Positions 1 through 64,000 of a stretch of DNA of 64,000 nt are shown piece by piece. This DNA is from Pontibacter sp. G13. GTDB lineage: Bacteria > Bacteroidota > Bacteroidia > J057. The notes under the pieces were generated by a model that did no database searches, was not told where the DNA came from, and saw nothing but the letters and a program-made list of their open reading frames with translations. The stretch lies in NCBI RefSeq assembly GCF_031851795.1, contig NZ_CP134696.1, forward strand, positions 6,820,001 to 6,884,000. Reading direction: 5' to 3'. Made by a program: the position numbers and the translations under genes. Numbering within the stretch: position 1 is the first letter of the stretch; each line of letters opens with the position of its first letter.

Positions 1-577
1 TGATGTTGTCCTTGATCATGCAGGTGACCTTTTTGCGACCATAAGCCCTGGCATACTCGAATGCGTAGTGGATGATCCGCTCGCAACCCGGGCGTGTGAT
101 GAGTTTGAGGCATTGTACCACGTCTTGGGTCTGTCGATGCTCGATTCCCGCGTAGAGATCCTCCTCATTTTCCCGGATGATGACCACATCCATGTCGGGG
201 TGTTTGGTGGCTACGAATGGGTGCAAGGACTGTACTGGGCGAACGTTGGCGTACAGACCTAGTGATTTGCGAAGGGTTACGTTGAGGCTCTTGAAGCCTT
301 TGCCTTGAGGGGTGGTGATCGGGGCTTTGAATATGATGCCAGCGTTGGAAATAGCATCCCAAGATTCGTCGTTGATTCCTGCGGAGTTACCAGCCAGATA
401 CACTTGCTCCCCCAATTCAATGAACTCGGGATCAAACTGAGCGCCAGCTTGATCCAAGATTCTGAGGGTGGCTTTCATGATCTCGGGACCGATGCCGTCT
501 CCCATGGCTACCGCGATTTTGGGTTTGACATCGGTGATGCGTTGGGGAGCCGTTAGCTGCTGATTTCTCTGTTTCAT
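1..577 (-). CDS. icd: Isocitrate dehydrogenase, N-terminal part (runs off the left edge)
   Basis: Reading the reverse strand from the ATG at 577 gives 192 uninterrupted codons to the window edge. The start has MGDGIGPEIMKATLRIL, the nucleotide-binding GDGIGPEI motif of isocitrate/isopropylmalate dehydrogenases. Further in come GKGFKSLNVTLRKSLGLYAN (the substrate-binding SLN-LRK segment with its catalytic-region serine), NVRP and IIRENEEDLYAGIEH, then YGRKKVT and KDNI at the edge. These favour isocitrate dehydrogenase (oxidative decarboxylation of isocitrate to 2-oxoglutarate, TCA cycle, cytoplasm) over isopropylmalate dehydrogenase. About 190 residues of a protein expected to exceed 400 are visible, so NAD/NADP preference cannot be judged. 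The start is chosen because the reading opens with a typical short polar leader. Its upstream region holds a 20-bp palindrome (625-644). Confidence 0.9.
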   Translation of the reverse strand, partial: MKQRNQQLTAPQRITDVKPKIAVAMGDGIGPEIMKATLRILDQAGAQFDPEFIELGEQVYLAGNSAGINDESWDAISNAGIIFKAPITTPQGKGFKSLNVTLRKSLGLYANVRPVQSLHPFVATKHPDMDVVIIRENEEDLYAGIEHRQTQDVVQCLKLITRPGCERIIHYAFEYARAYGRKKVTCMIKDNI

Positions 578-624
578 GACTTTGTATCTTTGTTGGATTT
601 TGATACGAATCTGAAGAATTATGT

Positions 625-644
625 CTATAAATTTTGATTTATAG
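625..644. promoter_or_regulatory. Perfect 8+4+8 palindrome between icd and the Crp/Fnr gene
   Basis: The sequence CTATAAAT-TTTG-ATTTATAG is a perfect inverted repeat with 8-bp arms and a 4-nt centre. It lies 48 bp upstream of the icd start and about 195 bp upstream of the divergent Crp/Fnr start. Size and symmetry fit a dimeric helix-turn-helix operator. That the neighbouring regulator binds it is inference. Confidence 0.4.
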
Positions 645-839
645 TTCTTATATAAAATATAAATAAATGCTTATTGATTGTGATGCAGGCGCTTGAGTAC
701 CCGGAAAGTCATGGCAACGCGAGAGAGGCAGTGGAGACCATCAATGACGGATCTATGCCGGACTTTTCCCTTTCCTGTAATTGTGGTAGATTGAGACCTA
801 TAGTTCAGCTTTTCGGTTACCATCCTTCAATTGCGTCAA

Positions 840-1412
840 ATGACCCATTTTGACCAGTATCTCCGCAATCTCGTAGCCCTTCCTTCCAATGAGCGAGACC
901 TTCTTCTCCAAATTTCTAAACTCAAGACCTTTGCCAAGGAACAAATAATTGTTCAAGCCAATGAGCGGTTTGATCAAGAGGTATTTATCGAAAAAGGCGT
1001 GGTGAAAGCCTTCATTGTCGACGAGGAGGGAAATAACAAGAGTACTGGATTTTTCGAGGAGGGGAGTTTCATGAGTATGGCCAGCCTCAGAAATCACCAA
1101 GGAAAATCCCTCCATAATTATCAGGCACTCGGGACAGTACATCTCATGACTTTTGAAGCGCCAAGACTAAGGACATTCTTTTCCCGAAATAAACAGCTCT
1201 CCAAAATAGGGGCGAACATCAAAGAACAAGAGATGAAAAGAATGGCGGAAAGGGATAAATGCCTGCTACAGGTAACGGCCATCGATAAATATGCAGCATT
1301 TCAGAAATGTTATCCGACGATCGAACGGTTTATTTCCCAAAAACATATTGCCTCTTATCTGGGAATTACCCCCGTTTCCCTGAGTCGCGTTAAAGCTAAA
1401 TTGAAATCATAA
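840..1412 (+). CDS. Crp/Fnr family transcriptional regulator
   Basis: A 190-residue protein with the short architecture common in Bacteroidota Crp/Fnr regulators. The N-terminal two thirds form a cyclic-nucleotide-binding-type beta-roll (QEVFIEKGVVKAFIVDEEGN, then TGFFEEGSFMSM). The C-terminus is a winged helix-turn-helix whose recognition segment reads ISQKHIASYLGITPVSLSR. There is no cysteine cluster, so it is not an Fe-S-type Fnr. The ATG at 840 is preferred over an in-frame TTG at 831. It is divergent from icd, and a palindrome in the shared upstream region could be its operator. The next gene starts 64 bp downstream on the same strand and may be co-transcribed. The effector is unknown. 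Confidence 0.85.
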   Translation: MTHFDQYLRNLVALPSNERDLLLQISKLKTFAKEQIIVQANERFDQEVFIEKGVVKAFIVDEEGNNKSTGFFEEGSFMSMASLRNHQGKSLHNYQALGTVHLMTFEAPRLRTFFSRNKQLSKIGANIKEQEMKRMAERDKCLLQVTAIDKYAAFQKCYPTIERFISQKHIASYLGITPVSLSRVKAKLKS

Positions 1413-1476
1413 CATTTGATAACAACATCCTATATCCTTTTGGACAGTTTTGAGCCAACGATTCAACATTGTTGGT

Positions 1477-2013
1477 ATGAAAAAACTAATCACCTTTCTT
1501 CATGAAAATGGCACGTATGCAGTCGCCATTTCAACGCTAGCTGTCGGGTTCTGTATTCAATATGTCCTGATCGCGCATTTCCTGCCAGCATTTCTCGATC
1601 ACGCTGGGGGATTGAAAAATCCTGACCAGCTTTTGAGCTATAGTGCGGCTTACTTGGAGGAACTGTATGGAATGCTCGGGGTTGAAGGTCGAGCCTTTTA
1701 TGCCCAAATGCTTTCTGTAGATTTTGGATATGCCACCATTTCGGGAGTGGGGTATTCGCTACTGTTGGCCGCCTTGTCCAAACAGCGCAAATGGTTCATT
1801 CTCTTGCCGTTGATGACGACCCTGTTTGATGTTGCCGAAAATACTTTGCAGTTGATCCTGATGCGTCAATATCCGATGCTATCTCCTACAGGGGTAACGG
1901 TAGCCAGTGTTTTGACTTCGGCAAAGATGATTACCGGAATGGTCGTTCTCTTGTTGATCATGTATTGGGTTGGAGCGAATGTGGTCCGATGGGCAAGGAG
2001 CGTGTGGGGGTAG
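1477..2013 (+). CDS. Small integral membrane protein of unknown function
   Basis: 178 residues if translation starts at the ATG at 1477; an in-frame TTG at 1450 would add nine residues. About four hydrophobic segments can be read: AVAISTLAVGFCIQYVLIA near the start, YATISGVGYSLLLAAL and FILLPLMTTLFDV in the middle, and MITGMVVLLLIMYWVGANVV at the end. A polar loop containing LEELYGMLGVEGRAFYAQM lies between the first two. I do not recognise the family. It follows the Crp/Fnr gene closely, so it may be that regulator's target, as often seen for small membrane proteins next to such regulators; this is inference. Confidence 0.65.
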   Translation: MKKLITFLHENGTYAVAISTLAVGFCIQYVLIAHFLPAFLDHAGGLKNPDQLLSYSAAYLEELYGMLGVEGRAFYAQMLSVDFGYATISGVGYSLLLAALSKQRKWFILLPLMTTLFDVAENTLQLILMRQYPMLSPTGVTVASVLTSAKMITGMVVLLLIMYWVGANVVRWARSVWG

Positions 2014-2183
2014 ATAGGTGAATTGATTTCCCTTTCTCCCCAGTTATGTGATTGATCCCTTTGGGCAAATGCTTCATGCTGTGCGTCCTTTTGGGTTTTG
2101 GGGAAAATGCTCAGTCCGTATATTCAGGGATTCATTCACGTGATCATGCGTGGGCCATTGAATCCATCAGAAAAAAGAATCGG

Positions 2184-2420
2184 ATGAAAAAATACATGGT
2201 TGTCGAAAAGTTCAAGCCCAACTGTTTTGAAAAGAATAATGAGCTGTGGAATAGGAAGGGGAGAATGCTCCCAGAGGGGTTGTACTATCTGAATTCTTGG
2301 GTGAACAAAGCGGAGAATATCTGCTTTCAACTGATGGAAACCAATCAGCCTGAACTCTTTGACGAATGGACTGAAAAATGGAAGGAATACACGGAATTTG
2401 AGGTGTTCCCCATTGATTAG
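2184..2420 (+). CDS. DUF3303-type small protein
   Basis: A 78-residue protein starting MKKYMVVEKFKPNC. The core GLYYLNSWVNKAENICFQLM followed by FDEWTEKWKEYTEFEVFPI matches the pattern of DUF3303: a central YLNSW, a cysteine in CFQLME, then FDEW and a C-terminal EFEV-P. The family is a small ferredoxin-like alpha+beta fold of unknown role. The frame is open upstream to 2052, but the conserved part begins at the ATG at 2184, so the shorter start is chosen. It lies 38 bp before an AraC regulator. Function cannot be given. Confidence 0.7.
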   Translation: MKKYMVVEKFKPNCFEKNNELWNRKGRMLPEGLYYLNSWVNKAENICFQLMETNQPELFDEWTEKWKEYTEFEVFPID

Positions 2421-2458
2421 CCCCGACGCATTTCCATTTTTTCCTGACGGGTTATTCT

Positions 2459-3310
2459 ATGCAAGGCATCACCATCCGAAACATCCCAGAACCGCTTCCT
2501 TCCGGTAACTTCCAGATCGTCGATTTGGCAGAGCGACTGCTCGACAAAAAGATGGAGGAAGGGCTCCACCGGCATGATTTCTACTTTATGCTGGTCTTGG
2601 AGGAGGCCGGTGGAAAGCATCATATTGATTTTGAGGAATATCCGCTTTCTCCTCAATCGATTTCTTTGATTCGCCCCGGGCAAGTTCACGAATTGGTGCT
2701 TGAACTAGGGGGGAAAGGGTATCTGCTCTCGTTTGATGCAACTTTCTATGGGCCTAGTGACAGTCTAAAGCAGGCTCTATTTTGGAAGGTCTTTCAGCAG
2801 AATTTCTTCCAGCTGGACAGACACAGATTTGATTTATTTCAAGCGCTAGTTCGGCGCGTATTCGATGAATTCACGCATCAAAAAGTAGGGTACGAGGAAG
2901 TGATCAAGGCGACCCTGTCTGTTTTGCTGATCGAATTAATGCGAGTCCTTCCATCTGAAAACTCGCTTGCTCACATGGACCTATCCTCCGATCAAGCAAT
3001 CTTGGATAAATTTATACAAATGATTGATAGTCATGCATGTATGAATAGGACCGTGTCGGAATATTCACAAGATCTTCATATTACTTCCTACAAACTCAAC
3101 ACCGTTACGAAAAGCTTGGTCGGCAAAACGAGTTCTCAGCTCATCATGGATCGCATGATTCTGGAAGCCAAGAGATTGCTGTTAGCAACTACGCTTCAGG
3201 TGAATGAAATTGCCTATGAATTATGCTATGAGGACCCGGCCTATTTTGTCCGCCTTTTCAAGAAGCAGACTGGATACACCCCCCAAGTATTTCGCCAAAC
3301 TTTCAGATAA
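2459..3310 (+). CDS. AraC family transcriptional regulator
   Basis: 283 residues. The N-terminal half is a cupin-like sensor domain (EGLHRHDFYFMLVLEEAGG, then SISLIRPGQVHEL). The C-terminal hundred residues form the AraC double helix-turn-helix: TVSEYSQDLHITSYKLNTVT, then the second motif VNEIAYELCYEDPAYFVRLF and the ending KKQTGYTPQVFRQTFR. The histidine-containing sensor and the QVHEL strand suggest it senses a small ligand, which cannot be identified. The next gene, a DUF2938 membrane protein 82 bp downstream on the same strand, is the natural candidate target. Confidence 0.9.
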   Translation: MQGITIRNIPEPLPSGNFQIVDLAERLLDKKMEEGLHRHDFYFMLVLEEAGGKHHIDFEEYPLSPQSISLIRPGQVHELVLELGGKGYLLSFDATFYGPSDSLKQALFWKVFQQNFFQLDRHRFDLFQALVRRVFDEFTHQKVGYEEVIKATLSVLLIELMRVLPSENSLAHMDLSSDQAILDKFIQMIDSHACMNRTVSEYSQDLHITSYKLNTVTKSLVGKTSSQLIMDRMILEAKRLLLATTLQVNEIAYELCYEDPAYFVRLFKKQTGYTPQVFRQTFR

Positions 3311-3392
3311 GTACCATTCGATTTGAGCATCGTCCTATCCGACACGGGCTGTGAAGCTGCATGTTTGTAGCCATCAAATAAATGCCAACAAG

Positions 3393-3878
3393 ATGAATAC
3401 GATGCTGCAAATCACAGTCATAGGCTTCGGAGCCACGGTGATCATGGATGTCTACGCTTGGGTGCTGAGGCTCTTCGGGATCAAAGGCCTGGACTACCGA
3501 TTTCTTGGGCGATGGATTGGGTATCTGGCCCAAGGCAAATTTTTCCATCACACCATTCTGGAGACTCCAGCTATCCGGTATGAAAAGTCGATCGGTCAAA
3601 TCGCACATTATGCAATTGGGATTGCATTTGCCTATTTGCTGGTGCTGCTTTTTGGGGTATCATGGTTGGATGATCCCACGCCTTTTCCTGCATGGACGGT
3701 CGGAGTATTGACCATGCTCGCGCCCTTTTTGATCATGCAACCGGCATTCGGATTTGGCATTGCCGGGGCAAGGCTCCCCAATCCCCAACGGGCTAGATGG
3801 ATGAGTCTGCTGATTCATGGAGTCTATGGATCAGGGCTATACCTGTCTGCGTGGTTCATCCTCCAGATCCGTGTTTAG
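3393..3878 (+). CDS. DUF2938 family membrane protein
   Basis: 161 residues from the ATG at 3393. Conserved features of DUF2938 are visible: GFGATVIMDVYAWVLRLFGI near the N-terminus, LDYRFLGRWIGYL, IGQIAHYAIGIAFAYLLV, and a C-terminal IMQPAFGFGIAGARLPNPQ followed by LIHGVYGSGLYLSAW. About four transmembrane helices are predicted by eye. The function of the family is unknown; members are inner-membrane proteins often next to AraC or MarR regulators, as here. The frame extends upstream to 3351, but the family match starts after 3393. Confidence 0.75.
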   Translation: MNTMLQITVIGFGATVIMDVYAWVLRLFGIKGLDYRFLGRWIGYLAQGKFFHHTILETPAIRYEKSIGQIAHYAIGIAFAYLLVLLFGVSWLDDPTPFPAWTVGVLTMLAPFLIMQPAFGFGIAGARLPNPQRARWMSLLIHGVYGSGLYLSAWFILQIRV

Positions 3879-4112
3879 GAGAGATTGAGAAGACGTGATA
3901 TTCGGGCTCGTGGGAAGGGCTCAGAAAGCATCCATGTCTCCTCCCGCCTTTTTCTTTTTGTAAAATTTCGTAGGCGGAATCTGATCTCTTTCGAGGAAAA
4001 TGGACTGCTTGGAAGCAACCGATCTATTGGTGGGATAATGGGTAGTTCGTATATTGGTAATTGTCTGACTCAAGATCATATCCGTATTTTGAGCTATCCA
4101 ACACCAGCATTC

Positions 4113-4634
4113 ATGGGAAATTCCGAGATCAAAGAGAATCCAGCTTTTCTTGAATATGTGTATGAACTCAATGAGGGCAACGAACTCATGGAGGCATTCA
4201 ATCTGAGCTTGAAAGAGATCGACGCATTGGATATCGATCAACTGAAAAGAATCGGCTTGAAAACCTATAAGTCCGGCAAGTGGACCACGCATACCATTTT
4301 GCAGCATCTCATCGATTGGGAACGAATTTGGTGCTTCAGGGCGGTGTTGTTTGCCAGAAGCGAAGGCACCATTCCCGAAGCGCACGATCAGGAGATCATG
4401 GGCAACCATTCAAATGCAGACGAGCTACCTATCGAACAACTGATCGAGGAACTGCGAATGGTCAGACAATCCTCGATCATGATGTTTCGATCCTTCAATC
4501 AACAAATCTTGGACACTTCCTGCAGATTTTTTGAATACGAAATGCCGCTATTTTCCATTGGGCTCACCATCTGCGCACATCAAATCCATCATTTCAAAGT
4601 CATCCAAGAAAGGTACCTTCCGCTGGATCAATGA
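4113..4634 (+). CDS. DinB-like (four-helix bundle) protein
   Basis: 173 residues from the ATG at 4113; the frame is open back to 3885, but the upstream part does not look like protein. Features of the DinB/YfiT superfamily are present. The segment SGKWTTHTILQHLIDWERI carries the first metal-site histidine, and the C-terminal LTICAHQIHHFKVIQERYLP supplies the H-x3-H pair. Members are metal-binding four-helix bundles, some acting as thiol transferases or damage-inducible proteins. The particular reaction here is unknown. Its neighbours do not point to a pathway. Confidence 0.75.
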   Translation: MGNSEIKENPAFLEYVYELNEGNELMEAFNLSLKEIDALDIDQLKRIGLKTYKSGKWTTHTILQHLIDWERIWCFRAVLFARSEGTIPEAHDQEIMGNHSNADELPIEQLIEELRMVRQSSIMMFRSFNQQILDTSCRFFEYEMPLFSIGLTICAHQIHHFKVIQERYLPLDQ

Positions 4635-4812
4635 TGGATGATTTACGCCAGATCTAAGCCAAGGGCCTGATTCACTCCCCACCACCAACCGTTTTTAGAT
4701 CTAGCTCAGATGACCTTAGATTCTACCTGTCGAATAGCCCTATCCGCTGATTTTGGACAGCTCAAATCCCTCTAGAAAGAATCCTATTCCTAGGTTTCCA
4801 AAGTCCTCTCGG

Positions 4813-4980
4813 ATGAATTCATTTCTGGAGAATGATGAACCGCTCACCTAGCTCAGGGGTCGTAACGTAGCCTTTGTTAGCGAACAGGATTCCGTCATTG
4901 TGGGCATGATCTATCTGGTCCCAAGCGGCAACTACACAGAGCACATCAAGAAGATTTGTGTTACATCCGGATATTTGGAG
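4813..4980 (+). pseudogene. Decayed GNAT acetyltransferase fragment
   Basis: In one forward frame the stretch VAFVSEQDSVIVGMIYLVPS, followed by GNYTEHIKKICV, strongly resembles the central strands of GNAT N-acetyltransferases (FVAE-x-x-G-x-IVGM-x-LVPSGN, then the V-x-P acetyl-CoA strand). The frame has a TAG at 4849 just before it and a TAA at 4979-4983 just after it, and the R/Q-x-x-G-x-G/A acetyl-CoA loop is not found. It is best read as a remnant. The rest of the 4635-5176 gap holds no supported gene, only the promoter-like site near 5126. The assignment rests on motif resemblance alone. Confidence 0.4.
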
Positions 4981-5125
4981 TAAAAGCATGAACCAATTCG
5001 TCGCTCTGTAAAATGGATGATCCTCCAAGATTACCTCCTTCCCTGAAGTACTTGTCTTTCCTCGGATGGTGGTTTTTGCGAATATCGTATCCAAAAATTT
5101 GGATCCTTTCGGCTGAATAGGATTT

Positions 5126-5155
5126 TTTGTCCACCTTTGGCAAATAATATCTTTT
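5126..5155 (+). promoter_or_regulatory. Possible Bacteroidota-type promoter for the LytS/LytTR operon
   Basis: TTTG at 5126-5129 is followed after 18 bases by TATCTTTT at 5148-5155. The phylum's primary sigma factor prefers TTTG about 19 bases upstream of TAnnTTTG, so the site has one mismatch in the -7 element. It lies just upstream of the kinase start at 5177. Confidence 0.35.
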
Positions 5156-5176
5156 TCGAAGAATGTTCTGGTCAAG

Positions 5177-6205
5177 ATGATACAGCAGCTAAAGGATTTT
5201 TTCAATTGGAGAATATTTATCGTACTCTTCTGCTTCTTGTTCATTACGGAGCTTCTCAACGAAATCATCGGCTGGTATTTCAATATATCGTCCTTTGATC
5301 TCACCCCTGATGTAAATACCCTGGTGCTTTATGGGCAATTTCTGATCATGACAATTCTGGGCGTTTGGTTCGTCCATGCATTGAATCGAATCTTGCCGTG
5401 GGATCAGCAGATCGTGTGGAGAATTATTTTTGAAATGGTGGGCTTCATCGCCTTGTATACGGTGATCAATTATGCCATTGCTCAAATTACGGTGTATGTA
5501 ACGATAAATCAATTTCTAGGACTCACCCGAGATCTGATTTATACCACGGCCATCGGCACCTTTCACATGTTGGTGTTTATTCCGTTTTTAGAGTTTTTCA
5601 TCAGTTTCAAGAGCAATTACGAGAACAAGCTCAAGGTACAGGCGCTGCAATTGGAACTGGCGCAAAATCAATACGATTTACTCAAGGCCAAGATCAATCC
5701 CCATTTTGTCTTCAATAGCTTGAGTGTATTGAATTCGTTGATCACCATAGATCCTGCCAAAGCCAAGTCTTTCACCCATTCCTTCTCGGATGTGATGAGA
5801 TTGGCACTGGATTTCGAGCATGTGGATCACATCACGTTGGATGAAGAATTCCGCTTCTTGGAACAGTACATGTTTCTGCTGAATACGCGGTTTGGAGAGG
5901 CTTTGCAGGTCCGATTGTCTGTCGATCGGTCGGATTTCCACTACAGGATTCCTCCTATGACCCTGCAACTGTTGATTGAAAATGTGGTCAAGCACAATGT
6001 GATTTCCCGCAAAAGCCCCATGCAGATAGAGGTGTATTCGGATAGGGCGGGCCTTGTCATTGCCAATCCGATCCAGTTGAAAAAGGCGGAAACGTCTTGG
6101 GGTATTGGATTGGAACATATTCGGACCCGGTACGAGCGGTTGGGGAAGGAAATGTTGGTTGAGCAGGATCAGGCCATGTTTCGCGTAATTCTTCCATTCA
6201 TTTAG
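5177..6205 (+). CDS. LytS-type sensor histidine kinase
   Basis: 342 residues. Four hydrophobic segments fill roughly residues 10-150 (for example IFIVLFCFLFITELLNEIIG and FLIMTILGVWFVHAL). A short coiled stretch leads into the His_kinase domain of the LytS/YehU type: KINPHFVFNSLSVLNSL carries the phospho-accepting His176. The ATPase part has PPMTLQLLIENVVKHNV (N-box) and GIGLEHIRTRYERLG (G-box). It is an inner-membrane kinase expected to phosphorylate the LytTR regulator encoded 3 bp downstream, with which it forms an operon. The signal is unknown. A promoter-like site lies about 20 bp upstream. Confidence 0.93.
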   Translation: MIQQLKDFFNWRIFIVLFCFLFITELLNEIIGWYFNISSFDLTPDVNTLVLYGQFLIMTILGVWFVHALNRILPWDQQIVWRIIFEMVGFIALYTVINYAIAQITVYVTINQFLGLTRDLIYTTAIGTFHMLVFIPFLEFFISFKSNYENKLKVQALQLELAQNQYDLLKAKINPHFVFNSLSVLNSLITIDPAKAKSFTHSFSDVMRLALDFEHVDHITLDEEFRFLEQYMFLLNTRFGEALQVRLSVDRSDFHYRIPPMTLQLLIENVVKHNVISRKSPMQIEVYSDRAGLVIANPIQLKKAETSWGIGLEHIRTRYERLGKEMLVEQDQAMFRVILPFI

Positions 6206-6208
6206 TTT

Positions 6209-6952
6209 ATGAAGGTCCTAATTATAGAAGACGAAGCATTGTCTCGGCAGGAATTGATTCTTCAGTTGAAGCGTTTTCCCAGTTTTGAGGTCGTCCAATC
6301 GCTGGATTCTGTGGAGGATAGTGTCGCCTATCTTCGTGAAAATCAGTGCGAATTGGATCTGATTTTTATGGATATCGAACTGGCAGATGGAGCTTGCTTC
6401 GAAATCTTTGAATCGGTGGATGTCCAGACGCCGATTATTTTTCTCACTGCATACAATCAATTTGCCTTGGAGGCCTTCAAGGTGAATAGCATCGACTATC
6501 TACTGAAACCCTTGAATCCCAGGGAACTGAAGCGGGCGATTGCCAAGTTTGAGCGATTGGTCCCATCGGAAACTGCGAATGATCTGATACTCGCTGACTC
6601 TTTTCAGCCGAGCGCCCATCAGCGCATATTGATTCAGCTTGGCGACACCTATCAATCCATTGATTTTGAGGATATTTGGCTGCTGAAGTCTGAGGACAAA
6701 TATGTGACTATTCATACCCATTCCCATAAAAAATACCTCACCAGCAAATCGCTGAATCAACTGGAATCGGAACTGCCCACCAAGTCTTTTTTTAGAATAA
6801 ATCGGCAATTCATCATCCATATACATGGAATCGCGAAAGTATCTAAGTACCTGAATAATCGGCTGATTATCACCGCGACCTTTCAGTTTGACGAAAAGCT
6901 CATTGTCAGCAGAAATCGCGTGAATGCCTGTCTGCTTTGGATGGGCAAATAG
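6209..6952 (+). CDS. LytTR family response regulator
   Basis: 247 residues. The N-terminal receiver domain has the acidic pair VLIIEDE, the phosphorylation site Asp55 in IFMDIELADG, the Thr/Lys switch residues in FLTAYNQFALEAF and YLLKPLN. The C-terminal LytTR DNA-binding domain runs from about residue 140 (ILIQLGDTYQSIDFEDIWLL, KYVTIHT, FFRINRQFIIHIHGI). It acts as the partner of the kinase just upstream (3-bp spacing), controlling genes with paired direct-repeat sites. The T9SS protein 107 bp downstream on the same strand is a possible target or operon member. Confidence 0.93.
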   Translation: MKVLIIEDEALSRQELILQLKRFPSFEVVQSLDSVEDSVAYLRENQCELDLIFMDIELADGACFEIFESVDVQTPIIFLTAYNQFALEAFKVNSIDYLLKPLNPRELKRAIAKFERLVPSETANDLILADSFQPSAHQRILIQLGDTYQSIDFEDIWLLKSEDKYVTIHTHSHKKYLTSKSLNQLESELPTKSFFRINRQFIIHIHGIAKVSKYLNNRLIITATFQFDEKLIVSRNRVNACLLWMGK

Positions 6953-7059
6953 CCATTCAGAGTTGCCCGTTACCGCTCATCTCGGGATATGGCACTCCAT
7001 CGGATAAAGCTGGCGATCCCCCTTCAAATCGTGGATTTTGGTCTCAAAATCATAGACCT

Positions 7060-7980
7060 ATGAAACGATTTCTGATTCTGAGTTCCTTGCTATTTGCCCT
7101 GACCAAGATTCAGGCACAGTGCCTTATTCCCAATGGCGATTTTGAGCATTGGGTAGATTCCACCAGAAACACTGTTTACAATGGAGAAGTGACCTATTCA
7201 CTGCCGACCTATGGCTGGACGGAAAGTGGATATAGCAACATCGTGCCTCGATTTACGACTGGAGCAGGATTTTTCTACAAGTATGAAGGCGACGATGTGG
7301 ATGGGGCTGCCCTATATCTGAAACGCGGTACTGAAGAAGGACCACGCACTTCTCAGAACCACGGATTCATGATTGTCGAATGCACGGATCTGCCCAAGTC
7401 TTTGGTGGGTACATATAAATTTTCAGGTTCCAGCGAAGCAACGGTCGAGGACTATCTCATCATAGGTGCATTTGCCTACAAAGCCGAAGATTATCCCCAA
7501 GACGATTTGGACCCTCACGCCTCACAGGTGGCCAATGAAGCCTTCTCTTGGATGGCGTACTTGCCTACAGATTCCCTCCAAGATTTTGAAATCGACTTGT
7601 CTGTTTTTGAAGGCCAGGAAATTGACCGAATCATGATTCAATTTGTGATGCTTGCTGATTACGTCATGTTTCTTGAAACGCCTGATTATGCTACAGCGGT
7701 AATCGATGATGTCGCATTTACCTACGAAACAGTATCCATCGATCCGCGTGAGGAGCTTGCAGATTGGGTCGTGTACCCGAATCCCACCTCTCGTGTCGCG
7801 TATATAGATACTGAGCAGGAAATCACAGAAATCGCCGTCTTCGATATGCTTGGAAAACGGGTGATGACTCAAAAGAATAGCTCCGAGGTAGATTTAGGGC
7901 ACCTTGCCAATGGCGTTTATGTATTGAGCATCCGGACCGTTGATCATCAGATCTTCTCTACAAAAATCCTGAAAGAGTAG
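7060..7980 (+). CDS. Secreted protein with T9SS C-terminal sorting domain
   Basis: 306 residues from the ATG at 7060. The N-terminal signal peptide MKRFLILSSLLFALTKIQAQ ends at an AQ-type cleavage site. The mature part opens with CLIPNGDFEHWVD, typical of PCMD/discoidin-like beta-sandwich domains in Bacteroidota extracellular proteins, and continues to about residue 225 with a DDVAFTYE strand. The last 75 residues are a type A T9SS tail (VVYPNPTSRVAYID, then VFDMLGKRVM and LANGVYVLSI). It is expected on the cell surface or outside the cell. The ligand or substrate is unknown. It follows the LytS/LytTR pair and is closed by a strong terminator hairpin. Confidence 0.8.
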   Translation: MKRFLILSSLLFALTKIQAQCLIPNGDFEHWVDSTRNTVYNGEVTYSLPTYGWTESGYSNIVPRFTTGAGFFYKYEGDDVDGAALYLKRGTEEGPRTSQNHGFMIVECTDLPKSLVGTYKFSGSSEATVEDYLIIGAFAYKAEDYPQDDLDPHASQVANEAFSWMAYLPTDSLQDFEIDLSVFEGQEIDRIMIQFVMLADYVMFLETPDYATAVIDDVAFTYETVSIDPREELADWVVYPNPTSRVAYIDTEQEITEIAVFDMLGKRVMTQKNSSEVDLGHLANGVYVLSIRTVDHQIFSTKILKE

Positions 7981-8014
7981 AATCCCTGAAAGTGATGTGT
8001 TTTGGGGAATATAA

Positions 8015-8059
8015 TCATCCGGGTAAGCCGAGCTGGGCTTGCTCGGATGAATGCGTTTT
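8015..8059 (+). terminator. Terminator hairpin after the T9SS protein gene
   Basis: Arms at 8015-8029 and 8036-8050 pair over 15 bp with two G-T wobbles around a 6-nt loop, followed by a short T-run (GCGTTTTG). It separates the T9SS gene from the Crp/Fnr gene. It also argues for starting that gene at 8121 rather than at the upstream in-frame codon at 7992. Confidence 0.7.
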
Positions 8060-8120
8060 GTCCTCATTGCCCAAAAATGGGTACCTTGAATCGCTACCAG
8101 TAACGCAACCTTTCAGCCCC

Positions 8121-8702
8121 ATGCAGGAAATCCTTTTTGACTTCATCGCCCAATATGTTCCACTCTCGGAAGCGGAAAAGCAAACCCTTGTCTCGCTGGA
8201 TATATTCCAAGCGGTGCCCAAAGGGACGGTTTTGCTCGAAACGGGGAGCTATTCGAATGAGGGCTTCTTTGTGCTGAAAGGCTGTTTGCGCAAATATTAT
8301 GTGCTGGATGGAGAAGAAAAGACCACGGCATTCTTCACCGAAATGGAGGGCCTGACTCCGGAAAGTACACTGTCTCAAAAGCCTTCGGAATACTGTATCG
8401 CTGCCGTCGAAGATTCTATCCTGACCGTCGCAACGCCCGACATGGAAGCAGAGATGTTCGCCAAGTTCCCGAAATTCGAAACCATCTGTAGAATTTTGTC
8501 CGAGGAGCTATTGCTGAAGCAACAAGTGGATTTTGATCTTTTCAAGACTTCCTCGCCCGAGCAACGATACCTCAACCTGCTAGAAAAGCGTCCAGACCTT
8601 ATTCAGCGTGTGCCTCAGCATCAATTGGCCAGCTTTCTGGGCATCAAGCCCCAATCCCTCAGTAGGCTCAAAGCCAGAATCATGAAACGAGCTCGCAGCT
8701 AA
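8121..8702 (+). CDS. Crp/Fnr family transcriptional regulator
   Basis: 193 residues from the ATG at 8121. The N-terminal effector domain contains PKGTVLLETGSYSNEGFFVL and GCLRKYYVLDGEEKTTAFF, the cNMP-fold jelly roll with the KYY-x-x-DGEEKT-x-FF pattern usual in Bacteroidota regulators. The C-terminal winged helix reads VPQHQLASFLGIKPQSLSRL. It is unlike the first Crp/Fnr protein in detail (the two are not recent duplicates). The gene is followed 83 bp later by a secreted, outer-membrane-like protein that may be its target. The effector is unknown. Confidence 0.88.
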   Translation: MQEILFDFIAQYVPLSEAEKQTLVSLDIFQAVPKGTVLLETGSYSNEGFFVLKGCLRKYYVLDGEEKTTAFFTEMEGLTPESTLSQKPSEYCIAAVEDSILTVATPDMEAEMFAKFPKFETICRILSEELLLKQQVDFDLFKTSSPEQRYLNLLEKRPDLIQRVPQHQLASFLGIKPQSLSRLKARIMKRARS

Positions 8703-8785
8703 CCTTCCTTTCTTCACTTAAGTGAACGTCCCACACCCGCTCCGACGACTAAGTTTGCCTATCAAAAACGTTTAAATCGTTCGAT

Positions 8786-9406
8786 ATGCAAACGAAAGTA
8801 TGGGCGGTCGCCCTTTTCTGCTGGGCGCTGGGCACCCTCGATGTCCATGCACAGTACAGTCGGGAACAACTGGAATCCAACAAGTTCTTCATGGGAAGCT
8901 CCCTCTTCATGTTGGCCAATCTGCTTCCTGAGGAATCTCCCGATTTTGTGCAGCTCAATTTGGGCTTCCGTGTCACCCCCAAAGATGCTATTTCCCTAGA
9001 GCTGAAAACGTGGAGGTACTTTGAGCCTCTGGGAATTCCCTACGGAGAAGATCGCGCGAACCCGGAGGAGAATTTCCCCGGATTGATCAGAGAACACGGA
9101 TTTGCCCTTGTCTATCAGCGATTTTGGTGGAAGGGGCTGTATACTGGGATTCATGTGATGAGCGCTTGGCAATCCTTCCTCGATGAGGGGGGAGAACGAT
9201 TCGACCAGGGCTTCCAAATCTTCAACACCTACCGTCTCGGCTATCATGTACAGCTGTGGAACAGACGGTTTTTCATCGAGCCTTCCATCGCGATCACCCA
9301 TCGTCCCATTCACACTGAGATGCCTGAATCTTTCAGAAACCAAGACGATCAGTGGTCCAAATTTTTCTTTGGAGAACCGGGATTTCATTTTGGGGTGAAT
9401 TTCTAA
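8786..9406 (+). CDS. Secreted protein, probably outer-membrane beta-barrel-like
   Basis: 206 residues with a signal peptide (MQTKVWAVALFCWALGTLDV, cleavage after HAQ). The mature sequence alternates polar and hydrophobic residues in strand-like runs: VQLNLGFRVTPKDAISLELK, GFALVYQRFWWKGLYTGIHV, NTYRLGYHVQLWNRRFFIEP. It ends in a phenylalanine (GFHFGVNF), as expected for an outer-membrane barrel with about eight strands. No family name can be given. It lies downstream of the Crp/Fnr gene and is followed by a terminator. Confidence 0.65.
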   Translation: MQTKVWAVALFCWALGTLDVHAQYSREQLESNKFFMGSSLFMLANLLPEESPDFVQLNLGFRVTPKDAISLELKTWRYFEPLGIPYGEDRANPEENFPGLIREHGFALVYQRFWWKGLYTGIHVMSAWQSFLDEGGERFDQGFQIFNTYRLGYHVQLWNRRFFIEPSIAITHRPIHTEMPESFRNQDDQWSKFFFGEPGFHFGVNF

Positions 9407-9429
9407 GTGGGAAGGTCGTTGGACGAGCG

Positions 9430-9472
9430 GGTCAACGTTGCAGGGGATGCAGGGTTGACCTTCGCCTTTTTT
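9430..9472 (+). terminator. Terminator-like hairpin
   Basis: GGTCAAC at 9430-9436 pairs with GTTGACC at 9454-9460, followed by TTCGCC and a run of six T. It lies directly behind the outer-membrane-like protein gene. Confidence 0.6.
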
Positions 9473-9588
9473 GTAGGGTACGTTATCCAAAAATGATTCT
9501 ACATACAATCAAGGTCATTTCCTTTGGGGGAATAATACATGGGAAATGGTCTTATCTTGCATAAAACGAAATCAACCACCTTGCTCCC

Positions 9589-10227
9589 ATGAGAATTTCG
9601 CTGGTCTTTTGTCTATGGATGATCTTCTGCGGATGTCTGTTTTCCCAAACCCAGAATGCGCATTTCAACTTTATCAGCACCCATTTTGAGCGGATAGAAC
9701 TCCCTGCCACTATTGATTGTCGAGATGTCATCACCGAGGTGAATCCCGGGTTTGAGTTTGTCGAATATCTGGACTCATTTCCTTACTACTCAGATTCTAC
9801 CCACCGATTGACCCAAGCCGAATTTGACTTTCTGTTTCAATCTGAGGACACCTTGTATTTGCATAATATTTGGTCCCTCATTCCTTGCTGCGAAAAAAGC
9901 AGGGAGGATTTTTTCGACTCCTTTCTCCTCTATCCCGGTTCCTATCTGCGCATTGCCCCATACGTGATGGGCTTTGTGCTTTGGGTCGTGGATGATGATG
10001 GAATCGAAAAGGTGCTCTACACGATGGATGCTGATGGCCAAATCATCGACAAACTGCCGCTGGCATTTTATCATAGGCATGGGAGTTACACCGAGGAAGA
10101 TGGAAGTAGAGGAATCTGGTGGACTACCAAAAACGCAGAAATTCGCCAAGATTTGAGTGTCAAGACAGATGCTGGTCACCATAATGATTTCCAGATCCAG
10201 CGAGATGGCAAGATTGAGGAGATTTAG
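9589..10227 (+). CDS. Secreted protein of unknown function
   Basis: 212 residues. An N-terminal signal peptide (MRISLVFCLWMIFCGCLFSQ) is followed by a mature domain with no family I recognise. Visible stretches include a paired cysteine in LIPCCEKSREDFFDSF and the C-terminal half VVDDDGIEKVLYTMDADGQI. The start is the only ATG that opens a complete signal peptide. It stands alone between a terminator upstream and a small membrane protein 64 bp downstream. Confidence 0.55.
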   Translation: MRISLVFCLWMIFCGCLFSQTQNAHFNFISTHFERIELPATIDCRDVITEVNPGFEFVEYLDSFPYYSDSTHRLTQAEFDFLFQSEDTLYLHNIWSLIPCCEKSREDFFDSFLLYPGSYLRIAPYVMGFVLWVVDDDGIEKVLYTMDADGQIIDKLPLAFYHRHGSYTEEDGSRGIWWTTKNAEIRQDLSVKTDAGHHNDFQIQRDGKIEEI

Positions 10228-10291
10228 GGGGAGTGAAGCTAGATTTTCTGAATGATAGTAATACCAGAAGCTTTGAAAACCTGTTCCAACC

Positions 10292-10762
10292 ATGAAAATT
10301 CCAATGCTTGAAAACCAATATCTCCCATATTTCTCATCTCCTAGACCCATATCCATCCCAGATGCATTGATGATCCCATTTTGTGCTGCAATTATCGGGA
10401 TCATAATACTCGGGGCACTCAAGGCGCGTATGAACGTTCATTATTTCAGAACGGGCATGGTGTTTCTGGTGATAGTTGCCTGCTGGCTCGGTGAAGCTAT
10501 TTTCGCCTCAGGATATAGCCAGTGGTATATGAATTACTTCGAAATGACCCAACGTGAAGTACTACCTGGAATAGCGTATTCGCGTGGATTGCAAGCGGCT
10601 GCTCATGAGGTTATTCAACATCCTAGATGGGGCGGATTGGCTTCTTTGGTTCTGGGAATAACTGTTGCCGCCATCGGAAGTGCGTTTGCGCTGATTATCA
10701 GCATTGTTCATGAAAGGTCTCGTGCGATTCTCGAGAGTGAGGATCAAAGAAAAAGCATTTGA
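10292..10762 (+). CDS. Small membrane protein of unknown function
   Basis: 156 residues with three hydrophobic helices: ALMIPFCAAIIGIIILGAL, FRTGMVFLVIVACWLGEAIF and LASLVLGITVAAIGSAFALI. A charged C-terminal tail (HERSRAILESEDQRKSI) follows. A loop between the second and third helices is rich in polar residues (MNYFEMTQREVLPG). I recognise no family. It shares orientation with the secreted protein upstream and may be co-transcribed. Confidence 0.55.
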   Translation: MKIPMLENQYLPYFSSPRPISIPDALMIPFCAAIIGIIILGALKARMNVHYFRTGMVFLVIVACWLGEAIFASGYSQWYMNYFEMTQREVLPGIAYSRGLQAAAHEVIQHPRWGGLASLVLGITVAAIGSAFALIISIVHERSRAILESEDQRKSI

Positions 10763-10956
10763 GTGCCAAATTTGTGATTCGAAGCCAGTAACAAACCAGG
10801 ATGCCGGCAAAGTGGATTTTGGCATGGACAGATGCATGCCTTGAGGTATTCTCAACAAAAGGCAAAAATTACGTATTTTCTGAATAGTTGTTCTATACGA
10901 GTTTCTGATTAAACCGCTTTGGCTTATGGTTGTCCAAATCCGAAGAACCAAAGCAT

Positions 10957-12456
10957 ATGAAGATGAAACAAACCTTACGATCCGCTTTACTGATGGGAGT
11001 TATGGGGGTGCTGCTGATCGCCATGATCGACTTGGACAACCTGCTGAACTATGCGAACCAGCCCATTCCTTCCTACATCACCAAGGACAATATGCCTGTC
11101 ACCAACCCCATCACGGATGAAGGTGCGACCTTGGGCCGAGTATTGTTCTATGACAAGAACCTCTCCACCGACAATGCAACCTCCTGCGCTTCTTGTCACA
11201 AACAGGAATTCGCGTTTGGCGACACCGACCAATTGAGCGAAGGCTCCAACGGCCTTACCATCCGCCATTCCATGCGCCTGGTCAATATCCGTTTCGCAGA
11301 GGATACCTTATTTCGTTGGGATCGAACCGCCCCAACGCTTGAAGCGCAAATGACCGGTCCCATCAAGGATTTTGACGAGATGGGATTTAGTGGTACAGGA
11401 GGTGCGCCCTCATTCGCAGATTTGATCGGCAAACTCTCCGCTATCGATTATTACCCCAGACTGTTCCACGCCGCATTTGGAGATACTGTGATCACCGAAG
11501 AACGTATGCAGAAAGCGCTGGCACAGTTTGTCCGGAGCATCCAGTCATTCGATTCCAAGTATGATATCGGAAGAGCGCAGGTTGGTTCAGACACTGTTCC
11601 ATTTCCCAACTTCAGCAATCAGGAGAATTCCGGGAAGGACCTGTTCATGAAGAATTTCACCTATGTCGTGGACACGCTCATTGACTCCACGGGAATGGGA
11701 CCTTCGGCCAACTATGAGGAATATGTCGTTTCCCGAAGAACGGGGGGAGGGTTTAACTGTGCAAGCTGCCATCGTCCACCGGAATTTGACATAGATCCTG
11801 CTTCTTTGAATAATGGAATTATCACGGGCAACCCTGCCCACGGAATTGCCTATGATATTGCCGTCACAAGGAGTCCGACCCTACGGGATCTCATCCAATA
11901 TGACAATACCGTCAATGGCGGGATGTTCCACTCGGGAGAAGCTCCCGGGTTTGCATTCATTAACGCCCACTACGAATTCATCCCACCGGACACCAACAAC
12001 ACCAACTTAGACCCGCGTTTGATGCCGGGTGGATATCCCCAATTTCTAGGGATGACTCCCAAGGGAATGTCCGAGCCCGAAGTGACCTCCTTAGCTGCAT
12101 TCATCCGTACCTTGGCCGGAAACGATGTCTACACCAACGAAAAGTGGTCCAATCCTTTTGACGAAAATGGTCAGCTGACAGTCATCGGCGGTACACTGAC
12201 AACCTCCATCGAAAGGGCAGAACCCTCATTTCAGGTGTATCCCAATCCCTGTATCGACCAGGTCTTGGTCAGTGGAAATCTGAAACAGCACCAATTGGAA
12301 TTGTTCAATGCCTCGGGGCAATTGTTGCAAACCGTCCATCTTCACGGCGAACTCCAAACAGTGGATGTCTCAAGCCTTGCTGTAGGCATGTATTTGCTTC
12401 GTTTCACGGATTTGAAAACGGGCGTTTCCAAGGTCGAAAAGATCTTGAAGCGCTAA
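10957..12456 (+). CDS. T9SS-sorted di-heme cytochrome c peroxidase / MauG-like protein
   Basis: 499 residues from the ATG at 10957; an in-frame TTG at 10930 is less likely. A hydrophobic leader (LLMGVMGVLLIAMIDL) exports the protein. The peroxidase core has two CxxCH heme sites, both CASCH, at residues 77-81 and 268-272, with the family segments GRVLFYDKNLSTDNATSCAS and RTAPTLEAQMTGPI. The last about 70 residues form a T9SS sorting domain (YPNPCIDQVLVSG, then LFNASGQLL and LAVGMYLLRF). CcpA/MauG proteins normally work in the periplasm, reducing H2O2 with electrons from cytochromes. The tail instead predicts delivery to the cell surface. The natural substrate is unknown. Confidence 0.88.
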   Translation: MKMKQTLRSALLMGVMGVLLIAMIDLDNLLNYANQPIPSYITKDNMPVTNPITDEGATLGRVLFYDKNLSTDNATSCASCHKQEFAFGDTDQLSEGSNGLTIRHSMRLVNIRFAEDTLFRWDRTAPTLEAQMTGPIKDFDEMGFSGTGGAPSFADLIGKLSAIDYYPRLFHAAFGDTVITEERMQKALAQFVRSIQSFDSKYDIGRAQVGSDTVPFPNFSNQENSGKDLFMKNFTYVVDTLIDSTGMGPSANYEEYVVSRRTGGGFNCASCHRPPEFDIDPASLNNGIITGNPAHGIAYDIAVTRSPTLRDLIQYDNTVNGGMFHSGEAPGFAFINAHYEFIPPDTNNTNLDPRLMPGGYPQFLGMTPKGMSEPEVTSLAAFIRTLAGNDVYTNEKWSNPFDENGQLTVIGGTLTTSIERAEPSFQVYPNPCIDQVLVSGNLKQHQLELFNASGQLLQTVHLHGELQTVDVSSLAVGMYLLRFTDLKTGVSKVEKILKR

Positions 12457-12701
12457 TTACCCCTTGATTCTATTGTGAGAAAAGTTTGAGAAGAAATGCC
12501 CACCCACTCTGAGGCGAAAGTGCATTGGGGTTGGGTGGGGGTATCATGTAGGTCTGACTGAGGAGGGGAATTTTTGCATGGATTGAATAGGTGATATCGG
12601 GTAGTATATAATCTCAAAATTGAATATTGGTGGAAAAAGTGTATCCTGAATAACACTCCAAGGACTATCCTTTTATTCCCTAGAATGACAACTCAATCGA
12701 C

Positions 12702-13310
12702 ATGAGAAAATCCCTGTTTGCTTGCCTTGGCATGTTCCTCCTCTTGGGAATGCGTGGACATTCCGACCACACAGTTCCCCTCCTGTATGCTAAGTACTTA
12801 CACTGCTTTCAAGATGAAATGCCCGAGACTCAGCTGGATTCTCTGAGGGAATATGTAGATCACTTCCTTTTGTTGGAAAAAACGATTTCTGTGCCATTTC
12901 GAAAGGATGTTTCGATCGTTGTGGTGGACGATGAGAAAATGCGTATTTCAGAGCACCTCCAAACTTATTTTGACTGCGATGGATTACACAAGCCCCAAGA
13001 GGAGTTAATTCGTGATACCATTCCGTCTGCTATCTCGGATTATGATGAATTTGAAGTGGCATTAAATGCCAAACTATCGAAGCTCAAACGCTTTGATTCT
13101 CGACACGCAAGACGCCGAATGTTAAGTCCTTTATTCGATGGCGTCGTGTTCTCCATTTCCCACTGCAAGGAAGGACGATGCAAAACTTGGGTATTTGACA
13201 ACCCCGAGACCTATTGGGGGATGGATTCTTCTATCAGCCGGTTGAGGAGCTTTATTGAGTTCAAGGAATTTCTGGAAGAAAGCCTCGGGATAGATGTGGT
13301 GGGTATCTAG
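12702..13310 (+). CDS. Hypothetical exported protein
   Basis: 202 residues beginning with a plausible signal peptide (MRKSLFACLGMFLLLGMRGH). The mature part is acidic and helical (MPETQLDSLREYVDHFLLLE), then SISHCKEGRCKTWVFDNPE with two cysteines, and ends LEESLGIDVVGI. No known domain is recognised. It is a single gene with unsupported stretches on both sides: 12457-12701 holds only a weak hairpin with arms at 12499-12506 and 12532-12539. Confidence 0.5.
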   Translation: MRKSLFACLGMFLLLGMRGHSDHTVPLLYAKYLHCFQDEMPETQLDSLREYVDHFLLLEKTISVPFRKDVSIVVVDDEKMRISEHLQTYFDCDGLHKPQEELIRDTIPSAISDYDEFEVALNAKLSKLKRFDSRHARRRMLSPLFDGVVFSISHCKEGRCKTWVFDNPETYWGMDSSISRLRSFIEFKEFLEESLGIDVVGI

Positions 13311-13466
13311 GGTAGCTCAGAAATTCACGAGAGTGAGCGATTGTCTAGTTTTCTGGGCTTTCCTTTTTCGATTCAATGGAACATGAATTGCTGCTGAGGA
13401 TTGGAATATCCGTAATAAATAATTAAATACCCGAGCAAATCAACTGTCTTGTCTCATCTTCCCAGT

Positions 13467-13982
13467 ATGGCTCGAACACTGCTTTCCTTCCTCCTTGTAG
13501 GGGCGCTCCTGTGGGGGAGCTGCCAACATCCTACTGCGAATACGCCTAACCTTCAAGACCTTCGAATAGAAGTGAGGGGAGTCTCCGTATATAGCCAACC
13601 TGAGCGAGCACAATCCGCTTCCAGCGTATCAGGGAAACCCATATTCGTCATATTCGACTCCCCGGTTGTGGGTTCCAGCAAGTGTACACAATACGTTTTC
13701 GAAGTCCTGAAAACCCATAGCGAGCTGCAGAACGAATTCGAACTGTTGTATCTGAACTTGGACAATAGAACCCGTTTGGATACCCCGAGAATCATTACGG
13801 AAAATGGGAGTACCAAGAAACTTAGAACGGTGGGTGATGAACATCTGATGTTTATGTTCGAAACCTTCCATGGATTTTCCAATTACCTGTATGCCGTTCT
13901 GGATGAAGACTTGGAGATAATCAAGGAACCTATCGATATTTTTCGGAATCAGGAGGAAGTGCTGGACTATTTGCAGGATTGA
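13467..13982 (+). CDS. Exported thioredoxin-fold protein lacking the CxxC motif
   Basis: 171 residues from the ATG at 13467. A hydrophobic leader ends in WGSC, a possible but imperfect lipobox. The domain that follows resembles the C-terminal thioredoxin domain of Bacteroidota DsbD-like proteins: GKPIFVIFDSPVVGSSKCTQ stands where these have a PVFVDFTG-x-x-C-x-x-C strand and active site. Then LLYLNLDNRTRLD, the KLRTVGDEHL segment and LYAVLDEDLEII align with the family's core. The first active-site cysteine is a serine (SSKC), so dithiol exchange is not expected. The cis-proline usually found before the YAVLD strand is also missing. A chaperone-like or binding role is possible. Confidence 0.55.
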   Translation: MARTLLSFLLVGALLWGSCQHPTANTPNLQDLRIEVRGVSVYSQPERAQSASSVSGKPIFVIFDSPVVGSSKCTQYVFEVLKTHSELQNEFELLYLNLDNRTRLDTPRIITENGSTKKLRTVGDEHLMFMFETFHGFSNYLYAVLDEDLEIIKEPIDIFRNQEEVLDYLQD

Positions 13983-14182
13983 TTGGTTTTAGACCTCGTG
14001 TGATTGTTGATCATTTTGAAGATTCGGACAAAGAGCCAAGTAGGTTGGTGTCCGAACTTTCGAAGCCAAACTACAATTGGGGTACATGTCGAATCCATTC
14101 ATATCGAGATATTCCTTCCTACAGAAAATTCGACTAGCTTGCAGGATGCTAGGAGATTCCTAGCCGCCAAAGCTTCTGCAAG

Positions 14183-14983
14183 ATGAACCATATCAAGATT
14201 CGGGGAAATACTTTTGCCTATCAAGATCTTCATTCCCACCGTGCTGAGACCATATTGCTGGTGCACGGGCATCCTTTCAATCACAGCCTGTGGAAGGATC
14301 AGATGGATGTTCTCGGGTCATACAGATTGCTGATACCTGATCTGAAAGGGTATGGACAATCGGATTACCAGTTCGACAAAATCTTTATTGAGGAACAGGC
14401 TTTGGACTTGGCGCTCATGTTGGATGCATTGAATATCGAACAAGTCCACCTTGTCGGCCTTTCGATGGGCGGGCAAATCATCGTGGAATTTCAACGATTG
14501 TTTCCTGCTAGAGCCCAATCTATGGTCATCTGCGCCAGTACGCCCCATGCGGAAACCCCGGAGAGTTATCAGAAACGACTTGCCCTTGCCGCTGAAATCG
14601 AACAGATCGGCATGCGTGCCTACACCGAGCAAGACATTCACTCATACATGAATCTCGATCGATTGGGTACCGATTCGGAAGCCTATCTGCGTCTGTTCCA
14701 AATGATGGCCGAAACGCCTACGCAGGGCGCAATTGCCTCCCATAAAGGTCGAGCGGAAAGACGAGACAATTTTGGCCATTTGAAGCATATCCACATTCCG
14801 TCTCTGGTCATTGCCGGAGAAAACGACTTCTTCTTCGATGTAGAGGATGTCCAGAAGGTAGCCGAAGAAATCCCACATGCTGAATTCCATATCATTCCAG
14901 AAACCGGGCACCTCCCCAATATGGAGAAACCCGAAGAATTCAACCACATCCTTCAACGCTTCTACCAGCGGGTGATCGGATAA
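14183..14983 (+). CDS. Alpha/beta hydrolase
   Basis: 266 residues, the usual length for a cytoplasmic alpha/beta hydrolase. The oxyanion-hole motif is LLVHGHPFNHSLW, the nucleophile Ser94 sits in LVGLSMGGQ, the acid is in the VIAGENDFFFDVED stretch and the catalytic His243 is in PETGHLPNMEKPEEF. There is no signal peptide. The reaction (ester or lactone hydrolysis is most common) cannot be specified from sequence. It is followed 28 bp later by a lipoprotein gene on the same strand. The 200-bp gap upstream (13983-14182) shows no feature. Confidence 0.88.
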   Translation: MNHIKIRGNTFAYQDLHSHRAETILLVHGHPFNHSLWKDQMDVLGSYRLLIPDLKGYGQSDYQFDKIFIEEQALDLALMLDALNIEQVHLVGLSMGGQIIVEFQRLFPARAQSMVICASTPHAETPESYQKRLALAAEIEQIGMRAYTEQDIHSYMNLDRLGTDSEAYLRLFQMMAETPTQGAIASHKGRAERRDNFGHLKHIHIPSLVIAGENDFFFDVEDVQKVAEEIPHAEFHIIPETGHLPNMEKPEEFNHILQRFYQRVIG

Positions 14984-15011
14984 TTTGGCCAAACACCGAT
15001 GAACAAACACT

Positions 15012-15668
15012 ATGTTGAACACATTTTCTTGGAGATGGACTGCTAGTTCTGGAGGTGCGGTAATTGCCTGTATGTGCCTGTTGGGACTTTTGAGTCAATG
15101 TGATTCGCCATCCGAACAGGTAATGCACCACTGTCCGGTGTATTCCTTAGATTCGGCCTCTTTCTTCCGCTTTTCGGCAACTTACGATCCTTCCCTTGAG
15201 CATCCTGTCTTTGGAAACTTTGACTCCATCAGGAAGTCGAGAACTGGTGGAATTCTTGCGCTGACGGACAAGGAGATTCAGAATAAGGCTGCTATTGGGA
15301 TGCAGGTGTATGGATCGGGGCATGATTCTTTGGAGGTATGTACCTGCCTGTTGACCGATACAGGAATTCATCTCGAAATTGCATCCTTGAAGAATGAGTC
15401 CGGCGGGGTGTTTCTCGAATTGAAAGGCGATATGGATTCTATGTCGGTATCGTGTCGGATTACTTCTGATCATCGCCCCGTGCGGTGGATTCCCCTTCGT
15501 GTGGGACAAATGGTCTTGCAGGATTCTGCCTACAGGGTTGGAGATACATTGCTGGGGGTTTTGGATATCGAGAGTGGACCCTATATGTGGAGCGACACCT
15601 GCATCGAAAGCCGTTTGTATGGAGGGTTTAGGTGCGTGATTTGGGAAGAAATGGAAGCGCGTGAATAG
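15012..15668 (+). CDS. Lipoprotein of unknown function
   Basis: 218 residues. The N-terminus has a long leader whose hydrophobic core (AVIACMCLLGLL) ends in LLSQC, a lipobox, so the mature protein would be lipid-anchored at Cys30. The mature domain looks beta-rich (IGMQVYGSGHDSLEVCTCLL, VFLELKGDMDSMSVSCRITS) and has several cysteines, but I recognise no family. It starts 28 bp after the alpha/beta hydrolase and is probably co-transcribed with it. Confidence 0.55.
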   Translation: MLNTFSWRWTASSGGAVIACMCLLGLLSQCDSPSEQVMHHCPVYSLDSASFFRFSATYDPSLEHPVFGNFDSIRKSRTGGILALTDKEIQNKAAIGMQVYGSGHDSLEVCTCLLTDTGIHLEIASLKNESGGVFLELKGDMDSMSVSCRITSDHRPVRWIPLRVGQMVLQDSAYRVGDTLLGVLDIESGPYMWSDTCIESRLYGGFRCVIWEEMEARE

Positions 15669-16076
15669 AGCTGTTGCATAAAAATGACGGGTCTATTTTT
15701 GGGAAATGCTTCATGCAAGATTATCGATGTTATGGGGTGAAAGTTCGGAAAATGCAACATGTCAGATTGATGTTTTATAGTGATATTGAGTGGGTTGTGT
15801 TTGGGGAGGCAGGGTGCTAGAGAGAAATAGGAGGTATTCCCCATGATTGACCAATACGTGTATTTGAATATTTATTACTTCCCAATCAATTTCCTCAATA
15901 TTCTAATGATGTATTTTCATTAAATCGGTACCTTGAAAGATGTGACAATTTGGATAATATTGATAATATTAAATATTATGCGACATCCAATTCCATACAT
16001 GTAATCAATTTTATCTCAATAGTTGTCCCCGATTGCGTGACGTTGCAATCGGTGAATACGATGGTATCAATATTCG

Positions 16077-16356
16077 TCAGAGTCCCCTGAATGAATGTGC
16101 TTTATGCTCCCTCGGGTAGCAACCATGTGTTGGGTTTCCAGCATCCAGATTGGCCGTTCCTATTTTCTTTTTTTCTAGACTCCTTTTCAGGCCGAGCTGT
16201 TTGACCGAAGCCAGCATGTACTGCTGCAACGCATAATCCTCTCTAGACAACTTCGAAAAGCCTTTTGTGCTGAAAATCCCTCATGGAGTTTTCGGCGGAA
16301 ACCTCATGTGTCTCCGAAAGGATTAGAAGCCTTTCTAAAACGCTCCTTGACATCAT
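16077..16356 (-). pseudogene. Possible frameshifted small gene on the reverse strand
   Basis: In the 817-bp gap 15669-16485, the reverse strand from the ATG at 16356 reads MMSRSVLERLLILSETHEVS and on to FQHKRLF before a TAG at 16243. An overlapping second frame, open from 16280 to a stop at 16077, continues with KLSREDYALQQYMLASVKQL and GLKRSLEKKK. Both pieces look like amphipathic helices and could form one chain of about 90 residues if a single shift occurred in the AAAAGGCTTTTC run. It could be a decayed gene or coincidence; no family is recognised. The rest of the gap (15669-16076) is AT-rich with nothing supported. Confidence 0.25.
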
Positions 16357-16369
16357 ACCCCCTTTTTAG

Positions 16370-16405
16370 CCATTGAGTACTCCAAAAATTTTGAGGACTC
16401 GATGG
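16370..16405. repeat. Near-perfect 36-bp inverted repeat
   Basis: The arm at 16370-16387 (CCATTGAGTACTCCAAAA) pairs with the arm at 16389-16405 (TTTTGAGGACTCGATGG) with one wobble, one mismatch and one bulged base around the centre AAAAATTTT. It lies 81 bp upstream of the GH16 start and 14 bp upstream of the possible reverse-strand gene. No T-run follows, so it is more likely an operator or element end than a terminator. Confidence 0.45.
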
Positions 16406-16485
16406 TTTTATGGTGACCCTTCAGATTCACGCAAGAATTCTGTCACCTGTTTTCGTCAACAACATTACTCTCAAAAACTTTTATT

Positions 16486-19149
16486 GTGAAACAAAACGGA
16501 TTAACTACAAGGCCATTGACACTGGCCATCATGACCTTACTCGCTTGGGTCATGTCTACCGCTCCGGGAATCTCCCAGACATTGGTCTGGTCCCAAGAGT
16601 TCAACAACTCGACGATTGATACCGACACCTGGACCTACGATTTTGGAACGGGCTGTCACGAAGGCGTTTGCGATTGGGGAAATCAGGAACTCCAATACTA
16701 CACGAGTCGCACCGACAATGTGTACATCTCAGGAGGTTCGTTGATTATCGAAGCCAAATCGGAAACGTTTGATAACAAGTCATTTACCTCCGGGCGAATC
16801 AATACCGAAGGCCGGGTCCATTTCAAGTATGGTACCCTTGAGGCTCGGATACAGATCCCCAACCTCCAAAATGGATTGTGGCCTGCATTCTGGCTACTCG
16901 GAGTGACTGGAGGGGGCTGGCCCAACAACGGGGAAATCGACGTCGCTGAATGGGGAAATGCCAGCGGTATTTCTGCAGGGGTGGTGAATAACCGCGTAAA
17001 TGGCGCTGCACACTGGGAAGCCGGGGATGCCTATGCCGGATACGGTACCCATTCCGATTTTTCCCCTGCTTTGAACAATGATTACCACGTCTATAAGATG
17101 GTATGGACGCCTAGTCTCATTACCTGCTATATGGACGATGTGGAATACTATGCCATCGATATCTCTGGTGGTGCCGCCGCCGATTTGGAAGAATTCCACA
17201 ACATGAAATACATCCTGTTGAATCTCGCCGTAGGGGGTACATTCACAGGAATTACCAACCCCGGAGGCATCTCTGCGCCCATGCCCGCGCAATTGAAAAT
17301 AGATTACGTCCGGTTGTATCAGGATTCCAATGGAGAACTCTGGCTCGGGAGCCAAGATGCCGAATGCGGAAATTATGGGGTATACACCGAAAATACCGCG
17401 GTTTCGGAGCATATCAACTATGGTACCGAGGCCAATCTGTACCTGTGGAATGGACTAGCCAGCAACGGTGGTGCCGCCTACGAAGGGACCGATGTGATGT
17501 CATTCAGTACCACTGCAGGCGCATGGTACGGGTTGGGGGTGAGTGTGGAAGGCCGCAAAAATATGAGCAAATTCTATGGAGGCTCCCTCAAATTCCACAT
17601 GAAAACCAATGCCCCCGGAACTGTAAGAGCTGGGGTAAGTACTGGGCATGGAGATTCTTGGATAGACTTGACCTCCGCCTATGGATACGCCAATGATAAT
17701 CAGTGGCATGAGGTCACCATTCCGTTTTCAGATTTCTATGATCTGGACTTAGGCGCGGTGAAGCAGATGCTCATGATCACAGGAGATGTGCCGACCTCGA
17801 GTTTCGACATCGCCATTGACAACGTGTACTACGCCGATGGCGAAACTTGCACATCAGGAGTTCCTGTAACCGGGGTAGCGGTATCTCCCACTACCGGAAA
17901 CCTCAACGTCGGGAGCAGCCTTCAATTGGTAGCCACGATCACGCCTGCCAATGCCTCCAACCAAAATGTGAACTGGTCTTCGGACAATTCATCCGTCGCT
18001 ACAGTGGATGGCAATGGGTTGGTAACAACCGTGAGCGCTGGTTCTGCCACGATTACGGCTACCACGCTGGATGGAAGCTTTACTGCATCTGCCTCCATCA
18101 ACGTGAGCTCACCATCTTCCTCAGTACTGATTCAAGCGGAGGATTACACGTCGATGAGCGGCATCCAGACCGAGGGTACAGCCGATGTCGGTGGTGGAGA
18201 CAATGTGGGTTGGATCAATAGCGGAGATTGGATGGAGTATTCGGTGAATATTCCGGCGGCAGGAACCTACACGGTCCATTATCGTGTGGCGAGCCTCAGC
18301 AGTGGCGGAAACCTGACCATGACCGCCAATGGGTCCACGCTCGACAATACCACTTTTGCCGCAACCGGAAGCTGGCAGACTTGGACGACGGTCTCTTCCA
18401 CGGTGACACTCAATGCGGGTGTACAGACCATTCGGATTACGTCCAACAACAATGGCTGGAACATCAACTGGTTCGAGTTTGAGCCGAGCGGTGGTTCTAC
18501 CCCTGTGAATCTCTTTGTCGAGGCAGAGGACTACGACGCCATGTCAGGCATTCAAACGGAGAATACCGCAGATGCCGGTGGCGGAGAAAATGTCGGTTGG
18601 ATCGATGCGGGAGACTGGCTGGAGTATGACATTTCCGTGCCGAATGCGGGGAGCTATTCCATCGACTACCGGGTGGCCAGTCTGAGCAATGGCGGAGACT
18701 TTACGGTGACCTCAGACGGCAATACCGTGGACCATACCACTTTCTCATCGACGGGCAGCTGGCAGACGTGGACGACAGTTTCTTCAACGGTGAATTTGCC
18801 TGCTGGAAACCAGACGATTCGGATCACTGCGAATACTGGGGGCTGGAACATCAACTGGTTCGAGATCAGTAGTGGAGGCGCATCTCGCCCTGTTTCGATC
18901 TTCGAATTGCCGGAGGAGCGGATCATCGCCTATCCCGTGCCTTTCGGGGATCTACTTCATGTGACGCTGCCCAATACGGTGGATTATGAAAAGGTCGAAT
19001 TGCTGGACCTTTCCGGACGGATCCTCATGACCCAGCAAGTTCAAGCAACTGAGCTTCAATGGGAGACGGCCAATCTGCCAAGTGGGGTATATCTGCTGCG
19101 CGCGTTCCGCAGATTGGGAGCGCCTGAGATCCTGAAGATCACCAAGTAG
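16486..19149 (+). CDS. GH16 endo-beta-1,3-glucanase (laminarinase) with Big2, two CBM6 and T9SS tail
   Basis: 887 residues from a GTG start, which gives a signal peptide ending near ISQ. The GH16 domain covers about residues 30-280, with catalytic Glu150 and Glu155 in GEIDVAEWG and the substrate-cleft segment NGLWPAFWLLG. Residues 285-460 form a further beta-sandwich module, probably carbohydrate-binding. A Big2 Ig-like domain follows at 463-543 (VSPTTGNLNVGSSLQLVATI). Then come CBM6 domains at about 546-666 and 675-798 (VLIQAEDYTSMSGIQ; LFVEAEDYDAMSGIQ) and the T9SS tail from about 814. It should be secreted and cut laminarin-type beta-1,3-glucans internally. The last 1,039 bp are almost identical to those of the GH81 gene 92 bp downstream. 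Confidence 0.93.
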   Translation: MKQNGLTTRPLTLAIMTLLAWVMSTAPGISQTLVWSQEFNNSTIDTDTWTYDFGTGCHEGVCDWGNQELQYYTSRTDNVYISGGSLIIEAKSETFDNKSFTSGRINTEGRVHFKYGTLEARIQIPNLQNGLWPAFWLLGVTGGGWPNNGEIDVAEWGNASGISAGVVNNRVNGAAHWEAGDAYAGYGTHSDFSPALNNDYHVYKMVWTPSLITCYMDDVEYYAIDISGGAAADLEEFHNMKYILLNLAVGGTFTGITNPGGISAPMPAQLKIDYVRLYQDSNGELWLGSQDAECGNYGVYTENTAVSEHINYGTEANLYLWNGLASNGGAAYEGTDVMSFSTTAGAWYGLGVSVEGRKNMSKFYGGSLKFHMKTNAPGTVRAGVSTGHGDSWIDLTSAYGYANDNQWHEVTIPFSDFYDLDLGAVKQMLMITGDVPTSSFDIAIDNVYYADGETCTSGVPVTGVAVSPTTGNLNVGSSLQLVATITPANASNQNVNWSSDNSSVATVDGNGLVTTVSAGSATITATTLDGSFTASASINVSSPSSSVLIQAEDYTSMSGIQTEGTADVGGGDNVGWINSGDWMEYSVNIPAAGTYTVHYRVASLSSGGNLTMTANGSTLDNTTFAATGSWQTWTTVSSTVTLNAGVQTIRITSNNNGWNINWFEFEPSGGSTPVNLFVEAEDYDAMSGIQTENTADAGGGENVGWIDAGDWLEYDISVPNAGSYSIDYRVASLSNGGDFTVTSDGNTVDHTTFSSTGSWQTWTTVSSTVNLPAGNQTIRITANTGGWNINWFEISSGGASRPVSIFELPEERIIAYPVPFGDLLHVTLPNTVDYEKVELLDLSGRILMTQQVQATELQWETANLPSGVYLLRAFRRLGAPEILKITK
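18111..19149 (+). repeat. 1,039-bp direct repeat, copy 1 (CBM6-CBM6-T9SS module of GH16)
   Basis: This stretch recurs at 21653-22691 at a constant offset of 3,542 bp, with scattered single-base differences and no indels. The few protein changes include INSGDW/INTGDW, VDHTT/VDNTT, GNQT/GSQT and GDLLHVT/GDQLHMT. The match starts abruptly at ACCATCTTCC and ends exactly at the stop codon. Such identity points to recent duplication or ongoing gene conversion. Confidence 0.95.
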
Positions 19150-19172
19150 CGACAAGTTTTCATCTTCTGATG

Positions 19173-19216
19173 CATGGCTCCTGAGTCCTCGAGACACAGG
19201 GCAATAGAGAGCCATG
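19173..19216 (+). other. Inverted repeat between the two glucanase genes
   Basis: CATGGCTC at 19173-19180 pairs perfectly with GAGCCATG at 19209-19216, leaving a 28-nt loop. It occupies most of the 92-bp spacer and has no T-run, so it does not look like a terminator. A role in mRNA processing between the two messages is possible but unproven. Confidence 0.3.
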
Positions 19217-19241
19217 TCTTCCAACCACTTATTCGACTAAC

Positions 19242-22200
19242 ATGAAATTTTCTATAAATCTCCTCACTTGGGTGGCTTGCTGCTTCCTAGGTATGGGCCA
19301 CCTATACGCCCAATCGGCTGTATCAGTAGGATCTGGTTCCTATGCGTCCTATCCCCCAAGTCATGAATATATCGGAGGCCAAGCTGCGAACGGCACTTTT
19401 CAGGCATTCGCCACCAACAGTGCCAATATTGATGTGGATGCTTCAAAGATCAATGATCCCATCCCCACAAATGATTGGTGGACTAGTGTCCTGACTATGG
19501 AAGATGGGAATGGAAATCGCCACGGCGGGAATCTCTGGACCTATCCGTTGTTGAGCAGGGCCTCTACGAATGGATTTGAAATCGGTCATCGCACCGCCAA
19601 GGACTGGACAACAGATCAATTGGGCAGCCGAACCGTCACGGTAGATTATTTGGTCTATTTGTCTGGAAGTTCCTTTTCACCAACCAAGACGATCGCTGTA
19701 AACTGGTCAGATTGGCACGTGGATCTCCGCACACAGGTGGGAGACAACAGTTCTCAGCGAATCGACGTGACCTTGGCACAGGGGATGCCCTATGTCTGGG
19801 CGAAAACCACGGGGTTCGATCCGGTCATTCGGGCGATTCATCCGGGAGTGCGAAGCTATTTGAATGCCTCTGGTGGAACTCAAACATTTCCAGCCACACT
19901 GGATCGGTTTGCCATCGAATATGACGGCAACCTGTATGGGGTGCATTTTCCTCAAAACGTCACCATTACGGAGACGACCGCTGGATTGAGCATTGCAGGA
20001 CATGATGGGGAATGGATCGTCTTTTCCGCCCTGAATAGTCCAGCAGACCTGAATACCCTCCATCAGCACGCATTTGTGCGTCCGACCCATACCTCTTTGG
20101 ATTACAGCTATGATCCGAGCCAAGGCAGTGTCACCGCTACCTACAATATTTCCACAGATGTCATTTCAGGCACCCAAACCCAAGCGCTCCAAGGATTTAT
20201 TCCGCATCATTACCGGGGAAATGCCAATAGCTTTTCCTTCTCGGGATTGGAGTATTCGGGCACGCCGCGTGGACTGATGAAAATGGCCGCAGGTACCAGT
20301 TTTGCATTCAACTACGAATTCAATGCGGACCTTTTGCCTCATTTTACCTCCCCTCAGGTTTTGGCAGGAGAAAGTATTCCCTATGATCCCGCCAAGATGA
20401 AATCCATGATCGATGCCTATGCCAATGATGTGCAGCTCTATGGAATCGGCGGAGGGACCTACTGGGGCGGTAAGTATCTGCTCAGAGCGCTCAAATACAC
20501 CTTGATGGCCAAGGAAACCGGCAATGACAACTATGACGATCTGCTGGCCGCGACCAAGAGCCTCGTCCATGACTGGCTCACCTATACCCCCGGCGAAACC
20601 GAGATTTACTACAGCTATTATCCTGCCTGGAAAGCCTTGATTGGGTTCAATGAGGAGTACTATTCTGCCTTTTTTACAGATAATCACTTCCACTATGGCT
20701 ATTTGGCCCATGCCGCTGCTTTGCTGGAAATGGCAGAGCCCGGATCGATGGATGGCTATTGGGACATGGTGGAGAAGGTGATCAAGACCTATGCGAATTG
20801 GGACAAAAACGATCCTGAATTCCCATACCTCAGAACCTTCAGTCCATGGATGGGCCATTCCTTTGCCAATGGTCTAGGCAACTCCATCGGCAACAATCAG
20901 GAATCCAGTTCCGAAGCGATGCAGTCTTGGGCGGGTATGTTTATGGTCGCAGAAATGACTGGAAATACAGCCATGCGCGATGCGGCGGCTTTTGGTTACC
21001 TCACGGAAGGTAGAGCGATTGCCGATTATTGGTACAACGAAAGCGGGACATTCGATGAGATTGGATATACCAAGCCGATCACAGGAATCTTGGAAATGAA
21101 CCGCTACGTCTATGGTACCTTCTTCGGCGCGCAGGAAACCTATATTCACGGAATCCAATGGCTGCCAATCTCCCCAGCTTATGGATTTTGGAATGATTTC
21201 CTGACTGCTAGCGAGGCCGCGGCGATTGTCGATCCCATCATGAACAACATGTCTGCAGATTTGGGGGGGTCCATCAGTGCGGACTGGATGAATGTCTCTA
21301 TGGGATTCAAACTGTTTTTTGATCCTGAATCAGTGGTTTCACAGTTTGATGGGTACTGGAATGCTACCCCCGGCACGGATGAATACAATGTCGCTCACCA
21401 AAATGGCGAGAATGGAATCACCTATTACTATGCGCATGCTTCGCAGAATATCGGAGTTCGTCAGTCCAATTACCGATTGAGTCTGCCATTGAGCAGTGCA
21501 TTCGAGAAAAATGGAACGATGACCTATGTGGCCTACAATCCATCCAGTTCTGCGCAAACTTGTGAAGTGTACGCCAATGGGAGCCTTGTTACCTCGTTCT
21601 CTGTGCCTGCGCATACCTTGTACAACAGCAACGGGGGAGGGACAACGCCCCCACCATCTTCCTCAGTACTGATTCAAGCGGAGGATTACACGTCGATGAG
21701 CGGCATCCAGACCGAGGGTACAGCCGATGTCGGCGGTGGAGACAATGTGGGTTGGATCAATACCGGAGACTGGATGGAGTATTCGGTGAATATTCCGGCG
21801 GCGGGAACCTACACGGTCCATTATCGTGTGGCGAGCCTCAGCAGTGGCGGAAACCTGACCATGACCGCCAATGGGTCCACGCTCGACAATACCACTTTTG
21901 CCGCGACTGGAAGCTGGCAGACGTGGACGATGGTCTCTTCCACTGTGACACTCAATGCGGGTGTACAGACCATTCGGATTACGTCCAACAACAATGGCTG
22001 GAACATCAACTGGTTCGAGTTTGAGCCGAGCGGTGGTTCTACCCCTGTGAATCTCTTTGTCGAGGCAGAGGACTACGACGCCATGTCAGGCATTCAAACG
22101 GAGAATACCGCAGATGCCGGTGGCGGAGAAAATGTCGGTTGGATCGATGCGGGAGACTGGCTGGAGTATGACATTTCCGTGCCGAATGCGGGGAGCTATT

Positions 22201-22691
22201 CCATCGACTACCGGGTGGCCAGTCTGAGCAATGGCGGAGACTTTACGGTGACCTCAGACGGCAATACCGTGGACAATACCACTTTCTCATCGACGGGCAG
22301 CTGGCAGACGTGGACGACAGTTTCCTCAACGGTGAATTTGCCTGCTGGAAGCCAGACGATTCGGATCACTGCGAATACTGGCGGCTGGAACATCAACTGG
22401 TTCGAGATCAGTAGTGGAGGCGCATCTCGCCCTGTTTCGATCTTCGAATTGCCGGAGGAGCGGATCATCGCCTATCCCGTGCCTTTCGGGGATCAACTTC
22501 ATATGACGCTGCCCAATACGGTGGATTATGAAAAGGTCGAATTGCTGGACCTTTCCGGACGGATCATCATGACCCAGCAAGTTCATGCAACTGAGCTTCA
22601 ATGGGAGACGGCCAATCTGCCAAGTGGGGTATATCTGCTGCGCGCGTTCCGCAGATTGGGAGCGCCTGAGATCCTGAAGATCATCAAGTAA
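19242..22691 (+). CDS. GH81 endo-beta-1,3-glucanase with two CBM6 and T9SS tail
   Basis: 1,149 residues. A signal peptide ends near LYAQ. The GH81 domain fills about residues 30-780: the N-terminal signature NDPIPTNDWWTSVL, the acid-bearing FTDNHFHYGYLAHAAALLEM with Asp480, and NQESSSEAMQSWAGM with Glu554 and Glu558, one of which is the catalytic base. Residues 808-930 and 937-1060 are CBM6 modules and the T9SS sorting domain starts near 1076. GH81 enzymes hydrolyse beta-1,3-glucan internally by inversion, so with the GH16 enzyme upstream they attack the same polymer by different mechanisms. A linker NGGGTTPPP joins the catalytic part to the shared 3' module. A strong terminator follows. Confidence 0.93.
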   Translation: MKFSINLLTWVACCFLGMGHLYAQSAVSVGSGSYASYPPSHEYIGGQAANGTFQAFATNSANIDVDASKINDPIPTNDWWTSVLTMEDGNGNRHGGNLWTYPLLSRASTNGFEIGHRTAKDWTTDQLGSRTVTVDYLVYLSGSSFSPTKTIAVNWSDWHVDLRTQVGDNSSQRIDVTLAQGMPYVWAKTTGFDPVIRAIHPGVRSYLNASGGTQTFPATLDRFAIEYDGNLYGVHFPQNVTITETTAGLSIAGHDGEWIVFSALNSPADLNTLHQHAFVRPTHTSLDYSYDPSQGSVTATYNISTDVISGTQTQALQGFIPHHYRGNANSFSFSGLEYSGTPRGLMKMAAGTSFAFNYEFNADLLPHFTSPQVLAGESIPYDPAKMKSMIDAYANDVQLYGIGGGTYWGGKYLLRALKYTLMAKETGNDNYDDLLAATKSLVHDWLTYTPGETEIYYSYYPAWKALIGFNEEYYSAFFTDNHFHYGYLAHAAALLEMAEPGSMDGYWDMVEKVIKTYANWDKNDPEFPYLRTFSPWMGHSFANGLGNSIGNNQESSSEAMQSWAGMFMVAEMTGNTAMRDAAAFGYLTEGRAIADYWYNESGTFDEIGYTKPITGILEMNRYVYGTFFGAQETYIHGIQWLPISPAYGFWNDFLTASEAAAIVDPIMNNMSADLGGSISADWMNVSMGFKLFFDPESVVSQFDGYWNATPGTDEYNVAHQNGENGITYYYAHASQNIGVRQSNYRLSLPLSSAFEKNGTMTYVAYNPSSSAQTCEVYANGSLVTSFSVPAHTLYNSNGGGTTPPPSSSVLIQAEDYTSMSGIQTEGTADVGGGDNVGWINTGDWMEYSVNIPAAGTYTVHYRVASLSSGGNLTMTANGSTLDNTTFAATGSWQTWTMVSSTVTLNAGVQTIRITSNNNGWNINWFEFEPSGGSTPVNLFVEAEDYDAMSGIQTENTADAGGGENVGWIDAGDWLEYDISVPNAGSYSIDYRVASLSNGGDFTVTSDGNTVDNTTFSSTGSWQTWTTVSSTVNLPAGSQTIRITANTGGWNINWFEISSGGASRPVSIFELPEERIIAYPVPFGDQLHMTLPNTVDYEKVELLDLSGRIIMTQQVHATELQWETANLPSGVYLLRAFRRLGAPEILKIIK
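21653..22691 (+). repeat. 1,039-bp direct repeat, copy 2 (CBM6-CBM6-T9SS module of GH81)
   Basis: Second copy of the 18111-19149 segment, same length without indels. Here the module is joined to the GH81 catalytic part just after a Pro-rich linker. Differences from copy 1 are isolated substitutions (for example TTVSS to TMVSS, RILMTQQVQA to RIIMTQQVHA, KITK to KIIK). Both CBM6 domains within a copy are also related to each other, but much more distantly. Confidence 0.95.
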
Positions 22692-22716
22692 TCTGCCCTT
22701 TGCGTGAATCTATCGA

Positions 22717-22760
22717 ATGGTCCCTTCGCCCATATTTCGGGCGAAGGGACCATGTGTTTT
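22717..22760 (+). terminator. Strong terminator between GH81 and the convergent LysR gene
   Basis: A perfect 15-bp stem (22717-22731 with 22739-22753) encloses a 7-nt loop and is followed by GTGTTTT. It sits between the convergent GH81 and LysR genes. The T-run is only on the GH81 side, though the stem could also act from the other direction. Confidence 0.85.
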
Positions 22761-22775
22761 CTAGGGAGTTGGTGA

Positions 22776-23684
22776 CTAATGATCTAGATACCAAGAGAAC
22801 TCCGCTTTCATGATTTCAGCTTTTTGAGCACGAAGAAATTCAAGGTACGCCTTGGCCGCAGGCGAGAATCGTTTGCCTTTGGGCCATACGAGACTCCAGT
22901 TGGTCACGATTGGGAGCTCGGGATAGTCCAATATCTGGAGCGAACCATTCTTCAATTCATTCCTCAGGCCGATCAATGGCATCAGCGAATACCCCAGTCC
23001 TGCGAGGATGGCTTGCTTGACGGCTTCGTTGGATTGGAGCGTCATGGTGCGTTGAGGACTGATATGTTGTTCCTTCAGAAATCGCTCCATGGCCAGTCGT
23101 GTGGCAGAACCCGGCTCTCGGAAAATCAACGAAACTTGATTGATATCCCAATTTTTCTGCTTGGAACCTGCCTTGCCAACCAAGTGAAGGCGGTTTTCCA
23201 TCAAGGTCTCCTGCTCCAAAGCCAGATTGTCCGGCAAGACGCTGACCAAGGCGAAGTCCACCTCGTTTTGCTCCAAATGCTGCACCACGCTGGCCTTGTT
23301 CGTCACGTCCATCCGGAGCTTGATCGCCGTGTGCTTCTCCAAAAATTCCGTGAGGAAAAAAGGCATGATGTACTTGCCTGTTGAGACGATCGAAATTTTT
23401 AGATCGCCTGCCAGATGCCCTTTGAAGGCCAAAGTCCGCTCCTCGATTTGTTCTACTTCCGATAATATTCGCTCGGCGGCTTCGACGATTTGCTGCCCAA
23501 AATCCGTGACAAACAGCTTCCGCCCGATGACTTCCACCAAGGGCACATCGAATTGGTCCTGAAGCTTTTTGAGCTGAATGGAGACCGCTGGCTGGCTCAG
23601 GTGCATGGCCTCAGCGGCTTTGGTGATACTTCCTTGCTTGGCGGTTTCGACGAGGATCTGAAGTTGGTGGAGCGTGTAATGCAT
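22776..23684 (-). CDS. LysR family transcriptional regulator
   Basis: 302 residues, standard length. The N-terminal winged helix-turn-helix reads LQILVETAKQGSITKAAEAM followed by HLSQPAVSIQLKKLQDQF. The effector domain runs from GDLKISIVSTGKYIMPFFL to GLGYSLMPLIGL, with the SNEAVKQAILAG stretch typical of the CbbR/CysB-like branch. It is transcribed away from a bicarbonate-transporter gene, the usual LysR arrangement, so regulation of that transporter in response to a carbon metabolite is likely. The 313-bp shared upstream region contains an AT-rich dyad ATTTA-ATA-TAAAT at 23707-23719 that could be part of a LysR site; nothing else is supported in it. Confidence 0.92.
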   Translation of the reverse strand: MHYTLHQLQILVETAKQGSITKAAEAMHLSQPAVSIQLKKLQDQFDVPLVEVIGRKLFVTDFGQQIVEAAERILSEVEQIEERTLAFKGHLAGDLKISIVSTGKYIMPFFLTEFLEKHTAIKLRMDVTNKASVVQHLEQNEVDFALVSVLPDNLALEQETLMENRLHLVGKAGSKQKNWDINQVSLIFREPGSATRLAMERFLKEQHISPQRTMTLQSNEAVKQAILAGLGYSLMPLIGLRNELKNGSLQILDYPELPIVTNWSLVWPKGKRFSPAAKAYLEFLRAQKAEIMKAEFSWYLDH

Positions 23685-23997
23685 TACGTTTGTTTATGGA
23701 ATGCATATTTAATATAAATTTTGACAAATGCCTTTTGAATCAGACTTTTGGCCCCAGAAAAATTGATCCGAATGCTAGAAACAAGATGTTCATCGCAGGA
23801 CGATTCCTTCCCATTCGAGCGTACCGCCAGTGGTCTCGCCTTTGAATGGGATCGAGGATCGGCCTATTTCTGGACGCTTGAATCATCTTGGTGAAGAGGG
23901 ACCCTACTAAGCTTGGCTTCGAATGCCCGTGCATTTCCAAAAAGGAAGGGCACAAGGGTGGAAGATTTAACCGACAATTGACAAACCGTAGAATTCA

Positions 23998-24960
23998 ATG
24001 GAACTCGATCTCCTGTTAGATAACTTGACCAATCCAGCCCTGCTATTCTTCTTCTTGGGCATATTGGCAGTACAACTAAAAAGCGACCTTCAGATCCCGG
24101 AAAACTCCTCGAAATTCATTTCCCTGTATCTGCTATTTTCTATCGGATTCAAGGGGGGACAAGAGTTGGCCCATAGCGACTGGGGAGGCGAGATTTACTG
24201 GTCGATGGTATTGGGACTGATATTCAGTATTCTCGTGCCGCTGTACACCTATTTTATTTTGCGTAAACGTACCGGTTCCGCCAATGCAGGCGCCATTGCG
24301 GCGTCCTACGGGTCGGTGAGTGCAGTGACGTTTGTAACCAGTATCTCCTTTTTGGAAATCAATCACGAAGCTTATGGCGGACACATGGTAGCAGTCATGG
24401 CCTTGATGGAAGCCCCCGCGATCATCATGGGGATTTTGCTCCTGAATTCCATGAAAGGCACTGAGAAGACCGAGGTATCCATGCCCAAACTAGTGGGCCA
24501 TTCCTTGACCAATGGAAGCGTGTTGCTGATTTTGGGAAGTTTGGTGATTGGCTTTATGGCTACACCTGAACAGGCGCAAGGAATCAAACCTTTCACCACA
24601 GATCTCTTCAAGGGATTCTTGGCGATCTTCCTATTGGACATGGGCATCACGAGTGGCCGAAAACTCAAGACCTTGACCGAATTTGGAGCATTTCCCTTCC
24701 TGTTTGCAGTGGTGATCCCCGTCATCAACGGCATCCTCACGGTCATGGTCAGTGGACTTTTCTTGGAGTCTGCGGGAAACCGATTTCTGCTGGCGATCCT
24801 GGTGGCGAGTGCCTCTTACATTGCGGTTCCAGCGGCCATGAAGATTGCAGTTCCCAAGGCCAATCCGGGGCTATTCATCCCGATGGCTTTGGCGATCACC
24901 TTCCCCTTCAATATCACCCTCGGTATGCCGATCTATTGGTATCTGACGACGCTTACGTGA
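23998..24960 (+). CDS. sbtA: Sodium-dependent bicarbonate transporter (SbtA family)
   Basis: 320 residues with about ten transmembrane segments in two inverted halves. Family features are LLDNLTNPALLFFFLGILAV at the N-terminus, LYLLFSIGFKGGQEL, the glycine/serine-rich AIAASYGSVSAVTFVTSISF, the middle GITSGRKLKTL, and LVASASYIAVPAAMKIAVPK with NPGLFIPMALAITFPFN at the end. SbtA proteins import HCO3- with Na+. In a heterotrophic bacterium the bicarbonate would feed anaplerotic or biotin-dependent carboxylation. The PII-like partner SbtB is not encoded nearby. Divergent from the LysR regulator; a terminator follows. Confidence 0.9.
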   Translation: MELDLLLDNLTNPALLFFFLGILAVQLKSDLQIPENSSKFISLYLLFSIGFKGGQELAHSDWGGEIYWSMVLGLIFSILVPLYTYFILRKRTGSANAGAIAASYGSVSAVTFVTSISFLEINHEAYGGHMVAVMALMEAPAIIMGILLLNSMKGTEKTEVSMPKLVGHSLTNGSVLLILGSLVIGFMATPEQAQGIKPFTTDLFKGFLAIFLLDMGITSGRKLKTLTEFGAFPFLFAVVIPVINGILTVMVSGLFLESAGNRFLLAILVASASYIAVPAAMKIAVPKANPGLFIPMALAITFPFNITLGMPIYWYLTTLT

Positions 24961-25019
24961 CCCTTGCCTCACCCCCAAATTCTTGTGCAAACTACTCAAT
25001 CTGATATAGATTGATGGGA

Positions 25020-25051
25020 AAACGGACTCCCTATCGATGGAGAGTCCGTTT
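25020..25051 (+). terminator. Terminator after the bicarbonate transporter
   Basis: AAACGGACTC (25020-25029) pairs perfectly with GAGTCCGTTT (25042-25051) around a 12-nt loop, with TGTGTTG following. It is located 59 bp after the transporter stop. Confidence 0.7.
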
Positions 25052-25097
25052 GTGTTGAATACCTTCAGAAAATAGGGAGAAGCTGGATCAAGACTTG

Positions 25098-25256
25098 GAG
25101 GTGCCCGGCGTGCTGGGTATCTGGAAATCACTTGGCATAGAAGTCGCCGGTCGGTCCCTTCCGAGCTCGCTGGCCGCTCGGTCTCGGATCTGGGGGCGAG
25201 ATATCGCCGCCCCCAGATCCGAGACTCCGCCTAAGGGCGGCCTCTCCAGGCACCTC
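25098..25256. repeat. GC-rich multi-hairpin intergenic element
   Basis: An outer 8-bp inverted repeat, GAGGTGCC (25098-25105) with GGCACCTC (25249-25256), encloses three stems. They are CCGAGC/GCTCGG (25161-25181), a perfect 18-bp stem (25181-25198 with 25208-25225) and CCGCC/GGCGG (25227-25240). The stretch is far richer in G+C than the AT-rich intergenic DNA around it and has no convincing reading frame. It looks like a palindromic interspersed repeat (REP/MITE-like) or a structured RNA. The rest of the 24961-25492 gap holds the terminator at 25020 and nothing else. Confidence 0.6.
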
Positions 25257-25492
25257 ACCCCCCACCAGCCAACCGCACATTCAAGGAGCATGGAGGAAAA
25301 TCAGCAAACATTCGCAGTGGATTTTCCTCCGAAACCTCCTCTAAACAAAATTGGCACGAATTTGAGAACCTGACCCCCCATTCATAGCGCGGAGAAATAG
25401 TTCCCGAACCCCAAATGTGCGAGATTTAAGCATTGTCAAGTACGCGCACTTTCCAGCATATCATGGTTGGGAAAGAGGACTATCTACACCCT

Positions 25493-26953
25493 ATGAAAAA
25501 GATTTTCACTACGGGATGGCTATTGGCTGTCCAGCTATTCATCGTTTCAACTGCAACGGCCGAGTTGAGGCTGCCGGCCATCGTATCTTCCAACATGGTT
25601 TTGCAGCGAAATACCACGGTCGAAATTTGGGGATGGTCGGATGCCCAAAGCTCCATTTCCATCCAAGCCTCTTGGCTCGATCAGCCGCTCACCATCCAAT
25701 CGGACTCAGAAGGAAAATGGCGGACCTCCGTCAAAACCAGCAACAGCCAAGAACCCCAAACCCTCATGATTCGAGATGAGGATTCTTCCATACTCCTGGA
25801 GAATATCCTATTCGGCGAAGTCTGGCTATGCTCCGGTCAATCCAATATGTCCATGCCTGTCAAGGGGAATTCCGGACAGCCCACCTTCAGACCACCATTG
25901 ACTATTGCCAAATCAGCCAACTCACAATTGCGGCTTTTTACCGTGAAGAGAAAAGGCGCCAAAACGCCTCAATCGGATGTTGAGCAATATGAAGGATGGG
26001 CCGAGGCATCTCCCGAGAATGTACCTGACTTCAGCGCTGTGGCCTACTTTTTCGGGCAGCAATTGCAGGAGATTTTACAGGTTCCGGTAGGAATGATCCA
26101 CACCTCTTGGGGGGGAAGTCAGATTCAGGCATGGATGAGTCAGGAAGCCATTCAAGGATTTCAGCAGGTCAATCTCGATACCGTCGATATATCAAAGCGG
26201 ACCAACAAGATCCCCACCACCCTGTACAATGCCATGATACACCCCTTGATTCCTTTCTCAATCCGAGGGGTCTTGTGGTATCAAGGAGAGGGAAATCGGT
26301 TTGATCCGGCAAGTTACCAATCGCTGTTCCCAGCTATGGTCAAAGATTGGAGAGCGAGATGGAATTTGGGAGATTTTCCGTTTTTCTATGTTCAGATTGC
26401 CCCATACATGTACGGAGATAATGAGGTGTTTCAAACACCCAAGAACACGGCATTTATCCGAGAAGTCCAGATGAAATGCCTAGACCTGATTCCCAACTCC
26501 GGAATGGCCGTGACGCTAGATATTGGGGATGACTATTGCATCCATCCTCCCAAGAAAAAGGAAGTGGCGGATCGGCTGTTGTTTCACGCCCTTCATCGGA
26601 CTTACGGGATGAACTCGGTGGATGATGCCTCTCCTATGTTCGAGTCCATGGAAGCCCACAAAAACGGCCTCAAGCTGACTTTCAAGCATGCAGAGAGTGG
26701 ATTGTATGCCTTCGACAAGTTGGAAGGATTCGAAATCGCCGGGGAAGATAGGGTCTTCTATCCTGCGAATGCCAAGATCATCCAGCGAGAATTTGTACAC
26801 GTTTCCAGTGAGCAGGTGCCCAATCCGGTGGCGGTGAGATACGCTTGGCGCAATTGGGTGAAAGGAACTTTATTCGATACGAATTTGCTCCCTGCGTCTT
26901 CATTTCGAACGGATGATTGGGACGATGCGACTCGAGCAGGAACGATCGAGTAA
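25493..26953 (+). CDS. Sialate O-acetylesterase-type SGNH hydrolase
   Basis: 486 residues from the ATG at 25493, which opens a signal peptide (MKKIFTTGWLLAVQLFIVST, cleavage near ATAE). The mature start ELRLPAIVSSNMVLQRNTTV and the linker EIWGWSD form the beta domain usual in this family. Next is the nucleophile Ser117 in GEVWLCSGQSNMSMPV, and further down YQGEGNR and a GMAVTLDIGDDYCIHPPKK block carrying the Asp-x2-His type catalytic pair. Family members remove acetyl groups from sialic acids or from plant and algal glycans (CE20-like). It is expected in the periplasm or on the surface. No sialic-acid catabolism genes are nearby, so an acetylated algal glycan is an equal candidate substrate. 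Confidence 0.88.
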   Translation: MKKIFTTGWLLAVQLFIVSTATAELRLPAIVSSNMVLQRNTTVEIWGWSDAQSSISIQASWLDQPLTIQSDSEGKWRTSVKTSNSQEPQTLMIRDEDSSILLENILFGEVWLCSGQSNMSMPVKGNSGQPTFRPPLTIAKSANSQLRLFTVKRKGAKTPQSDVEQYEGWAEASPENVPDFSAVAYFFGQQLQEILQVPVGMIHTSWGGSQIQAWMSQEAIQGFQQVNLDTVDISKRTNKIPTTLYNAMIHPLIPFSIRGVLWYQGEGNRFDPASYQSLFPAMVKDWRARWNLGDFPFFYVQIAPYMYGDNEVFQTPKNTAFIREVQMKCLDLIPNSGMAVTLDIGDDYCIHPPKKKEVADRLLFHALHRTYGMNSVDDASPMFESMEAHKNGLKLTFKHAESGLYAFDKLEGFEIAGEDRVFYPANAKIIQREFVHVSSEQVPNPVAVRYAWRNWVKGTLFDTNLLPASSFRTDDWDDATRAGTIE

Positions 26954-26975
26954 TCCTCCTGCGAATATGGATCAG

Positions 26976-27009
26976 CCCCGCTTGACCCTTTCCCAAAGGT
27001 CGAGGGGGG
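26976..27009 (+). terminator. Imperfect terminator-like hairpin
   Basis: CCCC-GCTT-GACC (26976-26987) pairs with GGTC-GA-GGGG (26998-27007) with internal mismatches, followed by GGTTATTTGTTT. It lies directly behind the esterase gene. Confidence 0.4.
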
Positions 27010-27115
27010 TTATTTGTTTCGGATGATTCATTTGGGCCTAGCAGAATTCCCGGTTGAGGTGTTTAGACTTGGTAAATGGTTGAATTTCCTGGATTATTGG
27101 GCAAATCTAATTGAC

Positions 27116-28588
27116 ATGAAAAAGTTAATAGCGTTCCTGTTTTCCATATTTATTTTGGGGATCAATGGCTTTTCCCAAGGTCGTTTGACGAATGTCAAAA
27201 CCAAGAAGTTCAAGACTTCCGAAAAACTCAAGATTGAAGGGAGTATAGGGTTTTTGACCGTCCCTGAAAATAGGAATGATCCGGAAAGTAGAGAGATTCA
27301 AGTGAAGTTTGTCCACCTGAAAAGCATCGCTGATGCACCGCTTGCTCCCGTGGTGTATTTGGAAGGAGGAGGAGGAACCTCGACTTGGCAGGCAGAAAGT
27401 CCCCGAGATCTTCAAGATTGGATGGAGATTCTGGAGGTGTCAGATCTGATCTTTATGGATCGACGTGGTTCCTACGATGACGACCTGACCTACATCTGGC
27501 AAGGGGATTATCCCGAAGCGTTCTGGATGTCAGAAGATGCGGCCAATCGACATTATGCCCAGATGACCGAGCAAGCCTTGAAGACTTTCGAATCCAGAGC
27601 GGTAGATGTTTCTGGCTACAACATTGTGGAGGAAGCGCATGATGTGCATGATTTGATGAGCGCCTTGGAGATCGAACGATACTCCATTTTGGGATTCAGT
27701 TTTGGCTCGCATATCGGCATGACGGTGATGCATCTTTTTCCCGACGAAATCGACCGAGCCATTCTTGCAGGTTCGGATGCGCCTGATCAGGCACTGAACT
27801 TCCCGCGGTATCTGGATGCGCACATCCTCATGCTTGGAGAAATGGTTAAGCAGGACGAACAACTCAGCGCCTCCATTCCTGATTTTCCGGCCTTGGTGGA
27901 TCGAGTTATGGACAACCTAGCGGAGCAACCCGCAACGATTTCGGTTCAGAATCCCCTGACGGGAAAGGACATGAATCTGGCCATCGGACCGTTTGGCTTT
28001 GGACTGATTCTTCGACTGGATATCGACGATGCCAATGACATACCGGCTATTCCGAGATTGATGTATTCGATGGAGCAGGGCGATTATTCGATGCTGGAAT
28101 GGTTTGCCCAAAAGCGGATCGTCTTTTCCTTAGCAGTTCCCGGCCAAGGCATTCATCAGCAATTGGCATCTGGGGTGACCGATGCACGCTGGGCACAGAT
28201 CGTACAGGAAGCCGAGGCAAGCCGCTTCGGAAATGTGGTGAATTTTCCCTTTTCAGCCGCCAAAGACCATTGGATTGCCATCGATCTGCCACAAGAAATG
28301 CCCATTCACTTGAAGACGGATATCCCTACGCTTTTTATCACAGGAACGCTCGATTGCCGAACTCCTGTGGCTCAGGTGGAGGAAACGATGCAGGGATTCA
28401 GTAATGCCGTTCATATCCGAGTGGAAGGCGCAGGTCATGAGCAAGCTCTGTGGCAGCGTGAGACCTTCGATGAATTGATTCCGCTCTTCCTCAGAGGGGG
28501 AACGGTGACCAAAACCATGACGAAGTATCGGGCGATCAAATTTATTCCGGTTGAAGGAACTACAAGTGACCATCCGTCTATTCGGTAG
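27116..28588 (+). CDS. Secreted alpha/beta hydrolase, tripeptidyl/prolyl aminopeptidase-like
   Basis: 490 residues from the ATG at 27116, with a signal peptide ending GINGFSQ. The oxyanion region is VVYLEGGGGTSTWQ, the nucleophile Ser195 is in ILGFSFGSHIGM preceded by a DVHDLMSALEIE helix. The C-terminal TAP-like part has LFITGTLDCRTPVAQVEE with the acid and EGAGHEQALW with the histidine. This is the layout of S33 peptidases such as tripeptidyl aminopeptidases, so a secreted or periplasmic exopeptidase is likely, though ester hydrolysis cannot be excluded. It is a monocistronic gene; the 280-bp gap after it (28589-28867) shows no feature. Confidence 0.85.
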   Translation: MKKLIAFLFSIFILGINGFSQGRLTNVKTKKFKTSEKLKIEGSIGFLTVPENRNDPESREIQVKFVHLKSIADAPLAPVVYLEGGGGTSTWQAESPRDLQDWMEILEVSDLIFMDRRGSYDDDLTYIWQGDYPEAFWMSEDAANRHYAQMTEQALKTFESRAVDVSGYNIVEEAHDVHDLMSALEIERYSILGFSFGSHIGMTVMHLFPDEIDRAILAGSDAPDQALNFPRYLDAHILMLGEMVKQDEQLSASIPDFPALVDRVMDNLAEQPATISVQNPLTGKDMNLAIGPFGFGLILRLDIDDANDIPAIPRLMYSMEQGDYSMLEWFAQKRIVFSLAVPGQGIHQQLASGVTDARWAQIVQEAEASRFGNVVNFPFSAAKDHWIAIDLPQEMPIHLKTDIPTLFITGTLDCRTPVAQVEETMQGFSNAVHIRVEGAGHEQALWQRETFDELIPLFLRGGTVTKTMTKYRAIKFIPVEGTTSDHPSIR

Positions 28589-28867
28589 CGCCAACAGTAC
28601 AAGTATCGCATTCATGCTTCACCGGAAATGCCCATTCCACCGAATTCCATATTCGGAGGAATGGGTAATTTTTGTGGGGAAAAGGGGCAAAGCAATCTGG
28701 GGAAGCATAGCGCTGACGGATGATCTTCTTTTTTGGCCTTCGGATTTCAGCGGTCAGGAAATGGGGCGATTTGAGTCACATGGGAAGCTGGGACTTGATT
28801 AAATAGGAGATTGGATGAATGACCCTTTCATTCAGGAGTTCTTCCAATCAATTCCTCAGAACTACCC

Positions 28868-29857
28868 ATGAGAATCCACTCGGTCATAGGCTTGCTCGTT
28901 TTTGCGATGATGACGGCTTGTATGGAAAATAAAGCCGTTGAATCCGCCAAACAGACGTTCGATATCGTCATCCTAAACGGGCGGGTAATCGATCCGGAAT
29001 CGAACCTAGACGCAGTTCGAAATGTAGGGGTCCTGGACGGCAAGATTGCCTTGATCACAGAACGACCTATCATGGGCAAAGACACTGTCGATGCCACTGG
29101 GCATGTGGTCGCTCCGGGGTTCATCGACTTACATGCGCATGGGCAGAATCTTGGAGATTATCGCATGCAAGTGATGCAGGGGGTCACTACCATGCTTGAG
29201 CTTGAATCTGGTGTGCTGCCGATAGATGCATGGTATGATGCACAAGCCCAGAAGAATCTCCCAGTTAATTATGGGGCTTCGGCTGCATGGACATTTGCTC
29301 GAATCGCCACTTTTTCAGATACCGAACCACAGGCAACCCCTGCCTATTTTCAAGATGCCCAAAAGGAAACGGATTGGAAAATGAAGATCGCTTCCCCTCA
29401 GCAGATGGACGAAATTCTCGACTATGTGCGTCAAGGCTTGGATCAGGGTGGATTGGGGATTGGCATCAATGCCGGATATGCGCCCGGCTACGGGGCCAAG
29501 GAGTATTACGCTTTGGCCGAATTAGCAGCTGATTATGGAGTCGCCACCTTCACCCATGTTCGATACGCCAGTAACCTGGAACCCCAAGGATCATTCGAAG
29601 CGATTCAGGAGCTCATTGCCAATGCAGCTATCACGGGTGCACACATGCATATTTGCCATCTCAATAGCTCATCACTCAAGGATATAGCCTCAACCCTTGA
29701 GTTGGTGGAAGCTGCCAAAGCCCGGGGAATCAATATCACTGTAGGCGCATATCCTTGGGGCGCGGCAAGCACCGTAGTGGGCGCGGCCATGTTTTCAGGG
29801 GAAGGTTGGCGAGAGCGAATGGGCAGTACCACGCACAATTTCCAGCTTGGCGTATAA
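28868..29857 (+). CDS. D-aminoacylase-type amidohydrolase, N-terminal part (in-frame stop)
   Basis: 329 residues ending at a TAA (29855-29857) that interrupts an otherwise continuous frame. The N-terminus is a lipoprotein signal (VFAMMTAC lipobox). The domain starts IVILNGRVIDPESNLDAVRN and has the metal site GFIDLHAHGQ, then ELESGV, the histidine of FTHVRYAS and that of ICHLNSSS. These match N-acyl-D-amino-acid deacylases and related amidohydrolases. The conserved aspartate and the C-terminal beta-sandwich are encoded after the stop, so this piece alone should be inactive. Whether the stop is a real mutation or a sequencing error cannot be told here. Confidence 0.8.
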   Translation: MRIHSVIGLLVFAMMTACMENKAVESAKQTFDIVILNGRVIDPESNLDAVRNVGVLDGKIALITERPIMGKDTVDATGHVVAPGFIDLHAHGQNLGDYRMQVMQGVTTMLELESGVLPIDAWYDAQAQKNLPVNYGASAAWTFARIATFSDTEPQATPAYFQDAQKETDWKMKIASPQQMDEILDYVRQGLDQGGLGIGINAGYAPGYGAKEYYALAELAADYGVATFTHVRYASNLEPQGSFEAIQELIANAAITGAHMHICHLNSSSLKDIASTLELVEAAKARGINITVGAYPWGAASTVVGAAMFSGEGWRERMGSTTHNFQLGV

Positions 29858-29860
29858 AGA

Positions 29861-30430
29861 ATGTCAGAGAAGCAATTGGCTGATTATCAGAAAAATCAGC
29901 CCGGTACATTTATTGTCTGGCATTTTTTGGATGAACATGATCCTGAGGACTTGGCCCTGCTGGACCAATCTATTCTCCATCCTGAAATCCTGATTGAGTC
30001 CGATGAAATGTTCTGGATGACGATGGATGAAGCAGGACATATCGAGAATTATGAAGGACAAGCCTGGCCACTGCCGGAAGGAGCTTTCAGTCATCCTCGC
30101 TCCAATGGTACATTTGCCAAAATGCTGAGATCCTATGTGCGAGAACGCAAACTCATGACGCTTTCAGAGGCCCTCCGCAAAATGTCCCTCATGCCGGCCC
30201 AAACCTTGGAGGCCTTCGTTCCCCAGATGAAACAGAAAGGGAGATTGCAGACAGGAATGGATGCGGATGTGGTCGTTTTTGACCCGGAAACCATCGCAGA
30301 TCAAGGAACCTACGAAGACCCTAATCATCCAGCGATTGGTGTCCAAACGGTGCTCGTCAATGGAAAAATGGTACTTTCTGAAGGCCAATTAATCGAAGGG
30401 GTCGGGGCAGGCATGCCCATTCGGCGGTAG
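29861..30430 (+). CDS. D-aminoacylase-type amidohydrolase, C-terminal part
   Basis: 189 residues starting at an ATG four bases after the stop of the N-terminal part and in the same frame. It carries the rest of the amidohydrolase: ILIESDEMFWMTMDEAG with the likely metal-site Asp, HPRSNGTFAKMLRSYVRERK, the typical EALRKMSLMPAQTLEAF helix, and the C-terminal sandwich GRLQTGMDADVVVFDPETIA and VQTVLVNGKMVL. It has no signal peptide of its own, so a protein started here would stay in the cytoplasm. The most economical reading is one gene, 28868-30430, broken by a nonsense codon. Confidence 0.75.
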   Translation: MSEKQLADYQKNQPGTFIVWHFLDEHDPEDLALLDQSILHPEILIESDEMFWMTMDEAGHIENYEGQAWPLPEGAFSHPRSNGTFAKMLRSYVRERKLMTLSEALRKMSLMPAQTLEAFVPQMKQKGRLQTGMDADVVVFDPETIADQGTYEDPNHPAIGVQTVLVNGKMVLSEGQLIEGVGAGMPIRR

Positions 30431-30481
30431 AGGAATCTCGCTCCAACATCTTTTGGAGAAACAAGCTGGAAGAAAAACACC

Positions 30482-30489
30482 TATATTTG
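30482..30489 (+). promoter_or_regulatory. Possible -7 promoter element (TATATTTG)
   Basis: TATATTTG fits the Bacteroidota -7 consensus TAnnTTTG exactly and lies 70 bp upstream of the next ATG. The expected TTTG about 19 bases upstream is absent; the nearest is 26 bases away. Confidence 0.3.
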
Positions 30490-30558
30490 CCTGAAATAAG
30501 GATATGTCGTAATATATCATTTCATGAAAAAATGAGATAATCTAATTCATTCCCGCTT

Positions 30559-31137
30559 ATGAATCGCCTCCTTTTACTACTCGCCATTTGTCTATTTTCC
30601 CAGCTGGGATTTTCGCAGCAACGCGCGGCATCGTGGTACCAAGCCATCACGCATATCAAGGGTGTACAGCTCAGTGAGCGGGCTGCTAGTTCCCTCTTGA
30701 AAAAGGGGGTAGATGTCGGAGTTGACCTATTCACCCTGACTGACAATGGGGTAGTCAAGCCAGCACCTGGGTACCATCTTTGGATGGTGAAGCTAGCCAC
30801 TTCCGAAACGTCCTCTTCTCGCGAAACAACTGGAAGATCAGGGATGGATTCCACGATATTTATTTCGGTTTCACAGCACTTTCAGCAGAAAGAGGTCATA
30901 GCCATACTTACCAAGGGGAGCGATCCCAGACATTTTCCGATGGGTCCACTTTCCATGTTTACCATCTGCTTCTGCAAGGATCAGATGGGAGATTCTGCTC
31001 ATACGACCTGTCGCGTAGATCATGCTCAGCAAGAGGAGTTTCAATCAGCGCAATGCCAAGGGGATTGTGGATGCGAGCAAAGCTGGGGAATAGGAGTTCC
31101 CAACGCTGAATGGATCGTCAAGGTCCAACCTTGGTAA
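30559..31137 (+). CDS. Secreted cysteine-containing protein of unknown function
   Basis: 192 residues with a clear signal peptide (MNRLLLLLAICLFSQLGFSQ). The next 80 residues look like ordinary protein (AITHIKGVQLSERAASSLLK, then VVKPAPGYHLWMVKLA). The C-terminal part is less convincing and holds seven cysteines (FCKDQMGDSAHTTCRVD; SAQCQGDCGCEQSWGIGVPN). A second forward frame (30780-31109) is open over the same part, so a frameshift near 30780 cannot be excluded. I recognise no family. It is a single gene flanked by gaps of about 130 bp. Confidence 0.45.
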   Translation: MNRLLLLLAICLFSQLGFSQQRAASWYQAITHIKGVQLSERAASSLLKKGVDVGVDLFTLTDNGVVKPAPGYHLWMVKLATSETSSSRETTGRSGMDSTIFISVSQHFQQKEVIAILTKGSDPRHFPMGPLSMFTICFCKDQMGDSAHTTCRVDHAQQEEFQSAQCQGDCGCEQSWGIGVPNAEWIVKVQPW

Positions 31138-31277
31138 GGAGCGCGTAAGGCTGCTTCATGAGATTTTCAACTCCGGATACGAGACATGTGGACCCAATTA
31201 CGCCCCATAAATGGCGCATCTCCCAATGTGCCATTTCTCCTGCAATACCATATCATTGACCATATTCACTCAACAAC

Positions 31278-32144
31278 ATGCATAAACCGATGAGATACCT
31301 ATCTCTATTCTTACTTTGGCTGATTCCTACAGCCGGATTCTCTCAGATTGATCTCCCAGCGAAATACAAGGAAGCGGAAGCGTTGATGAACAATAATCAA
31401 ATGGCGGAGGCCTTTGAAAAATTCAGCGAGCTGGAGGAGATTCTCCCCATATCAGATACTTTGTACCTGCCTACTTTGTGGTACACGGCAGGTACTGCAG
31501 GATTCATGGAGAAGTATCACCGGATGAACGAGGAATTCGAACAGGCCATCCCTTATGGGCTAGCCGCTCTGAAGGCTATTCGACTGGGGAAGAATTTTTT
31601 CGATGAACAATTCGCCAAGCGAGAATACTGGATGGTGAAGAATATCATCGTCTCGTATTTCGGCCAAGGTAATTTCGAGGAAGGACAGAAATGGAAAGAG
31701 GTGCTTTACGAAGCCCACCAAGCCGGAAGCCTTCCGGAAGGTCTGGATGAATATTTCAATTTTGACTATTTCACCTTCGAAGACAAGAATATTTGGGGCT
31801 ACGAATGGTTTGCGGAATTACCTGAGGATCGATTCGGTTCCAGCTTCACCAAGGTCGTGTATTATGTGTACAGCACCGATGAGGAAGGGGAGGATAAGGA
31901 TCAATTGTACCGATTACATGTCTTGATGTTTCACGGGGTGGAACAGGGCTTCGATTACGTCATGACGAAGCGATTGGAAACTGCCACCAACGAGCCTTCA
32001 GGCACCCTCTATGACTACACCTATCAAGAGGACATCGACTTTGAGAAGCTTCATAAAGACGTGAAGGAAATTCTCAAGGGGAACTTGGAGCCCAACGCAG
32101 AAGCCAACGGTAGGCGACGGAAAAAGAAACGAAAAAAGCGTTGA
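31278..32144 (+). CDS. Exported helical-repeat (TPR-like) protein of unknown function
   Basis: 288 residues; translation may start at 31278 or at the next ATG, 31290, which opens the signal peptide MRYLSLFLLWLIPTAGFSQ. The mature part is built of helix pairs like tetratricopeptide repeats (YKEAEALMNNNQMAEAFEKF, then QAIPYGLAALKAIRLGKNFF). A globular section follows with DRFGSSFTKVVYYVYSTDEE. The C-terminus is strikingly basic (GRRRKKKRKKR), suggesting contact with an anionic partner such as nucleic acid, peptidoglycan or lipopolysaccharide. No family is recognised. Confidence 0.6.
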   Translation: MHKPMRYLSLFLLWLIPTAGFSQIDLPAKYKEAEALMNNNQMAEAFEKFSELEEILPISDTLYLPTLWYTAGTAGFMEKYHRMNEEFEQAIPYGLAALKAIRLGKNFFDEQFAKREYWMVKNIIVSYFGQGNFEEGQKWKEVLYEAHQAGSLPEGLDEYFNFDYFTFEDKNIWGYEWFAELPEDRFGSSFTKVVYYVYSTDEEGEDKDQLYRLHVLMFHGVEQGFDYVMTKRLETATNEPSGTLYDYTYQEDIDFEKLHKDVKEILKGNLEPNAEANGRRRKKKRKKR

Positions 32145-32416
32145 GCCATTCTGCCTGATTGAAGATGCTCAAACAATCGGCCATTTTGGGCTTTCCCAAA
32201 TTTTTGCGGCAAGTAATCGACGCATACCCAAGACGCACGGTGGATATGGTTTCCACCATGTGTCTTCTTTTTTGGGGGAAGGAGGAAGTTCTTCGGACAT
32301 TCACCCTAATCCATGTCGCGGGAGGAATTGCGAACCTGATTTGGCCTTCCTATTTGGGAGGCCTATTTTGTGGAGAATTCCCAAAAGCGTACCATCAGAC
32401 GTTGGATCAATCAGGA

Positions 32417-33340
32417 ATGAAGCACTTCAAGTCCATACAGGCGTATTGCGAGGGAATCGGAATCGATCCTCCGTTGCATCCTCATTTCGATATTCGGAGC
32501 TTTGAGGAAAACATGGATAGCGTTCATCCCAAAATGCCTGCGTTCCGCCATGAGTGCTATGCCATTGCCATCAAGGCAGATGGGGACGGCAAGGCGGTGA
32601 CGGGGCAATTCGCCGATTTTCCAGATGGCGCTGCGATCTTCTTCAATTCACCGTTTCAATTGATTTCCTGGGATATTGTCCCCAACTGGAAGGGGTATTA
32701 TCTGATGTTCGATCAGGACTTCATTGCCCAATCTCACCTTTTTTCGGAGTTGCTGACCTTCTTTCCATTTCTCAAAATTGGCAAGACGATCCCTTTCACG
32801 GTGCCTTCCGAACAGGTTCCCAAACTGTTGGACATCTATCACACGGTTTGGGCTGAATATCACGGGGATGCTGCGGATAGATTCGACATGATCGAAGCGC
32901 AGGTGTATCTGCTTTTGCGGTATGTCAAGCGGTTGTTTGAGCAGCAGGTAGATCCGCTGGAAAAAGCGTCTTCTCTCAAAGCCGCGGATCTCAAACTATT
33001 GTCTCGTTATCAAGCCCTGATCGAAACGAGTTTTTATCCGGAAGATAATCTCCTCAAGTCGGGTGCGAATCTTCATTCCACCAGCTATTACGCCGAGAAA
33101 TTGAGTGTTCACCCCAATCACCTAAATGCCGTCGTCAAGGGAATTTCGGGGATTACGGCCCTCAATCACATTCACAACCATCTCCTTGCCCTCGCCAAGT
33201 CCCACCTCGCCCAGACTGATTGGAGCGTCAAGGAGATTGCTTATTCGCTACACTTCGACAGCCCCAATAACTTCAGCGCCTTTTTCAAGCGGAGAACCGA
33301 TCTCACCCCACTGGAATACCGCCAACAGGCGGTTCTTTGA
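32417..33340 (+). CDS. AraC family transcriptional regulator
   Basis: 307 residues from the ATG at 32417; the frame is open to 32159, but the upstream part is not protein-like and the family start MKHFKSIQAYCEGIGI fits. The sensor half has MPAFRHECYAIAIKADGDGK, close to the FR-x-x-FY-I-x-K pattern of Bacteroidota AraC regulators. The C-terminal DNA-binding part has YYAEKLSVHPNHLNAVVKGI (first helix-turn-helix) and WSVKEIAYSLHFDSPNNFSA (second), ending KRRTDLTPLEYRQ. It precedes two NTF2-like genes and an esterase-like lipoprotein on the same strand, which it may control. Confidence 0.9.
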   Translation: MKHFKSIQAYCEGIGIDPPLHPHFDIRSFEENMDSVHPKMPAFRHECYAIAIKADGDGKAVTGQFADFPDGAAIFFNSPFQLISWDIVPNWKGYYLMFDQDFIAQSHLFSELLTFFPFLKIGKTIPFTVPSEQVPKLLDIYHTVWAEYHGDAADRFDMIEAQVYLLLRYVKRLFEQQVDPLEKASSLKAADLKLLSRYQALIETSFYPEDNLLKSGANLHSTSYYAEKLSVHPNHLNAVVKGISGITALNHIHNHLLALAKSHLAQTDWSVKEIAYSLHFDSPNNFSAFFKRRTDLTPLEYRQQAVL

Positions 33341-33543
33341 AATCCACACTCCTTCATTTGAAATCATCACGGGCTTCCTATCACGTTTTCTGAGCTTTGT
33401 AAAAGAAGCTGTTTAGCGGGTTTCGCCTTTGGCCACAATTGCCCAATTCCGGAACCTCAAACAACTTCTAAACAAAATAGGGGATGAAACACATCCTATG
33501 AGTATGGATCATCTTGATTCCGCCAACGCTTCAAGCTCAGACA

Positions 33544-33999
33544 ATGAATCAACCACAAGATGCGGTCCTCTCGCTCTTCAAGGCGACAGACCAACGCAAT
33601 TGGCCCCAAGTCGAGGCGCAATTCTCCCAAAGTGTGGTGCTGGATTATGCTTCCATGAATGGAAACCCAGCCACCACGCTCAGTCCGCAGGAAATCGCCG
33701 GGGCCTGGAAAAACGTCCTTCCCGGATTCGAGCATACCCATCATCAGATCGGCAACCTACAGACTGAGGTCAAAGGCCGTACTGCTTCGGTCTTCTGCTA
33801 CGGCACTGCAAGCCATTACTTGCCTCATGATCAGGGGAATGTGTGGTGGGTGGTCGGGACCTACGATTTCGACTTGGAGCAAGCTCCTGATGGTGTTTGG
33901 AGAATTACCACCATGCGCTTCAACTATCAATTTCAGGACGGCAACGAGGCACTCCCTGAGGCTGCCATGCGCAAAGTCAATCAGCAAGGCGCTAGGTAG
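33544..33999 (+). CDS. NTF2-like (SnoaL-type) protein
   Basis: 151 residues from the ATG at 33544. The cone-shaped NTF2 fold is recognisable from the N-terminal helix (QDAVLSLFKATDQRNWPQVE), the FSQSVVLDYAS strand, and later VFCYGTASHYL and GVWRITTMRFNYQF. Proteins of this type serve as small-molecule isomerases, hydrolases or simple binding pockets; the sequence does not say which. It is 42 bp before a second, divergent NTF2-like gene, in a set controlled perhaps by the AraC regulator. Confidence 0.8.
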   Translation: MNQPQDAVLSLFKATDQRNWPQVEAQFSQSVVLDYASMNGNPATTLSPQEIAGAWKNVLPGFEHTHHQIGNLQTEVKGRTASVFCYGTASHYLPHDQGNVWWVVGTYDFDLEQAPDGVWRITTMRFNYQFQDGNEALPEAAMRKVNQQGAR

Positions 34000-34041
34000 A
34001 TACTTGCCGATTCCTCACCCAACCCCTTAACCCACACGGAT

Positions 34042-34473
34042 ATGGATATGACCCTAGGTGAACGAAACAAGCAATCTGTTCTCGCATTCTTTCAGGCTTT
34101 GGAGGCGGAACATTTGGATCAATTGCTGGACTTATTCTCAGAAGACGCCCAGCATATCAATCCCTATGCATCTGGACTTTTTCCCGAAGGCGCTTCCGGC
34201 AAAGCAGGGATTCGAGCTTATTGGGAGCCAGTATTTCCCAATTTCGATGGGATGAAATTCCCGATTGAGGACCTGTATGCGATGGAAGATCCCAACCGGG
34301 TATTTGTCAAATACAAAGGGCAGATCAAGCTGAAAAACGGAGCTGGTCTCTACGAGAATGACTATTACTCGACCTTCACTTTCAATGATGCAGGCCTCAT
34401 TACGGAATATGTCGAAATCTTCAACCCCATTGTGGCGGCGCGGGGATTCGGCCTGATCGATCAAATCAAGTAG
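34042..34473 (+). CDS. NTF2-like (SnoaL/PhzA-type) protein
   Basis: 143 residues. It has the NTF2 pattern: ERNKQSVLAFFQALEAEHLD, then LLDLFSEDAQHINPYASGLF and GKAGIRAYWEPVFPNF, with YYSTFTFNDAGLITEYVEIF near the end. The terminal FNPIVAARGFGL is typical of the PhzA/B-like ketosteroid isomerase-type subfamily. It is related to, but clearly different from, the protein upstream. The next gene starts 8 bp after its stop, so the two are co-transcribed. The substrate is unknown. Confidence 0.82.
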   Translation: MDMTLGERNKQSVLAFFQALEAEHLDQLLDLFSEDAQHINPYASGLFPEGASGKAGIRAYWEPVFPNFDGMKFPIEDLYAMEDPNRVFVKYKGQIKLKNGAGLYENDYYSTFTFNDAGLITEYVEIFNPIVAARGFGLIDQIK

Positions 34474-34481
34474 CTCCTTGT

Positions 34482-35543
34482 ATGAATAAAATCCTTCTGG
34501 CTATCGTCGGGATGGCCATTCTGGGAAGCTGTGCTTCCGAGCAGAGACGTATGTCTCAACATGCATCGGTACATGCTGCCAAACACTCACAACATCTCAA
34601 GCAGATAGATATGAAAAAGATCCAATTCGACAGCGAAGGTGCTCAATTGACGGGCAACCTGTTCTATCCTCCCAATTTGGATGCGAATCAGACCTACCCG
34701 GCGATTGTCGTGTCGGGAAGTTGGACGACCGTCAAGGAACAAATGGCTGGGTTATACGCTGAAAAACTGGCAAATCAGGGCTTCATTACTTTGGCGTTTG
34801 ATTTTCGAAATTTTGGGGAAAGCGAAGGAGAACCCAGATTTTATGAAAGTCCTGCTGCCAAGAAGCTAGACATCCAAAATGCCGTGACGTACTTGGCGAC
34901 TTTGCCGGAGGTCAATGCTTCCCAAATCGGCGCAATGGGCATTTGTGCAGGAGCGATGTACACGGTGATGGCTGCCGCAGAGGATGATCGAATCCAGACG
35001 GTCGTAACGGCAGCTTCATGGCTGCACGATGCCGAAGCGGTCAAGCTGTTCTACGGAGGAGAAGAAGGCGTTCAGGCCAAAATTCATGCTGCCCAAGCTG
35101 CCAAGCGGAAATATGCCGATGAAGGCGTAGTCGAGTACATTCCAACCATTTCGACCGAAGACCCTGGAGCAGCGATGTATGGTCCTTACGATTATTACCT
35201 GAATCCAAGTCGGGGAGCGATTCCTCAGTGGAGCGCAGATAAATTCGCCGTCATGTCTTGGGAGGATTGGTTGACAGCGGATCCCATGCCTTCCGCGCCG
35301 AACCTGACGGTTCCAACCTTGATGATTCATTCAGATGGAGCAGTGCTGCCGCAGTACACCCGGAATTTCTTCGAAAAACTGGGTACTTCGGACAAGAAAC
35401 TACATTGGATGGAGACCGATCTCGAATCCCCTTTTCACCAATTCAAGTACTATGACCAAACTGCCGAGGTCAATGAATCCATCGAGGAAGCTACCTCATG
35501 GTTCCGCGAAAAACTCACCCCTAGATCCATAGGAAGCAGATAA
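34482..35543 (+). CDS. Dienelactone-hydrolase-like lipoprotein
   Basis: 353 residues with a lipoprotein signal ending AILGSC. The alpha/beta hydrolase part starts near residue 45 (KKIQFDSEGAQLTGNLFYPP) and has AIVVSGSWTTVKEQMAGLYA, then FDFRNFGESEGEPR. The nucleophile position is a cysteine, Cys155 in GAMGICAGAMY, as in dienelactone hydrolases, instead of serine. The acid lies in TLMIHSDGAVLPQY and the histidine probably in SPFHQFKYYDQ. It follows the second NTF2-like gene by 8 bp. A membrane-anchored, cysteine-type esterase or lactonase acting outside the cytoplasm is the best guess. A terminator follows. Confidence 0.82.
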   Translation: MNKILLAIVGMAILGSCASEQRRMSQHASVHAAKHSQHLKQIDMKKIQFDSEGAQLTGNLFYPPNLDANQTYPAIVVSGSWTTVKEQMAGLYAEKLANQGFITLAFDFRNFGESEGEPRFYESPAAKKLDIQNAVTYLATLPEVNASQIGAMGICAGAMYTVMAAAEDDRIQTVVTAASWLHDAEAVKLFYGGEEGVQAKIHAAQAAKRKYADEGVVEYIPTISTEDPGAAMYGPYDYYLNPSRGAIPQWSADKFAVMSWEDWLTADPMPSAPNLTVPTLMIHSDGAVLPQYTRNFFEKLGTSDKKLHWMETDLESPFHQFKYYDQTAEVNESIEEATSWFREKLTPRSIGSR

Positions 35544-35551
35544 TGATCCTA

Positions 35552-35591
35552 AGCGGCTCAACAGATATGCTTGGGCCGCTCTTCTTTTTTT
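35552..35591 (+). terminator. Terminator of the AraC/NTF2/hydrolase gene set
   Basis: AGCGGCTCAA (35552-35561) pairs with TTGGGCCGCT (35571-35580) with one G-T wobble, followed by CTTCTTTTTTT. It begins 8 bp after the hydrolase stop. The rest of the 35544-35902 gap shows nothing else. Confidence 0.8.
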
Positions 35592-35902
35592 CTTTTGGCC
35601 GAGGGTTTGATAAATTCGAAGATTCGTACTAACGTCTGCGGTGAACTTTTTAGCTGAATTGGCCTCCTATGATCCATAATGCCTTTTTTCTCCCTTGGTA
35701 ATTGCCTGCCTGCTTCCCATATTTTTGATGACCGCTTGCGAAGAACCACCTCAAGAGGCAGTTTCCCATACTTCTATTTTTTCGTCGATATTGATTCAGG
35801 ATTACGCCTAATTAAAGAAATGGGATAATTCTGGCAGGCGATTCATATTATTGATAAATTGTGTCCTTTCGTTGGAACAATCGTTTATCAACTCGCCTTG
35901 CT

Positions 35903-36562
35903 ATGAATCAATACGTTGTCCTTGGGGTCGCGACATTCCTGCTTTGGGGAGGGGCCTCCAATTGGTGGTACGTCTGCAAAATCAAAGGGGAATGCGGTGA
36001 TTCCACACCAACAGTGGAAATGGCAATTGCTACTCCCAAAGAGCAGGCCCAAGCTACTTTGGCAGAGTCCCCCCAGCCCCCCAAACCGAATGATTCCCCA
36101 GCAGAATCTGCTGATTCCAGCGCTGTTGAGTCCGCAGGAGTAGCATCATCCATTCCTCCCTCAATGCCTACGGATTCTGCCACTACGGTTGAAACCGCTA
36201 GAGTGGCTGCCCCTTCCCCTATCCATTTCCATTCCGATCAGATCACCTTCCAAAGAGGCTCGGACCGATACTTGAACCGCTCATCGGTGATGACCCTGTT
36301 GGATAGCCTGAAGCAGGCCATTGGCGAGTCAGAGATCGATGTGGTGATTGTGGGACACACCTGCGATTTGGGAACCGAAGCACTCAACCAGGCGATGGGC
36401 ATCAAGCGTGCGGAACGTTTGATGAAAGATCTTACAACCCGATCTTTTCATTTGGGAGAAATCACCATCGAGTCTCAAGGCGAAACCCGTCCATTGAACG
36501 ACAATTCCAACGAAGCAGAACGGGGAAGGAATCGACGGGTCGCATTCACCATCAACAACTGA
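35903..36562 (+). CDS. Exported or membrane-anchored OmpA-domain protein
   Basis: 219 residues from the ATG at 35903. A single N-terminal hydrophobic helix (VVLGVATFLLWGGASNWWYV) is followed by a Ser/Pro/Ala-rich linker of about 90 residues (SADSSAVESAGVASSIPPS). The C-terminal OmpA-like domain contains IHFHSDQITFQRGSDRYLNR, DVVIVGHTCDLGTEALNQAM, KRAERLMKDL and GRNRRVAFTI. Such domains bind peptidoglycan diaminopimelate; the Asp and Arg positions (TCDLG, NRRV) are kept. It is 4 bp from the coiled-coil gene downstream, so the two form an operon and probably a complex. Confidence 0.85.
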   Translation: MNQYVVLGVATFLLWGGASNWWYVCKIKGECGDSTPTVEMAIATPKEQAQATLAESPQPPKPNDSPAESADSSAVESAGVASSIPPSMPTDSATTVETARVAAPSPIHFHSDQITFQRGSDRYLNRSSVMTLLDSLKQAIGESEIDVVIVGHTCDLGTEALNQAMGIKRAERLMKDLTTRSFHLGEITIESQGETRPLNDNSNEAERGRNRRVAFTINN

Positions 36563-36566
36563 ATCC

Positions 36567-37511
36567 ATGTTTAGCGCTATCGGAGAAATCACCATCATGC
36601 TGCTTGTTGCCGGTGGAATCGGCTTTCTGTTTGCTTGGCTATACTGGCGGAGCAAATACCGAGCAGCCCAAGTAGAAGCCTCCCAAGCAAAAGAGGCTTT
36701 GGAGCAAATGGAATCGGAAAAACGTCAATGGGACTCCGGAAGTGACGCTTTGGAGGAGCAATTGAAATCTGAGCAAGCCGAATTTGAGACCTACAAGCTT
36801 TCGGCCGAAAAAGCTCAAGCAGACAAACAGCAAGAATTGGATGAACTCGCTAAAGAACTGGAAGCGCAGAAAACCCAAGCTGCTCAAGTTTCCCAATCCC
36901 ATTCCGACACGCAGCAAAATCAAAGCGAGGAAATCCAAAAGCTGCGCGCACAATTAGTGGAGTTCCAATCCGCCAAGCAAGAGGCCGAGAAACAATCGGC
37001 GGAAATGACTCAGGAAAATGAATCATTGAAAGCTCAGGTGACTCAAGCGACACAATCTTCTTCCGAAGCGGAAGCGGATCAATTCCGCGAGATTGAGACG
37101 CTCCGAGCGCAATTGGCGGAGGCGGAATCCTCCAAGCAATCGGCTCTGGAGCAGGCAGAAAAAGCCCTGGCCGAAAAGAAGGAGGCATACGCTCGTCTCA
37201 AAAAAGAAGTCGACGGTGCCGAGCGCAAGCATAAGTCCTACTACAAGATCATCGACGGGGTCAAATACAAGGCCGCGACCCTGATGATGGCCGATGAAGC
37301 TGTCGCAGGTCGAGGTGATGGGCGCATTTCCATGGAAGATGCCCGACAACTCTTCGATACGATCTCTGATGGCAAGCAATACACCGACGTGGAAAAAGCT
37401 ACCCTCAAATATATTCGGACGCACTACAAATGGACCGAGGAGGCCGATGAACTCTTCCGTCAGGAGGTCCGGATCTGGGCTGCGAATGATCACGAGCTAG
37501 AGGAAGATTGA
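36567..37511 (+). CDS. Membrane-anchored coiled-coil protein with conserved C-terminal domain
   Basis: 314 residues. One N-terminal transmembrane helix (ITIMLLVAGGIGFLFAWLYW) precedes about 180 residues of heptad-rich, Gln/Glu/Ala/Lys coiled coil (for example EIQKLRAQLVEFQSAKQEAE). The last 90 residues are globular: YYKIIDGVKYKAATLMMADE, then GRGDGRISMEDARQLFDTIS, then TDVEKATLKYIRTHYKW. The DGRISMEDA stretch resembles an EF-hand-like loop. I know this C-terminal domain only as a conserved partner of OmpA-type proteins, without assigned function. Together with the OmpA-domain protein 4 bp upstream it may span the envelope and tether membrane to peptidoglycan. Confidence 0.75.
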   Translation: MFSAIGEITIMLLVAGGIGFLFAWLYWRSKYRAAQVEASQAKEALEQMESEKRQWDSGSDALEEQLKSEQAEFETYKLSAEKAQADKQQELDELAKELEAQKTQAAQVSQSHSDTQQNQSEEIQKLRAQLVEFQSAKQEAEKQSAEMTQENESLKAQVTQATQSSSEAEADQFREIETLRAQLAEAESSKQSALEQAEKALAEKKEAYARLKKEVDGAERKHKSYYKIIDGVKYKAATLMMADEAVAGRGDGRISMEDARQLFDTISDGKQYTDVEKATLKYIRTHYKWTEEADELFRQEVRIWAANDHELEED

Positions 37512-37560
37512 TCATACGCCGCTGAATAAACCTTGCTATCAACGTTAGCCTGTGGAAACG

Positions 37561-38013
37561 ATGGAAAACAATCCCCCCATGCAACTCCCTGCCATTCAGT
37601 CCTGTGAGGCTGAAGACCGCCAAGATATCATTGATGGAATCAATGCCTACAACTTGTCCCATGTACCTGCTATGGGGGAGATGTCGACACCCATCGACTT
37701 GGTATTGAAAGATGAGGAAGGCCAAGTGATTGGAGGATTGCTGGGTTTTATTGGGTATTGGAAAATCTTGGAGATCAAGGTCCTCTGGGTAGATGAGGCA
37801 TGGAGAGGCCACGGGCTGGGTTCCAAACTCATGTTGCACGCGGAGGAAATGGCCCGAAGTCAAGGGGCCAAACTCTCCACGGTGGATACCATCGATTTTC
37901 AGGCTGAGGAATTCTATCCCAAGCTTGGGTATCAGGTTTTCGGTGAATTGGAGAATTTCCCAGAGGGGCATCGGCGGATATTTTTTCAAAAGCGATTGGG
38001 GGAAGATGCCTAG
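37561..38013 (+). CDS. GNAT family N-acetyltransferase
   Basis: 150 residues from the ATG at 37561 (a GTG nine bases upstream is also possible). The GNAT fold is clear: LVLKDEEGQVIGGLLGFIGY (strand 3), LEIKVLWVDEAWRGHGLGSK (acetyl-CoA pyrophosphate loop R-GHGLG), LMLHAEEMARSQGAKLSTVD, and FYPKLGYQVFGEL for the last strands. The substrate is unknown; the size and the FQAEEFYPKLGY ending are usual for acetyltransferases acting on small amines or peptides. It stands between the coiled-coil protein and a GreA-like protein, with about 50 bp on each side. Confidence 0.9.
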   Translation: MENNPPMQLPAIQSCEAEDRQDIIDGINAYNLSHVPAMGEMSTPIDLVLKDEEGQVIGGLLGFIGYWKILEIKVLWVDEAWRGHGLGSKLMLHAEEMARSQGAKLSTVDTIDFQAEEFYPKLGYQVFGELENFPEGHRRIFFQKRLGEDA

Positions 38014-38064
38014 CAATGGGCCCGTCAAGCTTCAAAAAAACATTCCCCTAAACCACAGGGTTCC

Positions 38065-38532
38065 ATGAGCACTTCAAACCCCGTTCTCATGGATAAACTC
38101 GAACTCAGAGAAAAACTCATCAATGCAGAGCGAAACTTCCTCAGCCAGTCGGAAGGTGATTACGAGGAGTTTCTCACTGCCAATGAGCTAGATACGACAG
38201 AGGTGATTGACTTGGACGATCAGTCCCATCTATACCAAACCTCGGAAGCATCGGCCATCATGGACCGGCAGATTCACGAGCATCTGGACCAGCTCAATGC
38301 TTTGAAAGGGCTTGATTTCAGCCCTGCCAGCGTGGTTCGACCCGGAGCGATTGTCAAAGCCAACGATAGGTATTTGATTATCGGCTTTTCTAAGCCTGCC
38401 TTCGAATACGAAGGGAAAACCTTCATCGGAGTTTCCAAGGAGGCCCCTATTTTTTCCTGCATCAATGGCAAGCGAAAAGGCGATGTGTGCCAATTCAACC
38501 AAGTCAAATTCCAGATTCAGGAGATCTATTGA
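38065..38532 (+). CDS. GreA/GreB C-terminal-domain-like protein
   Basis: 155 residues. An N-terminal helical part (KLELREKLINAERNFLSQSE, then HEHLDQLNALKGLDF) is followed by a compact beta domain like the C-terminal FKBP-like domain of Gre factors. It reads SVVRPGAIVKANDRYLIIGF, then TFIGVSKEAPIFSCINGKRK and GDVCQFNQVKFQIQEIY, matching the Gre pattern of S-P-IG-ALLGK-VGD. The acidic coiled-coil tip of real GreA is not present. An RNA-polymerase-binding role is a reasonable but unproven guess. The gene is followed by a terminator. Confidence 0.65.
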   Translation: MSTSNPVLMDKLELREKLINAERNFLSQSEGDYEEFLTANELDTTEVIDLDDQSHLYQTSEASAIMDRQIHEHLDQLNALKGLDFSPASVVRPGAIVKANDRYLIIGFSKPAFEYEGKTFIGVSKEAPIFSCINGKRKGDVCQFNQVKFQIQEIY

Positions 38533-38554
38533 TCCGCTTTGCTTTCGAAACCAT

Positions 38555-38586
38555 AAGCCGCTTTCCCTCAGGGTTGCGGCTTTTTT
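38555..38586 (+). terminator. Terminator after the GreA-like gene
   Basis: AAGCCGC (38555-38561) pairs with GCGGCTT (38576-38582), with an inner CCCT/AGGG pairing, and is followed by a run of six T. Confidence 0.8.
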
Positions 38587-38768
38587 CATGGCTGAACCTT
38601 CCAAGACTCTCCTGTTAGTATGCATCTGACCGCCTGACCCTTCGAGCGATTACATGGATAAGAATCCAGCTCATTTTCATGTGCAACTGCAAGGATTCCC
38701 CCCTAATATCGTCCATGTGCACAAAGTGCTCGCTACCAGTTGTTTTCCGGAGAAAAGGTCCACGTTTC

Positions 38769-40505
38769 ATGAAAAGAATCCTCCCATTCCTCTTGCTGCT
38801 CTGCCTGGTATTTGTCCATTCAACTATCTCGGCCCAGATTCCGGAACTGACGGTCTATACCGCCAAGAAAATCATCACGATGGAAACAGCCATGCCGGAA
38901 GCCACCGCCGTTGCAGTAGCACAAGGCCGGATTGTGGCAGTCGGCAATCTAGAGTCTCTGCAGCCTTGGTTGAAGGGCAAGCAGGTGAATTACGACAAGA
39001 CTTTCGAGGGGAAGATCTTGCTCCCCGGATTCATCGACCCCCATGTGCATCCTTCACTTCCGGCGGTTTTGACGCAATTTGACTTCATCGCTCCGGATGA
39101 TTGGGACCTTCCTACTGGGGATTTCCCCGGTGTTCAGACTCATGAAGCCTACCAGCAACGTCTTCGGGAATTAGCGGATGCCTATTTCGCAGACCCTCAG
39201 CGCAATACGGATATCCCCTACATCACTTGGGGGTACCATCAGCTCTGGCATGGCGACATGTATCGACCTATACTGGACGAAATGTATCCCGACAAACCGA
39301 TCATCCTCTGGCACAGATCTTTTCACGAGGTCATCTTGAATTCTACAGCAATTGAGTTGGTGGGAATTACGGAAAAGCAGGTCAAGGGCCATCATGAAAT
39401 CGATTGGGAAAAGGGACTTTTTAGCGAGTTGGGGGCTCGAATGGTGCTGGCAAGTGATCAGATGCGTTTTTTGTTCGCTCCGAATCGATATGGCCGAGGA
39501 ATGGCCCATTTCGTCGAGATGCTTCACATGGCGGGTATCACCTCGGCGATGGATATGGGAACTGGTATCTTTGGCAATGCAGATGATGAAATTTTGCTGA
39601 TTCATCAAGCCATGGATCGCGAGGATGTATCTACCCGTCTGGTCCTGACCCCCATTGTCACCTATTTCCTCGGAGAAAAGAACAATCCCGATCAGGCACT
39701 TTCGAAAATCAAGGGATGGACCGCGGATAATTCCAGCCATGTGATTTTCGACCGCCATTTCAAGCTCATGCTGGATGGGGCGATCTACTCGGGACTATCT
39801 CAATTTCTCTTCCCCGGATATATCGACGGCCATGAAGGCGAATGGCTTGCTCCTGTGGAGACTACCTATCAGTGGGCCCAATATTTCTGGAATGAAGGCT
39901 ATCAGCTTCATTTTCACACCAATGGAGACAAGAGTACCGCGGAACTCATCCAGCAGATCGAGCGGATGATGGCCCAGAAACCTAGAGCCAACCATCGGAC
40001 CACCTTGGAACATTTCGCCTACAGTACCGAGAGCCAGATCCGCAAACTGAAGGACCTAGGCGCATGCATCTCCGCCAATCCATATTACCAATACATGCTC
40101 TCGGACATCTATGCGGCCAATTGGCTGGGAGAAGATCGCGCGAGAAATATGGTTCCTCTGGGGGTTGCTAAGCAGTACGGTCTAAACATTGGCCTGCATT
40201 CGGATTGTCCCATGGCGCCGCTCAGCCCCTTGACCTTGGTTTGGGCCGCGGTGAATCGAACCACGATCAATGGCAATCAGAACAACCCTATTCAGAGATT
40301 AAGTGTGGAGGACGCACTACGTGGGATCACCCTTGATGCGGCGTACCTGATGCGGATGGAGCAGGAAATCGGTTCGATCGTGGCGGGAAAAAAGGCAGAT
40401 TTTGTGATTCTGGAAGAAGATCCGACGACCATCGAACCTGACAAGATCCGTGATATCAAGATTTGGGGGACAGTTTTTGAGGGGCGCCTATTTCCTTTGA
40501 AATGA
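38769..40505 (+). CDS. Exported amidohydrolase, YtcJ-like (amidohydrolase family 3)
   Basis: 578 residues from the ATG at 38769, which opens a signal peptide (MKRILPFLLLLCLVFVHSTI, cleavage after SAQ). The body is that of large YtcJ-like metal-dependent hydrolases: YTAKKIITMETAMPEATAVA, the metal site GFIDPHVHPS, then QLHFHTNGDKSTAELIQQIE with a metal-binding histidine pair, ANHRTTLEHFAYST, and GLHSDCPMAPLSPLTLVWAA carrying the aspartate. The end IVAGKKADFVILEEDP closes the beta-sandwich. Substrates of this family are poorly known (formamides, cyclic amides). The gene is convergent with the GH117-type gene and the two share a bidirectional terminator. Confidence 0.88.
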   Translation: MKRILPFLLLLCLVFVHSTISAQIPELTVYTAKKIITMETAMPEATAVAVAQGRIVAVGNLESLQPWLKGKQVNYDKTFEGKILLPGFIDPHVHPSLPAVLTQFDFIAPDDWDLPTGDFPGVQTHEAYQQRLRELADAYFADPQRNTDIPYITWGYHQLWHGDMYRPILDEMYPDKPIILWHRSFHEVILNSTAIELVGITEKQVKGHHEIDWEKGLFSELGARMVLASDQMRFLFAPNRYGRGMAHFVEMLHMAGITSAMDMGTGIFGNADDEILLIHQAMDREDVSTRLVLTPIVTYFLGEKNNPDQALSKIKGWTADNSSHVIFDRHFKLMLDGAIYSGLSQFLFPGYIDGHEGEWLAPVETTYQWAQYFWNEGYQLHFHTNGDKSTAELIQQIERMMAQKPRANHRTTLEHFAYSTESQIRKLKDLGACISANPYYQYMLSDIYAANWLGEDRARNMVPLGVAKQYGLNIGLHSDCPMAPLSPLTLVWAAVNRTTINGNQNNPIQRLSVEDALRGITLDAAYLMRMEQEIGSIVAGKKADFVILEEDPTTIEPDKIRDIKIWGTVFEGRLFPLK

Positions 40506-40514
40506 TCACCCAAA

Positions 40515-40547
40515 GAAAAGAGGCACCCTGCCGAGGTGCCTCTTTTC
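40515..40547. terminator. Bidirectional terminator
   Basis: GAAAAGAGGCACC (40515-40527) pairs perfectly with GGTGCCTCTTTTC (40535-40547) around a 7-nt loop. The A-run on one side and the T-run on the other make it suitable for both convergent genes. Confidence 0.85.
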
Positions 40548-40571
40548 ATTCACTTTTGGAAGTGCGGTTCA

Positions 40572-41831
40572 TTATTCCGGCTGAATGCCTAGCGCTTGAT
40601 TTTCTTCCTCAATCCGCTTTCGCTGCTTGGGGGTCAATCCTTGGCGGTAGTAGACATCGGGCTTGTGACTGACTCGATGCATTTTCATGCGCTCATCGTG
40701 CAGGTCTTGGCTGAGGTCGCAATCAAAGCGTACCAGCATGGAATTCATTTTGTCCCAACCAGAAACGTTGATGAAATGCGCCATCCCCCATGTGATTCCA
40801 CGGCCGTCCTCAGTATTGGTAAATGCATCTGGCACAAAGGGTGCTGCGGCATAGGGCATCAGTTCCGTGATCGAAGCAATCTCAAAATTCACCCAGTCCT
40901 CTGCGTACTGGATCGTGTTGTGCTCGGGACCGTCTTTGTAGACCAGCGCAGCAACACCGCCCTTGAAGGGAAATAGGGAAGTTTCATGGCCAGAAGTGAT
41001 GACCGGATTGAGAGGGTTCTTGGTGAATGGTCCTAGCGGATTGTCTGCCGTGGCCAATCCCTGCATGCGGACTTTATGAGCTTTGCCGTTGAAGTCCGAT
41101 TTGTAGTACAGGTAGATCTTCCCGTCATGTACCAATGGATAGGGATCGTGTATGGAATATTGGTCCCATTCTCCTGCTGCACCATTCGGAATGACGATTT
41201 CCCCATGTGGAGTCCAAGGCCCATTTGGAGAATCCGCCCATGAAACCGTGACAGGACAATCATCCCCCCTTGTCCCGCTGGCTTCCATGAATCCTTGATA
41301 GTACAGGTAGTATTTTCCTTCCCAGAAGAGGATGTCAGCCGTGGTGACCGATCTCCATCCCACCTGAGGTTTTTCCGGCCGCTGAATGGCTACCCCTTGC
41401 TCCTCCCAAGTGAATCCGTCTGTGCTGGTCGCGTACCAGATCTCTGCCAAATCCCAGTCCGCCGAAGGGATGGTGTCGTTGCTTTTTTCGGCACCTTGGG
41501 GTGGGGTAGGGGTCTCCCGGTGGGTGTACCAGACGTAGTATTTACCCTCGGCAAAAATCACTTTGGAGGGGTCGCGACGAGAGATGGTCCCGTCGTGTCC
41601 GTGATAATCAAACCCCTTTAGTTCGGTGTATTTGAATTGTGAGAATAACTCGTTGTTTTCGGGCTGAGGAGCGTTGTAATCCGTGTAAATCCGCTCCATG
41701 GCTCGGCTCATCGGGCGGTCTGGCTTTTCGGTAGGAAGCATAAATGGAAAGCCAGTTTGAGCGGTGCTGGGCGCGGTAGTTGTACAGGAAACGGCCGTAA
41801 ATAGTACGGCTATAAGAGATAGAAATCGCAT
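40572..41831 (-). CDS. GH117-type lipoprotein (anhydro-galactosidase-like five-blade propeller)
   Basis: 419 residues, lipid-anchored at Cys16 (FTAVSC). The family signature of GH117 is visible: SRRDPSKVIFAEGKYYVWYT with the candidate base Asp87, WDLAEIWYATSTDGFTWEEQ, then WRSVTTADILFWEGKYYLYY, IHDPYPLVHDGKIYLYYKSD with Asp229, and NPLNPVITSGHETSLFPF with His282. In the characterised Zobellia enzymes a histidine in the SGHE position acts as the acid. Those enzymes release 3,6-anhydro-L-galactose from agar oligosaccharides. No agarase is encoded nearby, so the substrate here may differ. It stands alone on the reverse strand; the 344-bp gap upstream (41832-42175) shows no supported feature. Confidence 0.82.
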   Translation of the reverse strand: MRFLSLIAVLFTAVSCTTTAPSTAQTGFPFMLPTEKPDRPMSRAMERIYTDYNAPQPENNELFSQFKYTELKGFDYHGHDGTISRRDPSKVIFAEGKYYVWYTHRETPTPPQGAEKSNDTIPSADWDLAEIWYATSTDGFTWEEQGVAIQRPEKPQVGWRSVTTADILFWEGKYYLYYQGFMEASGTRGDDCPVTVSWADSPNGPWTPHGEIVIPNGAAGEWDQYSIHDPYPLVHDGKIYLYYKSDFNGKAHKVRMQGLATADNPLGPFTKNPLNPVITSGHETSLFPFKGGVAALVYKDGPEHNTIQYAEDWVNFEIASITELMPYAAAPFVPDAFTNTEDGRGITWGMAHFINVSGWDKMNSMLVRFDCDLSQDLHDERMKMHRVSHKPDVYYRQGLTPKQRKRIEEENQALGIQPE

Positions 41832-42175
41832 GTTGTAGAGCTAAATGATCGGTTGGGAGCAGACCGGCTACGATCTTCCCTGTAGACCAAATTATCGAAA
41901 AGGTCAGGGCAATGGGGGAGGAGCCTTGGTGCGGGCGGGACTCAAGGCGCTTTCTGACGAATTGTGGAATATTTGTCTAGAAAATTTCAAGAATTGAGGC
42001 AGGGTTTAGGTCAAATGTTGCAGAGGGAATTCTGCTTTTGGGGGGAGAAAAATGTCCAGTTACCCCAGAATGGGGAAAATGCGGTGCCTATTAGAATTTG
42101 AAGGGATCGTTCATTATATTTCTAAAAATAGGACTATTTGGCTCGTGATTACATCCGTTTATTTGAAGATCATTT

Positions 42176-42622
42176 ATGGAAGCAAAGCATTCCAGTGCTC
42201 TGGAATCGCACCCGCATTTCCCGAGCGGGATCTGGGAAGGGTTTTATCTACAGCACGGGCGAAAGTGTAAGATGGAATGTACACTCGAGTTCAAGGATGA
42301 GGTAGTCTCCGGCTACGGAAGCGACGAAGTTGGGGGTTTTTCCTGGTCGGGTCGGTACGATATAGATTCAGGAACCTGTTTCTTGATCAAGCAATATATC
42401 GGTGCTCATGCGGTCGATTATCATGGTACTGCCGACGAGAATGGGATTTGGGGAAAATGGACCATGCGATACGGCTCTGATGGATTTCACATCTGGCCTA
42501 GTCAATCAGAAAACCACCATCATATAGCAGAAAAAGCCCAATGGACACGCTCCAATCCCGAGAAGGCTTTCAAAATCGAGGAAGTGATTGAAATCTTGGG
42601 AGGCAATTGCAGCGATTTTTGA
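42176..42622 (+). CDS. Hypothetical soluble protein
   Basis: 148 residues without a signal peptide. The core is a beta-rich domain with glycines at turns: GIWEGFYLQHGRKCKMECTL, then GYGSDEVGGFSWSGRYDIDS, QYIGAHAVDYHGTADENGIW and GFHIWPSQSE. The repeated pattern of short strands ending in G-x-W suggests a lipocalin- or avidin-like barrel. I have seen this GYG-D-G-F arrangement in unnamed bacterial proteins but cannot give a function. It is 106 bp upstream of rluF on the same strand. Confidence 0.55.
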   Translation: MEAKHSSALESHPHFPSGIWEGFYLQHGRKCKMECTLEFKDEVVSGYGSDEVGGFSWSGRYDIDSGTCFLIKQYIGAHAVDYHGTADENGIWGKWTMRYGSDGFHIWPSQSENHHHIAEKAQWTRSNPEKAFKIEEVIEILGGNCSDF

Positions 42623-42632
42623 TAAGTTTGTA

Positions 42633-42654
42633 GGCCAATTGGCCCCGATCGGGG
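42633..42654. other. Two overlapping 12-bp palindromes
   Basis: GGCCAATTGGCC (42633-42644) and CCCCGATCGGGG (42643-42654) are both perfect palindromes and share two bases. They lie in the 106-bp spacer before rluF. There is no T-run, so a regulatory site or a fortuitous structure is more likely than a terminator. Confidence 0.3.
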
Positions 42655-42728
42655 TGATGGATACAAGCATAAGCCATTCTCAGGCAAGTCGGCTCTGGAT
42701 AGATATGGCGGATTAAGCATCGACCAGC

Positions 42729-43454
42729 ATGGGTGAGTTGACCAGATTGAATAAATACTTGAGCGAGGTTGGGTACTGTTCTCGACGAGCTGCGGACAAA
42801 TTGATCGAGCAGGGAAGGATCACCGTCAATGGCCAAAAACCCGAGATGGGAACCAAGGTCGGAGCTCAAGATGACATTCGGGTGGATGGTAAGCCGATCG
42901 GCGACAAACAGCAGGTCAAACCTGTCTACTTGGCCTTCAACAAGCCTCCAGGCATTGTCTGTACGACCGACACCCGCGTCGAAAAGGACAATATCATCGA
43001 CTACATCAACTACCCCAGCCGGATATTTCCGATCGGTCGTCTGGACAAATTCAGTGAGGGATTGATCTTTCTGACCAATGACGGCGATATCGTCAACAAG
43101 ATTCTCCGCGCTCGAAACAATCACGAGAAGGAGTACATCGTCACCGTCAATCAACCCATTACCAAGGAATTCATCCGCAAAATGAGCAATGGCTTGCCGA
43201 TTCTCGGGCAGATGACTCGAAAATGTAAGGTGGAGAAACTCAGCAAATTCACCTTCAAGATTGTCCTCACCCAAGGCTTGAACCGCCAAATCCGCCGGAT
43301 GTGCGAGTATCTGGATTATCACGTCACGAGATTGAAGCGTGTCCGCATCATGAATGTCGAGTTGGATTTGCCCGTGGGGAAATGGCGAGACCTGACTGAG
43401 CAAGAGCTACGCGAGATCAACCGGATGGTCTCCAAATCCTCCAAGACCGTTTAG
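42729..43454 (+). CDS. rluF: 23S rRNA pseudouridine(2604) synthase
   Basis: 241 residues. An N-terminal S4 RNA-binding domain (TRLNKYLSEVGYCSRRAADK, then GRITVNGQKPEMGTKV) is followed by the RsuA-type synthase domain. The catalytic aspartate lies in IGRLDKFSEGLIFLTNDGD. The ending TQGLNRQIRRMCEYLDYHVT followed by LKRVRIMNVEL is typical of RluF rather than RluB or RluE. The enzyme converts U2604 (and in some species U2605) of 23S rRNA to pseudouridine in the cytoplasm. Single gene, no operon evident. Confidence 0.93.
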   Translation: MGELTRLNKYLSEVGYCSRRAADKLIEQGRITVNGQKPEMGTKVGAQDDIRVDGKPIGDKQQVKPVYLAFNKPPGIVCTTDTRVEKDNIIDYINYPSRIFPIGRLDKFSEGLIFLTNDGDIVNKILRARNNHEKEYIVTVNQPITKEFIRKMSNGLPILGQMTRKCKVEKLSKFTFKIVLTQGLNRQIRRMCEYLDYHVTRLKRVRIMNVELDLPVGKWRDLTEQELREINRMVSKSSKTV

Positions 43455-43561
43455 GCAGTATGCATACGATTGTTGGGCTTGAGCGCCAATAGCGCTAGAA
43501 AGTGCTGAGAGAATGAATAGGTTGTATGCTGGCCAATTCCCTTGGAATCCAGCATTCAGCT

Positions 43562-44752
43562 ATGCGCCCAGCCACTTTTGCTCCCTTTCTGCTTTTGTCA
43601 TGTTCCTTCCTATTCATCCAACCAGCGTTTCCCCAGAAGCGACTGATCCGCACGGCGTTTTACTATGGGGGATATGTGAAATTCGATGCGCTGTATTCAT
43701 GGTACCGCAATGGAGAAGTGGGGCCCAATAGCGCCTTGAGAGATTTCATTTTTCCTGCCCAGATTCCCGTGGGGTCTGATTTCACCAACGAAACCTTCGA
43801 TTTCCACGTCAAGGAATCTCGATTCAATTTTGATGTCACGACCGAACTCAATCAGCAGGAGATTCATGGATTTCTGGAAATGGATTTCCTATTGTCTCCC
43901 GGCGGGGATGAGAAGGTCAGCAATTCCTTCAATCCGCGATTGCGCCATTTTTACTTCGAATGGAAACAATTGCTCGTCGGGCAGACTTGGTCTTCGTTCA
44001 TGATCGTGATCGTACCGGATGACCTCGATTTTTCGGGCTCTTTGGAAGGACTGGTCTTCGTCCGGCAGCCCAAGATTCGGTACAACTGGGGAACCTGGAT
44101 GTTTGGGATCGAAAATCCTGAGACCTTGTATTTGCCTTTCAATGCCCAGGCGCAGGAGGTTTCTGACAAGGAGTTTTTGCCTGATTTTGTCCTTCGGAAG
44201 GATTTTTCAGGTGAATGGGGAACGTGGACGATGGCGGGAATTTACCGAACCCTTTCCTTCAAGGATACCACCGCTAAATATCGATCTTCTGCCTTTGGAT
44301 TCACTACAGGGGGGAAATTGCTATTGGGAAAAAGGGGAGATGACTTTCGGATGACTTTGACGGCAGGAAGTGGATTGGGTCGCTATGTCGCGGGTAATTT
44401 CATGCCGGGTGGCGTATTCAAAACCCCAGATGAACTCGTCGGTATTCCCACTTTCAATGGGTATGTCGCCTACAACCATTTCTGGATCAGAAAGACGCTC
44501 TCATCGACCTTCAATGCAGGCTACTTCAAATATATCGGGGGCGGGCAGTCCATCGATGGCTTAGTGAACGATCGTTCATATAGCTTATCGGCCAACCTCA
44601 AATACGATCCTGTGTCTGCCATGCGCTTTGGATTGGAGTTTTCCTATGCCAATCGGAAACTGATCGATGGCACAAGCGGGGGAATGTTTCGGCTTCAATT
44701 TTCTGCCAAATACACGTTTGGCTACACTGACGAGACGACGGTGGAGAAATAG
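43562..44752 (+). CDS. DcaP-like outer-membrane porin
   Basis: 396 residues from the ATG at 43562, with a signal peptide ending FPQ. The mature part starts with the DcaP-type opening FYYGGYVKFDALYSWYRNGE, then FHVKESRFNFDVTTELNQQE, FLEMDFLLSPGGDEKVSNSF, and LRHFYFEWKQLLVGQTWSSF, all close to the pattern of DcaP trimeric porins (GYVK-DA, R-S-F-ET, AY--W--L-GQTWS-F). The C-terminus is FSAKYTFGYT plus a short tail. It should form a 16-strand barrel passing negatively charged small molecules such as dicarboxylates. Its stop is 2 bp from the end of the convergent OprB-like gene. Confidence 0.85.
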   Translation: MRPATFAPFLLLSCSFLFIQPAFPQKRLIRTAFYYGGYVKFDALYSWYRNGEVGPNSALRDFIFPAQIPVGSDFTNETFDFHVKESRFNFDVTTELNQQEIHGFLEMDFLLSPGGDEKVSNSFNPRLRHFYFEWKQLLVGQTWSSFMIVIVPDDLDFSGSLEGLVFVRQPKIRYNWGTWMFGIENPETLYLPFNAQAQEVSDKEFLPDFVLRKDFSGEWGTWTMAGIYRTLSFKDTTAKYRSSAFGFTTGGKLLLGKRGDDFRMTLTAGSGLGRYVAGNFMPGGVFKTPDELVGIPTFNGYVAYNHFWIRKTLSSTFNAGYFKYIGGGQSIDGLVNDRSYSLSANLKYDPVSAMRFGLEFSYANRKLIDGTSGGMFRLQFSAKYTFGYTDETTVEK

Positions 44753-44754
44753 CG

Positions 44755-46041
44755 TTATAGCGTGATTCTGCCCCGAATTCCTACATAAAAAAGGCTATTG
44801 GTGTTGGGTGCAAATGTGGGATGGGTGATGAATTGGATGTGGGGCGTGAACTCGAGGTGTGCGGTTACATTGAGCCGATAAAATAATTCTCCCGTAAACT
44901 GGTCCTTGGCATCGGGGATATTGGGATCATTCCAGCTCAAACTAATCCCGAGGATATCATAGTTCAGGAACCTGTACCCATGGCCAATCTGGATATCTGT
45001 TTCGTAAAAGGCATTCTCTCCATTTCCATTGGAAACTCCAAATCGCGCAAAGGGAATAAACCGCTCTGCGAAAAACCAATGAGCGCTGAAGGCAATTCCC
45101 TGCCCTGCGGCAATGTCGGTCCCAGAAGTGTTGGTGTAGGCATCTGAGTGCCAATACAACAAGGAGATTTTGCGAAAGTATCGCTCCTCAAACGAAGGCA
45201 CGAAGCCTGCCTCTACGCCTTTCCAGAATTTCCCCTCCTCAAATTGATCCCCGAAATTCAGGAATTCGCCTTTCCTGAATAGATCCCCACGGACATCGGT
45301 CACCCCTCCCATGAGATACCATTTCTCAAACGGCCGAATACTGACCACCCCTCCCAATCCTTGATCTGGCCAATTCACCGTGCCGCTGACAGATGCTCCA
45401 TATCCCACAAAATGTTGCCAAGGAACGATCAATCCATGAAAGTCGAAGTAGTTGGTGACATCTACCTTTCCGATCGCAAAGTGGAACCGATTATTGAAGA
45501 GTGCTTGTTGATAATTCAACTCAATGGCCCTGATCGAGTAATCCCTGAATCCCGTGGCGGGTAGACCGTAATATCCCGATTCATTGATCCCATGAAACAT
45601 TGGAGCAGTACTGGTGGGACCTCTGTAGGAATGTCGGTCGTTGATCTTGATGAATAGTTTGCCGGTGTTTTTACCCCTTTTTCGATTGAGAAAAGTCCAG
45701 CCTGCTTGGATATCCAGAATCCCACTGCTGGCGTTGTTGGTGTTGCTATCCGAAATGGTCTGAGTAGACAGAATGAATATGGATGTGTAATTGACCCCAA
45801 ATTCAATTCCTGTACTACCTGCCCACTTCTCCTTGAGGTCGTACCAAGGCTTGGTCTTGGTGACGGCGATTCTGTTTTTGAATTGAGGCGAATTGTCGGT
45901 CTCCAATTGCCCCCCAACGGTTTTGGGACCGCCAAATCCCTCCGTATTTCGGTAGGGATTTAGCGTGTCCTGTTGGGCAATGGCAATCTGTAAACAGCAC
46001 ACCATGATCGCCCACATTGCGCATAAGGTTCGCGACATCAA
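44755..46041 (-). CDS. OprB-type carbohydrate porin
   Basis: 428 residues with a signal peptide ending QIAIAQ. OprB-family features are DLKEKWAGSTGIEFGVNYTS, ILDIQAGWTFLNRKRGKNTG, the SIRAIELNYQQALFNNRFHF and FAIGKVDVTNYFDFHGLIVP block, and GQGIAFSAHWFFAERFIPFA. The C-terminal strands end in a hydrophobic YVGIRGRITL. Such 16-strand porins pass glucose and oligosaccharides. It follows the amidohydrolase gene by 27 bp on the reverse strand, so the two are likely one operon. The combination suggests uptake and hydrolysis of a small cyclic or amide-bonded compound. Confidence 0.85.
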   Translation of the reverse strand: MMSRTLCAMWAIMVCCLQIAIAQQDTLNPYRNTEGFGGPKTVGGQLETDNSPQFKNRIAVTKTKPWYDLKEKWAGSTGIEFGVNYTSIFILSTQTISDSNTNNASSGILDIQAGWTFLNRKRGKNTGKLFIKINDRHSYRGPTSTAPMFHGINESGYYGLPATGFRDYSIRAIELNYQQALFNNRFHFAIGKVDVTNYFDFHGLIVPWQHFVGYGASVSGTVNWPDQGLGGVVSIRPFEKWYLMGGVTDVRGDLFRKGEFLNFGDQFEEGKFWKGVEAGFVPSFEERYFRKISLLYWHSDAYTNTSGTDIAAGQGIAFSAHWFFAERFIPFARFGVSNGNGENAFYETDIQIGHGYRFLNYDILGISLSWNDPNIPDAKDQFTGELFYRLNVTAHLEFTPHIQFITHPTFAPNTNSLFYVGIRGRITL

Positions 46042-46068
46042 TGTGACTTTGGATAAATGGAATTCCGG

Positions 46069-47421
46069 TTAGTCTTCTAAGGTGTTTTTGAGGATTTCAC
46101 CGTCTTTGATCAAGACTTGGATGTTGTCGTTCGGTAGGACATTGTCGATGTCCTCCAGGGGACTTTTCTCCCAGATGAGGATGTCTGCATAGGCACCTAC
46201 CTCAATGACACCTAATGGCCCTTCCCGGTAGGGATTTCTGGCAGGTCCAGACATGGCGAGCACTTTGCCCGCATTCAGGGTGTTGTGCTGGAGAATTTCC
46301 CAAGGCTCCCATCCGAATTCCTTCTCCACGGTGATATTCATCTTTGCATTGGGGGTGTTTTCCGCAAACATGTCCGACCCGCTGACGATGAATACCTGAT
46401 ATTTCTTGGCCCACTCGATCATCTGCTTGGCCCCTTCATATACTTGGGTGGCTTTGCGCACTTGCTCTGGAGAGAACCAGGGGATCTGACTTGCTTCTGC
46501 GAATTGGACGGTAGAAACATATCCTTGGAGGGAAAGCACGATATTTTCATCGGCCATGCGTTTCACCGTCTGCTCCGACATCAAGAATCCATGTTCCACG
46601 CATTTGACCCCGGCATCGATGGCCCGATTGATTGCGCTATCGTGGTAGGCATGGATGGTGGCATAAGTGCGGTTGTCTTCGGAGATCTTGACGATGGCGC
46701 GCATCTCATCATAGGTGTACTCGGTGATTTCCAGTGGATCAAACTCCGATGCGACACCCCCACTTGCCATGATTTTGGCAAATGCAGCTCCATGCCGATA
46801 GTTCCAGCGGGCCATTTTGATGACCTCGTCTACACCGTCGGCAGTCGCGAGGTTCATGGTCATGTTGGGTTGGTTGTTTTCATTGGGGAGCTGGTTCCAG
46901 ACGCCAGCATCTCCATGACCGCCGGTGGAACTGAATGCCGGGCCCGAGGACCAGATTCGGGGACCTCTCATCAGGTCGTTTTGGACCGCTTTGGCCATCC
47001 CAAGGGAGTTGCCTGCGATGTCCCGGATAGAAGTGAATCCTTGGTCCAGTAGGAGGTTCATATCCTGATAGGCCCAGGCTCCAATGGCAAATGGTCCATA
47101 GTCTCCTTGGCCTGTGTAAAATGCCTTGGGACCGTTGAGCATGATATGGGTGTGCATATCGATCAATCCGGGGGTTACAGTTCCGTTTTTTCCGTTGATG
47201 ATCGTTGCGCCTTCAGGTGCTTTGAGATTTTTGCCAAATGCCTCGATCAGATTGTTCTTGATCAAGATGTCGGATTTGACGAGATCCTTTCCTTTGGCAT
47301 CCCAGACTTGGACTTGAGTGATGAGAATGTACGTGTCCTTTTGTTCGTCTTGAGCCAATACAGGAAGGATCAGCAGGAGGGAGAGCAAGTAAAGTAGGGT
47401 AGTTTTCAATGATGTAGCCAT
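46069..47421 (-). CDS. Exported amidohydrolase (imidazolonepropionase/prolidase-like)
   Basis: 450 residues from the ATG at 47421, giving a signal peptide (LLYLLSLLLILPVLAQ); three codons earlier is another possible start. The metal site is complete: GLIDMHTHIM, the likely carboxylated lysine in AAFAKIMASGGVASEFDP, then TIHAYHDSAINRAIDAGVKC with the following VEHGFLMSE for the histidines, and IVSGSDMFAENTP for the aspartate. These fit the Sgx9260/prolidase-like branch that includes enzymes cutting X-Pro or N-acyl amino acids. The start of an operon with the OprB porin 27 bp downstream. Confidence 0.88.
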   Translation of the reverse strand: MATSLKTTLLYLLSLLLILPVLAQDEQKDTYILITQVQVWDAKGKDLVKSDILIKNNLIEAFGKNLKAPEGATIINGKNGTVTPGLIDMHTHIMLNGPKAFYTGQGDYGPFAIGAWAYQDMNLLLDQGFTSIRDIAGNSLGMAKAVQNDLMRGPRIWSSGPAFSSTGGHGDAGVWNQLPNENNQPNMTMNLATADGVDEVIKMARWNYRHGAAFAKIMASGGVASEFDPLEITEYTYDEMRAIVKISEDNRTYATIHAYHDSAINRAIDAGVKCVEHGFLMSEQTVKRMADENIVLSLQGYVSTVQFAEASQIPWFSPEQVRKATQVYEGAKQMIEWAKKYQVFIVSGSDMFAENTPNAKMNITVEKEFGWEPWEILQHNTLNAGKVLAMSGPARNPYREGPLGVIEVGAYADILIWEKSPLEDIDNVLPNDNIQVLIKDGEILKNTLED

Positions 47422-47661
47422 GAAGGTCATTCAATGCTTGAGCACAGCCATCTGGGCAGTGTTTGTCATGTGGATTTAGGAATATTTTATTGGTGTACAA
47501 ATCTGTTCTTCGAATAATTCTTTCCAGAATCCCTCCTCGATCTCTCCATGTCATATTTAGAGAAACTCCCTTGAGATTTCATTTGGACCATGGGGGGCCG
47601 ATTTCCCCGACTCAACCAAAATGGATACTTTCGCAGGCGAAAAACCTTCAGGCCATTTTTT

Positions 47662-48228
47662 ATGAATCTTGACCCATCAGACTTTTCGTCTCAATCCTCG
47701 CCAAAGCCTCAACCTGGCCTTTGTCAGAATCTGGTGGCAGTGCTGGAGAATCCCACTTTTATCATCAACATCGGGCATGTGATCCGAAACGTGAATGGTC
47801 TTGGGGTAGAATGGCTCTACGTGGTCGATCCGGATCATCGCTTGGAGGATGATCCTATGCAACTCAAAAATCGCAAGTCCCTCCTCAAGCATTCTTCCGC
47901 TGCTGTGAAATGGACCCAAATCAGGCGATTTGACACTAGTGAGGATTGCTTCGAATATTTGGAGCGGGAAGGATTCGAGTCGCTGGTCACTTCGCCTCAT
48001 CAGAAAGGAAAGAACAATACGGTACTCCACGAAGGTACCTACCTCCAACCGAAACTCGCAGTGTGGTTCGGCAATGAATCCAAGGGCATTAGCGATCTAG
48101 CCATCGCCCGCAGTAGTGGCTGTATCCAGATCGGGATGTACGGCCAAGTGGAAAGCCTCAACCTTGCCACTACCACGGGGATTGTCCTGCATGAGGTCAC
48201 TCGCCAGCGTCGAGAGAAACTAGCCTAG
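47662..48228 (+). CDS. SpoU/TrmH family RNA 2'-O-methyltransferase
   Basis: 188 residues from the ATG at 47662; the frame is open back to 47590 but the upstream part has no conserved features. The three SPOUT motifs are present: FIINIGHVIRNVNGLGVEWL (motif 1 with the N-x-G-x-I/V-x-R-N pattern), LAVWFGNESKGISDLAIARS (motif 2) and IGMYGQVESLNLATTTGIVL (motif 3, trefoil knot with SAM site). There is no N-terminal L30-like substrate domain as in RlmB. A tRNA or rRNA ribose is the target, which one is unclear. Its stop is 3 bp from the convergent hydrolase gene. Confidence 0.88.
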   Translation: MNLDPSDFSSQSSPKPQPGLCQNLVAVLENPTFIINIGHVIRNVNGLGVEWLYVVDPDHRLEDDPMQLKNRKSLLKHSSAAVKWTQIRRFDTSEDCFEYLEREGFESLVTSPHQKGKNNTVLHEGTYLQPKLAVWFGNESKGISDLAIARSSGCIQIGMYGQVESLNLATTTGIVLHEVTRQRREKLA

Positions 48229-48231
48229 GAA

Positions 48232-49044
48232 TCATTTCTCCAGAAATTCCATCACAGATTTTGCAAAGTTTTCCTGCTTGTAGGTCTGGTTGTGATCTCC
48301 CGATACGATGCTGACGTGGGCATTGGGTAGATGCTGGGCAAGCTCATAGGGATCACCATTGTCGAGGTCTTCATTCCCGCAAATCACCCTGATCTCTTGG
48401 TCGATCTGCTGCAATTCGTCTAGGGTCGTGACAGGCTGAAAATCCTGCAAATGACCCAAGATCTTCAAGTCTGCTCCAATGGATTGAGCATACTCCACAG
48501 CTCCCCGAGTCATCTCCGTCAGTTCGGCTCTGCCACTAAATGCATCCGCAAATGCGATTCTGCGGTCCCAATCGGGATTGCTGAAATCTGCTCCCATGCC
48601 TCCGATGACAGCCTTTGTGATTCGACGTTCCTGTGTCAGCCATTTGGCTAGGACGATGCTTCCCCGAGAATATCCGACTGCACGGAAGGCTCTGAGATCG
48701 AGATGGTCGGCCAGCAGTTTCAGATCTTTGATTTCTGCATCGTGTTGGTAGGCTTCGGCTGCCTGAGGCTTGTCTGAGCGTCCATTTCCCCGAAGATCTG
48801 GGATGATGACGCGGTATCCAGCCCCCAACAATTCATGCTTGAGGGCAGATTTGTCCCACATGCTCCCGTTGGAAATGAATCCGTGAATCAACACCACGGG
48901 CGGTCCATGTCCTTCGTCAGAATAGGAAATTCGGGTTTGGTCAAAGGAGGCGAAATCCTGAAATGGAGAGGATTCCTGATGGGTGGTGCAGCCCACCAAG
49001 AGGAGCAGTACGGCCCAGCGGCCATACCATTTGGAAAATAGCAT
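48232..49044 (-). CDS. Alpha/beta hydrolase lipoprotein
   Basis: 270 residues, lipid-anchored at Cys19 (LLLVGC). The fold is clear from VVLIHGFISNGSMWDKSAL, then VIIPDLRGNGRSDKPQ and the nucleophile Ser126 in AVGYSRGSIVLAKW. The acid lies in IRVICGNEDLDNGDP and the histidine in SIVSGDHNQTYKQ. The enzyme should face the periplasm or the outside. The substrate is unknown; the GYSRGS elbow is common among lipases and peptidases of this class. It converges on the SpoU gene with a 3-bp gap and no terminator is evident there. Confidence 0.87.
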   Translation of the reverse strand: MLFSKWYGRWAVLLLLVGCTTHQESSPFQDFASFDQTRISYSDEGHGPPVVLIHGFISNGSMWDKSALKHELLGAGYRVIIPDLRGNGRSDKPQAAEAYQHDAEIKDLKLLADHLDLRAFRAVGYSRGSIVLAKWLTQERRITKAVIGGMGADFSNPDWDRRIAFADAFSGRAELTEMTRGAVEYAQSIGADLKILGHLQDFQPVTTLDELQQIDQEIRVICGNEDLDNGDPYELAQHLPNAHVSIVSGDHNQTYKQENFAKSVMEFLEK

Positions 49045-49146
49045 AGTCAGTAGTTTTGGATTTTATGTCTGGGGCTCAAGGTGCAGAATGAAATCTCTTT
49101 TCGCAAAAAATAAAATGGGAAACGCAGTGAATCCTTTGAAAAGATG

Positions 49147-49202
49147 TTAAAGTGTTATTTATTGCAAATAATTACAAAAAGCCACTTTAAAGTTGTATTT
49201 AT
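49147..49202 (+). promoter_or_regulatory. Paired repeats just upstream of the DUF4132 operon
   Basis: TTAAAGTGTTATTTAT (49147-49162) recurs as TTAAAGTTGTATTTAT (49187-49202) exactly 40 bp further on, differing by two bases. The same region also holds a perfect inverted repeat, TTAAAGTG (49147-49154) with CACTTTAA (49183-49190). The second repeat overlaps the ATG at 49201. The arrangement suggests an operator that could block initiation, which is inference. Confidence 0.4.
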
Positions 49203-49584
49203 GAAAACGCTTCTCATTTCAGATGAGTCCATGGCAGGCAAAGTATTGCACCAGATTTCGCTTCAGTTCGAATCCGACTACATCTCCGTCAAGGAATTGA
49301 TTGAGGCTCGTGTGAACAAGGAAATTGAACGATTCGAGCAAAATCAGGACAGCAGTTGGAAGGGTCTGATCCTGCCCACGGATTTGGAGAAGCGTCTGAA
49401 CGCCAAAAAACGCCGACGGATTGATCCGGAGAAACAATTGTACGTGGCACTGGAAGCTTTTCAGAAAAATGGCTTTTTCATTCTCATTGACGATGAACAG
49501 GTGGAAGAATTGGACCAACGCTTCCTCGTGGACGAATCGACTCAAGTTTCCTTTATCAAACTCACTCCCCTTGTAGGCGGCTGA
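49201..49584 (+). CDS. Small conserved protein upstream of DUF4132
   Basis: 127 residues from the ATG at 49201. It starts MKTLLISDESMAGKVLHQIS, continues with a charged helical segment (VKELIEARVNKEIERFEQNQ) and a basic stretch LNAKKRRRIDPEKQLYVAL, then FFILIDDEQVEELDQRF, and ends IKLTPLVGG. I recognise no named domain, but the FFILIDD-Q-x-x-LD-x-F-L pattern suggests a small alpha/beta fold. Its stop is 10 bp before the DUF4132 gene, so the two form an operon and their products probably act together. A repeat-containing upstream region may control both. Confidence 0.7.
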   Translation: MKTLLISDESMAGKVLHQISLQFESDYISVKELIEARVNKEIERFEQNQDSSWKGLILPTDLEKRLNAKKRRRIDPEKQLYVALEAFQKNGFFILIDDEQVEELDQRFLVDESTQVSFIKLTPLVGG

Positions 49585-49594
49585 TCCATTTCCG

Positions 49595-52189
49595 ATGCTG
49601 AAATTTTTTAGAAAGGATAAAAAGACACAACCTGTGGAGACTGTTTTCACGGCTCAGGACTGGATTTCGAGTATTATCGAACAATCCAATCGGAACTATT
49701 ATTACGCTGTCAACGATATCCGAGGCAATGCCGCTTTTGTGAAGGTCTCAGATCTTCCAGTCGCAGACCGACGAGCTCTTTGCTTGGAGTTGTTGGAGGT
49801 GATTCCGAAGATCGCACAATCAGGATCTGGGCCTCTTCCAAGCAAGAAGCCTGAAGTGAGCCACCTCGCTCGCACCCGAATTCAGGTAGCGATTGCACTC
49901 TTGGACGGATTGATCCGAAGGAAGCTGGGGTTCGAAGAAGCGGACTGGATGGGTTGGTTTCGACAATTGAGAATCACCACCGATGCGATGGTTCGGTACA
50001 AAGGAGTGTATATCGGAATCGAGAGCTTTCCCATCAATTATGCCATCAAGCAGATCGAGTATCATCTGAAAAATCACGAGCCCTCCAAAGAACTGATCAG
50101 CTTTATTCAGGAAATTCTGAAATGGGAGGAAATGGACGCAAATTCGGGCCGCGGGTACTGGGGGGCAGATATGGGCAATGCTACCGGCAAACTCCGGACG
50201 ATTTTGGCTCCTATGGAAGGGGTGCCCGAATTTCAGCTGTTGACCGAGGATATGGGGTCTCAATTTAATGCGCTTTCAGAATCCATTCAGGATGATCGCA
50301 AGAAATTCGATGAGATATTCCATCTGGCTTCTAACGCCACAACAGGCAAACCCTCCAAGAAATTCACCCAATCCGTTACGGCGCTCCAGGATGAGATTGG
50401 GCCGGATGTATACCGAACCTTCGTTCAAGAAGTTCTTCAAATGGCGCTTTCGCTTGATTTTCAAACGAAAACCCATACCTACGAGAGCGGATATGTTCAC
50501 ACCGAAGTCACCTATTTATGCAAACCCAGCCAGCAATTTATCAAGGGGCTGGTCTGGACAATGGCGCGTTACTCCGACCGTGAAACGCTACGATTGCTGA
50601 CAGCTTTGTGTGAAAAATCCTTTCAGAAAATTCCGGGAGTGGGACCGGCTGCCATGTCTTTGGGGAATGCGTGCCTGTACGCCTTGGGCAACATGCGCGG
50701 CAAGGATGGATTGGGTGCGTTGGCAGCACTGAAACTGAAGGTGCGGCAAAACACTGCCAAGAAAGCCATCGACCAATACCTCACGGTTGGTGCCGAAAAG
50801 TATAAAGTCTCTGTCGAGGAACTCAAGGAAATGGCGGTTCCTGAATATAAACTCGAACGCGGGGAAAAATTCATCTCCTTTGATGATTATCAGCTTCGGG
50901 TATTCATCGACGGAGCGAAAGTCGCCAATCAATGGATCAAGCCAGATGGCCAATCCATGAAAAGCGTACCGAGCATCGTCAAAAACAAGGAGTCGCTCAC
51001 GCAAAAACTCAAAACTGTTCGCAAGGAACTCAAGGACATCCAGAAGACCTATTCCGCCCAGAAGCAGCGATTAGATAATCTTTTCACCTACGAGCGCATT
51101 TGGGATTGGAAATCCTTCCAGCGGTATTATCTCCACCACGGACTGATGGCGCCAATAGCGGAAAAATTGATCTGGAAATTCACGAATGGAGGTCGCTCGG
51201 TGGAAGGAATTTTTCAGGAGGGCGAATGGCGGGATGTCAATTTGGAACCGATTCTAACCTTGAATGAAGAGACGAGCGTCCAGCTCTGGCATCCCGTTCA
51301 TGCGGATGAGGAAACGATCCTGAAATGGCGAGAGCTGATGATTCAGCTCGAATGGAAACAACCCATCAAACAGGCATTCCGGGAAATCTATATCCTGACT
51401 GAGGCGGAACTCAACACCCATTCCTATTCCAACAGAATGGCCGCCCACATCTTGAAGCAGCATCAATTCAGTTCATTGGCGATGCTTAGAGATTGGAAAT
51501 ATTCCCTCATGGGAGCCTATGATGATGGAAGATACCATGAAGTCTGCAGCAAGTTTGTGGCGGAATATGGGATCCGCGCGGAATTCTGGATCGATGAGGT
51601 CAATCAGGACGACGCTTTCAATGACACTGGGATCTGGGATTATGTAGCGACTGATCAGGTGAAGTTTATCGGTCGGGATGAACAACCGATTCCACTCGAC
51701 CAAGTGCCAGCTACCCTGTTCACGGAGATCATGCGGGATGTCGATATGTTTGTCGGGGTTTGCAGTGTAGGGAATGATCCCTTGTGGATCGACAACAATG
51801 GTGCTCGGCAGGCCAACCGAGACTACTGGATGTCCTATTCCTTTGGGGACCTATCGGAAATCGCCAAGACTCGAAAGACCATCTTGGAACGATTGCTGCC
51901 ACGTTTGAAGAAAATCCGCGACAAAGCCACGATCGACGGAAAGTTCTTGGTCGTCCAAGGCAAGCTCAGAACCTACAAAATTCATATTGGCAGTGGGAAC
52001 ATCCTGATGGAGCCCAATGATCAATATCTCTGTATTGTGCCAGCTAGGTCTGCGGAGAAAAGCACCGATCGGCTGTTCATTCCATTCGAAGGCGATAAGG
52101 GGCTGTCGATCGTACTGAGCAAGGCTTTTTTGCTGGCCGAAGATGACAAGATCACAGATCCGACGATCACGAGTCAGATCAATCGTTGA
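49595..52189 (+). CDS. DUF4132 (MolR/YehI-like) protein
   Basis: 864 residues, cytoplasmic (no signal or membrane helix). The family core includes AARS-free helical repeats in the first 400 residues (for example LRITTDAMVRYKGVYIGIES). Next is the conserved block LKVRQNTAKKAIDQYLTVGA followed by SVEELKEMAVPEYKLERG. A coiled coil lies near 465-500 (LKTVRKELKDIQKTYSAQKQ). The C-terminal half has VEGIFQEGEWRDVNLEPI, VQLWHPVHADEETILKWREL and QPIKQAFREIYILTEAELNT, then GKLRTYKIHIGSGNILMEPN and SIVLSKAFLLAEDD. DUF4132 proteins in Escherichia coli (YehI, MolR) have no assigned biochemistry; some are linked to MoxR-type ATPase/vWA systems, none of which is here. It is 10 bp after the small partner gene. 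Confidence 0.85.
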   Translation: MLKFFRKDKKTQPVETVFTAQDWISSIIEQSNRNYYYAVNDIRGNAAFVKVSDLPVADRRALCLELLEVIPKIAQSGSGPLPSKKPEVSHLARTRIQVAIALLDGLIRRKLGFEEADWMGWFRQLRITTDAMVRYKGVYIGIESFPINYAIKQIEYHLKNHEPSKELISFIQEILKWEEMDANSGRGYWGADMGNATGKLRTILAPMEGVPEFQLLTEDMGSQFNALSESIQDDRKKFDEIFHLASNATTGKPSKKFTQSVTALQDEIGPDVYRTFVQEVLQMALSLDFQTKTHTYESGYVHTEVTYLCKPSQQFIKGLVWTMARYSDRETLRLLTALCEKSFQKIPGVGPAAMSLGNACLYALGNMRGKDGLGALAALKLKVRQNTAKKAIDQYLTVGAEKYKVSVEELKEMAVPEYKLERGEKFISFDDYQLRVFIDGAKVANQWIKPDGQSMKSVPSIVKNKESLTQKLKTVRKELKDIQKTYSAQKQRLDNLFTYERIWDWKSFQRYYLHHGLMAPIAEKLIWKFTNGGRSVEGIFQEGEWRDVNLEPILTLNEETSVQLWHPVHADEETILKWRELMIQLEWKQPIKQAFREIYILTEAELNTHSYSNRMAAHILKQHQFSSLAMLRDWKYSLMGAYDDGRYHEVCSKFVAEYGIRAEFWIDEVNQDDAFNDTGIWDYVATDQVKFIGRDEQPIPLDQVPATLFTEIMRDVDMFVGVCSVGNDPLWIDNNGARQANRDYWMSYSFGDLSEIAKTRKTILERLLPRLKKIRDKATIDGKFLVVQGKLRTYKIHIGSGNILMEPNDQYLCIVPARSAEKSTDRLFIPFEGDKGLSIVLSKAFLLAEDDKITDPTITSQINR

Positions 52190-52371
52190 GCGCCAGCTGA
52201 AGATATTTGTTGGTTATTTTTCGCATGCAGGGAGTCGAATGATTTCCTGCATATTTCTTTTTCGTGAAACTTTAAATAAGTAGTAGGAAGAATTAGGGAA
52301 TCGATCCGGAGAAAACGAATTATTGGATATATTGTCATTATAAATTATAAGTTGATAGGAAATATTAAATC

Positions 52372-53946
52372 ATGCAAATCCAAGTAGAACGGTTGGCTCG
52401 GTCCAATTGGTCCCGAACTGAACATTATATCGGCTGGCAACAGTTGGAACCAACTCGTGCCGAGGAGATTGCCGAAATTGTGAAATATGCCCTACAACAC
52501 GGCAAAAAGGTCCATTGCAAAGGCAAGGAGCATCATTGGGGGCCATGCGGAGAGAGCGATGAAGATACGCTCATCATCAAACCGAACATGACGCACATCT
52601 CTGAAATCGAGGTGCTGGAGCCCGGCAAACTTGCCCAAATCGAGGTAGGAGCCAGTGTGCAGTTGGAGACCCTCAACTTGCATTTGGGAAAAACAGCCTG
52701 GGCGCTCGAAAATATGGGTGCTATTGCAGAACAGCATATTTCTGCATTGGTGAGCACCAACACCCATGGCACGCATCCCAAAAAGGGAGGATTTGCGACG
52801 CTGGTTCAGGCATTTGAATATGTCAACTCACGTGGAGAGATTCGGTATTGCAAGCGTGGTACTCCTTCATGGGAAGAGGCGAAGTATGTGCTCGGAAGTG
52901 TCGGCAAATTTGGCATTATCACTCGACTCACCATGCGATTGGTTCCCGCTTTCAATCTAGAAGTACATGAAGAGCTCAGACCCAATTCAGAAGTTCTTTT
53001 GCAGGCATCTATCGATGAGATGGTGGAATGGGCATCCAAGGAAGATGGATATGTAAGGTGGTTTTTGCTGCCTTGCTCAGGTACTGGATACCAACGGAAA
53101 AAGGACACGGGAAGTCCCGATGATACGGTCGAAACTGGGTATTCGCAAGTGACCACTTGGGTCAGAACCCCAGAACAGGGCAAGGGCCGAGGATGGTTTC
53201 GTACGCAGATTGAGGGATTTGTAGCCAATGTGCTCACGAAGAAGATAGACCGTTTGATGGATCGAGATTTTCGGGATCGAGAGCCAGATCGCCTTCACAA
53301 GGTCGTTCATCGTATGGTCAAGTTCATGAAGTTTCCACACTCATTTGTGGGGCGATCCGATTTGACCTTGACGGCAGAGCCCAATATGCCCATCAAGAGT
53401 CAAGTGGGCTCGCATACTTCGGAGCTTTACTTTCGCGTCGAATGTGCCGAGGTGGTGATCAAGGCCGTATTGAAAAAGATCGATCATTTGGCCTCGATTG
53501 GCAAGTGCTTCATCTGGAAGCCCATGCGTGTGAGGTTGATGGCTGGAGACCAAGATGCCTTATGTAGCCAAGTGTATGAGCCACAATCTGGAACACCCAA
53601 CGTGTACATGACGATGGATATCGACGTGTACGAAGGGCAATATATCGGTCGCCTAGAAGAGACACTCGCGGATATTCGGGCGATTGCCGATGAGGCAATA
53701 GCGGCTTTCAATCAATCACATGAAACGGAATACCCCTTGACTACCTTCCATTTGGGTAAGGTCCCTCCGCTCGTTTCTTCGGAGTATAAGACGCTTTTTT
53801 GCACCCGCCCCGGAATTCAGGCATTCAAGGAAGAATTGACAGAATCCGGAAGTCTGGTATTCATGCATGGGAGGTTCCTCCGGATGTTTGGGCTTGAGGA
53901 AGCGTCTGAGTCATCGACTATGCAGAGAGAAGCGGAATCGCAGTAG
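52372..53946 (+). CDS. FAD-linked oxidase (aldonolactone oxidase-like, VAO/PCMH family)
   Basis: 524 residues without a signal peptide. The FAD-binding PP-loop domain opens with QQLEPTRAEEIAEIVKYALQ and KVHCKGKEHHWGPCGESDED, where His54 or His55 could carry covalent FAD. Then LAQIEVGASVQLETLNLHLG, ISALVSTNTHGTHPKKGGFA and VLGSVGKFGIITRLTMRLVP complete the domain. The C-terminal half resembles the cap of D-arabinono-1,4-lactone/L-gulonolactone oxidases (YFRVECAEVVIKAVLKKIDH, then YPLTTFHLGKVPP). An oxidase or dehydrogenase of a sugar alcohol or lactone is likely. It is preceded by a 182-bp AT-rich gap and followed by the 49-bp repeat region. Confidence 0.88.
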   Translation: MQIQVERLARSNWSRTEHYIGWQQLEPTRAEEIAEIVKYALQHGKKVHCKGKEHHWGPCGESDEDTLIIKPNMTHISEIEVLEPGKLAQIEVGASVQLETLNLHLGKTAWALENMGAIAEQHISALVSTNTHGTHPKKGGFATLVQAFEYVNSRGEIRYCKRGTPSWEEAKYVLGSVGKFGIITRLTMRLVPAFNLEVHEELRPNSEVLLQASIDEMVEWASKEDGYVRWFLLPCSGTGYQRKKDTGSPDDTVETGYSQVTTWVRTPEQGKGRGWFRTQIEGFVANVLTKKIDRLMDRDFRDREPDRLHKVVHRMVKFMKFPHSFVGRSDLTLTAEPNMPIKSQVGSHTSELYFRVECAEVVIKAVLKKIDHLASIGKCFIWKPMRVRLMAGDQDALCSQVYEPQSGTPNVYMTMDIDVYEGQYIGRLEETLADIRAIADEAIAAFNQSHETEYPLTTFHLGKVPPLVSSEYKTLFCTRPGIQAFKEELTESGSLVFMHGRFLRMFGLEEASESSTMQREAESQ

Positions 53947-54010
53947 ATAATATTAGGGTCGATGTGTGGGCCACTTCATTAACCTGACGAATCCATGATG
54001 TGATTTCTTG

Positions 54011-54059
54011 AGATGACCATTCAAGGAGCACGCCATCAGGTGAGACTGATGATTCGGTA
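54011..54059 (+). repeat. 49-bp direct repeat, upstream copy
   Basis: This sequence is identical to 57524-57572, the last 49 bp of the large T9SS gene that starts at 54202, with an offset of 3,513 bp. It encodes the end of the sorting domain (MTIQGARHQVRLMIR followed by TAA) but has no gene in front of it. The match begins and ends abruptly. It looks like the remnant of a lost paralogue or of a recombination event. Confidence 0.95.
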
Positions 54060-54201
54060 ACGGATTTGATTCAAGTGATTGTTGGTGTCCGTTTGTCGGA
54101 GAACTTGACTGAGTATGAATCTGTTTCAACTCTAGGTATACTTTTTTTCGCTATAATTTCAACTCCTAATTGTTCGGTGAAAAAATCCGAGCCTCATCAT
54201 T

Positions 54202-57200
54202 ATGCGCAATCTAACTCTATTGATTTGTCTGGTCTTATTAGGCCAATCGGCATTTAGTCAAACCACGATCCATAATTGGGCCTCTAAGGTTGGAAATGCC
54301 TCTTCAGAAAATATTCCGGTCATGACTACGGATGCATTTGACAATACGTTTATGGCAGGACATCGCGGATCATTATTTAATCCGCCCAATAGTATAGTTG
54401 TATCAAAATTCGATCAGCTTGGGAGTTTGGCATGGGTCAAGACATTCAATGCGACTGTAAACCAGCGGATAACCTCAATGGCTACTGACGCTTCGGGAAA
54501 CGTGTACGTAGTGGGGTACTTCACGGGGACCATGGATTTTGATCCCGGTCCGAGTACCTACAACATCACAACAGCAAGTGGTTTTCCAACGCCCACCACG
54601 AATGGATTCCTCTTGAAGTTGGATCCCCAGGGCAATTTTCTTTGGGCGGGAAATATGACAACTTTTCCTACGCAATGGGACGGGGCTTATTCCGATATTG
54701 TAGATGTAAAGCTGGACAGTCAGGGTAATATCTACCTACTGAGCACGGCATCTGGCAATGTGGATTTGGTACCCGGACCTGGAACCATTTTGATAAACGG
54801 AGGCAGTACAACTGGTGGAGCTAACTTTTCATATGATTGGGTGGTTACAAAATTGGATTCCAATGGGGTATTTAAGTTTTACCGATCAGGGGAAACCACT
54901 TCGGGTACTGTTGTCGAGTATGATATGCGTATCACCAGCAATGATGATGTCATGCTGGTCGCCTCTACATCAGATGATTCTGATTTTTGGAATTTGCCTA
55001 CTTTTTTAGAAAGTATGGCCGTGATCAAGCTCTCCAAAACCGGAGGTATTGTCTGGCATAAACAAATGGGGGGATTAGGATCCCTGTACCATAAGGGGAT
55101 TGAATTAGATCAAAATGACAATCTGTATATCACAGGTTACTATTACAATACCATCACTTTGTCGGCTCCCCCATCTCCTGTAACCCTAACCTCAATGAAC
55201 GGTTCTTATGACCCGATCATAATGAAGTTGGATACTGCGGGAAATCTGGTTTGGGTCTATGATATTTCAGGGCCGGATAATTATGAAGGATACAATATTC
55301 AGCCTTTATGTAATGGTCATGTGATAATAAATGGAAGAATGGATGGCCCCATTGACATGGAAGCAGGACCTGGATCGACTAATTTGAGTGCCGGTTCATA
55401 TCCTAGAAGTTTCATGTTGGAGATTGATGACTCGGCGGGTTTTGTCCATGCACAGGTGTTGCCTTATTTTCCTGGAGCTATGAATATGGGAGCCTCCTGC
55501 GATTTGTATATAGGAGGGACATTTAAACATGTTGTTGATTTTGATTTTGGGGCAGGGGTAGATGTACTGTCTCCGTATTCCAGTGTCCCCAATCCAGCCT
55601 CATACAATTCCGATCTCTTTGTGCATAAAATGAATGTTTGCCCTTCAGATCCTGTCACGATTGATACGGTATTTGCCTGCTCTCCTTATCAATGGATCGA
55701 TGGCCAATCCTATTCTGCTTCAAATAATTCAGCAACAGTGACCTACAGTGATCAAGATGGATGTGATAGTATCGTTTTACTTGATTTGACCATATTATCC
55801 AATCAGATAGACACCTTTGTCAATGCTTGCGATAGTTTTACGTGGCGTGGAAATACCTATTATCAGGCGGGAGTATATCCTGATTCTCTGGTGAATCAAT
55901 TCGGTTGCGACAGTGTGATCAACCTGAATCTGGACTTTCCGCTTGCTGGCCAACACCTTCTCCATATTGGGTGCGACAGCTTTTTATGGAAAGGCACGAC
56001 TTTCTATAATTCGGGAATATATATAGACACGGTAATCCTTCCACCAAATGGTTGTGTGATTTATGATACACTGGATCTGACACTGGATTATTCATTGATC
56101 GACACGGTTGTGGTGGCAAGTTGCGATAGCTTTTCCTGGTATGGAAATACTTATTATTCCTCTGGATTCTACACCTATTCAGGCATAGGAACGAATGGAT
56201 GCGATTTCATGTCGATCCTAGATCTCAGTATAGTGCCCTCTTCTTCGATTGTCCATGATACTGTCTTTTCATGTGTTTCATATAATTGGGGTTCTGATAC
56301 CTTGTTATTTTCTGGTGATTATGTCCAGAGTTTTTCGAACCAATATGGGTGTGATAGTACCGTTGAGTTGTATTTGACTATTTTAAATCCGTCAACAGGA
56401 GATACCACTGCCTATGCATGCGATTCATTCTATTGGCATGGAGGTACCTATTTTTCCTCAGGCCAATACGTCGACACCCTCATCAATCAAGACGGTTGTG
56501 ATAGTCTATTAACCCTGAACCTCCATCTTGGAAACTCTGTAGAAGTGGATACGGCCTGTAACTTTTTCTTTTGGGGAGGACAGTTGCTGACCTCCTCAGG
56601 CATCTATTACGACACGCTCTCCAACCCATACGGTTGCGATAGCATTTTACAGTTAAATCTCGTAATCAATTCTACCACATATAGTCAGGCCAACATCTCT
56701 GCCTGCGACAGCTTCACTTGGCAAGGCTCCACCTATTTCCAGTCGGGAGTTTATCAGGACACGCTCACGAATGCCGCGGGCTGCGACAGTATCCTCACCT
56801 TGGCCTTGAATATTGAGACACCTGTGTTCTCAGATACAACTGTAGTGGCGTGCGATCAATTCGTTTGGTGGGGGATTACCTATTCGCAATCGGGACAATA
56901 TGCAGATACCGCAACCACCATTGCCGGATGTATGGATATTCGGACGCTGCATTTGACAGTGAAGCAATCAACCACAGGAGATACAGCCGCCACCTCTTGT
57001 GGACCATTCACTTGGCAAGGTGCGACCTATTCGCAATCAGGTGAATACACCCACACATTCACTAACTCCACGGGATGTGACAGCATCGTGAAATTGACGC
57101 TCACGGTGAATGGCGTAGACGACCTCACTACAATGCTCGAAGGGCATACCATCGCCGCGAATGCAATGAATGCTTCTTTCCAATGGCTGGATTGTGACAG

Positions 57201-57573
57201 TGGATACGTAGCGATTTCTGGTGCTACGGATAGGACATTCACACCCACGCAAAATGGAAATTATGCGGTTGAAATCACCCAGAATGGCTGTGTGGATACG
57301 ACGGCCTGCGTGAATGTAACGACTGTGGGTATTTCAGACGCGCTTGCCGCTAGGATCTCGGTGTATCCCAATCCCAGCGATGGCCAATTCACGCTGGATC
57401 TGGGCGGAGTGGAAGCCTCTGATCTCGAGATCTATGACCTCGCAGGCAAGCACTTGATGGATCTGGAATCGGTGGATCGGCAAGTCATTCAATTGGAGGT
57501 GAGTCAAGGGGTCTATCTCCTGCAGATGACCATTCAAGGAGCACGCCATCAGGTGAGACTGATGATTCGGTAG
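54202..57573 (+). CDS. Large secreted repeat protein with T9SS tail
   Basis: 1,123 residues with a signal peptide (MRNLTLLICLVLLGQSAFSQ). Residues 25-480 form a beta-propeller-like section of SBBP type (MATDASGNVYVVGYFTGTMD, FDPGPSTYN, KLDPQGNFLWAGNM, DLVPGPGT). Residues 488-972 hold ten tandem units of about 48 residues with a CDSFTWRGNTYYQAGVYPDS...GCDSVINLNL pattern. An Ig-like domain (FQWLDCDSGYVAISGATDRT) and a type A T9SS sorting domain (ISVYPNPSDGQFTLDLGG, YDLAGKHLMDL) end the chain. It should be an adhesive or structural cell-surface protein. The propeller and repeats look more AT-rich than the last 450 bp, hinting at a mosaic origin. Confidence 0.9.
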   Translation: MRNLTLLICLVLLGQSAFSQTTIHNWASKVGNASSENIPVMTTDAFDNTFMAGHRGSLFNPPNSIVVSKFDQLGSLAWVKTFNATVNQRITSMATDASGNVYVVGYFTGTMDFDPGPSTYNITTASGFPTPTTNGFLLKLDPQGNFLWAGNMTTFPTQWDGAYSDIVDVKLDSQGNIYLLSTASGNVDLVPGPGTILINGGSTTGGANFSYDWVVTKLDSNGVFKFYRSGETTSGTVVEYDMRITSNDDVMLVASTSDDSDFWNLPTFLESMAVIKLSKTGGIVWHKQMGGLGSLYHKGIELDQNDNLYITGYYYNTITLSAPPSPVTLTSMNGSYDPIIMKLDTAGNLVWVYDISGPDNYEGYNIQPLCNGHVIINGRMDGPIDMEAGPGSTNLSAGSYPRSFMLEIDDSAGFVHAQVLPYFPGAMNMGASCDLYIGGTFKHVVDFDFGAGVDVLSPYSSVPNPASYNSDLFVHKMNVCPSDPVTIDTVFACSPYQWIDGQSYSASNNSATVTYSDQDGCDSIVLLDLTILSNQIDTFVNACDSFTWRGNTYYQAGVYPDSLVNQFGCDSVINLNLDFPLAGQHLLHIGCDSFLWKGTTFYNSGIYIDTVILPPNGCVIYDTLDLTLDYSLIDTVVVASCDSFSWYGNTYYSSGFYTYSGIGTNGCDFMSILDLSIVPSSSIVHDTVFSCVSYNWGSDTLLFSGDYVQSFSNQYGCDSTVELYLTILNPSTGDTTAYACDSFYWHGGTYFSSGQYVDTLINQDGCDSLLTLNLHLGNSVEVDTACNFFFWGGQLLTSSGIYYDTLSNPYGCDSILQLNLVINSTTYSQANISACDSFTWQGSTYFQSGVYQDTLTNAAGCDSILTLALNIETPVFSDTTVVACDQFVWWGITYSQSGQYADTATTIAGCMDIRTLHLTVKQSTTGDTAATSCGPFTWQGATYSQSGEYTHTFTNSTGCDSIVKLTLTVNGVDDLTTMLEGHTIAANAMNASFQWLDCDSGYVAISGATDRTFTPTQNGNYAVEITQNGCVDTTACVNVTTVGISDALAARISVYPNPSDGQFTLDLGGVEASDLEIYDLAGKHLMDLESVDRQVIQLEVSQGVYLLQMTIQGARHQVRLMIR
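55640..57117 (+). repeat. Ten tandem cysteine-containing repeats (about 48 codons each)
   Basis: Each unit reads roughly D-x5-CDSF-x-W-x-G-x-TY-x-x-SG-x-Y-x-DTL-x-N-x-x-GCDS-x-x-x-LNL. Most have two cysteines about 28 residues apart, so each could close one disulfide. Units 3, 5 and 7 are the most divergent. The DNA of the units is much less conserved than the protein, so the array is old and not a recent expansion. Confidence 0.85.
57524..57572 (+). repeat. 49-bp direct repeat, downstream copy (end of the T9SS gene)
   Basis: Identical to 54011-54059. Here it is the true 3' end of the T9SS gene, encoding the last 15 residues and all but the last base of the stop codon, which is TAG here and TAA in the upstream copy. 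Confidence 0.95.
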
Positions 57574-57637
57574 GGTAGTCTTTTATTGATTGTTCCAGAT
57601 GGTGAATGCTAATTTTTCAACCTAGTAGTTTGAAATT

Positions 57638-57817
57638 ATGTTACCCAAAAGATCCGTTATCAAATTAAAGGGCAATGGGATTGCCGGTATAGGATTACCT
57701 GATTCCCATTATACGCAGGATAACCGTCTTCCCTCGGATCCATTCCTGAAAGCAGAGGGCAAAGGAAAGGTGAAGGAAAGCAAAGCAAAAGGAAAGAAAG
57801 GAAGCAAAAAGAAATAA
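57638..57817 (+). CDS. Small lysine-rich protein (59 residues)
   Basis: A 59-residue frame starting MLPKRSVIKLKGNGIAGIGL, continuing PDSHYTQDNRLPSDPFLKAE, and ending in a strongly basic tail (KGKVKESKAKGKKGSKKK). It starts 64 bp after the large T9SS gene and a perfect terminator hairpin follows 41 bp behind its stop, which fits a real transcript end. The basic tail suggests binding to nucleic acid or an acidic surface polymer. No family is recognised, and a protein this short could be chance, but codon use is regular and the terminator supports it. Confidence 0.5.
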   Translation: MLPKRSVIKLKGNGIAGIGLPDSHYTQDNRLPSDPFLKAEGKGKVKESKAKGKKGSKKK

Positions 57818-57858
57818 GCTTTCGCCATTTCCTGAAGGGTCTCCGGAGGGATGATTCC

Positions 57859-57891
57859 ATGATGGCCCAGTGATGGGCCATCATTTCTTTT
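57859..57891 (+). terminator. Terminator after the small lysine-rich gene
   Basis: ATGATGGCCCA (57859-57869) pairs perfectly with TGGGCCATCAT (57874-57884) around the loop GTGA, followed by TTCTTTT. The remaining gap to 58089 shows no other feature. Confidence 0.85.
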
Positions 57892-58089
57892 GAGGACTAA
57901 TTTTCGCCTTGGCGGTCCGGGGCTAAGGATAATCGATATAGACGTTTTCAAAGGCGAAGACTTCCTTTGCTTATTTCAGAAGGGGGAAACTTTGTGCATG
58001 TTTGCAAAGGCGGAAATGGATAAATCGCCCATTGGACTCTGTAGGGGTATTTTGTAAATCAGAAATAGCTGAATAAGACATAAAATTTC

Positions 58090-58440
58090 ATGTTCCCCAG
58101 ATTGATGAAAGCTTCTACACAACATGGAAAGCGGATATTCGGATTATTGGGAGGAACGCTCTTGTTGATCCTTTTCGTAGTACTTGTCAATGAAGGAAGT
58201 GATGACCCCACGGAAAGATTCCTCCAAGATCGTTGCACGCGCTATTGCCATTCGATCCAGTGTATGCACACTTCGAATGACGTGAATAGTAGCTGGCTTC
58301 AAACCCTGTATGTGCAAAATATCGAGTGGTTGAAACGCAATCCCTTGGGCATAAGCTACCAGGAAATGAATCTCTTGGTGTATGTGGTGTTGGGCCCACT
58401 GATGCTCCTCCTTTTGATTTGGGGAATGATCCGAACATGA
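58090..58440 (+). CDS. Small membrane protein of the NxLGxSYxExN type
   Basis: 116 residues with two transmembrane helices: IFGLLGGTLLLILFVVLVNE near the N-terminus and LLVYVVLGPLMLLLLIWGMI at the C-terminus. The loop between them holds three cysteines (CTRYCHSIQCMHTSN). The motif NPLGISYQEMN before the second helix recurs as NLLGVSYVEFN in the next gene, so the two are paralogous in this part. The next gene starts 1 bp after its stop, implying translational coupling. Function unknown. Confidence 0.6.
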   Translation: MFPRLMKASTQHGKRIFGLLGGTLLLILFVVLVNEGSDDPTERFLQDRCTRYCHSIQCMHTSNDVNSSWLQTLYVQNIEWLKRNPLGISYQEMNLLVYVVLGPLMLLLLIWGMIRT

Positions 58441-58441
58441 T

Positions 58442-58645
58442 ATGGATGAACTCATCACATGGATTTACTGGTATTGCACCGATTTCTGCATCAACATGGC
58501 CAATCTGCTTGGGGTGAGCTATGTGGAATTCAATATGGCCCTCTTTCTGTTGGCATTCCCGGGATTGTTGGTGATATTGCTTTTGCTGAATATTTGGCGG
58601 TATGGGATAGTCCCGATCCTTGCCAAAATGGGCAGAAGGGCATGA
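58442..58645 (+). CDS. Small membrane protein, paralogue of the preceding one
   Basis: 67 residues: a short N-terminal part ITWIYWYCTDFCINMAN, the motif NLLGVSYVEFN, then one transmembrane helix ALFLLAFPGLLVILLLLNIW and a basic end (LAKMGRRA). It matches the C-terminal half of the upstream 116-residue protein in motif order and spacing. Two such genes overlapping so closely suggest a hetero-oligomeric membrane complex. A conserved NLxGxSYxExN segment of this kind occurs in small proteins of the phylum, to my knowledge without a function. Confidence 0.6.
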   Translation: MDELITWIYWYCTDFCINMANLLGVSYVEFNMALFLLAFPGLLVILLLLNIWRYGIVPILAKMGRRA

Positions 58646-58748
58646 TGGCCCCTCAAAATCAGGTCACTTTTCCTCGAATCAACCATCATTTTCCTTTAGC
58701 CATCCAACGGTCTACCAGTCCCTATATCCATTCGTCCAACACAAACCC

Positions 58749-59114
58749 ATGAGTGAAAATCCTGCCCTAGCGGCATACAACAAACGCAAGAATAGCCACT
58801 TGGCCATTTCCATTGTGCTGGACCTCCTTGGAATGGCCACCTACCTCGTGCCCTTGGTGGGCGAAATTGGGGACTTTATCTATGCCCCCATTTATGGCTT
58901 ATCGATCTTCATCATGTACCGCAAGCGCATGCTTCCAGCTGTGTTGGGGGGAATGGTGGGTACCATCGAAGAACTGCTCCCTACCGCTGATGTGATGCCT
59001 ACGGCCACCTTGATGTGGGTATATACCTATGTCATTCGAAAGAAAGACACTATGAAGCAGTTTGCCGAAGATCACCAATCGGAGACGGCCATTTTGGGAA
59101 ATGGGTCTGTTTAG
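58749..59114 (+). CDS. Small membrane protein of unknown function
   Basis: 121 residues from the ATG at 58749. Two hydrophobic segments run closely together: ISIVLDLLGMATYLVPLVGE and IYAPIYGLSIFIMYRKRMLP, then AVLGGMVGTIEELLPTADVM and a third, MPTATLMWVYTYVI. The glycine-rich GGMVGTIEELLP resembles an amphipathic re-entrant region. The tail is polar and ends LGNGSV. No named family is recognised. It follows the two small membrane proteins with 103 bp between. Confidence 0.55.
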   Translation: MSENPALAAYNKRKNSHLAISIVLDLLGMATYLVPLVGEIGDFIYAPIYGLSIFIMYRKRMLPAVLGGMVGTIEELLPTADVMPTATLMWVYTYVIRKKDTMKQFAEDHQSETAILGNGSV

Positions 59115-59183
59115 TCCTTCCTTCCAGTACCTGTAAAAGCTCCTGCAAGAAGCCCTATCCATCAACCTCATCAGGTGTTATCC

Positions 59184-59924
59184 ATGTCCTTCCAATTGAT
59201 TCCGGTCGTCGATCAGATGCTTGAGTTGTACCGACTGCCTATTGGCCAAGATCGGTTTCAAGCGTATTTGAACCTGTTGCAAGGTCCTCATGGCAAAGAC
59301 ATGATCTGTCCAGTAGGCGGATACAATCCCATGGCCAAGGAACCTGCGATTGCCAGGCTTCAAGAATTGAAAATGTTGAATGCTGAGGCTTTAGCTCAAA
59401 CGGAATTGGAAAAACTCAGTCGTGAATGTGCCCAGCTGGGAATCGATCAGGTAGGGGTTGCTCTCAATCTTGCAGACGATGTCGGAGGCAGTTGGTCCGA
59501 CTATTTCTCGACCTCATTTTCCAGCCGATTTCAGATTGGGGCATTGGTCAAGCGCCAGTTTTGCGCGGTGTTTTTCTGGACGAGTGAGCCATTTTCGGAG
59601 GAATTGATCCGACGTAGAGTCAGGGAATATGCCCTGAGGACTGTCTATCAACTGCGAAATGGATTGGCACGAACCCTCCAAGATATGATGGATCAGGAGC
59701 GATTTGTCGCCCAGCACTCCCCTAAGACTGAATCTCAAATGTCCGATGAAGCGAGTGATTTGGCTGAAAAATTTCTCAAGAAGTACGGCAACAGTGACGA
59801 AATGCCTGTGATGTTTAATTTTTTCATGGGCGATGAAGCTTCCGAAGCGCTGGGGTATCGTACCTTCGGGCTTGAACCCAACTTGGGATTCCGATATGCG
59901 CAAAAGCTGGCCATTCAAGCCTGA
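59184..59924 (+). CDS. Conserved-looking cytoplasmic protein of unknown function
   Basis: 246 residues from the ATG at 59184 (a GTG at 59175 is also in frame). It has no signal peptide or membrane segment. Visible stretches are LQGPHGKDMICPVGGYNPMA, LGIDQVGVALNLADDVGGSW, SRFQIGALVKRQFCAVFFWT, and the helical RRRVREYALRTVYQLRNGLA. The end is EALGYRTFGLEPNLGFRYAQ. No domain is recognised. It is followed 26 bp later by a DinB-like gene, suggesting co-transcription. Confidence 0.55.
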   Translation: MSFQLIPVVDQMLELYRLPIGQDRFQAYLNLLQGPHGKDMICPVGGYNPMAKEPAIARLQELKMLNAEALAQTELEKLSRECAQLGIDQVGVALNLADDVGGSWSDYFSTSFSSRFQIGALVKRQFCAVFFWTSEPFSEELIRRRVREYALRTVYQLRNGLARTLQDMMDQERFVAQHSPKTESQMSDEASDLAEKFLKKYGNSDEMPVMFNFFMGDEASEALGYRTFGLEPNLGFRYAQKLAIQA

Positions 59925-59950
59925 TTTCTAATCCCTAGAACTACGCGTTT

Positions 59951-60418
59951 ATGAACCTTTCTCAACAGCTAGCCCAGCGATACCGCGAGGTGATTTTGGA
60001 TGGAAAGTGGATCGCCAACACCAATTTTCAAGATCAGCTCGCCGATGTCACATGGGAAGAATCCATCCAGCAAGTCGCCACGCTCAACACGCTTGCGGCA
60101 TTGACCTTCCATATTGGATATTACACCGCAGGGCTCAATCAAGTATTTGCAGGCGGAGACTTGGAGATTCGGGATAGATTCAGCTTCGATTTTTCCCCTA
60201 TAGAATCTCCTCAAGATTGGGATCAGCTCCGGAATCAGCTTTGGACGGGTGCTGCCGAATTTGTCGAACACCTCGAAAGAATGCCAGAATCTCAGCTTTC
60301 CGAAGGTTTTGTCAAGCCGGAATACGGCACTTACCTCCGCAACATCGAGGGGATGATCGAACATGCCTATTACCACCTCGGCCAGGTGGTCCTCATCAAG
60401 AAACTTATTCGACAATAG
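59951..60418 (+). CDS. DinB-like protein (DUF1572-type)
   Basis: 155 residues. The DinB four-helix fold is indicated by a first helix with LAQRYREVILDGKWIANTNF, the histidine of LAALTFHIGYYTAGLNQVFA in helix 2, a long loop, and the C-terminal NIEGMIEHAYYHLGQVVLIK with the second histidine pair. The spacing suits the metal site of DinB/DUF1572 proteins. The reaction is unknown. It starts 26 bp after an unknown gene and is followed by an RDD protein 94 bp downstream. Confidence 0.78.
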   Translation: MNLSQQLAQRYREVILDGKWIANTNFQDQLADVTWEESIQQVATLNTLAALTFHIGYYTAGLNQVFAGGDLEIRDRFSFDFSPIESPQDWDQLRNQLWTGAAEFVEHLERMPESQLSEGFVKPEYGTYLRNIEGMIEHAYYHLGQVVLIKKLIRQ

Positions 60419-60512
60419 CGAGCCCCTAAGACAAATATCATGGGAGCGGGTGTCTTCATCATTGGCACTATGACAGAATCGGCTATCTTTGCGGTTTCAA
60501 AATATCCGTACA

Positions 60513-61046
60513 ATGAACGAACAGCCCATCAACGCCGGCACCCGCCTCATCTCCATGTTCACCGATCACATTGCCATGAGCATGTTGGCCATGATCTTCG
60601 CCCTTCCCGGAATGATCACCACCATCCTATCTTCCACGCAAGCTGACGGTGTAGCTACCTTGAATCTGCTGAGTGGTGGCAATTTATTCGCAGTAGTGGG
60701 CTTCGCCTTTTATTTCCTCAAAGACAGCATCGACGGTCGGGGTCTTGGCAAACGCATGTTCAAGATGCAAGTAGTCGTTCATGACACAGGGGAAACAGCC
60801 GGTCCCTTGAGATGCATGGTCCGAAATGTGTTCACCTTGCTTTGGCCTATCGAGGCGATCATGGTGATGGCGAGCCCGAAACGGAGATTGGGAGACTTTG
60901 TGGCCGGAACATCTGTGGAGCTGAGAGATCCTGAAAAGCCCCTGATGTCCATTGCTTGGGGACAAATAGGGTTGGCTTGGTTGGCAAGCTACTTGGTCTT
61001 GTTGGCGCCGCTTTATTTCCTCCAAACTTGGGTGATTGGATCGTGA
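60513..61046 (+). CDS. RDD family membrane protein
   Basis: 177 residues from the ATG at 60513. The RDD domain is complete: AGTRLISMFTDHIAMSMLAM (the R-x6-D motif in helix 1), then FYFLKDSIDGRGLGKRMFKM with the D and G-S/G-K motif, and RCMVRNVFTLLWPIEAIMVM. A third and fourth helix follow (IGLAWLASYLVLLAPLYFL). RDD proteins are mostly of unknown role; some help Na+ or stress tolerance. No clear operon partner. Confidence 0.85.
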   Translation: MNEQPINAGTRLISMFTDHIAMSMLAMIFALPGMITTILSSTQADGVATLNLLSGGNLFAVVGFAFYFLKDSIDGRGLGKRMFKMQVVVHDTGETAGPLRCMVRNVFTLLWPIEAIMVMASPKRRLGDFVAGTSVELRDPEKPLMSIAWGQIGLAWLASYLVLLAPLYFLQTWVIGS

Positions 61047-61117
61047 AGGTTCATCTTCTGAAATGATCAGGTTGAACCGAATGGTTTGTGTAGCTTGAAG
61101 CTCCAACCATTCATCTC

Positions 61118-62287
61118 ATGACCAAGCGCGAATTTCTCCGGCTTCTCGGGCTGATGGGGGTGTCCATTCCCACGTATCCAGCCTTACTTTCCTGCGAATC
61201 TCCCGAAGAACCGACTCCATTTTCCGGATCTGTATTGATCATCGGTGCCGGGGCTGCGGGTATGACTGCTGGTTACCGTCTTGCCCAAGCGGGGGTTCCC
61301 TATCAAATTCTCGAAGCCAGCTCACAGCATGGCGGACGAATGCGAACCAACACCACATTCGCAGATTTTCCGATTCCCTTGGGAGCCGAATGGCTTCACA
61401 TCGAGCCGGGTATTTTCGCGGAGATCGTCAATGATCCTTCCCAACCTGTAGAAGTAGCCTTAGCAGCATATGAGCCCCAGTCCCAACATGCGATTTGGGA
61501 TGGAACGGAACTTCAATACATGGCCGTCGGCAACGATGCCCCAGATCAAAAATTCGTCGATGGAACTTGGCTCACGTTCTTCGAAGAATTTATCCTGCCG
61601 ACAGTCCAATCCAACATACAATTTGACACCAAGGTAGACCGCATTGAATGGGGGGGAGATCAAGTACAGGTACGTGATACAGGGGGAGAGACATTTTCTG
61701 CGGACCGGTTGATCCTGACGATCCCTCTGCGAATGCTCCAACTTGGGGAAATCACCTTTGAACCTGAGTTGCCCGATAGCAAGCAGGAAGCCATCCGTGA
61801 ATCTCGCGTTTGGGACGGAATCAAGGTCTTCTTGGAATTCAGCGAGAAATTCTATCCAGAGACCTTCGAGTATCCGATTGATCCTCCGAAAAGCGGACAA
61901 ATGCTATATTTCGATGCGGCCTATGGTCAGGACACCTCGCAACATGTGTTGGGGCTATTCGCGGTGGGATCGGGAGCCATGCCGTATTTGTCTCGTTCGG
62001 GAGATGAATTGAAGGATTATATTCTGGCGGAATTGGACCCGATGTTTGGAGGAAAAGCTTCGGAGACCTACCTCAAGCATCTCGTTCAAAACTGGAATCA
62101 GCAGCCGCTTTTTCAAGGGGCATACCTATATGATCATGAAAAATGGCGAAGAGCCCGAGATCTGGGGCGTTCTGTGGAGGGCAAGCTCTTTTTCGCAGGT
62201 GAAGCCTACTCCGATGGGAATGACTGGGGCAGTGTGCACGCCGCTGCTCGTGCTGCGATTCGGGCGGTGGAGGAAATGTTAGAGTAG
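61118..62287 (+). CDS. FAD-dependent amine oxidase (monoamine/polyamine oxidase-like)
   Basis: 389 residues with a Tat-like leader (MTKREFLRLLGLMGVSIPTY) and a cysteine (LLSC) that could also be lipidated. The Rossmann dinucleotide motif is VLIIGAGAAGMTAGYRLAQA, followed by LEASSQHGGRMRTN, the GG-R motif of amine oxidases. The middle has LGAEWLHIEPG and ADRLILTIPLRMLQLGEITF; the C-terminal FAD motif is GKLFFAGEAYSDGNDWGSVH. It should oxidise a primary or secondary amine outside the cytoplasm. Substrate unclear. A terminator follows. Confidence 0.9.
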   Translation: MTKREFLRLLGLMGVSIPTYPALLSCESPEEPTPFSGSVLIIGAGAAGMTAGYRLAQAGVPYQILEASSQHGGRMRTNTTFADFPIPLGAEWLHIEPGIFAEIVNDPSQPVEVALAAYEPQSQHAIWDGTELQYMAVGNDAPDQKFVDGTWLTFFEEFILPTVQSNIQFDTKVDRIEWGGDQVQVRDTGGETFSADRLILTIPLRMLQLGEITFEPELPDSKQEAIRESRVWDGIKVFLEFSEKFYPETFEYPIDPPKSGQMLYFDAAYGQDTSQHVLGLFAVGSGAMPYLSRSGDELKDYILAELDPMFGGKASETYLKHLVQNWNQQPLFQGAYLYDHEKWRRARDLGRSVEGKLFFAGEAYSDGNDWGSVHAAARAAIRAVEEMLE

Positions 62288-62343
62288 GGAAGAGGTGCTC
62301 TGCTTAGGTCTGCCCACTCCATAGGGGTTCTGCTTTATCTGAA

Positions 62344-62384
62344 AAGGCGATCGTCCGATTAATCAAACGATCGCCTTCCTTTTT
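62344..62384. terminator. Terminator between convergent amine oxidase and SGNH genes
   Basis: AAGGCGATCGT (62344-62354) pairs perfectly with ACGATCGCCTT (62367-62377) around a 12-nt loop, followed by CCTTTTT. It sits between two convergent genes. Confidence 0.85.
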
Positions 62385-62402
62385 GATTTCTGGGCGGGTA
62401 TT

Positions 62403-63686
62403 TTATCGCCTACTCACCCGTCCAGTCCAGCGAATGCCTCCATCCAACTTCACTTCCAACACATAGACGCCACGTGGGAGCATCGTCATGTCCAAAGCAA
62501 TCTGGCTAGTCTCTGTATCATGGCCATTCAACACCGAGCGCCCCGCTAGGTCTAGTACCTTCCATTCCACCTGTCGGAAATGATCCCCGAGTACAAGCAG
62601 GGAGTGTCCCTGAGTGGGATTGGGGAATAACTTGAACTGCTCGAAAGGCAATTGCGCAAGGGAAGTGGTAGGAATAGCGACTTCCACCGATACGGAATCT
62701 TGGCTGGAAAGCCCGCACTTGTAGGTCGTGAGGATTACTTGGTAAGTGCCATTCGCGGTGTAGGTATGAATCGCGCTGGCCTCATCCGAAACGGCCCCAT
62801 CCCCAAAGTCCCAGTGTAGGGAATCGACTTCTGCGCCGGTGTAGGCGACTGTGACGATTGAGTCGGTAAACTGATGGACAAATCCCGCTTCAGGTCCAAC
62901 ATTGCCAAACGTCCAAGTGCTGATCTCATCGAATGCGATGCGCTTGGCAGCTACCTTGAGGGAGTCGGCAACATCCTTCTGTAGGTTGCCATTCCAGGTG
63001 ATGGCCGTAGGGTCTTCCCCAAAAATCATGGCATAGAACGTACAAGCTGCTGCATACGAGCCTGCATAAGAGGGATGGGACCCATCACCGGAATAAAGGT
63101 TGATCTGCGGAAATTGTTCCCGGACATATCGCCACACAGGTCCTACAGGTGAGGCTATCGCTTCGTGTTGTTGGGCCATCCAAGTATAGGTGGCTGTGAG
63201 CGCACTATCCATGCCTTCATAGGTGCATACCCAAGGCACAAATTGACAATTCTGGGCATCTCCATTTTGTCGGCCCCAGGTCGTGAAGAAAATCGGTTGG
63301 GTGCAAGCTCGATGGGCACGGATGCTATCTACCAGCGTTTCCGCATGGGGAAATAGTTCCATCTGCATTTGCCCCTGAGCCCAGGAGGGTTCTTGGCTCT
63401 GAGCTTGCAAACTCACAAAATCCCATTGATCCGAGGAGATCTTGGCCATCGTAGCGGCATCTTGGGCATGGTTCATGAATCGGTAGCCACCGGGCGTCCT
63501 CGCATCATAGATGAGGCTATCTCCGGTCGAGAGCGCCATCTGCGCAATCAGGTTGGGCAGGTTGTTACTGGCGGTATAGCTGTTGCCAATGAACAAAACC
63601 CGCTTGACGGACTGTGCCGAAAGGACGTTGCATGTGAAAAGGAATACCAGCCCGACAAGCAAGCTGGTGGAGAGGAATCTCTTCAT
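62403..63686 (-). CDS. SGNH/GDSL hydrolase with PKD domain and T9SS tail
   Basis: 427 residues from the ATG at 63686, opening a signal peptide (MKRFLSTSLLVGLVFLFTCN, cleavage near LSAQ). The SGNH domain has the nucleophile Ser36 in VLFIGNSYTASNNLPNLIAQ, then DARTPGGYRFMNHAQDAATM, WDFVSLQAQSQEPSW, and the acid/histidine pair in YSGDGSHPSYAGSYAAACTF. A PKD domain follows (DSLHWDFGDGAVSDEASAIH). The last about 70 residues are a T9SS sorting domain (FKLFPNPTQGHSLLVLG; VLDLAGRSVLNG). A secreted carbohydrate or lipid esterase is most likely. The frame is open back to 63725, but the signal peptide fixes the start. Confidence 0.9.
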   Translation of the reverse strand: MKRFLSTSLLVGLVFLFTCNVLSAQSVKRVLFIGNSYTASNNLPNLIAQMALSTGDSLIYDARTPGGYRFMNHAQDAATMAKISSDQWDFVSLQAQSQEPSWAQGQMQMELFPHAETLVDSIRAHRACTQPIFFTTWGRQNGDAQNCQFVPWVCTYEGMDSALTATYTWMAQQHEAIASPVGPVWRYVREQFPQINLYSGDGSHPSYAGSYAAACTFYAMIFGEDPTAITWNGNLQKDVADSLKVAAKRIAFDEISTWTFGNVGPEAGFVHQFTDSIVTVAYTGAEVDSLHWDFGDGAVSDEASAIHTYTANGTYQVILTTYKCGLSSQDSVSVEVAIPTTSLAQLPFEQFKLFPNPTQGHSLLVLGDHFRQVEWKVLDLAGRSVLNGHDTETSQIALDMTMLPRGVYVLEVKLDGGIRWTGRVSRR

Positions 63687-63823
63687 GTGAAATAATCTCG
63701 GTAGTGGTAAATCAGGGAAATGCAAAGTGAAAGGTCACTCATGCATTCCGAAACCGACTAATTTACCATATTCGAATCATTTCGGCAAATCATGGGTTGT
63801 GTTCATCTATTCATTGACCCCAA

Positions 63824-64000
63824 TTAGGGATTTGGAGCTAATTTCAGCAAGGTCCAATCTGCTGCGAATGGAAGGACTGCTAATTCTGTAGGGTTATCTG
63901 GATCTGGCTCTTCGATTCCACTGATTGTCAGGATGCCTCTCGTTGTCTTGAGTTCCAATCCGCATAGCATCTCTCCTGTATATAGGTTACGCTGGAAATG
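63824..64000 (-). CDS. 3' end of an unknown reverse-strand gene (runs off the right edge)
   Basis: On the reverse strand a frame is open from the window edge to a TAA at 63826-63824, giving 58 residues. The visible C-terminus includes FQRNLYTGEMLCGLELKTTR, then GILTISGIEEPDPDNPTELA and ends FAADWTLLKLAPNP. It looks like normal coding sequence (regular codon use, alternating charged and hydrophobic residues). The family cannot be recognised from this fragment. It precedes the SGNH gene on the same strand with a 137-bp gap. Confidence 0.5.
   Translation of the reverse strand, partial: HFQRNLYTGEMLCGLELKTTRGILTISGIEEPDPDNPTELAVLPFAADWTLLKLAPNP

What the first reader, a model, noticed from the sequence alone, without database searches (positions are those of the whole stretch)
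18111..22691. GH16 and GH81 glucanases share an almost identical 1,039-bp CBM6-CBM6-T9SS tail
The last 1,039 bp of both genes match at a constant offset (3,542 bp) with scattered substitutions and no indels, while the catalytic parts are unrelated. The match starts inside a linker and ends at the stop codon. This is direct evidence of a tail being copied onto a second catalytic domain, or kept alike by gene conversion. A portable cassette of two glucan-binding modules plus an export tag is an effective way to build new surface enzymes.
Basis: seen in the sequence. Interest (0 to 1): 0.65.

Follow-up and report, generated by a model that had tools for sequence, protein, structure and literature searches.

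The report
Neighbouring glucanases share one copied tail
Two neighbouring sugar-cutting enzyme genes with unrelated front parts carry an almost identical rear part, and the same genome and a distant relative show further neighbour groups with shared tails, so rear parts appear to be passed between adjacent genes and to stay alike within a gene cluster.

Summary
In detail: window 18111-19149 and 21653-22691 match over 1,039 bp with 19 differences and no gap; similarity stops dead at a linker and at the stop codon. The shared part is CBM6-CBM6-T9SS sorting domain; the front parts (GH16-X-Big_2, GH81) are unrelated. The genome holds only these two near-identical copies, so this is local copying, not a dispersed cassette. 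Comparison favours recombination between neighbours. (1) Strain Hp32 has a 75%-identical GH81 beside a GH16 and a GH64; its tail differs from the window's, but its three neighbours share theirs, segment by segment. (2) In the window's genome two paralogous gene trios have catalytic parts that match across loci and tails that match within each locus. (3) Another adjacent pair shows a conversion-like boundary: 10 differences in 30 bp, then 2 in 221 bp to the stop. Among 150 T9SS genes, tail-only sharing occurs in 3 of 55 near same-strand pairs and 3 of 11,120 others. I infer, but have not shown, that the sorting domain at the 3' end of every cargo gene supplies the homology. Donor and date stay open: no congener is held.

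The parts
16486..19149 (+). GH16 gene (887 aa, GTG start): GH16 - X module - Big_2 - CBM6 - CBM6 - T9SS sorting domain
16570..17331 (+). GH16 catalytic domain; nearest solved chains are laminarinases (8xph, E 8e-57)
17332..17841 (+). X module after GH16, kept in some GH16 homologues (best 49% over GH16+X, G163); no Pfam match
17863..18093 (+). Big_2 Ig-like domain; the match to the second gene begins about 17 bp after it
18110..19149 (+). Tail copy A (CBM6-CBM6-T9SS CTD), 98.2% identical to copy B
18133..18483 (+). CBM6-1 of copy A (copy B 21675-22025); carries 7 of the 9 synonymous differences
18403..18732 (+). 330-bp run without any difference between the copies (end of CBM6-1, linker, first part of CBM6-2)
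18505..18873 (+). CBM6-2 of copy A (copy B 22047-22415); limits set by eye from the second CBM6 stretch
18931..19146 (+). T9SS sorting domain (Por_Secre_tail / TIGR04183) of copy A, from the Pfam start to the C terminus (copy B 22473-22688)
19242..22691 (+). GH81 gene (1149 aa), 92 bp downstream of the GH16 gene: GH81 - CBM6 - CBM6 - T9SS CTD
19320..21600 (+). GH81 catalytic part: 75% to the Hp32 orthologue, 29% to the genome's own second GH81
21652..22691 (+). Tail copy B
22717..22753 (+). Terminator-like hairpin after the GH81 gene (15 pairs, 10 G-C); none listed between the two genes. The scan found 8 such sites against a shuffle mean of 5.8, so single hits prove little

Best explanation
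The two adjacent beta-1,3-glucanase genes exchanged or homogenised their 3' ends recently by non-reciprocal homologous recombination (gene conversion in the wide sense). As a result the GH16 and the GH81 enzyme carry the same pair of CBM6 modules and the same T9SS export tag. Shown: near-identity bounded by a linker and the stop codon; other neighbour groups with locus-specific shared tails; a conversion-like boundary in another adjacent pair. Inferred: the T9SS CTD, present at the 3' end of each cargo gene, supplies the homology that starts the event; copying then runs upstream through the binding modules and rejoins in a low-complexity linker, and it stops at the stop codon because homology ends there. 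Inferred function: both enzymes leave through T9SS and are held on the same beta-glucan, GH16 and GH81 cutting the same chain.
For: Two near-identical copies on unrelated catalytic parts, flanks without residual similarity. Only two copies in the genome. Synonymous differences are uneven: dS 0.092 in CBM6-1, 0.022 in CBM6-2, 0 in the CTD region (change-point p 0.028 on synonymous, cold-segment p 0.022 on all differences). Hp32 orthologue: GH81 catalytic part 75%, tail end about 42%, while the Hp32 GH16, GH81 and GH64 genes share tails in a mosaic (CTD H16/H81 73% aa against 30% for either with H64; CBM6 H16/H64 63% against 45% for H16/H81 and 50% for H81/H64). A 38-41% GH81 relative (L268) ends in a short T9SS tail without a CBM6 match. 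Trios A and B in the same genome: catalytic parts pair across loci (47, 25, 40%), tails pair within loci (55-75% and 74-81%); gene C2 has the B2 catalytic part (69%) but the A-type tail (57-67%). L113 adjacent pair: 10 of 12 differences in the first 30 of 251 bp, then 99% identity to the stop. Tail-only sharing in 3 of 55 near pairs versus 3 of 11,120 others.
Against: No congener is held (13 genomes of the family, no second one of the genus), so the window event cannot be dated or polarised; of nine replacements only one (T to M in the GH81 copy) could be polarised. The heterogeneity tests are marginal and some fail: p 0.70 (all differences, change point), 0.10 (synonymous, cold segment), 0.16 (longest synonymous gap). 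Unlike L113, the window pair has no diverged-but-homologous margin at its left end, so a single illegitimate duplication is not excluded. The Hp32 H16/H81 match and the L037 pair run past the stop codon, so the stop is not a universal limit. Three tail-only pairs in this genome are megabases apart. The census rests on a capped list and its pairs are not independent. Only one orthologous locus was found. Glucan binding and secretion were not tested.
Confidence: 0.68

Rival explanations
1. One recent illegitimate (non-homologous) duplication pasted the tail of one gene onto the other; nothing has been homogenised since.
For: Sharp ends without a diverged homologous margin and no indels; all 19 differences show no single change point (p 0.70) and the longest synonymous gap is not unusual (p 0.16).
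Against: The right end falls at the stop codon, which a random breakpoint would rarely do; the same holds for two other recent tail copies in this genome. Synonymous differences are uneven. The L113 pair shows a conversion-like boundary.
Confidence: 0.2
2. The two genes arrived together from an outside donor already sharing the tail, so the copying happened elsewhere.
For: The GH81 subfamily is patchy: among the genomes searched only Hp32 has a 75% relative, which suggests horizontal transfer; in Hp32 the triple sits between hisA and hisF.
Against: The Hp32 tails are made of other modules and about 42% identical at the end; the GH16 genes of the two loci are only 34-36% identical, and the window GH16 is closer to other genomes (49%). 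No outside copy of the tail was found: best segments 51%, 50%, 45%, short pieces to 58%.
Confidence: 0.1
3. Assembly artefact (collapsed or duplicated repeat).
For: Near-identical repeats 3.5 kb apart are a known trouble for assemblers; read depth could not be seen.
Against: Nineteen scattered differences, dN/dS about 0.3 and no frameshift; a 7.54-Mb contig.
Confidence: 0.02

Closest known systems
Porphyromonas gingivalis rgpA / kgp / hagA shared adhesin regions (PMC5266723, abstract part and passages seen)
   Same: T9SS cargo genes of a Bacteroidota share identical repeated C-terminal modules; the authors describe combinatorial modularity and allelic exchange.
   Different: There the shared part is a set of adhesin domains in proteinase and haemagglutinin genes, discussed as diversification. 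Here the tail is CBM6 plus sorting domain on unrelated glycoside hydrolases side by side, and tails are alike by locus.
Hp32 GH16-GH81-GH64 triple (SIHP01000006.1, found here)
   Same: Adjacent beta-1,3-glucanase-family genes with a shared CBM6-T9SS tail; GH81 orthologue 75%.
   Different: Different tail (an unnamed module of about 147 aa, one CBM6, other CTD), older and mosaic sharing (49-81% DNA by module), third gene GH64.
Modular laminarinases of Saccharophagus degradans (PMC2386152, passages seen)
   Same: GH16 with CBM6-CBM6, and a GH81, in one genome.
   Different: Lam16G (Sde_2832, LPB/GH16/CBM6/CBM6) and Lam81A (Sde_2834, LPB/CAD/GH81/FN3/FN3) lie close by number but are listed with different accessory modules and no T9SS tail.
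Homogenised neighbouring giant surface-protein genes of Apilactobacillus kunkeei (PMC12863079, passages seen)
   Same: Homologous recombination spanning adjacent genes for large extracellular proteins is proposed to keep them alike.
   Different: The passages speak of surface proteins and of tracts that span two genes, compared between strains; no tail on unrelated enzymes.

Membership tests
GH16 laminarinase | GH16 catalytic domain related to solved laminarinases | tested here: met
   Pfam PF00722 E 1.7e-14; 8xph laminarinase E 8e-57
GH16 laminarinase | activity on beta-1,3-glucan | not testable with these tools
   needs an assay
GH81 endo-beta-1,3-glucanase | GH81 N- and C-terminal domains | tested here: met
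   PF17652 E 8.9e-38, PF03639 E 3.2e-7; 6fop E 1.9e-64, BH0236 entries about 5e-46
CBM6 | two CBM6 domains in each tail, with the aromatic and Asn positions of the binding cleft | tested here: met
   PF03422 E 2.9e-62 and 2e-63, two stretches each. Alignments of the copy A modules to 1uxz and 5fui keep the aromatic (Y/W) in NVG[YW]I, the W of WQxWTT and the N of GWNxNW; that these line the cleft is recalled
CBM6 | binds beta-1,3-glucan | not testable with these tools
   solved relatives include CBM6 of a GH16 endo-1,3-beta-glucanase (5fui) and of BH0236 (1w9s), after 8zvk and 1uxz
T9SS type A cargo | C-terminal sorting domain above the curated cut-off | tested here: met
   TIGR04183 30.5 and 30.1 bits, cut-off 23; 150 such matches listed in the genome, a capped list
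T9SS type A cargo | secretion by T9SS | not testable with these tools
   needs a mutant or proteomics
Gene conversion / concerted evolution | paralogous segments more alike within a genome than to their orthologues | tested here: met
   GH81: catalytic 75%, tail end about 42% to Hp32, but 98% DNA within the window pair and 58-62% aa within Hp32. One orthologous locus only
Gene conversion / concerted evolution | tract with abrupt change of divergence inside homologous sequence | tested here: inconclusive
   clear for the L113 pair; for the window pair only uneven dS, p 0.02 to 0.7 by test
Mobile cassette | further copies dispersed in the genome | tested here: not met
   two near-identical copies only
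Mobile cassette | mobility genes or boundary repeats | tested here: inconclusive
   no inverted repeats of 30 bp or more in the window; no recombinase recognised by eye among the ORFs, but no family search was run on those ORFs

The most novel reading that the evidence does not exclude
The T9SS sorting domain, which sits at the 3' end of every cargo gene, acts as a built-in homology anchor. It lets adjacent cargo genes pass whole C-terminal modules to each other by one-sided homologous recombination, so that all enzymes of a polysaccharide locus come to wear the same substrate-binding tail and can be re-targeted together when one of them gets a new tail.
Probability: 0.33. Interest if true: 0.75.

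Novelty: new variant of a known kind. Interest (0 to 1): 0.57.

Why it matters
Shuffling of binding modules is mostly read off old, diverged domains. Here is a fresh case between neighbours, with older cases of the same pattern in the same genome and in another Bacteroidota. If the rule 'the tail belongs to the locus, the catalytic part to the gene' holds widely, C-terminal modules of T9SS enzymes should not be used to infer gene history, a shared tail would flag enzymes that act on the same polymer, and the rate of tail exchange between adjacent T9SS genes becomes measurable in strain collections.

Tried and rejected
Dispersed mobile cassette: rejected, two copies only. Exchange in close relatives: could not be tested, because no congener is held and 0 of 12 other family members has a DNA match. 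Base composition as a sign of foreign origin: tail GC3 0.64-0.65 against 0.56-0.58 for the catalytic parts, but five other genes of this genome range over 0.57-0.66 in both parts, so dropped. Donor by polarised substitutions: one site only. A first count of 9 of 57 near pairs against 4 of 11,268 was cut: four of the nine are pairs of genes with porphyranase domains at 2.26 Mb whose front parts are also 67-76% alike, and the hand-added gene 366990 was left out. The count used is 3 of 55 against 3 of 11,120 (150 genes). The version with two hand-added neighbours (7 of 61 against 3 of 11,415, 152 genes) is biased upward by that addition.

Census limits: one search lists 150 matches (150 of 316 candidates scored). 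I used the 149 on contig C1 plus the GH81 copy, which was not on that list; the one on C3 was fetched and blasted but is not in the census. Genes were read only as far as the fetched 3 kb upstream allowed. In one search the GH81 copy was entered out of frame, and gene 366984 was; both were set right. The L113 upstream partner is not among the 150.

Other adjacent pairs among the 34 loci: L039 is dropped as an example, since its two genes are alike (46%) over 581 aa; L037 is mixed (front part of one gene 63% to the middle of the other); L057 (Clostridium KNHs205) shares CBM6-dockerin in the middle of both proteins, not at the end; L030, L035, L041, L053, L055 and L061 also have internal repeats that I did not follow to the genes in full. 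A scan of viral contigs confirmed no GH81 relative. Ten literature searches turned up no report of T9SS tail sharing between adjacent glycoside hydrolases; of the papers listed I looked into five by passages, the rest only as listings, and subscription journals are mostly not held. PMC2699552 held nothing of use.

Full report
WHAT IS THERE. The GH16 gene (16486-19149) and the GH81 gene (19242-22691) are 92 bp apart on the + strand. Their last 1,039 bp match with 19 differences and no gap. Identity drops to chance within 10 bp on either side, and 300-bp flanks show no residual similarity. Pfam reads the shared part as CBM6, CBM6 and the T9SS sorting domain; the parts before it are GH16-X-Big_2 and GH81 and are unrelated. 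Among the differences 9 are synonymous, 9 not, and one turns TAG into TAA; dN 0.011, dS 0.037. The solved relatives of the CBM6 modules are led by 8zvk (AaBgIC) and 1uxz (cellulase B) and include those of a GH16 endo-1,3-beta-glucanase (5fui) and of BH0236 (1w9s). BH0236 also appears among the GH81 matches.

HOW MANY COPIES. The window lies on a 7.54-Mb contig of a 7.67-Mb, 98.1%-complete genome. Only two near-identical copies exist; three further DNA matches are 68% over 148-176 bp. At protein level the next is a GH5-CBM6-CBM6-T9SS enzyme, 41%. None of the 12 other genomes held for the family has a DNA match. So this is a local event, not a dispersed cassette.

TRACES OF CONVERSION IN THE PAIR. 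Seven of nine synonymous differences lie in the first 98 codons; dS is 0.092 in CBM6-1, 0.022 in CBM6-2 and 0 in the CTD region, and there is a 330-bp run without difference (longest-gap p 0.013 on all differences, 0.16 on synonymous ones). Tests that do not choose the boundary in advance give p 0.028 (synonymous, change point), 0.10 (synonymous, cold segment), 0.022 (all, cold segment) and 0.70 (all, change point). This leans towards patchy homogenisation but does not prove it.

THE ORTHOLOGOUS LOCUS. Flavobacteriaceae bacterium Hp32 (SIHP01000006.1) carries GH16, GH81 and GH64 genes in a row between hisA and hisF (its GH16 domain is seen through the match to the window GH16, not through Pfam). 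Its GH81 is 75% identical to the window's over the catalytic part. No other genome searched came near: 0 of 394 others in the phylum sample passed E 1e-60, 2 of 394 others in the class sample passed E 1e-75, at 40-41%, and the other 30 matching genomes of 397 in Hp32's family were at 28-32%. The alignment of the two GH81 proteins runs to the linker and then breaks; the last 215 aa are about 42% identical, and the Hp32 protein has an F5/8 type C match and one CBM6 where the window has two CBM6. Yet within Hp32 the three neighbours share tails: a module of about 147 aa without a Pfam match (beta-trefoil-like to my eye) 76-83% aa in all three; CBM6 63% between GH16 and GH64 but 45-50% with GH81; CTD 73% between GH16 and GH81 but 30% with GH64. 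Different segments thus have different closest partners. GH16 proteins of two unnamed same-class genomes (L212, L213), which lack a GH81 match at E 1e-60, align with the Hp32 GH16 protein in one stretch from GH16 into that module (46-47% over 721-740 aa). This suggests that in Hp32 the GH16 gene was the source. Of the more distant GH81 relatives (38-41%), L268 has only GH81 and a T9SS tail by Pfam, with no CBM6; L269 has the same length; a third, L270 (33-35%, 1275 aa), shows no match to the tail and was not scanned.

OTHER LOCI OF THE SAME GENOME. Trio A (L104, 361.7-369.8 kb) and trio B (L133, 2.247-2.254 Mb) each hold three adjacent T9SS genes with unrelated catalytic parts. Position by position the catalytic parts pair across the loci (47, 25 and 40%), but the tails pair within the locus: FnIII-like repeats, CBM6 and CTD in A (55-75%), another module plus CTD in B (74-81%; a weak ricin-type lectin match in B1 only). 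A seventh gene (C2, L201 445-3201) has the catalytic part of B2 (69%) with the A-type tail (57-67%) (domains). In L113 two adjacent genes with unrelated front parts share 251 bp of CTD: 10 differences in the first 30 bp, which are alignable, then 2 in 221 bp up to the stop, then nothing (p 7e-9). That is what a conversion tract inside an older homology looks like. In 150 T9SS genes, tail-only sharing (at least 50% aa over at least 150 aa to the end, front parts without a match at E 1e-3) occurs in 3 of 55 same-strand pairs closer than 15 kb and in 3 of 11,120 other pairs (Fisher p 2e-6, pairs not independent). A scan of 150 gene ends against the fetched own regions printed 45 rows (at least 28 bp, 80%), of which 4 lie in tails: the window pair twice, the L113 pair, and a 49-bp copy in the window. 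The other 41 lie downstream of stops. The three tail cases are each less than 4 kb apart, on the same strand, and end at the second base of the stop. Regions that were not fetched were not scanned.

READING. Neighbouring T9SS genes recombine at their 3' ends. The CTD offers homology in every cargo gene and coding homology ends at the stop; upstream the copied stretch may end in a linker. This resembles homology-facilitated one-sided recombination as known from other bacteria (recalled, not searched). The result is that enzymes of one locus carry the same binding modules. For the window pair: GH16 and GH81 endo-glucanases, both exported by T9SS and both held on beta-1,3-glucan (function inferred from families).

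WHAT IS KNOWN. The nearest precedent I saw is the shared adhesin region of P. gingivalis rgpA, kgp and hagA, where identical repeats within and between these genes defeated automated assembly (PMC5266723; passages). Homogenisation spanning adjacent giant genes is proposed in A. kunkeei (PMC12863079; passages). S. degradans has GH16 and GH81 laminarinases close by number but with different modules (PMC2386152; passages), so shared function alone does not bring shared tails. A T9SS cellulase cluster with varied architectures is described for Ca. Paraporphyromonas (PMC5831590; passages).

Noticed in passing
window 54011-54059 and 57524-57572: Exact 49-bp direct repeat. The second copy is the end of a T9SS gene (54202-57573) up to the second base of its stop; the first lies in the intergenic space before that same gene, in no long open frame: a remnant or copy of a T9SS tail end.
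   Followed up: partly
L113 695-2785: Adjacent T9SS genes share 251 bp of sorting domain with an abrupt change of divergence 30 bp in: a clear conversion-like boundary.
   Followed up: yes
L264 2873-14367: In Hp32 a GH16-GH81-GH64 triple interrupts the histidine genes between hisA and hisF.
   Followed up: partly
window 25101-25212: 112-bp intergenic stretch 86% identical to one downstream of a T9SS gene at 3,163,457; related copies of 63-91 bp at four other places: a dispersed intergenic repeat.
   Followed up: no
L057 4941-5614 and 7867-8540: Clostridium sp. KNHs205: neighbouring GH10-esterase and GH62-SASA genes share an internal CBM6-dockerin segment (90% DNA over 674 bp), so sharing between neighbours is not limited to T9SS tails.
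   Followed up: partly
L133 12286-18301, L134 316-8295: Row of paralogues with porphyranase domain matches; four of them with T9SS tails are 64-78% alike over long stretches.
   Followed up: no
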